Below are positions 1-64,000 of a DNA stretch of 64,000 nt, piece by piece. Position 1 is the first letter of the stretch. The number at the start of each line of letters is the position of its first letter. Below the pieces are notes generated by a model. That model made no database searches. It was not told the origin of the DNA and saw nothing but the letters and a program-made list of their open reading frames with translations. A program made the position numbers and the translations under genes. Source of the stretch: Bretschneidera sinensis (lineage: Eukaryota > Streptophyta > Magnoliopsida > Brassicales > Akaniaceae); assembly GCA_023935145.1 (NCBI GenBank), contig CM043698.1, positions 21,506,001 to 21,570,000 of the forward strand, given 5' to 3'.

Positions 1-6667
<6,667 letters not shown>

Positions 6668-6732
6668 TGTGAAGTTACTAATGAGTAGAGCAGAAAGTAA
6701 TTGGTGTTTTGCAAGATTTTTGTTAGCTTCTT

Positions 6733-6738
6733 TTTATA
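6733..6738 (-). promoter_or_regulatory. TATA box of subtilase copy 1
   Basis: A minus-strand TATAAA lies 66 bp upstream of the start codon at 6667. The same element sits at the same distance in copies 2 and 3, so the core promoter was duplicated with the genes. Position and sequence fit a plant TATA box; transcription start is not visible. Confidence 0.5.
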
Positions 6739-6739
6739 G

Positions 6740-9206
6740 TGCTCTACTGCTCTGTTTTATGGTCATCCATCTTGACTCACCATCGAGGAGGAATAGTCTG
6801 AAAACATTTTAACCTCTCGAGTTTTAATCAAATTTCAATTTTAAATTACGATTAGTTTTTATACGCTTGTTTATTGGTTCCCCACTAACCAAAGCTTGGC
6901 TGTGCAAAATTGAAATTTTTATGAGTTGTTTGCATAGATGAATCAACACATCTCAAGCATGCATTGGTGGATTTTATTGGTTCAAAAGTGAAAAGACCCT
7001 CTTTGTTAATTGTTGATTACATTTCAATTACGTAGTGAAAAAAAAAACTTGACAATTAGTATAAAAGTGGGTCTCGTTGTACTCTAAATATTTGTGAAGA
7101 AATACACTATTTTCTTCAAAAACATTTTTTGGAAAAAATTTTTGGGAAAAGTTTTTGGGAAGCTGAAATTTTTTGTTTATGTGAATGTACAATAATTAAG
7201 TTTTCTTTTCATCTAAAAAAATAAAGAAAAAAAAAACCAATCCAATCAATTATTGGGGTTTGAGTGGAAAAGGACGTTCTGTAACTCCAATCCAATCAAT
7301 TCCATGTCATGCATAACTTAATTATTCGGGTAGAAAGAGAATAAAACAGAAATACACAGCTGGATTCTTGTTTCACGGCTAGAAATTAATTTATGAAATC
7401 TGAAGACAGAATAATTGCTTCCAAGCAATCAGCCAATCATGGGGCCGACATTTTGTTGTGACTTTGCCAGCACTTGTTTTTGGTAGCACTGCTTCACATT
7501 TTGTTAATGGCTACTTTTTGCAGCACTGCTTCACGTTTTGTTAATGTCTACTTTTTGCAGCACTGCTTCACGTTTTGTTAATGGCTCCAACAGAGAATGC
7601 ACTACTAGAAAAAGTAGTTTGCTTATGTCCCAATTTCACGTGCTCATTCTATTTAGGTTTTTGCAGCACTACTTCACATTTTGTTTACTTTAACTTTCAT
7701 ACATAAAACTTATGTGTAACATGTGTGAGCTTATATATGTTTCAAACTTGTGGCCGATAAGATTTTGATTTAATGTTCAAAGTTGAAATTATATTGTCTC
7801 AAGTTCGATTTTCATAGTATGTGGATTATTTTTTTCAATTTAAATGAGTTGTGGGATCTTCTGTATATGTAATGTGACGAAACAATGATATATTGTAATC
7901 AAATCAATCATTTTATTATTTGTATATAATAGTGCTTCAAAAAAAAATACACAGTTGGATTGACGTGTTTTTTGATACCCGTAAGATATCGTGGCTCAAG
8001 TTGCTTTTGAATCATTTAGACTTTACATATGTATCAAGAATTTTTCGGTTTCATGCCGATGACAAAATCTTTTAGAAAAGGTATTTTACACTATTAAGTT
8101 TTTTTTTTTTTTGAAAAAGACTTTCAAGTTTTTCTTTTCTTTTAATTTCAACATACTTAGCTCCTATTTATAAGGGACAGAGTAGAGTGACTATTTTTTT
8201 CTTCAATATAAATTTGTACAACTTCATTAGTAATACACAAAAAATTCAATAACAATTTACACTTATATCTAGGAGTAGTAATAACTATGAATAATAGTAA
8301 CAAAGCAATCAAATATTCCTTAATGATACTTTATATTAGGATGTGTAGATCTGAAAAGGAAACACTAAATGCAGTTAATCATTCTCAATTGACTTACTAT
8401 CAAGTTAGAAACACTGAATACAATAAATCTTTTTTCACAATCGTCAGATCAAATTGGGTGCATAACAACATTTTGGGAGTTTTAGACTCCAACACACAGA
8501 GTGAATTAGGAGTAATCCCTACTACACTTATGTCCGAGCCGAAACTAAAGACTACTACGCATTTTGTGCGATGAAAACCTAAGTTTAACACCAAAAAACG
8601 CTTATAAAGAGACTCAAACCCAAACATTTATAATGAATTGAACGAACTTTTACCACTCAAACAAATGGCGCATAACAACATTCGATCAATTGGCACTCTC
8701 GCGCAACTCACTTATTTTCATAATAACATATTCATGTCACTACATCTGGTTGAATATTGTATGGATATACAAGTTAATTAGTGTTACTGACTGCAGATTT
8801 CTTTTTTTATTATTTTTTTTTCTAAATTCTAGCGTATGAGGACTATTTGTTCTCACACTATCAATTAGAAAATTAGAATGTCATAACTATTAATTTTATT
8901 ACTAATAGTTTTTATGAAAGTAAATAAAAATATATAATATTATTATTTTTTAAATCACTCATTGCACCAGCAATGAGTTTTAAATATATGAATAAATTAT
9001 TAAAAATATATGATATGAATAATTTTACTAATTCAAATTTGACATATGAAATAGTAAAGTAATAATTTCTTGTCATCACATATAACTTTATTAATAATTT
9101 ATCATTTTACTTTTGAAAAACAAGGCAGTATGTAAGATAAAAAAACACTGTAACAAGTGGATGATAACTTCTATTTTATAGACTCTTGTGTGTTAAATAT
9201 AGAAGT
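6740..9206. other. Unit A intergenic block, first part; no gene recognised
   Basis: AT-rich DNA upstream of subtilase copy 1. It aligns by eye with 44630-46618 in unit B. Unit A has about 470 bp extra (roughly 7485-7955), including a 37-bp tandem repeat. Short ORFs on both strands near 8290-8630 have diverged counterparts near 45850-46030 but show no domain, and I do not call them genes. Confidence 0.6.
7486..7596. repeat. 37-bp tandem repeat, three units
   Basis: Units starting at 7486, 7523 and 7560 share gcactgcttcac followed by ttttgttaatg. A diverged fourth unit starts at 7666. The array is missing at the matching place in unit B. Confidence 0.8.
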
Positions 9207-9382
9207 CAGAGGATCCTCTATCCTTGACAATCTCAGTCCCCGACTCACTTGAAGAGCATCTGTTCTGCTCCTCCTCATCATCACATCTTGCCGGAGTCGG
9301 AGTTCCGACGATCACCAACACCTAGCTGCTCTTCTCTGTCAACATCAACAACAATAACACGGGGTTTCTGTACCGTTTCCAT
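9207..9382 (-). pseudogene. RING-CH gene fragment (unit A copy)
   Basis: This is the first part of exon 1 of the gene at 47917-50402. The ATG is at 9382 and the product begins METVQKPRVIVVDV. The acidic run is shortened and a TGA ends the frame after about 36 codons. Homology stops near 9207, where the sequence jumps to DNA that in unit B lies some 3.57 kb away (46618). The zinc-binding domain, intron and second exon are therefore all missing. The upstream flank (9383-9600) still matches the unit B promoter region closely. Confidence 0.88.
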
Positions 9383-11339
9383 TTTCAAGACCCAGATGTG
9401 AAATCTTCATGTAATGTCTCTGAGAGGTACAGATCATCAATGCTCACTACCAAAGGTTGAAGAAGAAGCTCTATGTTTTACCTACTAACCTCTAATAGTA
9501 ACTAATCAAACCTAACGTTGTACTCTTCAGAAATAGAGTAGCTAGCTAGAAACTGTGTGGTAGGCTTCTCTCTCTGTCAGTTTTGAAGAAGGCATTTAAG
9601 AGAGAAAAAAATCTCACAAAAACCAAAAAATTTAATTGATCTTATAGATGAAATTTAAAAATTAATATTATTAATAAAATTTTAATAATTATCAATAAAA
9701 ATTTGAATGAATTAAATTTAATAATTTAAATCCAAACAAATATTTCTTTATTAAAAAATTATATTAGTATTTAACTATTTTAAATAGTGAAATGCTTTGT
9801 GAATGAAGCATTTTCTCTTTGTTTTTTTCCTACGAAATGCAAGGATTTTGATTGATAGCTTGCTTATTTAATGTAGTACTCCATTGCAGTATATTTCATC
9901 CGACGTTACAGTGTATTTTCATTTAACTAATTGTTTAATTTTTTAAAATTTTAATTTAAAAATTAATTTAAAGTTTTATGAAATTAACAAATATTTAAAA
10001 TTTATTTTTATAATTTTAAATTAATAACATAATTATAAAACATTAAAATTGAATTCGCTTTAGAAAAATCAACTGCCACAAAGATCAGATAAAAATTAAT
10101 TTAAAGTTTTATGAAATTAACAAATATTTAAAATTTATTTTTTATAATTTTAAATTAATAACATAATTATAAAACATTAAAATTGAATTCGCTTTAGAAA
10201 AATCAACTACGACAAAGATCAGATAAATGAGTGATGTGTTGAAAGCAGTTTTTTATTTGTCGTGGCAGATATGGACAATCCCGGAAGTTGGTGAGGAGAC
10301 TTCACTTTATTTTGGAAAAGTCAAGATTGTCCATGCTGTTTCAATATAGATATTTAATTGCAAAAGGTTAATTTTGGATTTCTTATTAACAAAGTAGGAG
10401 ACTAACCGAGCAGAGATGGACCAACTTACATTATTCTAGTATATAACTACAAACAATACGGAGATGCCCATGCCCAATGCCCCCATCGATTAAAAGTAAC
10501 CACTTAAAATAGCTTACATTATTTTAGCAATGCTTTTTGAGCCCTTTTTTTCATTTTTCTTTATTTTATTGAAATTAGTCTATGATCAAGAGAGGAGAAA
10601 AGAAATTGAGAGAGATAGAGAAAAGAAATGAGATATAATAAGACAGAAGAGAGAAAGGAATGAGGGAAAAACAATGAGGTGATTGTTTTTTTGTTTGAAA
10701 TAAATTATTTTATTTTATTTTTCTATTATTTTGGAGCGAAAGAATAAAAAAAAAATTATTTTTCATCATGTGTTTGTTAAAGATGATGTAAAAGTAAGAG
10801 GAATGAAAAAATGACAAAAAATAATTTATTTTAACTTTTACTTACCAAATCATCTTAATTTAGAAAGATTTTGATTTATTAATGTTGAAAAAAAATCAAT
10901 CATCCCACTCTTCTTTCCTTACACTTTTCTCCTGTACCAAACAATAAAAAAGTGTTTTCCTCTCTTTTTTTCTTCTTTCTTCCTTTTTTCCTTTCTATCA
11001 ATTATAATCTTAAAGTTTCATTTAATCTAGAGTAGAAACGGTTTATATTTTAAGTTACGATTTTTAAAATGGTTTATAATAAAATTATAAAATATTTAGT
11101 GAAATAATTTTTTAAAATATAATACAAATTTTTAAAATCAAAAATCATTTCGTAAACATTTTATTAAAAATGTTTCGCCTGATTTTTGTTTATAAAAAAG
11201 TGAAATCATTTCAAAAACTTTACCAACAAATTTTCTCAAATATAAAGATTTAAAGTTAAAAAGAAACCGATAATCACTAAACTCAATTATTTTTATCCAA
11301 GAAAGATGAGTAAATGCCACTATCAAAGTCAATACCATA
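9383..11339. other. Unit A intergenic block, second part
   Basis: No gene recognised. It aligns with about 50403-52254 in unit B. It includes a 133-bp tandem duplication near 9961-10226, a purine-rich stretch (about 10580-10680, GAGA-type) and homopolymer-rich AT sequence. Confidence 0.6.
9961..10226. repeat. Tandem duplication, two units of about 133 bp
   Basis: The sequence starting aattaatttaaagtttt at 9961 is repeated at 10094 almost unchanged, each unit ending near cagataaa. Unit B has one copy (near 50990-51120), so the duplication is later than the block duplication. Confidence 0.88.
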
Positions 11340-12500
11340 GAAGTAGAAATATAAATAAAGCTAATAGATAAACAAATGCTCTGATAAAAAAAAATAGTTA
11401 AAAATCTAATAAATAAAAAGATGCTCTTAATATAGCAAGGAAAAAAACTAATAGATATAGATCAAGGCAATAGACGAAAAAAATAAACTTTAAGTTTAAT
11501 TTTTAAAAATACATCAATGAGGAGATTAAAAAAAAGTTAATAGATAATGTTAAGTCTATTGCTTAGATGAAGTGAGAGATAAGTTTGATATTAAAATATA
11601 AAAAATTTGAATATAATGAGAAGATAAAAAATCAAATAGATATAAATAAAAATAATAGATAAAAAATATAAGATTTTAATGATGAAATAAGATAAACTGA
11701 ATATTGAAATATATTTTTTAATATAATTAGGAAATTAAAAAAGTTAATAGATAAATGAAAATGTTTTGATAAAAAAATTTAAATATAATGAGTTGTTGAA
11801 AAGCAATTGGATAAAAAAAAATGTCCTCAAAGAAAAAGCTAATAAAAAAAGTCAGGATTTTTAAAATAAAACAACATAAGTTTAGATAATGGAATACACA
11901 AGTCTATGATTTTTTTTTAAATGATAATAGAAAAAATCAAGATTTTTAAAATAAAATAAAATAAGTTTAGATATTGAAATATACAAAAATTGAGTATATT
12001 GAGGTGATAAATGCCTAGTTTGGGTAATACTTTAAGTGGAGATTAAATCAACTTTGACCAAATTGTTAATAAATACTGATAAAAATAATAGATTTTTAAG
12101 ATGAAGTATGATAATTTATATATCCAGATACAAATTTTGAATACAAAACTAATAGATATAGATAAAACTAATAGATAAAAAAGGTTGGAATATTAAGATG
12201 AAATAAGATAGACTGAATATTGAAATATACAAAATTTTAGTATAATGAGTAGAAACAAAATTTAAATATACTAAGGAAATGAAAAGGCTAATAGATAAAA
12301 AAAAAATGCTTCGATAAAAAATTTGGCAATAATAAGTAGTTGAAAAGTTGTTAGATAAAAAATATTTTGAATATAATAAGGAGAAAAAGTTAATAAATAT
12401 AGATAAATCCAATAAAAATGCAAGATTTTAAGATGAAATAAGTTAAGTTTAAATATTGAAATACACAAAATTTAAATATAATAGTGAGAAAAAAATTTAA
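11340..12500. repeat. Degenerate AT-rich repeat array (unit A)
   Basis: More than 1.1 kb built from diverged copies of phrases such as taatagataaa, aagatgaaataagata, gaatattgaaatatac and tttaaatataatgagg, recurring in similar order about every 100-130 bp. It has very low GC and no ORF with coding character. A parallel array is at 52255-53410. It resembles an eroded minisatellite or matrix-attachment type sequence; the function is inference. Confidence 0.6.
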
Positions 12501-13037
12501 TATATATATTGATAAAATATGGGATCAATATATTTATTTAATGGATGTTTCATTAACAAAAAAATACATATTATTTTAATCAAAATTAAATATATCATGA
12601 ATATTGTTATCTTTATAAATATATATCCATAATGATCTCAATTTTAGCAATTATTTCTTAAAAGTCTTATCATTTGCTTCAATTTTTGTAACTACCTTTT
12701 AAAATTCTAACGAAATTTTTGTTTATTTTAATTTTAAATATTAAACTTAATCAAATTAATTTAGAATATTATCTAAAAAGTATGTTCCAAATTGGCATAC
12801 TTACATTTATATATCTTAAAATTAACTAAATTTTATTTTAGATATTAGCAAAAAAAATAAGACTAAATAGGTAATATTTCAATCAAAATAAACTAAATAT
12901 TGTTATATTAGAAAAAACAGTTAGTATTTTGGATGATAAATACATTATCAATCACAATTATTGGTGCACACCGCAAGAGTGAGAATGGCGTGGTAGATGA
13001 TTCTAAGATAGAATGTAGCTATATGCAAGTATAAAAC
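12501..13037. other. AT-rich spacer, nothing recognised
   Basis: Matches 53411-53950 in unit B. I see no gene, repeat array or RNA gene in it. Confidence 0.5.
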
Positions 13038-13042
13038 AATAC

Positions 13043-14218
13043 TGTTGACCCTCACCTGTATTTTAATGATGACAAAACACAACTGTTATTATACTAACAG
13101 TGCAATCTAAGTGTGGTAAGCAACAAAAGCATTCAACCAAGGCTCAAGGTGCAAGAACTCAAACCGAATCACACTTTCAAGTGAAGAGAACTAGTATAGG
13201 TCTAAGGTATTAAAACCAGTGTAAGTCTCAGTTGTACATTGTAAAGCTTATCAAATGGGTCACACACAAAATGTTTCTTAAACAGAACTTTTTAATCAAA
13301 CGGTTTTAAGTTAAAACCTTTTTAAACACATAAAAATTGGGTTAGAAAACAACCCAGTCGACTGGGTACATATACCAGTCGACTGGTATATGGGACAGTG
13401 AGTCCCCAGTCAACTGGATGAAACATACCAGTCGACTGGTAAAATGAACAAATAGTTCCCAGTCGACTGGTAAGAATAACCCAGTCGACTGATAGCCCAG
13501 AAGCTTTAAAAACGAGAATTTTTAAGAGGATCCAGTCGACTGGTATCACGACCCAGTCGACTGGTAGTTTAAAAAATATGACCGTGGACTCAAAATCTGA
13601 TCTTTTAAAGGCACAAACTTTTCAAATTAAAGTCCCAACGGCCATATTAATTGATGACTATATAAACCAACTCTATTGAGCTTTGAAAGAGAGGTTGAGA
13701 CATTGAAAAAGAGAAGAACACACACAATCAAGTTATTTACTCTTTGAAACACCAAAAGCTTTGAAATATTCATACTGAGCCATTCTTCAAGCTTTACTTT
13801 GAAAGAGAGACATTATTCAGTTGTATAAGCTTTCATTTGCTGTCTCTCTACCATTTACTTTACAGCATTTATTGTAAAGGGATTACTTCCGAGAGGAAGG
13901 GGATTGTACGGTTTGAGCAACACCCGTAAGTTGCTTGTGTACGGTTTGTGCAACACCTGTGAAGTTGTATGACTAAGTTTCTTAGTGGATTAATTCAAGG
14001 AGGTTCCTTGAAGAGAGTGGACGTAAGGTCGGAACGAATCCGATATTGCCGAACCACTATGAACTGAGTTTGCATTCTCTACTCCTTAAACTCTTTATTT
14101 ACAGCATATTACTTGTTTAATTGCTTGTTGGTTATATGTTTTTATAAACTTGTGTTTATTCCGCGAAAGTTTTAAAAACCCAATTCACCCCCCTCTTGGG
14201 TTGAAACCTCAGTCTATA
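13043..14218 (+). repeat. 5' LTR of copia 2
   Basis: 1176-bp LTR starting TGTTGACCC. It holds eight palindromic motifs at 13353-13564. A candidate TATA (ctatataaacc) lies near 13659-13669. Confidence 0.93.
13353..13564. repeat. Palindrome array ACCAGTCGACTGGT in 5' LTR
   Basis: Copies of a perfect palindrome centred on GTCGAC at 13353-13366, 13374-13387, 13427-13440, 13459-13470, 13532-13543 and 13553-13564, plus one-base variants at 13406-13417 and 13481-13492. Spacing varies from 8 to about 40 bp, so this is a dispersed motif and not a simple tandem repeat. It lies upstream of the candidate TATA, i.e. in U3, where binding sites for a dimeric protein would be placed. Confidence 0.9.
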
Positions 14219-14273
14219 ATTGGTATCAGAGCCTTGTTCTCAATTTTAGGCTTAATATCCTTGAGTTGATCCG

Positions 14274-15896
14274 ATGGCAGAAAATAGCTATTCTGAGGGA
14301 CACTCATATACTAGGCTTTCTTTGTTCAATGGCTCCAACTATAACTATTGGAAAACAGAATGAAAATCTTTGTCGAAGGACAAGATTATAATCTGTGGAG
14401 AGTCATTGAAGAAGGACCTAGAATTCCATCAAAGGAAATAACTATTGGAGAAATCAATCATACAATGCCTAAACTCAAAACTGAGTATAATGATGAGGAT
14501 TGTAGAATGATGTCTCTCAATAGTAGAGCCACAAGTATTTTACATTGTGCTCTAGATATATCTGAATACAATAAAATCTCTGCATGTGTTTCAGCTAAGG
14601 AGATATGGGATAAATTGCAAGTTATATATGAGGGAACTAGTGAAGTTAAAAAACAAAAAAATATATATGCTAGTTTCTAAATATGATTCTTTTAGAATGT
14701 CTCCTAACGAAACAATTTCTCAAATGCACTCACGGTTCACAGCTATTGTAAATGGTTTGAAGCTTCTTGGTAGGAACATTGAGGAATTTGAACTAACAAG
14801 AAAAATCTTGAGATCTTTGCCATCCACTTGGAAAGCAAAGAAGACGGCCATTACAGAGGTCAAAGATCTCGACAAACTTGGTATTGAGACACTTCTTGGA
14901 TCACTGTTGACATATGAGATGGAAGAAATGACTCCCATTGTCAATGATGATGAGAAGAAGAAAAAGGTAATTGCTCTCAAAGCTTCTACGAGCAACAAAG
15001 AAATGGAATCGAAAGAAGAAGTGGAGAGCAGCAAAGAAGATGGTGAAATGGCTTTAATCACCAAACGGTTTTATAAGTTCTTGAAGAAAAGAAAGAAACC
15101 TTACACAAAGGATCCTACCTCAAAAAGGGAACCACTTATGTGTTATGTCTGCAAGAAGCCCGGTCACATCAGGGCTGACTGTATGGCTTCAAACAAGCCA
15201 TACAAGAGCTTCAAAAAGAAAGCCATGATAGTAACTACGTGGAGTGATGACGAAGAAGAAGAGTCCTCGGACAACGAGGTCGGATACAAGGAAATTGCCA
15301 ACCTATGTCTTATGGCAATCGATGATGAAAATGAGGTATCATCTTCTCCTTCTTCTAAAAATAACATTGTCACTAGTAGTGAAGAACTATTAGAAGTCAT
15401 AAATGAAATACATTATGAATTGAAGAAATTCGATTCTAGAAACTCAACTCTTAAGAAAGAGGTATTATCTCTTTCTAAAGAGATGATAAGTCTTAGAGAA
15501 GAAAAAGATAAACTATCCTTATTGCTTTATGATACTTCTCAAGATTTTCTCAAAGATGAAAATGAGAATCTAAAGAATAAGATATTAGAATTGAATGGCA
15601 CTATATCTAGGCTTATGCTTGGAAAAGAAAAACTTGATGAAGTGCTATCTTGCCAAAGATTAAGTGGAGGAAAATCTGGGTTAGGATACTCTCCATTGGG
15701 CAAGCAAAAATCAAAAGAGACCTTATTCATTAAAGCCTCATGTGTGAATGAATTCTCTATTTCAAAGACCTCTAGCAAGGTTAAAAGCACTCCCTCTATA
15801 AATGCTAGCAAGTCTAGAAACTTTAATGAATATCCTAAAAATACTCATGCTTATATGTATGCTCACACACATTCTAGGAATAATGTGCATTCGTGA
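14274..15896 (+). pseudogene. Copia 2 gag
   Basis: The Gag ORF starts at ATG 14274 (MAENSYSEGHSYTR), the usual SIRE-type start. A one-base change near NYNYWK shifts it into another frame (14348-14680), and a second shift in an A-run near 14650 moves it back (to 15896). The CCHC knuckle CYVCKKPGHIRADC is at about 15139-15180, and a Lys/Glu-rich coiled-coil-like region follows (15350-15650). It would form the retrotransposon particle if intact. The frame ends at TGA 15894-15896 before the protease. Confidence 0.85.
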
Positions 15897-18800
15897 AACA
15901 AAATATATATGCACAATGCATAAACTAAGAGTTACCATCATCCTAGAAATAGTGTGCATACAAGCAAGTATCCTAAAAATTATCATCATAAATTTTCTAG
16001 AAATGACCTGTATATTCATAATCCTCACAATAGAAACATGTATCCTAGGAACTCCTATCCTAAGAGTTATAGACATGCACATCTAAGATATCCTAGAAAT
16101 TTTAATAACTATTATCCTAGGATTGTGCATCATCAACATGTCTATAGAACACCATATATTGTTAAGAAAGTATGGGTCTCAAAAGGAACCGTATTTTCAA
16201 GGACTAACCCCAAAGGACCCAAGAAATTCTGGGTACCTAAAAGTGCGATCATATATCCTTGTGTGATATAGATATGTCTCCACACCAAGGAGAAAGGTAA
16301 TTGTTGGTACCTTGATAATGGATGCTCGAAGCACATGACCGGTGATAAAAGTGTATTCAAGGAGCTAGCTCTAAGATATGGTGGATTTGTCCCCATTGGA
16401 GACAACACAAAAATAAAGATCATCGGGCATGGAAAATTTGGTAATGATTTCTCAATTATAGATAATGTATTGCTAGTACAAGGCCTTAAGCCAAATTTAC
16501 TAAGTATTAGTCAACTTTGTGACAAAGGCAACAAAGTCACATTTGAAACTTCTCATTGTCTAGTTATAGACATCAAGAGTAACAAGATCAAATTTATTGG
16601 TCATAGACATGAAAATGTCTATATAGTTGATTTGAAATCCTTGAATTTTGAAAATAAAAAATGTTTTCCTGCAATTAGTGAAAATCCATGGCTATGGCAT
16701 AGAAGGCTTAGTCATGTGAACATGAACTTGCTGAAAATCATTTCAAGAAAAGATTTAATCATTGGGCTTCCCAAAATCAATTTTGAAAAAGACAAAGTAT
16801 GTGATGCTTGTCAAATGGGAAAACAAACTAGGATTTCTTTTAAATCAAAGAATGTAGTATCAACTACTAGACCTTTGAAACTTTTGCATATGGACTTATT
16901 TGGTCCAATTAGTACCATTAGTCGAGGTGGCCATCAATATGCTCTTGTTATTGTTGATGACTATTCAAGATATACCTTTGTTATTTTTATTGCTTACAAG
17001 GATGAAGCTTTCAAAGGATTTGAAAACTTTTGCAAAAATGTTCAAAATGAAAAAGGAATTTTTATTTCAAGCATAAGAAGTGATCATGGAAAAAAATTTG
17101 AAAACAAAGCTTTTCAAGATTTTGTGATGAAAATGGAATTTATCACAACTTTTCAGCTCCTAGAACTCCTCAACAAAATGTAGTTGTTGAAAGGAAAAAC
17201 AGAGTTCTAGAAGAATTTTCAAGAACAATGCTTTGTGAAAATAGTTTACCAAAAAACTTTTGGGCTGAAGCCGTTAACACTTCTTGCTATATCTTAAATA
17301 GAATTTTAATTAGGCCTATGCTTGATAAAACTCCATATGAACTATGGAAAGGTAGAAAGCCTAATATCTCCTATTTTTGTACATTTGGTTGCAAATGCTT
17401 CATCCTAAATAACAGTAAAACTAACTTGGGTAAATTTGACTCTAAGACCGATGAAGGGATATTTTTAGGTTATTCAACATCTAGTAAGGCCTATAGAGTT
17501 TTCAACAAGAGAACTCTAGTGGTAAAAGAATCTGTACATGTAACTCTTTATTAGTTTAGCCCAATTAGTAGTAGAGAAGTTTCCTTTAATGATTATGCAG
17601 ATTTTATTCCAAGAACGGAAACTCCTACTCCCATTGTTGACCCAAAAGAGACTCCACCTCAAGCAAATGAAGAGATGGAAACTCACAATTTGGACCAACC
17701 ATCTATAAGCCAACAAGAGGATATTCTTCTCAAAGATTGGAGGTATGTAAATAATCACCCAATTGATCAAGTAATTAGTGATCCTTCACAAAGAGTAAGA
17801 ACTCGCTCTTCTACTAGAAATATCTGCAATTATGTAGCTTATTTATCTCAAATAGAACCTAAGACAATTATAGAAGCTAAAAAGGATAATGATTGAATAA
17901 TTGCAATGCAAGAAGAAATAAATCAATTTGAGAGAAACAATGTTTGGAATCTAGTTCCAAGACCTAAGAATCATTCAATAATTGGAACTAAATGGGTATA
18001 TAGAAATAAGATGGATGAAAATGGAATAGTAACTAGAAACAAGGCTAGACTAGTTGCTAAGGGATATAATCAAGAAGAAGGAATAGACTTTGATGAGACC
18101 TATGCTCTCGTAGCTAGATTAGAAGCTATTCGAATGTTGTTAGCCTTTGCATGCTTTAATAAGTTCAAGTTATTTCAAATTGATGTAAAAAGTGCATTTT
18201 TGAATGGCTTTATAGAAGAAGAGGTTTATGTTGAGCAACCTCTTGGATTTGAAAATCCTAGTCTTCCAAATTATTTCTACAAGCTTTCTAAAGCTCGATA
18301 TGGGTTGAAGCAAGCTCCAAGGGCATGGTATGAAAGATTAAGTAAATTTTTGATTGACAATGATTTTGTAAGAGGTAGAATAGATACAACTCTCTTCACA
18401 AAAACGATACTTTAATAGTTCAAATATATATTGATGATATTATATTTGGTACTACTAATGAATCTATGTATCAGGAGTTTGCAAAGTGCATGCAAGGTGA
18501 ATTTGAAATGAGCATGATGGGAGAGCTTACCTACTTCCTTGGACTTCAAATCAAACAACTAAAAGGAGGCATCTTCATCAATTAATCAAAGTACACTAAG
18601 GACCTACTAAAGAGGTTCGAGATGGAAAGCTCAAAGCCACTTGGAAATCCTATGAGCACAACGACAAAACTTGATCTTGATAAAGGAGGTAAAAGTATAG
18701 ATACTAAATATTATAGAAGCATGATAGGAGCTTTGCTTTATTTGACTGCAAGTAGACCTGATACTATGTTCAGTGTATGCATGTGTGCTAGATTTCAGTC

Positions 18801-19383
18801 TAATCCTAAGGAATCACATGTAGTTGCAGTAAAAAGAATCCTTAGATATCTACAAGGAACCCAAACCATAGGATTATGGTACTCTAAAGATTCATCTTTT
18901 GAGCTTGTAGGATATTCATATGCTGATTTTGCTAGAGGTAGGTTAGATAGAAAAAGCACAAGTGGAACATGCCAATTCTTAGGTGCAATGTTAACTTCTT
19001 GGTTTTCCAAGAAACAAAATTCCGTTGCACTATCAACCGCCGAGGCGGAATATGTAGCAGCTGGAAGTTGTTGTGCCCAAGTGTTATGGATGAAACCACA
19101 ACTAGAAGACTATGGCATGAACCTAAAAAGTATCCCGATATTTTGTGATAATACTAGTGCTATCAACCTAACCAAGAACCATATTCAGCACTCTAGAACT
19201 AAACACATAGAAATTAGACATCATTTTTTAAGAAACCATACTAAAAAAGGTGATATAAGACTAGAATTCATACCTTCAGAAGATCAAATAGCTGACATTC
19301 TTACAAAACCTCTAAGTGAAGCTAGTTTTTGTAAGATTAGAATGTTAATGGGATTGTTGGATTATGATAAACTGAATGTCTGA
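15897..19383 (+). pseudogene. Copia 2 pol (protease, integrase, RT, RNase H)
   Basis: The protease region near 16297-16340 reads WYLDNGCSKHMTGD: the active-site D-S/T-G is changed to D-N-G. Integrase follows (16335-17183 plus 17228-17554) with WHRRLSH, CDACQMGK, VDDYSR and RSDHGKKFE. RT starts near 17906 ([26 protein letters not shown]); its active site reads YIDD near 18430 in another frame. RNase H is in 18622-19383 (STAEAEYVAAGSC, DILTKPL). At least three frame changes and several stops break it. Confidence 0.88.
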
Positions 19384-19522
19384 TTGCTTCATCATTCATC
19401 ATTTACATGTTTGACATCTAGTGAAAGAGTATTAATTCTTGTTTAAATATCTCCCTCACTCAAAGATGTCATAGATAAACAAATTTCGTGCTACAATTCA
19501 AGACTGAAATTTTTCTTAAGGG

Positions 19523-19755
19523 TTCAGTCCACTGGTAAGTCACTGCCAAATCCTCCAGTCTACTGGTAAGTGTTACCCAGTCAACTAGTACCTCTAGACC
19601 CTGTTTGGAGCCATTTTTTTGAAATTCAGTTATCATCCAGTCAACTGGTAAAAACTACCCAGTCGACTGGTACACTGACTCAGTCGACTGGTATGAAAAA
19701 TGTTCATATTTTCAAAAGGACCCAGTTGACTGGTATTCTTACCCAGTCGACTGGT
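19523..19755. repeat. Palindrome array between pol and the extra ORF
   Basis: About nine copies and variants of CCAGTCGACTGG between the end of RNase H and the extra ORF, for example near 19669-19680 and 19742-19753. A TATA-like sequence (ctatatatag) follows near 19767-19776. This repeats the LTR layout and suggests an internal promoter for the downstream ORF; that is inference. Confidence 0.85.
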
Positions 19756-19984
19756 ATCGCGATTCTATATATAGACTATTCATTTTTCTCTGATTTTTAC
19801 GCCATTTTTGAACAACCTAACTTTCTCTCTCTAGAAAATTTCACCATTTTGATCCAAAAACCATTCAAACAACACCTAAACACATCGATCTATTCATCCT
19901 AAACATTATTTTCAAATTTCTACGGTTGAAATCTCCTATTTCCACCAAAAACTCTCATTCCCAAAAAACCCATTTTTTCAAAAA

Positions 19985-21223
19985 ATGACAGATCGAATCC
20001 GTATAAAATACACAACCGGGGGACCAAATGCGCCAACAAGGCCAAGGTCCTCCAAACCTACGGATCCGAATACACGAAGGAAGGGTGTGGTGGGCTCATC
20101 AAGCAAGAAGCCCAGAACAGAGCTTGATGAGGCTCTGTTTTCCAGTCTTGCGGCCAAAGCAAGGTATGACTCGATCATCTGTCACAAGAAGATTATGACG
20201 GGTAGGGTTGTCGACTTCGACTCTATTCGTCATGGCAATTTTGATATCTTACCAGCCTTTGAGGCAATACACCTGACCCTACTGGTCAGAGTACATGAAA
20301 AGTACTACCCGAGACTAATTCACCAGTTCTATGCGAACTTGGTGAAACCCAGTCCTCTGACTCTGAGATTCAGAACTAGAGTCATAGGTGTGGAGTTTGA
20401 GGTCAACATTGACCTCCTCATGAGCATATTGAGGATCCCCGTAGGAGGGATACAATGGAGTCTGGATGGATGGTCAGATAATTTCGATGTCGAGGAGGCC
20501 TGTCAGATAGTCAAGGGTGACCATAACTATGTGTACAGACCCACTACATTTCACACATGTAGTGATATGCCCCTTGACTCAAAAATGTTCAACCTCATAG
20601 TGAGTTGGACCATCTACCCGAGACTTGGGAGTCGGGGGTATCTATTTAAGATAGATACAATATTGATTTAGTGCCTTAAAATAGGGCACCACTTCAATAT
20701 ATACCCTATACTGCTCGCCAATATGATTAATGGCGAAGCGAGCGACTCTGGGTGTCTACCCTACGGGATGCTCATTACACTCATACTCCAGCACTTCCGG
20801 GTGCCTTTCCCTGCCTCTGAGGCTCAGGATATCAGGCTGAAGGATATCATCAATGTCTTATCACTGAAGAAAATGGGATGCACGGTCCGTGATAGCTTCA
20901 TCTATTCAAAGGCCGGGAAGCACATACGGATTCAGGAGGATGAAAGCGATGATGATGAGGATGAGGATGTTGCTGCTGCTACTATGGACACGGATACCCG
21001 AGTACCTCCCATTGGTGACTCGAGTACTAGTCAGGCTGGATATGGCGATCTACTTCAGGCTATCACGAGCCTCCAGTTGACCATGCAATCCGGGTTCCAA
21101 ACGTTGAGCTCCTCCATTGAGTACCTACGAGACGATTTCGAGCTACACCGAGAGCGTACTGAGAGTTCCCTAGCTGAGATATGGGATCTCATTCGAGATG
21201 GCTTGGAATCTCCTGCTCCTTGA
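19985..21223 (+). pseudogene. Copia 2 extra ORF after pol (plant transposon protein type)
   Basis: Two open stretches in the same frame, 19985-20671 and 20723-21223, separated by an in-frame TAG (20669-20671), make an ORF of about 412 codons. The first half has a basic Ser/Pro-rich start, then a globular region (FYANLVKPSPLTL, VNIDLLMSILRIPVGG) resembling the putative plant transposon protein domain found in SIRE-type and other plant elements. The second half has an acidic run (EDESDDDEDED) and a C-terminal region with coiled-coil character (LLQAITSLQLTMQSG). No signal peptide or clear membrane helix is visible, so an envelope role is not supported. Confidence 0.7.
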
Positions 21224-21907
21224 GTCCTTTTCTATGTTATTATGATGTACTTAGCTTTTTCAGCTCCTAGTTCGTAGCATGGACATTTCTTTTGTGCATC
21301 TTTACCTATATTTCGGCTCTACGAAGCCTACTCTTGTATAGACTTACTGTATATATGATGATGCTTTATGTTTAACCTATTTTATGCACCCATTTTACTT
21401 ATTTGTGATGTGTTTGCATAGTTTCTAACTGCTTTTATTCAAATGTATGCTCTAAAACTGGTTGTGCTTGTATGAAAACTTCCAGTTCGTTTCGGGAAGG
21501 CTTTCGAACTCCGAATGAAGCCAAATTTTTGTGTACAAGTTTATTTAAGCATACTCTAGTTGATTATGGTATCCAAGTAGCTTATTTTTTAGTTTCTGGC
21601 CCCTTTGATTGTTGTTGTCAAAACGGGAGAGAAATATGCGAAAGCGAAAAAAACAAAGTAAACAGAAACCAGTGCATAGATTTAGGGGGAGCACTGCTCC
21701 AAAAGAATAAGATGTATGTTTTATTGTTTTGGTTGAGTTGAATATTGATTGGTTAGGTTCCACATATAAAATGCGTTTGCTTGTTTACATGGTGGTTTTA
21801 CTAAAAAAACAGAGGAAACTCTGTTCGATTTTTCTGAAAAACCAAACACTTAGTTTTTTTAACTGTTTGCACATTATTAGTTTTATCATCATCAAAAAGT
21901 GGGAGAT

Positions 21908-23067
21908 TGTTGACGCTCACTTGTATTTTAACGATGATAAAACACAACTGTTATTATACTAACAGTGCAATCTAAGTGTAGTAAGCAACAAAAGCATTCA
22001 ACCAAGGCTCAAGATGCAAGAACTCAAACCAAATCACACTTTCAAGTGAAGATTGAAGAACTAGTATAGGTCTTAGGTATTAAAACCAGTGTAAGTCGCA
22101 CTTGTACATTGTAAAGCTTATCAAATGGCTCACACACAAAATGTTTCTTAAACATAACTTTTTAATCAAACAGTTTTAAGTTAAAACCTTTTTAAACACA
22201 GAAAAATTGGGTTGGAAGACAACCCTGTCAACTGGGTACATATACTAGTCGACTGGTATATGGGACAGTGAGTCCCCAGTTGACTGGATGAAACATACAA
22301 GTCGACTAGTAAAATTGATAGACAGTCCCCAGTCGACTGGTAGCCCAGAAGCTTTAAAAACAAGAATTTTTAAGAGGATCCAGTCGATTGTTATCACGAC
22401 CCAGTCGACTGGTAGTTCAAAAAATATGACCGTTGGACTCGAAATCTGATCTTTTAAAGGCACAATCTTTTCAAATTAAAATCCCAACAGCCATATTAAT
22501 TGATGACTATATAAACCCACTCTATTGAGCTTTGAAATAGAGGTTGAGACATTGAAAAAGAGAAGAACACACACAATCAAGTTATTTACTCTTTGAAACA
22601 CCAAAAACTTTGAAATATTCATACTGAGCCATTCTTCAAGTTTTACTTTGAAAGAGAGACATTATTCAGTTGTATAAGCTTTCATTTGCTGTCTCTCTAC
22701 CATTTACTTTACAACATTTATTGTAAAGGGATTACTTCCGAGAGGAAGATGATTGTACAGTTTGAGCAACACCCGTAAGTTGCTTGTGTACGGTTTGTCC
22801 AACACTTGTGAAGTTGTACGACTAAGTTTCTTAGTGGATTACTTCAAGAAGGTTCCTTGAAGAGAGTGGACGTAGGGTCGGAACGAATCCGATATTGCCG
22901 AACCACTATAAACTGAGTTTGCATTTTCTACTCCTTAAACTCTTTATTTACAGCATAATACTTGTTTAATTGCTTGTTGGTTATATGTTTTTATAAACTT
23001 GTATTTATTCCTCGAAAGTTTTAAAAATCCAATTCACCCCCCTCTTGGGTTGAAACCTCAGTCTACA
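21908..23067 (+). repeat. 3' LTR of copia 2
   Basis: 1160-bp copy of 13043-14218, ending GTCTACA. It has one palindromic motif fewer and several mutated ones (22225-22412). Confidence 0.93.
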
Positions 23068-23072
23068 AATAC

Positions 23073-23486
23073 AAAATTTATCATCAAAATTATTTTAATT
23101 TTGTTATGATCAATATAATAGCACATAAGGGGAGGAAACGTATACTATTTTTGCAGCAACCACTATAGCATGGATATTTAGACAACAAAAAATAAGGCTT
23201 TAAATAAATAAAAAAAAGTATAAATATCTCTTTTTCTATTTTAAAAATATTTTTTAATTTAATTCAAATGTTTGTTATGATAAAATAAATTATTTTTTAA
23301 TTACCATTTTTTTTATTACATTTTGTTTTCATGAACAAAATATTCATGTACATTTGCAAGGGTTCACAACTAGTTCATTGAAAAGGGGAAAAAATAACAA
23401 ACTAGTACTAGAAATATTCTAGATTGCTTGTGTCAAAATGTGATCCCCAAGAGCTTAACAAATCATGAAGAAACACGTAACTCTTC
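23073..23486. other. Unit A spacer between two elements
   Basis: Matches 53950-54360 of unit B. No gene seen. It ends at the CTTTA target site of copia 3. Confidence 0.55.
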
Positions 23487-23491
23487 CTTTA

Positions 23492-24384
23492 TGTTGAAAT
23501 CTAGCTCTGATACCACTGTTGAAAATCACCTTACTAATTCTAGGTTGTGACCTTCAAACACCCAAATCTAGAATGATTTGAACCAAGACAAGAATCAAAC
23601 CACAAAAGAGAAAACATAAGCAATTGTTATCGAGGTTCGGTAATTTGCCTACGTCCCGGTGAGCTCCTTTGAGCTCTCTGCACTAAATCAATGGAGTTCT
23701 TACAATTACAGCAATAACTCATCAAGAACCATATGTTCTTGATGAATGAGAGAAGAGAAAAGAAAGAGATAAGAACAAAGTGTTTCCCTGGAATTTTCCC
23801 CAAGAAAATTCCAATTACAAAGCCTTAAAACCCCAATCTTTCATACACTCTCTCACTAGAAAAATCTCTGAAGATTTGAGAGCCTTTCTCTCTAAACACT
23901 AGCCAATCTTGGAATAAGATGAACACTTGTGTATTTGATACAAGTTCTTCTTCTTCTTTTTTGTTGCTCTTAGATAACCCTTTATATAGAGCAATAAATA
24001 CCATAACCACCTTGAAACCAATCTCAACCCTTAGATCTTGAGAACCAAACAATCATAGCCCTCTAAGTGGTTTTAGTGAACCTGTGCGTTTTAACCAAAA
24101 CAACACACCAGCTGAAGGAGCCTGAAATCTGGTTTCAGGTAGACTTCGCACCGCGGCGCAGAACAAGATGTGCCTAGGCGAGCTCCAAATTCGTGGACTT
24201 CCACATTTGCGGGCGGGTGGTCATGCCTCGACACAAAGGTCCGTGCCTAAGAGCGCAAAGCTTGTGCCTAGGCGCGCACAGCCTGTGCCTAGGCGCCAAA
24301 TGCTGTTGAAGCTGAAATTCTGTAGCAAGGCCATATCTTCTCAAGAACTCCTCAACCTTTAATTCTTAGACAAAAAACTCAACA
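23492..24384 (-). repeat. 3' LTR of copia 3
   Basis: 893-bp LTR. In plus orientation it starts TGTTGAAATC and ends CTCAACA. A second PBS-like sequence (gctctgatacca, near 23504-23516) lies inside it, close to the outer end. Confidence 0.9.
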
Positions 24385-24582
24385 AACTCTACCTTTGTCT
24401 AAGCAATTAAAACTGAACTAGTTTTCCAGAGAACTTAGAATCCAAACTCGACATAAGTCACCACATCATCTGATTCCAACTTTAAGAAGTTCAAGGCAAT
24501 GATTGAACTTGCTTAGAGTTAGAACTTTAGTGCCTAAATCTACAGGATTTTCTTCCGTTGCCACCTTGTCCACATGAATGCT

Positions 24583-27500
24583 TCATTCCGTAATCTTTTT
24601 CCGAATAAAATGATACTGAACATCCACATGCTTAGTCCTCTCATGGAACACCAGATAATTACACAAATGCAACGCACTTTGGCTATCTGTATACACCACC
24701 ACCTGCTCATTTAGAACCTTCAACTCTTCTAACAACCCTTTACACTGTAGAGCCTCCTTAATAGCTTTCGTTGCCGCTATATACTCTGATTCAGTTGTTG
24801 AGAGTGGTACCACCGACTACAACTGAGCCTTCTAACTTATACAACATCTGTTTAAGTTGAAGAAGTATGAAGTAATCGATATTCTCTTATCCCAACCTGT
24901 TCCATAGTCTGAATTCGCATAATCTTCTAACCAGATCGACTTACCCCTCTTCTCGTAAACAAGCCCCACATCTGAGCTTCCCTTCAAATACCTCAGCAAC
25001 CACTTCATCCCAAGCCAATGCTCTTTTCTGGGATTACTCATAAACCTGCTGAAAACATTAATGGCATGAGAAATGTCAGGTCTGGTGCTTACCATCATAA
25101 ACATGGCTGATCCAACCGCACTAGAGTAAGGGACCTTTTCCATTTCCTTCTTCTCCTTATCCGAACTAGGACATTGATCGCTGGAGAACTTGAAATGACT
25201 AGCAAGGAAAATTTTTACTAGTTTATTATCTTCCATAGAGAACTTAGGCATAATCTTTTCTATGTAAAAAGTCTGAGAAACTTTCAACTTGTTTCTCTCC
25301 CTTTCTCGGATTATACTCATCCTAAGGATCTTTTGAGCATGACCAAGATCCTTCATCTCAAATTCCGAACTGAGTTGAGACTTCAATCTTTCTATCCTCT
25401 CCTTGTTGCTACCAATAGCATATCATCAACATAGATGAGGATAATCACCATTTCCTCCACGTTGTGACCTTTATAGTACAAGCATGAATCATAGTAGATC
25501 CTCGTGAAACCCAAACTAGTTACAAAGGAATCGAACCTCTTATTCCACTGCCGAGGTGATTGCTTCAGGCCATAAAGAGATTTCTTCAAATTACACACCA
25601 AATCCCCCTGCCTTCCTTCCTCATAGCCTTTGGGTTGTCTCATGTAAATGGTCTCATAAAGCTCTCCATGTAAGAACGTTGTCTTCACATCCATTTTCTC
25701 AATCTCCCAATTAAATTGGACCACCATAGCTAACACTATCCTTATCGTCTTATATTTCACAACCAGCGAGAAAATTTCTGTGAAATCTATGCCTTCTCTT
25801 TGTGTGAACTCCTTCGCCACTAGCCTAACCTTATACTGGACTCTATCCCCTGGAGTGTTCCCTTCTTTGATCTTGTAAATCCACTTACAATCCATAACTC
25901 TCTGTTTTTCTAGTTTAGTCACTAATCCCCAAGAGTTGTTCTTCTTCAAAGAATGAATTTCCTCCTCCATAGCTAGCTTTCATCTTGACGAATCTTTACT
26001 TCTCATGGCATCACAGTAAGTTTTTGGTTCATTATTGATTATCCCTTTTTCCGAATAAGGAGCTACTGCAATAACATCCGCAAAACCATATCTCAAAGGT
26101 GGTCTGATCTGCCTCCTTTCCTGGTCTTTTGTGAGCTGATAATCATTCTGATTTGCTGCATCATCTCCTTCTAGTTCAGCCTCCTCTTCAGTGTCTTGAG
26201 CTTGGCCTTCATCAATGGGCTCTACCTGATCCGAACCCTATTGCCTTCCTTGCTCTACCTGAACCGAATCTTCTTTGATGTTATGCTTCACATAAACCGA
26301 GTTGGTTTGCTCACTTTCTCCTGTAGGGTTAGTTTTCTCCAAATAGGGAAATAATAATTCATTAAACATGAGATCCCTACTTATTATGAGTTTAGTTCTT
26401 TTTGGCTCTAAGGACCACAACCTATACCCCTTAACCCCTTCACCATTTCCTAGAAACACACACTTTCTAGACCTTGGGTTAAGTTTATCATCCTTTTGAT
26501 GTGCAAACGCAGCACATCCAAAAGTCCTAAGGTTGCTTAACTCAGGGGGGTTTCCACTCCGCATCTCCTTGAGAGTCTTAAGGTCCAAAACTCTAGAGGG
26601 TGATCTATTAACCAAATATGCAGCAGTAGACACAGCTTCCCTCCAAAAACACTTGGGTAAACCAGAGCCAACAATCATGCACCTAACCTTGTCCAAAAGG
26701 GTCTTATTCATCCTCTCAGTAACTCTATTTTGCTGAGGGTATACATAACCGTTCTATGTCTTAGAATCCCATTTGAATCACAAAATTTGTCAAATTTCTT
26801 ATTACAAAATTCTAAGCCATTATTGGTTCTCAAAACCTTAACTACCTTGCCCGTTTGAGTTTCTACCAACCTTTTCCACACCACAAACTTATTCAAAGCA
26901 TCCAATTTATTTTTAAACAAATAAACCCAAACCTTTCTAGAATAGTCATCAATAAAAGAAAGAAAGTAAAGATTACCTCCTTGTGTTGGTGTTCTTGCTG
27001 GCCCCCAAAGATTGACATGAATGTAGTTAAGAATACTCTTTGATTTGTGCACTACGGTATTGAAGCTAACCCAATGTTGCTTCCCAAGAACACATCTCTT
27101 GCAGAAATCAAGTTTTTCTACCTTGTCACCATCAAGTAAACCATCATTGCTAAAAAATTGCAGCCCCTTTTCGCTCATATGTCCCATGCGATTGTGCCAA
27201 AGAACCGTCTTATCAATCTTAGCCATCAAGCTTGCTGCTTGATCCTTGATGTCCGTCTCTCCAATCATCTCATGAGACCATCCTTTATTGTTGCTTTGAT
27301 CACTACTAAAGCTCCCTTGGTTATCTTGATCTTTCCTCCCTCTGTTTTGTATGTGTACCCCATGGAATCTAGCTGCCCCAATGAGATCAAATTTCTTCTC
27401 AAATCCGAAAGATATCTCACATTCCGCAGCAACCTTGTGACTCCATCAAACATCCTCAATTGGATGTCTCCATGCCCCTCACTTGGTAAGAAGTATTGTT

Positions 27501-27731
27501 CCCCAAGAAAATCTTTCCTCTATTAGTTTCCTTGAAATTCTTGAACCGATCACGGTGAGGACACATATGATAAGTGCAACCGGAATCCAAGATCCATTTC
27601 TCGCTGCTTGGCATTTCGCTCACATTTGAGCACACAACAAGAACATCACCATCTTGCTGTTCTCCCTTGGCAATCGAAGCCTCTCCATTTTCGGTATAGC
27701 TGCTTTGCCTTTTGCTTACATTTGAGCACAA
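24583..27731 (-). pseudogene. Copia 3 pol remnant
   Basis: Read on the minus strand: protease WILDSGCTYHMC (27456-27731); integrase zinc region WHNRMGHMSEKG with CKRCVLGK (26708-27268); integrase core FIDDYSRKVW, then LRTNNGLEF where the family has D in place of the first N, so a catalytic Asp appears lost; a one-base shift before the NRVTERMN Glu region (26711); RT 25392-25970 with YVDD; RT end 24832-25386; RNase H 24583-24813 (STTESEYIAA). Not functional. Confidence 0.88.
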
Positions 27732-27967
27732 AACAAGAACATCACCATTTTGCTATTCTCCCTTGGTAATTGAAGCCTCTCTATTTTCAGTATGCCTTTT
27801 TCCTTTCTCATCCCACTAGAGCTTCGTGATACTTGCTGGAAAATCATCTTTTTCTCCAATCGCCAAGTTCACCTTTTTTTTTGCGTAAAAACTGCCCTGA
27901 TTTTCTGCTTCCAAAGGGAAAAGTCTCCATTTCCATCAAACTTCTCAACAATGAAGTTTGAACCCAT
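27732..27967 (-). pseudogene. Copia 3 gag remnant
   Basis: The Gag start is seen at 27967 (MGSNFIVEKFDGNGDFSLWK), a typical copia Gag N-terminus. After about 30 codons the frame is lost, and the sequence runs into a tandemly duplicated segment (NGEASI.KGEQQDGDV type) before protease. There is no CCHC knuckle, so most of gag was deleted. Confidence 0.75.
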
Positions 27968-28027
27968 CTTGCAGAAAAAATCCCAAGATTTATGCAGCAC
28001 CCATAATTGCTTTCCAAACTTCTTCTC

Positions 28028-28197
28028 TCCAACTTCTAAACCTCAAGAACCCGATCAAATCTTGATCCCAACACTGTTCTTGAATCACCTAAGAAGTTTC
28101 TTTTGATTCTTTCAACTTCTAAACCTCAAGAACCCGATCAAATCTTGATCCCAGCACTGTTCTTGAATCACCTAATAAGTTTCTTTTGATTCTTGGA
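28028..28197. repeat. Direct duplication of about 84 bp in copia 3 leader
   Basis: The sequence starting cttctaaacctcaagaaccc near 28034 is repeated from near 28110 with few changes, between the gag start and the PBS. Confidence 0.85.
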
Positions 28198-28215
28198 ATC
28201 TTGCTCTGATACCAC

Positions 28216-29106
28216 TGTTGCTGAACCAAAGCTCTGATACCACTGTTGAAAATCACCTTACTAATCCCAAGTTGTGACCTTCAAACACCCAAATCTAGAA
28301 TGATTTGAACCAAGACAAGAATCAAACCACAAAAGAGAAAGCACAAGCAATTGTTATCGAGGTTCAGTAATTTTCCTACGTCCCCGTGAGCTCCTCTGAG
28401 CTCTCTACACTAAATCAATGGAGTTCTTACAATTACAGCAACAACTCATCAAGAACCACGTGTTCTTGATGAATGAGAGAAGAGAAAAGAAAGAGTTAAG
28501 AACAAAGTGTTTCGTTTCCCTGGAATTTTCCCCAAGAAAATTTCAATTACAAAGTCCTAAAACCCTAATCTTTCATACACTTTCTCACTAGAAAAATCTC
28601 TAAAGATTTGAGAGCTTTTCTCTCTAAACACCAGCTAATCTTGGAATGAGATGAACACTTGTGTATTTGATACTAGTTCTTCTTTTCTTTTTTTATCACT
28701 CCTAGATAACCCTTTATATAGAGTAATAACTACCATAACCACCTTGAAACCAATCTTAGCCCTTAGATCTTGAGAACCAAACAATCATAGCTCTCTAAGT
28801 GGTTTAAGTGAACCTATGTGTTTTAACCAAAACAACATACCAGCTGAAGGAGCCTGAAATATGCTTTCAAGTAGACTTCATGCCACGGCGCAGAACAAGG
28901 TGTGCCTAGGCGAGCTCTAAATTCGTGGACTTCCACACTTGTGGGCGGACAAGGTGCGGGTGGTCGTGTCTCGGCACAGAGGTCCGTGCATAAGTGCGCA
29001 AAGCTTGTGCCTAGGCGCCAAATGCTGCTGAAGCTGAAATTCTGCAGCAAGGCCATCTCTTCTCAAGAACTCCTCAACCTTTAATTCTTAGACAAAAAAC
29101 CCAACA
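28216..29106 (-). repeat. 5' LTR of copia 3
   Basis: 891-bp LTR. Its inner end carries an internal copy of the PBS (28231-28242) about 28 bp from the functional PBS at 28203-28214. It includes a GC-richer part (about 28890-29010) with repeated gtgcctaggcg. Confidence 0.9.
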
Positions 29107-29186
29107 CTTTATTTTTCTTTCATTCCCCATCAATCCAAATGCCCCTTCATCTCTCCATTATATCATTAGCACTAGAATCATCGTGT

Positions 29187-29474
29187 TCAAATTTGTTGTA
29201 GGCACCAAGCAAAATGCTCAATGTTGCTTTTATCCGGAGGTTCATCATCTTCTATACCACATACCTTGCAAAGTGGAATACCATGTTGCGTGCATTGAGG
29301 CCCAGGCTTTAGATGGTAATAAGGACTATGAGGACTCTTGTTAGAGACTCCTCCCTCATCATTATTATCAGAAAGAACTTGACAAGATTCTGCGGACAAG
29401 AAAAATTGTGGAGCCAGAGGAGGATATCGATCAAAGTCCTCTGACCCCTTATCCTTCTCTTGCTTAGTAGTCAT
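29187..29474 (-). CDS. Small conserved ORF, unknown function (unit A copy)
   Basis: 95-codon ORF with ATG at 29474 and TGA at 29187. The product is acidic at the start (MTTKQEKDKGSEDFDRYPP) and has a CKVCG motif and a further Cys near the end; no known family recognised. The reading frame is largely kept in unit B (54427-54714), where differences from this copy are few but include one nonsense codon. It has no neighbours in an evident unit. It may be a single-exon gene or the first exon of a longer one: a possible donor (cttGgtgcct) lies near the stop. Moderate support only. Confidence 0.45.
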   Translation of the reverse strand: MTTKQEKDKGSEDFDRYPPLAPQFFLSAESCQVLSDNNDEGGVSNKSPHSPYYHLKPGPQCTQHGIPLCKVCGIEDDEPPDKSNIEHFAWCLQQI

Positions 29475-31105
29475 ATTGAACAGTAGGTTGAAGCTAATAA
29501 AGCTTTAGATCGAAGAGATTGGGGCCAATAAAACCACTCAAAATGGGAAAACTTGTAGTTTCTTTCTGACAAACCAAGTTCTTCCAAATTAAAAATGACC
29601 TCTATTTCTCCACTTGTGAATGATAAGAAACCATATAATTCTACGTAGAGAATTTTTACATAGTTTTACCTAAAAAAATTATGTAGTATTGAGTTTTTTT
29701 TGCATTTTTCCTCCATCTAAAAGTTGCAATGAGTGTTTTAATACTTTTTTTTGTTATAGAAATTGTACAATTTATGTAATTGAAAGTTAATAATGGATTG
29801 ATTCTCCTGTGGACGTAGACAAGAGGTGTCGAACCACGTTAAAATTTTTGTGTTTATTTTTTCTTTAATTTTACTATTGTCATTGTTGATTGTGCGACAG
29901 AATTCTAAAAAAAAATTGTTAAGAAGGTTGTTAATATTGACAAGAAATATTAAGATTGTTAACATTGACAAGAAATGTTAAGAAGATTGTTAGTATTGGG
30001 AGTCATCTTGAAGGGCTCGAGTGCAGGATCATGTTGCTGTGATGATAATTAATTTTGCAGGAGTAATTAGTGCAATTCGTTGCGGGAAAGGGAGCTAGGA
30101 GTTAGGACATGCATGTAACCCCCTCTGTTTCGGGAGTTACGTTCCATGGTTTTCTCAATACACTTAATTTCATAGAGAGAGCGTTAGAATAAAATATTCA
30201 GCCAACATTCCTTGAATTATTTCATAAAGTTGCATTCTTTAGTATACCACAACTAATCTCTGTTGTATGGGTATGAGGTTCCAAGTTGAAATCTCCAAAT
30301 ATCTCAAATTATTGTAAATTATTAACAAAATCTTTATAGTAACTTTTTATTGTGATGACTCACAGAGCATATGGATAGTCTAAATGAAGAAAAATCATCA
30401 TATATATTCATGATCAAATGAACCTAAAACCAACTTTGACCAGCTTTTGAGTCCGTGGGTTCGATCTTTTACCATGTCATTTGGGTTTTGCCCACTTTAG
30501 AGCTTTGGTAATGACATTTTCTGCTGATAAAGTTTAGAATGTGTGTTGGTTCTAATAATAAAAAAAATAATAGTGTTGGACAAATGAGTATCACTTGCTG
30601 TAGTGAGAAAGTTCTTAACTTGGGGGATCAGATCTTCTGCAGTTTGGATCTTGTCCAGTTATGTTATTGGTAGTAAATTCGACTACCACATCATTTAAAA
30701 GCACATCCTGTTCAGACTTCAATTGTGTTGTTGATGTAGCAATTGAATCTACCAACTGGACATGATCCTAACTGCACCACCGTACAAAATCTCTAATTTT
30801 AGAGGATTTTGGTCCCTTAACTTAGTATACCAATAGGTAACAGTCATTGCTAGCTGAATTTTCTTTTTAAATAAAAAAGGTAGAAACAACATATTTTACC
30901 CAACAAAGGATGGGTTTATTCCTATTAACGTTACATAATTAGTTCATCCATCACTCCACAAAGAAGTGAATGGAAAACATTTAGGCAAATATGACAATAG
31001 GACTCCTAAACAACATATTTTACCCAACAAAGGATGGGTTTATTCCTATTAACGTTACATAATTTCGTTCATCCATCACTCCACAAAGAAGTGAATGGAA
31101 AACAT
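29475..31105. other. Spacer between the 95-codon ORF and subtilase copy 2
   Basis: Aligns closely with 54715-56180 in unit B. No gene recognised. It ends in the 3' flank of copy 2, including a 124-bp tandem duplication. Confidence 0.6.
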
Positions 31106-31131
31106 TTAGGCAAATATGACAATAGGACTCC
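30884..31131. repeat. 124-bp tandem duplication, 3' flank of copy 2
   Basis: The unit beginning aaacaacatattttaccc at 30884 repeats at 31008, covering the stop codon and 3' flank of the subtilase. Copy 3 has the same duplication, interrupted by copia 4; copy 4 has one unit. Confidence 0.92.
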
Positions 31132-31391
31132 AAACATTGTGCTTTCCATCTGACCATATAAGCGACGCACAGATCTTGTGATTAACTGCTAGTGGTCTTC
31201 CAGATACTCTCACACGAAACTGCAATTTCTCATTTAATGATTTGAATGATAAGATTTTGGGAGTAACACTGAACTGAGATGAGAAAGGAAGTTTGTTTTT
31301 GCTTTGTAAATGGAATTAGGCTTCCCTACGTTTGTGACTGTTCTTGGAAACAGCACACTGAAATTCTTCTTTGTTTCCACTTTAAAAGACA

Positions 31392-32346
31392 ACATAAGCT
31401 TATGGCACTGAAATTCATTTGCTTCTATTGATAAGCAAAAATTGATTCGATTTGCTGGGCTTTTTCTATCTGAATTTTCTTCGTTGGAGCTTATGGCACT
31501 TGATAGTCAACTTGAGAATTATATCATTGACATCTGCTAAGATAATGGATTTTCAGAGTTGAAAGAGATTGGTAACCTTTTGGAAAGTTAGTGGAGACAA
31601 AGAAGCATATTGTAAATCCATTGGTATACTTGTTTTTTAAGTTGGCTTTGATCTTACCAGTTGCAATAGCAAGTGTCACTACAAAAAAAAAAGTCTTTTC
31701 TACGACGGGAATATTAGCGACGGACAACTCCCCTCGCCGAAAGTGGTTATCAATGACTATGTTCTGGAAAATTAACAATGACGGGATTCTCTCGCTGATA
31801 CTTTGATGCTTGTCGCCGATATTTAATAATCTCGTCGTTGATATATATCCAATATATGATTTTAAGAAATTCTAAAAATCATGTATATTAATATCAGTGA
31901 GAGGATTCCCATCGCTGATAGTTACAAATCCCGCCGCTAATGTTTTAATTGAAAATTGAAAAAAAAATACCTAATATAACATAGTTTTGATTCACAATTC
32001 CAACCTAAATTTAAAACCTCTCACAGCTTCTGTCTATTTTTGATCTCTTCCTCTCACACCTTGGTGCACCGACCACCACTGACGACCCCACACCGGCGGT
32101 AACGAACCCTCCCTACTCCTCCATGTTTCCTCCATTTCTGTCTCTCTTCTCTCTCCACTATACTCTCTCTCTTTCCCCACGTCTTCTTCGTGATTCTTCT
32201 TCTCTCCTCCGTGCTACTATACCAGGCTACACCAGTCACCGCCGGCTGTAGCAACTCCTCTAACACGGCAAAAAGCTTCTCCCCTTCCTCCATCTCTTCC
32301 CTAGGCCAAGAATTGCATCTCTCTCTAAAACGACAATTTTCATTTT
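31392..32346. mobile_element. Insertion in exon 10 of copy 2, with CACTA-like fragment
   Basis: Subtilase homology stops at about 31391 and resumes at about 32347, with some 35 bp of exon replaced. Within the insert, cactacaaaaaaaaa at about 31678 followed by short repeats of the type tagcgacgg, tcgccg and ccgccgctaat (31700-31950) is characteristic of CACTA (En/Spm-like) termini and subterminal repeats. I find no matching inverted end, so this is a fragment or part of a composite insertion. The right part (32040-32340) is pyrimidine-rich with GC-rich patches and may be a captured gene piece. Confidence 0.6.
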
Positions 32347-32785
32347 TCGATCTACTGTTAGAGCAATTGACAACATCATCTCCAGAGATGAGCTTTATCA
32401 TTAAGAGAGAGTATCCTTCACTGCAAAGAAATTTTATATAGTCAATCTATGTTGCATCATAAACTAGGACAGGATTAATTGCTTGCACTGGATTTAATTG
32501 TCCTGCTCCATAGGAAAATTCGGCATCTGAGTTTTTTTCAGCACTCATGGGGGATGCTGAAACAATGGAGAAGCAAATTAATCCATCATTTGAAGTAAAT
32601 AATTTAGGTGGACATGCATAAAACTTTTTCATAATTTTTCCCCATTTTCTTTTACTCGGATCAAGACTCTAAAATCATAGTAGATATTGGTCATATAATC
32701 ACTTGTTATGTCTGTGACTATGTCTTACATGTTCAAGGAACAACAGTTCCTATCTTCACTATTGATTTTCACAACTTCTTTTAAC

Positions 32786-32787
<2 letters not shown>

Positions 32788-32824
<37 letters not shown>
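32788..32824. repeat. Poly-T tract in intron 9 of copy 2
   Basis: About 36 consecutive T on the plus strand, just inside intron 9. Copies 3 and 4 have much shorter runs at this place, so it is a slippage expansion and may be uncertain in assembly. Confidence 0.9.
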
Positions 32825-32829
<5 letters not shown>

Positions 32830-32863
32830 AGAAAAGATTGAAAATAGAAGATAAGTGTTGTTA

Positions 32864-33100
<237 letters not shown>

Positions 33101-35146
33101 TTACAAATTTTATGTAATTTATTTGCAATTTCATAGTTTATTATGCTTGGAAAGCTAGTAAACTTTAGAATTCATTTGTAAATGAGTTCATTAAGAAATT
33201 GAGAATGCTCGTAACAAATCCTATGAAAATCGTATTTGCGAATGAAATGACTTTCATACTCATCTTTTACAAATCCTATCAGAATGTTTGCATAAATGAT
33301 TTCCTAGTTTCCTAAATCGAGTGGAATTAACAAATAACAAATAGTGCAAATATATTACCTTAAGAATGTCAGGAGTAATTTCATTTGGTCCCCTTCCAGA
33401 GGTGAAAGCTACAATTGGAGCTTCTGTGTCATGAATGCCTCTGCTTTTATGTATTTTCCCTACTGGATTTCTGCTCAATTATTCCAACTTCAAGAGATTA
33501 CTAAAAACGCTTTTAATTACCACTGCTTGTGATGAGTGGCAGATAACATTCTTTTCTTTCGTTGCATTACCGGCCAATTTAGGATCACCCTTCCTATAAA
33601 AAGGCAACATATAGATGTAATATGGAGTAAAATGAACTTTGATGGATAATTTAATTACCAATAAATTATAAACTTACCAGGCTGATTTTCCGATGGATCT
33701 TAGCTCCCCATTTACTTCATATACAAGTGGATAGAAAGACTCGAGTGGGGAAGCCATTGATCGTATTTCCCTAGATAAAGAATGACATAATGATGACAAG
33801 CAATTCATGTCCTGAATTTTTGCTCATTTTGAAAACAGAATGAATTTACTTATGACTAAGCTTTCTCCGTTGCCTAGCTCCACCTTGCCCACAATCTTCC
33901 TATCGAGGCTGCTTGATGCAACAGTCAAAATCCAGGGTGCACCATTTGTGACAGTTGATGGTTTTGGGCCAAAATTTCCGCCTGCAGCTGAGGTCAGTAT
34001 ACCCCTCTTCATTGCTCGAAAGGATCCTATGGCGAGGCCATCAATAATGTATGGTCTAGTTGTGTTTGAACCAATAGAAACCGATCGATATCATGTCAAC
34101 CCCATCATTGATAGCATCCTCGAAAGCTGCCAGAACATCTTGTTCTTCGCAGGTATCTCCCAGAATAGTCTTCCAGCAGACTTTGTACACGGCAATCCTG
34201 GCAGAAGGAATTCCACCTCTAGCAGTCCCTTTTGCAAGTCCGAAGAAACTTGCATTTCTCACCTCCATGCCTGCCACAGAGGATGCTGTATGAGTACCAT
34301 GTCCACCAATGTCGAGCACCGATCTTTCCTCAGCAAGAGGCTCATCTCCAGTGTAGTATGACCGAGCTCCTACGATTTTGCTGCAATGTCATTTGGAAAT
34401 AGGAATATTTTGTTACCAAAAAATTGTTATCAGATAATATATTTTTGGACAAATTGCAAATTTTGTTCTTTTTCTTAGGGTTTGGTTATAATTTGATCTT
34501 TTAACTTAAAAAAGTAACAGTTGAATCCTTAAACTATATGTTTCTCCTCAAATTGATTATTTTGACCGATTTGAACCAGTTATTTTAGATGAAAATCTGA
34601 CTTAACTCGCAAGCATCTCAAGTGACGTGTGAGACCCACCTGATTTTAAATGAAAACACCAAAAATAATGAGTTTTGGTCTAATAACACAAAATTAAGCC
34701 TCTCCCTTTTCTTTATTTCCTTTTCTTTTTCTTTTTCTTTTTTTATTCCTCTTCCTCTCCATTTTTTCTTCTCTTTTCTTCTTCTTTCATCTTCTTCTTT
34801 CTCCTCTTCCTTCCTTCCACGTCAAAACACCAGACTACTAACAGAGGGCATATGCAGATCAATGGCAGAGACTCGTTGGATCTGCTTGGGCAGATTAACA
34901 ACACAACTTCACTAGATTTGTTTTGATGATTTCTATTTTCTACATTTTTTTCTTTATTGCCTTCAATTAAATTAGTTGTTCTAGGCTTCGCTGGGTGTAA
35001 GATTCATACTCTAAGGAGCTAGTTCTTGGGTAATTTTAATTCTTCAGTACACCTTAAAAAGACATCGAGATAGTTCTTTTTACAACATGGACAATTTTTA
35101 AATTAGAAACTTAGTGCAAAAGTGTTTATAAAGTTAAAGAATCTTA

Positions 35147-35398
<252 letters not shown>

Positions 35399-35986
35399 TT
35401 AACTCTGTTAAATAAACCAATCATTCTATTGTAGAGGATCGGTTAAATAAGTCGCATCCTTGCTGGCCAACTTTTATTGCTCTGCATCGGTTAGTCTGGC
35501 TGCAAATCCAGTGAAAACTTTCTTTGTAGCTATAAATATGTGATTCGGACGGTGTTCTGCTCTCACATTTCATTCAAATGAGATTTTAGGACAAAGAATA
35601 AGGAACCATGACATCAGTTAAAATAAATTGCAAGCAAAAATTTAATTGGTTTGAGTTGTGAATTAAGATCACCTATCCTCGAGAATTTGGTCTAGAACTC
35701 CAAAATGGGCAGTCCTAGTTGCGTAGTTCCCACCAGAGCCACCATTCATGTAGACAAGATAAACCTGCACATAATTAAAAGAGACTAATTTATTATTCAT
35801 ATGGTGATCTTAATTATTATTATTATACAATAGCAGTAGTACTTCTCACCCGTCGAGGATCTTTCGACTCGGCGTGGAAGGTGAAGAAGGCTATAACTAG
35901 CAGTGGCAGTAGGCTTGCCATTGTGAAGTTACTAATGAGTAGAGCAGAAAGTAATTGGTGTTTTGCAAGATTTTTGTTAGCTTCTT

Positions 35987-35992
35987 TTTATA
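35987..35992 (-). promoter_or_regulatory. TATA box of subtilase copy 2
   Basis: Minus-strand TATAAA 66 bp upstream of the copy 2 start codon, matching copy 1 and copy 3. Confidence 0.45.
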
Positions 35993-36370
35993 GTGCTCTA
36001 CTGCTCTGTCTTATGGTCATCCATCTTGATTTGTTTGTTGGTTCCCCACTAACCAAAGCTTGGCTGTGCAAAATTGAAATTTTTATAAGTTGTTTGCAGA
36101 TATGAATCAACACGTCTCAAGCATGCATTGGTGGATTTTATTGGTTCAAAAGTGAAAAGACCCTCTTTGTTAAATGTTGCTTACATTTCAGTACAAAATC
36201 TCTAATTTTGGAGGATTTGGTCCCTTAACTTAGTATGCCAATACGTAACAGTCATTGCTAGCTGAATTTTCTTTTTAAATAATAAAGGTAGAAACAACAT
36301 ATTTTACCCAACAAAGGATGGGTTTATTCCTATTAACGTTACATAATTAGTTCATCCATCACTCCACAAA
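35993..36370. other. Short spacer between copies 2 and 3
   Basis: About 200 bp of subtilase upstream sequence (to near 36190) joins directly to the 3' flank of copy 3 (gtacaaaatctctaatttt). The large intergenic block seen next to copies 1 and 3 is absent here. Confidence 0.75.
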
Positions 36371-36375
36371 GAAGT

Positions 36376-36730
36376 TGTTGGTAATTTGCATCAGGTGTTG
36401 CTGTACCACTTCTCATTGTTTGCTGCTGCACCACTCTGTCCTTACTGTCCTTGTTAGCTGCTGTCATTACTACCCCTTATCAGCTGCATTTACTACCCCA
36501 TGTTCTTTGTCATTACTAGCCCATGTTATCTGTCATTACTACCCCATGTTAGCTGTAACATGTGTTACTTGTTTATGTTTACTTTTTCTGTAGCTTTACT
36601 TTTTAGTTATATAATGTAAGCTTATGCATTATGATAATTGAATTCATAGTTTGAGTTCTAGTTTATCTTCCTCTTATTTCTCTCCTTGTCCTAAGTAAAC
36701 TCTTGTTCTTTCTTTTTTTAAAAACTAACA
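36376..36730 (+). repeat. 5' LTR of copia 4
   Basis: 355-bp LTR. About 65 bp longer than the 3' LTR owing to extra copies of a cattactaccccatgtt repeat (36460-36560). Confidence 0.93.
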
Positions 36731-36772
36731 ATTGGTATCAGAGCTATATTCTTGAGGGATTTGTAAGTCCAT

Positions 36773-39214
36773 TTGAGTGTTCTAATGGAAGGAGAATCCA
36801 GTTTTTCATCAATGGCTCCACCAGTTTTTTATGGTGACAACTATCAAATTTGGGCTGTGAGAATGGAGACCTATCTAGATGCAATGGATCTTTGGGAAGC
36901 TGTAGAAGAGGACTACGAAGTTCTTCTTCTTCCAAACAACCCCACAATGGCCCAGATCAAGAATCACAAGGACAGAGAAATGAGGAAGTCAAAAGCAAAA
37001 GCCTGTTTGTTTGCTGGCGTCTCATCGACTATCTTCACCCGAGTCATGTCACTCAAATCAACAAAAGCAATCTGGGATTATCTCAAAAAGGAGTATGAAG
37101 GAAATGAGAGAATCAGAGGGATGCAAGCGCTGAATTTGATCAGAGATTTTGAACTGCAGAAAATGAAGGAATCAGAAACCATTAAAGAGTATTCTGAAAA
37201 ACTTCTAAGCATTACCAATAAGGTAAGACTGCTTGGTTCTAATCTACCCGACTCGATGATTGTTGAAAAAATCCTAGTAACGATGCCTGAAAAATTTGAG
37301 GCAACCATTACAACCTTGGAGAACACCAAGGATCTGTCCAAGATTACCTTAGTAGAGCTCGTAAATGCTTTACAAGCACAAGAGCAAAGAAGTGTCATGA
37401 GGCAAGAAGGAGTCGTTGAAGGAGCACTGCCAGTCAAGCATCAAGAAGGCTGGAAAATGAGGAAGAAGAACAAGAAGATTTTTCCAGCAAATGGCGATGC
37501 TACAGCAAACACCAACAAGAACAAGACTGGAGGTACGAAGGGAAATCATCCTCCATGCCAACACTGTGGCAGAAAGGGTCATCCTCCTTTCAAATGTTGG
37601 AGGAGACCTGATGCAAAATGCAGCAAGTGTAACCAACAAGGTCATGAAGCTGTGATTTGCAAAAGCAAAAATCAGCAGCAAGAAGCAGATGCTCAAGTTG
37701 CTGACCAAGAGGAGGAGGATCAGCTCTTTGTTGCTACTTGCTTCTCAGACAATGATTCAAGTAAGAGCTGGTTAATTGATAGCGGCTGCACCAACCACAT
37801 GACCAATGACAAGGAACTCTTCAGAGATTTAAGGCCAACTGACATTACTAAAGTCAGAATTGGCAATGGTGATTACATCTCTGTCAAAGGGAAAGGGACA
37901 ATCGCCATAACCAGCACTGCAGACACAAAGAGAATTTCTGATGTTCTCTACGTACCAGAAATTGACCAAAATCTGTTGAGTGTAGGTCAATTGATTAAAA
38001 AAGGCTTTAAAGTGATCTTTGAAGATAGTTTCTGTCACATTCTTGATGTCAAGGGTCAGGAAATTCTTAAAGTGAGAATGAAGGGAAATAGTTTTTCTTT
38101 TGATCCCATCAAAGAAGAACATGTTGTATTTTCAACTAGAAGCCCAAATGAAGTCAAGGCAAGATATGAAGTTCTAATTAAGGCCGAGAAGCAACCTCCA
38201 TGGAGCCATCCTGATGATCAAAATATGTCATGTGGCCCACTCTGCCATCAAATGGTTCTGAAGTCAGAAAGAACTACTATGGTGAGCTCTCCTAGAAATG
38301 GTGATATCGAAGGAAAATCTGTTCCTTCATTTGATGGTTCTAGAGCTCAGATATCATCTAGGAAGAAATTCTTTGGCTCATCTGCTAGGAGGAGGCTAAA
38401 GTGCTGGCAAAGCGAAAGTGCTTCCTCAAATGAGAAAAATATGTCAGAGAGCAGTAACTCAGAGATTGGACCCCAGCAAAACACCTCTACTGAGCACTTA
38501 GCATCCCCCAAGACTAAGCTTGGTGGAAAATGTGGAAGTTATAAGAGGAACAACAAGCGAGTTGCTGAACGTGTTGTACTTTGCATGCAGAAAAGACAGA
38601 TGAAGATGGTAGCTTCTGATTCTATTTCCATCGCCAGTGGAAGTCTTTCACCAAGTGATATGAAACTTAGATCTAATTCACGCAAAGAAAATGAAGATGC
38701 TACTTCTTCGTCGCATAAGCATGTGAAATCTGGGAGCAGTGGAAAGTCTAGGAGGAAGGAATGGTCAATTCAAGACACTCACAATTCAATGCAGAGTGAA
38801 GTTCACGATGGTTCATCCAGTGAGATGATTACTGATCCACCTGCAACTAGTAGTGATGACACTTCGATGAAAGAGGAAGAGAAGGCCTCAAAGAATGAGG
38901 ACAATGAAGAACAAGATGTTTTTCCTTCCAAGGAAAGTGTCACTGAGATGGTTGGCAGTGCAGATATGCTTGAAGTTGATAAGGAAGTTGTTAAGTACAA
39001 TGAGAAGCTGGAGAATATTGATCTCTCCCTATTACTTAGGCCCGCTACTGACATTCGGCTTGAGGCTACTCAGTATTGTATCCAGAAACAGGATCAAGAT
39101 GAGGCAGAGTTAAAGAAGAAAGATTTTTTGAAGAGCTCAAGAAGATGGACTTTCTGCAGCAGCAAGGAATTCATTCCTACCTATGGCAGCAGTGGCATTA
39201 TGACTACAGTATAA
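36773..39214 (+). CDS. Gag-protease fused in frame to Polycomb E(z)-like segment
   Basis: Single open frame of 813 codons; a second ATG at 36785 ([13 protein letters not shown]) is the likely Gag start. Residues 5-300: copia Gag ([18 protein letters not shown]) and two knuckles, [14 protein letters not shown] and [14 protein letters not shown]. Residues about 330-460: protease, [14 protein letters not shown], through [14 protein letters not shown], where copia polyproteins normally enter the integrase zinc region. From about residue 470 to 697 the sequence is unlike pol: [61 protein letters not shown] and [15 protein letters not shown] recognise this as the region between the MCSS zinc site and SANT2 of plant CURLY LEAF/SWINGER methyltransferases. 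SANT2, CXC and SET are absent. The last 117 residues are of unknown origin. Recognition is from memory. Confidence 0.8.
38866..39214 (+). other. C-terminal tail of the chimeric ORF, origin unknown
   Basis: Following SDDTS the frame continues with an acidic, Lys/Glu-rich stretch ([19 protein letters not shown]) and a less biased end ([15 protein letters not shown]). It matches neither copia pol nor the part of CURLY LEAF that I recall as following this point. It could be a second captured exon or a frame-shifted remnant. Confidence 0.4.
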
Positions 39215-39261
39215 TTCTTAGGCAGAGACTTGGAATTTGCAGCTCCTAATGCAAGGAGGAG

Positions 39262-39551
39262 TGTTGGTAATTTGCATCAGGTGCTGCTGTACCACTTCTC
39301 ATTGTTTGCTGCTGCACCACTCTGTCCTTATTGCCCTTGTTAGCTGCTGTCATTACTACCCCTTGTCAGCTGTAACATGTGTTACTTGTTTATGTTTACT
39401 TTTTCTGCAGCTTTACTTTTCAGTTAGTTATATAATGTAAGCTTATGCATTATGATAATTGAATTCATAGTTTGAGTTCCAGTTTATCTTCCTCCTATTT
39501 CTCTCCTTGTCCTAAGTAAACTCTTGTTCTTTCTTTCTTTAAAAACTAACA
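39262..39551 (+). repeat. 3' LTR of copia 4
   Basis: 290-bp LTR. By eye it differs from the 5' LTR at about nine sites, mostly C/T exchanges, plus a 4-bp indel. Confidence 0.93.
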
Positions 39552-39693
39552 GAAGTGAATGGAAAACATTTAGGCAAATATGACAATAGGACTCCTAAAC
39601 AACATATTTTACCCAACAAAGGATGGGTTTATTCCTATTAACGTTACATAATTAGTTCATCCATCACTCCACAAAGAAGCGAACGAAAAACAT

Positions 39694-44558
<4,865 letters not shown>

Positions 44559-44623
44559 TGTGAAGTTACTAATGAGTAGAGCAGAAAGTAATTGGTGTTT
44601 TGCAAGATTTTTGTTAGCTTCTT

Positions 44624-44629
44624 TTTATA
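44624..44629 (-). promoter_or_regulatory. TATA box of subtilase copy 3
   Basis: Minus-strand TATAAA 66 bp upstream of the copy 3 start codon. Confidence 0.45.
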
Positions 44630-46650
44630 GTGCTCTACTGCTCTGTTTTATGGTCATCCATCTTGATTTATCATCGAGGAGGAATAGTCTGAAAACATTT
44701 TAACCTCTCGAGTTTTAATCAAATTTCAATTTTAAATTACGATTAGTTTTTATACGCTTGTTTGTTGGTTCCCCAGTAACCAAAGCTTGGCTGTGCAAAA
44801 TTGAAATTTTTATGAGTTGTTTGCAGAGATGAATCAACACGTCTCAAGCATGCATTGGTGGATTTTATTGGTTCAAAAGTGAAAAGACCCTCTTTGTTAA
44901 TTGTTTCAATTACGTGGTGAAAAATAAACTTGACAATTAGTATTAAAGTGGGTCTCCTTGTACTCTAATATTTGTGAAGAAATAGACTAGTTTCTTCCAA
45001 AAACATTTTTTGGAAAAAGTTTTCGGGAAGCTGAAATTTTTTGTGTATAATTAAGTTTTCTTTTCATCTAAAAAAAACAACTTGCTTTATTCAACAAATA
45101 AAGCAAGTTGTTTGAGTGGAAAAAGACATACTGTAACTCCAATCCAATCAATTCCATGTCATGCATAACTTAATTATTGGGGTAGAAAAAGAATAAAAAG
45201 GAAAGTCTTTGATGACTCCGAAATTTCCGAGTCTTTAGGCACATACCTCAGCTGGATTCTTGCTTCCAATCAATCAGCCAATCATGGGTAAGAAATACAC
45301 AGGTCTTACCATTTAAAACACATACTGTGGCTTTGCCAAGACGTGTTTTTGGTAGCTAGGATAGACGTGTTTTTTTTACACCCGTAGAATACTGTGGCTC
45401 AAGTTGCTTTTGAATCATTTAGACTTTACATATGAAGCAGGATTTTTCGGTTTCATGCCGACGACAAAATCTTTCAGAAAATGTATTCTACACTTCTAAG
45501 TAATTTTTTTTTTTTGAGAAAGGCTTTCAAGTTTTTCTTTTTTTTTTAATTTCAACGTACTTAGTTCCTATTTATAAGGGATAGAGTAGAGTAACTATTT
45601 CTTTCTTCAATATAAATTTGTACAACTTCATTAGTAATGCACAGAAAATTCAATTACAATTCACTCTTCTATCTAAGAGTAGTAATAACATAACTAGGAA
45701 TAATAGTAACAAAGCAATCAAATATTCATTAATGATACTTTGTATTAGGATATGTAGACCTAACAAGTAAACAATGAATATAGTTAATCATTCTCAATTG
45801 ACTTACCACCAAGTTAGAAACACTGAATAATGAATCTTTTTCACAATCGTCTAATCAATTTGGGTACATAACAACATTTTAGGAGTATTGGACCCCAGCA
45901 CACAGAGTGAATCTGGAGTAATCTCCACCACACCTATGTCCAGGTCGAAACTAAATACCACTACGCATTTTGTGCGATGAAAGTCTAGATTTAGCACCAA
46001 GAAACACTTATGAGGAGACTCGAACCAAAACATTTCTAATGAGTTGAACGACTTTTACCACTCAAACAAGCACTGGTTGGCACACAACAACATTCAATCA
46101 ATTTTGGCACTCTCGCACAACTCACTTATTTTCAGCATAACATATTCATATCACTATGTCTGGTTGAATATTATACGGATACAAGTTAATTAGTGTTACT
46201 GACTACAAATTTCTTCTTTTATTATTTTTTTTCTAAATTCTAGCATACGAGGACTATTTGTTCTCACACAATCAATTAGCAAATTAGAATGTCATAACTA
46301 TTAATTTTATTACTGATATTTTTTATGAAAATAAATAAAAATATGTAATATTATTATTTTATAAATCGCTCATTGTATAACCGATGAGTTCTAAATGTTT
46401 GAATGGATGATTGAAAATCTGTGGTATGAATAATTTTACTCATTCAAAATTGACATACGAAATAGTGAACTAATAATTTCTTGTCACGTCGTGAAACTTG
46501 ATTAATAACTTATCATTTTTCTTTTGAAAATCATTGTAATGTGTGAAATAAAAAATACTGTAACAAATGGACGATAACTTCTATTTTATCGAAGCTTGTG
46601 TATTAAATATAGAAGTCATGAGCCGGGTGTTAAGCTAGCGGCGCCATTCT
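44630..46650. other. Unit B intergenic block, first part; no gene recognised
   Basis: Aligns with 6740-9206. Contains the palindromic sequence gcaagttgttt/aaacaacttgc near 45077-45112. Short ORFs only. Confidence 0.55.
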
Positions 46651-46935
46651 CTATATTATTCCTTCCTTCCCTATCAATCATCATTTGTCGATTAACTCTT
46701 GATTATATGCTCAAAAAATTGAAAAGCTTCTTGCTAAAGTATTTCTCTATATTACCCCTCTTCCCTATCAATCATCATCGACGGATAAATTTTTGATAGT
46801 TATATGCTCTGAAAATTCAAAAGCTTCTTGGTACGACATTTTTTTGTAATACCCCCCCTTCCGCATCAATCATCATCGGCGGATTAACCCTTGATTATAT
46901 GTTTAGAAAATTCAAAAGCTTCTTGTCCAAGAAAC
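46651..46935. repeat. Three tandem units of about 96 bp
   Basis: Units beginning near 46651, 46747 and 46845 share atcaatcatcat, ttgatta/tatatgct and aaaagcttcttg. The unit A equivalent was deleted, so its age relative to the block duplication cannot be told. Confidence 0.8.
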
Positions 46936-47916
46936 TGTCTTATATCCAAGAGGATAACAACAATCCATTTTCTTCTAGAAGTGGGGCACTAAAGTAATTA
47001 ACACAACGTGAGTTGTCTTATATCCAATAACTTAACTTCTCTATTTTTCTTATTTCACTTATTTTCAATCCATGTTTTTCTCTCTCAACTTCTTTACTCT
47101 CCTTAACTCTCTTGTCTTCAACTCATGTTGATAATGATTAACATGTTGTTTTCTCACACACACGTAGTTTGTGTTGAGATACATAGTCATTCTTATTCCA
47201 AATGATATTGAATTTCAAGAGATCATTCCCAAATACATTAGAATTTTGATCGTTTAAAGAACTGGAAAGCCTACACACTGCACTCCATTGAGTCGGAAGG
47301 GCAGTGCCAAGCTATTATTTCACTTACTTTGGGCAGCCCTTACTGGAAGACAAAGGCTTGAGAAACTTTTAACCAAATTTCTCCATTCATATGGTCCTAC
47401 AAAACCAACCCATAAACAAACACTAGTCGATCTGGAATACCGGCATAGTCTCCTTGATCTTAGTGCTTTGTTGTCTCTCTTTCTAACAATTTGCCTCACC
47501 AAAAAGTTCAATATTCATAGGCACGAATTGTCTCCTTTTGACAGTACTAAAATTTTTACAACCATCGAGGTGAAGAACCCGTTACAAACCACAACCAAGG
47601 GAAACAAAGAGAGAATATGAGAAGATTCGAATTCATTATGCTGCAAAGTAAAGTTGTTACAGTGGTACATAATAAAACTACTTTGGTTGTGTGAAATAAA
47701 CTTAACAATATCAGAATATAAATTACATAACAGTATGTTCAAGCTTTGATATTAATATAAACAGAGGGCAGATAGAGAAATAACTAACTCTTAAGGATGA
47801 TTGGGGAGGCAATAGTACAGAGGAAGGTGCCTGTGGAAGTGCTAAGAGTTGAGCAATGTCTGCTTTTTCTCAATCACCATATCCGAGAAAAAGGTCATAT
47901 ATTTTGCTACAGGATT
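46936..47916. other. Downstream flank of RING-CH gene; one unassigned ORF
   Basis: Contains a plus-strand ORF of 110 codons (47288-47620, starting MSRKGSAKLLFHLLW). I see no domain, no intron signals and no second copy to test it against. It could be a gene relic or chance. The rest is AT-rich, presumably including the 3' UTR of the RING-CH gene. Confidence 0.35.
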
Positions 47917-48670
47917 TCATGAGGGCACATTGAAGTGAAAGAGCCAAGAGATGACGAAGGCAATTACCATACAAGCTAGCAGGAAATTCAAGAACCGGTG
48001 ACCCTGCCAGAATCTGGTCTCTGCTGGATGCACAGGTGCAGATGCTGCTGCTGATGCAGCATCGTTTGCATCATTCCACTGCTCCATCAACTCAGCCTCA
48101 TTTGCACCAGCAACATTGCGCACAGTCGATCCACAGATCTCACAGGTTCTGCAATTAGATAATTAAAATGCAATTATACACAGTCAAAAGGAACATTTCA
48201 TGTAGAAAAATCTAGACTGAAATTTTCTTCTTTTATTTCAGAAGAAAGCCATTATATCAATATGGATCAAACCAATCCAATGTGGGATGGAAACGTATTT
48301 GTTAGAGTCGAGTAAAAGCAAGAAGTGACTAAAAGGAACATCTATCTTTAATTTGCACAACCAATGCCTTGATCTGTTTATGGTCAATACTTGTTTTTAT
48401 CATCTTCTTTTTTCCCTATCATCTCATTGATATTGAGGTTTTTGTGAAAAAATAATCCATAAGAAAAGTAATCTCTGCTGCATCCAAATGCGAGAAGTTC
48501 ATATCACAATAAGTTCATGAAGAGTATCTCTATTATTTTAGCTGTCAGCTGTGGGGTTCTACCTTTCCTAGATTTCCTTCAAACTGTTCAGGTCTTTTAA
48601 GATTTGTAATACCATGAACCTATCACCCAAAAGTGTTGGTCAATATTACTTTTGGGATCATTAAGTCATG

Positions 48671-48709
<39 letters not shown>

Positions 48710-61380: not shown

Positions 61381-63680
61381 TTACAAATTTTATGGAATTT
61401 ATTTGCAATTTCATAGTTTATTATGCTTGGAAAACTAGTAAACTTTAGAATTCATTTGTAAATGAGTTCAAGTTTGTAAATGAATTGAATTACATACTTC
61501 ATTTGTCACAAATCCTATCAAAATGTTTTTATTAATGATTTCCTAATTTCCTAAATTGAGTGGAATTAACAAATAGTGCAAATATATTACCTTAAGAATG
61601 TCAGGAGTAATTTCAGTTGGTCCCCTTCCAGAGGTGAAAGCTACAATTGGAGCTTCTGGGTCATGAATGCCTCTGCTTTTATGTATTTTCCCTACTGGAT
61701 TTCTGCTCAATTATTCCAACTTCAAGAGATTACTAAAAATGCTTTTAGTTGTTTTGAAATATATAAATTCCACAACCTTACCTGGTTTTGTTCAGATAAT
61801 TCTTCACTTTCTCACCATCAATTGTCGTCACACAAGTGCGAGGTAAAAGGATTCTGCACGATAGGTACTTGGATGCATCGGTACTCCAGATTACTCCTTG
61901 AGCACCAGTTTCACTAGCTAGCTCCACTGCCTGTGATGAGTGGCAGATAACATTCTTTTCCTTCGTTGCATTACCGACCAATTTAGGATCACCCTTCCTA
62001 TAAAAAGGCAGCATATAGATGTAATATGGAGTAAAATGAACTTTGATGGATAATTTAATTACCAATAAATTATAAACTTACCAGGCTGATTTTCCGATGG
62101 ATCTTAGCTCACCATTTACTCCATATACAAGTGGATAGAAAGACTCTTGAGTGGGAAAGCCATTGATCGTATTTCCCAAGATAAAGAATGACATAACGAC
62201 GACAAGCAATTCATGTCCTGAATTTTTCCGCATTTTGAAAACAGAATGAATTCTTGGTAAATATAAGAATTTACTTACGATTAAGCTTTCTCCGTTGCCT
62301 AGCTCCACCTTGCCCACAATCTTCCTATCGATGCTGCTTGATGCAACAGTCAAAATCCAGGGTGCACCATTTGTGACAGTTGATGGTGTTGGGCCAAAAT
62401 TTCCGCCTGCAGCTGAGGTCAGTATACCCCTCTTCATTGCTCGAAAGGATCCTATGGCGAGGCCATCAATAATGTATGGTCTAGTTGTGCTTGAACCAAG
62501 AGAAACCGATATCATGTCAACCCCATCATTGATAGCATCCTCGAAAGCTGCCAGAAGATCTTGTTCTTCGCAGGTATTTCCCAGAATAGTCTTCCAGCAG
62601 ACTTTGTACACGGCAATCCTGGCAGAAGGAATTCCACCTCTAGCAGTCCCTTTCGCAAGTCCGAAGAAACTTGCATTTCTCACCTCCATGCCTGCCACAG
62701 TGGACGCTGTATGAGTACCATGTCCATCAATGTCGAGCACAGATCTTTCCTCAGCAAGAGGCTCATCTCCCGTGTAGTATGACCGAGCTCCTACGATTTT
62801 GCTGCAATTTTTTTGTGAAAGAGGAATATTTTGGCATTTATCAATAATGTCATTTGGGAATAGGAATATTTTGTTACCAAAAAATTGCTATCAGATAATA
62901 TATTTTTGGACAAATTGCAAATTTTGTTCTTTTTCTTATGGTTCGATTATAATTTAATCTTTTAACTTAAAAAAGTAACAATTTAATCCTTAAACTATAT
63001 GATTCTCTTCAAATTGATCATTTTGACCAATTTTAGCCAAGTCAACCAGTCATTTTAGATGAAAATCTGACTTAACTCACCTGAATTTAAATGAAAACAT
63101 AAAAAATAATGAATTTTGGTCTAATAACACAAAATTAAGCCTCTCCCCTTTTTCTAAGAGATCAAAAAAAAAAATTTCCCCCAATCAACCTAATGCATTA
63201 ACTCTAAACTCAATTCATCCCAAATGTCATCATTCTCACTATCTTTTTCTTTCTTCCTTTTCTTTTTCTTTTTCTTTTTTTATTCCTCTTCCTCTCCATT
63301 TCTTCTTCTCCTTTCTTCTTCTTTCATCTTCTTCTTTCTCCTCTTCCTTCCTTCCAAGTCAAGCCGCCAGACTACTAACAGAGGGCATATGCAGATCAAT
63401 GGCAGAGACACGTTGGATCTGCTTGGGCAGATTGACAACACAACTTCACTAGATTTGTTTTGATGATTTCTATTTTCTACATTTTTCTTTATTGCCTTCA
63501 ATTAAATTAGTTGTTCTAGGCTTCATTGGGTGTAAGATTCAGACTCTAAGGAGCTAGTTCTTGGGTAATTGTAATTCTTCAATACCCCTTAAAAAGACAT
63601 CGAGATAGTTCTTTTTACAACATAGACAATTTTTTATTAGAAACTTAGTGCAAAAGTGTTTATAAAGTTAAAGAATTTTA

Positions 63681-63977
<297 letters not shown>

Positions 63978-64000
63978 TTAAATAAGTCGCATCCTTACTG

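Follow-up and report, generated by a model that had tools for sequence, protein, structure and literature searches.

Positions 36376-39551 of the window, by which we mean the whole 64,000-nucleotide stretch of DNA analysed, hold a well-bounded Copia-type LTR element in which chromatin-gene sequence replaces pol and is read in frame with Gag, and whose limits are confirmed by an empty paralogous site. A sequence-only reading had proposed that a Copia element captured part of a Polycomb methyltransferase gene, and this is supported by the insertion structure, the Pfam assignments and the match to CURLY LEAF (CLF), the plant E(z), for which a provisional sequence, not drawn from a database, was used. 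We consider it likely that a non-autonomous Copia element gained CLF mRNA sequence during reverse transcription, by template switching, and was then integrated in trans. The element is probably without host function.

Element boundaries and insertion site

The region is a complete LTR insertion, and the limits proposed for it earlier proved exact, since the LTRs end there and GAAGT stands on both sides. The 5' LTR (36376-36730, plus strand, 355 bp) has TG...CA ends, the 3' LTR (39262-39551, plus strand) is 290 bp long, and the target-site duplication occupies 36371-36375 on the left and 39552-39556 on the right. Read by eye, a primer-binding site, TTGGTATCAGAGC (36732-36744, plus strand), which we take to be of the initiator tRNA-Met type, and a polypurine tract, GCAAGGAGGAG (39251-39261, plus strand), adjoin the LTRs. 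Paired LTRs with TG...CA ends, a short 5-bp duplication and adjoining priming signals are features of Copia elements.

Of 286 aligned columns, 278 are the same in the two LTRs; all eight differences are transitions (K2P 0.029). The alignment has one gap of 69 bp, equal to three 23-bp units, and one of 4 bp; between them, the two gaps make up the 65-bp difference in length. The 5' LTR has about four units of the 23-bp tandem repeat (36462-36573), the 3' LTR a single one (39348-39390).

When the flanks are joined with one GAAGT, they match an uninterrupted sequence at 30908-31027 (plus strand) in 120 of 120 positions, with GAAGT in single copy there, and the wider region 30782-31268 at 96.9% identity over 487 columns. 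A second element-free sequence runs across the site at 56013-56239 (95.2% over 227 columns). It follows that the element truly inserted, and did so in one copy of a locally duplicated sequence. Across five alignments between the surroundings and their paralogues, in which two pairs of stretches overlap in the window, there were 76 substitutions and 7 indels in 2764 aligned positions, a divergence about the same as that of the LTRs. Further copies of the flanking stretches occur in the window, most of them 95-97% identical, and a segment of about 124 bp is duplicated in tandem at the insertion site (36292-36375 with 39552-39722) and in at least one paralogue (30884-31136, 56013-56239). Using blastn, only the element itself and its two LTRs were found in the window, so amplification after the capture is not supported there.

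Coding content of the element

A single ORF on the plus strand (36785-39214, 809 codons from the ATG) runs through Gag, the protease region, the CLF fragment and a last segment. The open fusion of 813 codons described earlier is the same frame counted from a TTG (36773-39214), and all four motifs quoted for it are present in the translation. Pfam identifies a Copia-type Gag domain, Retrotran_gag_2 (36863-37402, plus strand, residues 31-210, E 5e-39), and the Pol_BBD/protease region with DSGCTNHMT (37769-38008, plus strand, residues 333-412, E 5.2e-29), both as in Copia elements. DUF4219 is also above the cut-off (9.9e-9), and DUF1759 (0.036) and PIG-L (0.14) lie below it. As the earlier reading had it for the first three, integrase, reverse transcriptase, RNase H and also SET are absent from the ORF by Pfam. 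The other frames of the internal region, scanned in three pieces (38803-39054 minus, 38895-39110 plus and 39103-39246 plus), had no Pfam match above the curated cut-off. We file the element only as a non-autonomous Copia derivative, autonomous members being those with integrase, reverse transcriptase and RNase H.

Two further Copia-like ORFs in the window can be aligned with the protease region. The five other tblastn matches in the window all fall within ORF residues 19-431, and residues 457-813 have no match elsewhere in the window at an E limit of 0.01. The window is AT-rich and plant-like (34.9% GC), and its ORFs presumably include several Copia-like ones and tandem subtilase-like copies, names that we assign from the sequence itself and not from a family search. 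One open stretch at 1992-3743 extends over 583 codons and is, by its motifs, presumably Copia-like; the contrast drawn earlier with neighbours all riddled with stops is thus roughly right but overstated.

The CLF-like segment

ORF residues 441-813 were compared with Arabidopsis CLF and part of SWINGER (SWN), both as provisional sequences not drawn from a database. By BLASTP the match to CLF reached 159 bits at E 6e-47, with identity in 110 of 238 columns, and that to the partial SWN 22 bits (E 0.10). The local score against CLF was 446; 500 shuffles that preserved composition had a mean of 56 (s.d. 9) and reached 104 at most. Against SWN the score was 53, with shuffles at a mean of 47 and a maximum of 94. 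Similarity to E(z), measured against the provisional CLF, is far above chance.

Two pieces can be distinguished. The main piece (38183-38878, plus strand) corresponds to residues 297-518 of the provisional AtCLF, and its BLASTP alignment starts five residues earlier, at AtCLF 292. Directly before it stands a short piece of 12 residues (38147-38182, plus strand), close to the junction with the protease region, which corresponds to residues 232-243 of the provisional AtCLF with a score of 37 that none of 5000 shuffles reached (maximum 32). The 53 residues in between (244-296) are missing in frame, and the joint reads AAG|GCC. Joints of the AG|G type are seen at many exon joints, where they form the consensus. 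The roughly 700 bp of CLF-like sequence have no intron-like interruption, and the similarity stops at about 38878.

We take the main piece to be the second half of the MCSS with the linker, ending before SANT2, CXC and SET; the cysteine cluster of the MCSS presumably has its first half in the missing residues. The earlier description of an in-frame stretch from MCSS to SANT2 of CLF or SWINGER thus holds for the frame and for CLF; the SWN assignment, half of the MCSS and the extension to SANT2 fall away. With SET absent from the ORF by Pfam, and the MCSS presumably incomplete for want of AtCLF 244-296, the product does not have the makeup of an E(z) methyltransferase.

Searches with other resources gave little. 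The CLF segment had no Pfam match above the cut-off (weak PIG-L, E 0.063 to 0.14), and 38150-39211 no PDB match at E up to 1. A kinesin match of the CLF segment in PDB (E 0.37) was taken as chance. Scans of viral contigs with the CLF, Gag-protease and last segments returned 3, 3 and 47 pattern matches, and a scan of prokaryotic genome contigs with the CLF segment returned 33, all without a confirmed relative; these collections cover viruses and prokaryotes and say little on plants.

The last segment

The CLF fragment is followed in frame by a coding-like segment of about 340 bp, or about 110 residues (38879-39218, plus strand). In codon scores over 60-base windows (24 computed), the ORF frame was best in all 19 that start between 38850 and 39120; its score is near zero at 39015-39030, another frame scores higher at 39135, and the last windows overrun the ORF stop. 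Such scores are only a rough sign of coding, because stops penalise the other frames. The segment had no convincing match in Pfam or PDB, and 38858-39106 none in PDB at E up to 10. A match to an RNA polymerase chain in PDB (E 1.3) was taken as chance. Folded alone, 38870-39118 is predicted to form a helical hairpin (mean pLDDT 79.2, pTM 0.34). By analogy with Bs1, the segment may be a second captured gene piece. For an open tail in another frame (39103-39246) we considered that it might be left over from the C-terminus of Copia Pol, or might be the true frame following an indel; by codon scores it has no advantage over the ORF frame.

Origin of the captured sequence

The element retains LTRs, primer-binding site, polypurine tract, gag and the protease region, and host coding sequence stands in place of pol. 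Template switching between co-packaged RNAs is the simplest explanation, since the priming signals and Gag are kept, pol is absent, and the host sequence is in sense orientation and in frame. Under such a scheme, Copia RNA and the CLF mRNA of the host would have been together in one virus-like particle, where reverse transcriptase would have jumped from the Copia template into CLF and then back. The CLF RNA was probably one without the exon or exons for residues 244-296, through exon skipping, or an additional switch would have deleted them. For integration, the product would have relied on enzymes that an intact relative provided in trans. Plant LTR elements are documented to capture genes, and template switching is documented for co-packaged RNAs (PMC13317346, PMC3726574); abnormal template switching is described for the plant elements Veju and BARE (PMC13317346), and a further reference on the mechanism is PMC7264820.

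Capture from a spliced transcript is plausible, judging from the collinear coding sequence in which no introns are visible and from the in-frame jump of 53 residues at AAG|GCC, which a skipped exon could have caused. In Brassica rapa, CLF has 17 exons and 16 introns, with a CDS of 2,715 bp in a gene of 4,406 bp (PMC8361648). With exons of that average length, a 700-bp stretch should be interrupted by several introns, with the reservation that exon sizes vary.

Alternative explanations

That the resemblance to CLF is due to chance or low complexity, the segment being ordinary retrotransposon sequence, is extremely unlikely: the provisional status of the CLF sequence and the lack of Pfam and PDB matches noted above speak for it, but a score of 446 stands against a shuffle maximum of 104, and a second, collinear piece is present. 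We also regard as unlikely, to a much lesser degree, that the sequence came in by another route, either by read-through transduction, starting from an element inside or close to CLF, or by a DNA-level event such as recombination, gap repair or a nested pseudogene. The in-frame, collinear jump at an AG|G joint fits spliced RNA better, although a single large exon of the parent could hold most of the captured span. Read-through transduction rather than template switching is the heading under which reviews place Bs1 (PMC13317346, PMC8616336), so the route preferred here is a choice between known ones. For the present element, however, read-through would need a second step, because the CLF piece lies inside it, between the protease region and the polypurine tract.

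Beyond the question of origin, selection could be maintaining a translated Gag-protease-CLF fusion, whether as a protein of the host or because the element benefits, a reading to which we give very little credence. We mutated the ORF at random in a neutral simulation (2000 trials per setting, 85% of indels taken as frame-shifting). With substitutions set to 0.0144 per site (half of the distance between the LTRs), the chance that it stays open was 0.2955, 0.0185 and 0.0005 with 0, 0.1 and 0.2 indels per substitution, respectively; it was 0.5305, 0.108 and 0.0285 at half this divergence, and 0.084, 0.0015 and 0 at double. The paralogues, with 7 indels to 76 substitutions, put the local rate near 0.1, and the value of 0.0185 for 809 open codons would then favour selection. 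Against this, the chance rises to 0.108 at half the divergence, to 0.30 without indels and to 0.53 with both, although at double the divergence or with 0.2 indels per substitution it is at most 0.084. The age of the element is uncertain, since only eight LTR differences are available to estimate it, and the element was chosen for being open, so that its openness is weak evidence of constraint. The CLF part, moreover, is without SET, CXC, SANT2 and half of the MCSS. An effect through RNA, with small RNAs made from the element directed against CLF and lowering it in trans, seems to us improbable, if somewhat less so than selection on the fusion. The stretch of about 700 bp that resembles CLF and lies between the LTRs could serve as their source, and small-RNA analysis in rice and sorghum has pointed to negative regulation of some genes captured by LTR elements (PMC3726574), but the CLF-like piece is in sense orientation.

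Possible effects on CLF and Polycomb

It is quite improbable that the locus is expressed and reduces the activity of CLF or PRC2, be it through a Gag-CLF product or through small RNAs. An effect on Polycomb at the RNA level would be likelier than an enzymatic one, since the captured part has no SET domain. EVD, a Copia element, provides a context for such a role. In Arabidopsis ddm1, the gain of H3K27me3 at transposable elements depends on CLF, and in ddm1 clf both transcription and transposition of EVD increase, EVD being an outlier in that there is no global rise among transposable elements (PMC8616336). Because CLF restrains EVD, lowering CLF could be of advantage to a Copia element that carries a fragment of it; by this analogy, such an element could be a selfish counter-measure to its own silencing. 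No account of a CLF-carrying element of this kind was found in a limited search of open-licence literature, and the review PMC8616336, in the portions available, names CLF only as a silencer.

Should the element be expressed, one could test directly whether captured fragments act back on the gene they came from. In this case that gene would encode a Polycomb methyltransferase, one by which EVD is kept in check in DNA-hypomethylated Arabidopsis (PMC8616336).

Comparison with known systems

Gene capture of this kind is already known, and by analogy 36376-39551 is best described as one more, Bs1-like case: as in Bs1 of maize, host gene sequence was captured by an LTR element, with host coding sequence, here identified against the provisional CLF, lying between LTRs. 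Bs1 has lost most of pol. It differs from the present element in carrying pieces of ATPase, xylan endohydrolase and glucanase genes and in being reported as expressed at the protein level (PMC13317346, PMC8616336), whereas the piece captured here is from CLF and the element is known from its sequence.

Relative to CURLY LEAF itself, the element shares the stretches corresponding to residues 232-243 and 297-518 of the provisional AtCLF, and lacks SET and presumably the CXC and SANT2 regions, with an MCSS that is presumably incomplete. TR-GAG elements are plant LTR elements, likewise non-autonomous, that have gag but no pol, and their definition is not known to include a captured host gene. Gag without pol is thus the feature in common, and the captured host gene sets the present element apart.

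In rice and sorghum, 672 and 1,343 LTR-captured genes have been counted, some of them expressed or with small RNAs, and chromatin terms are over-represented among those of sorghum (PMC3726574). Host sequence likewise lies between LTRs in these cases, which are annotated genes inside LTR elements, whereas here a fragment is fused in frame to Gag and protease.
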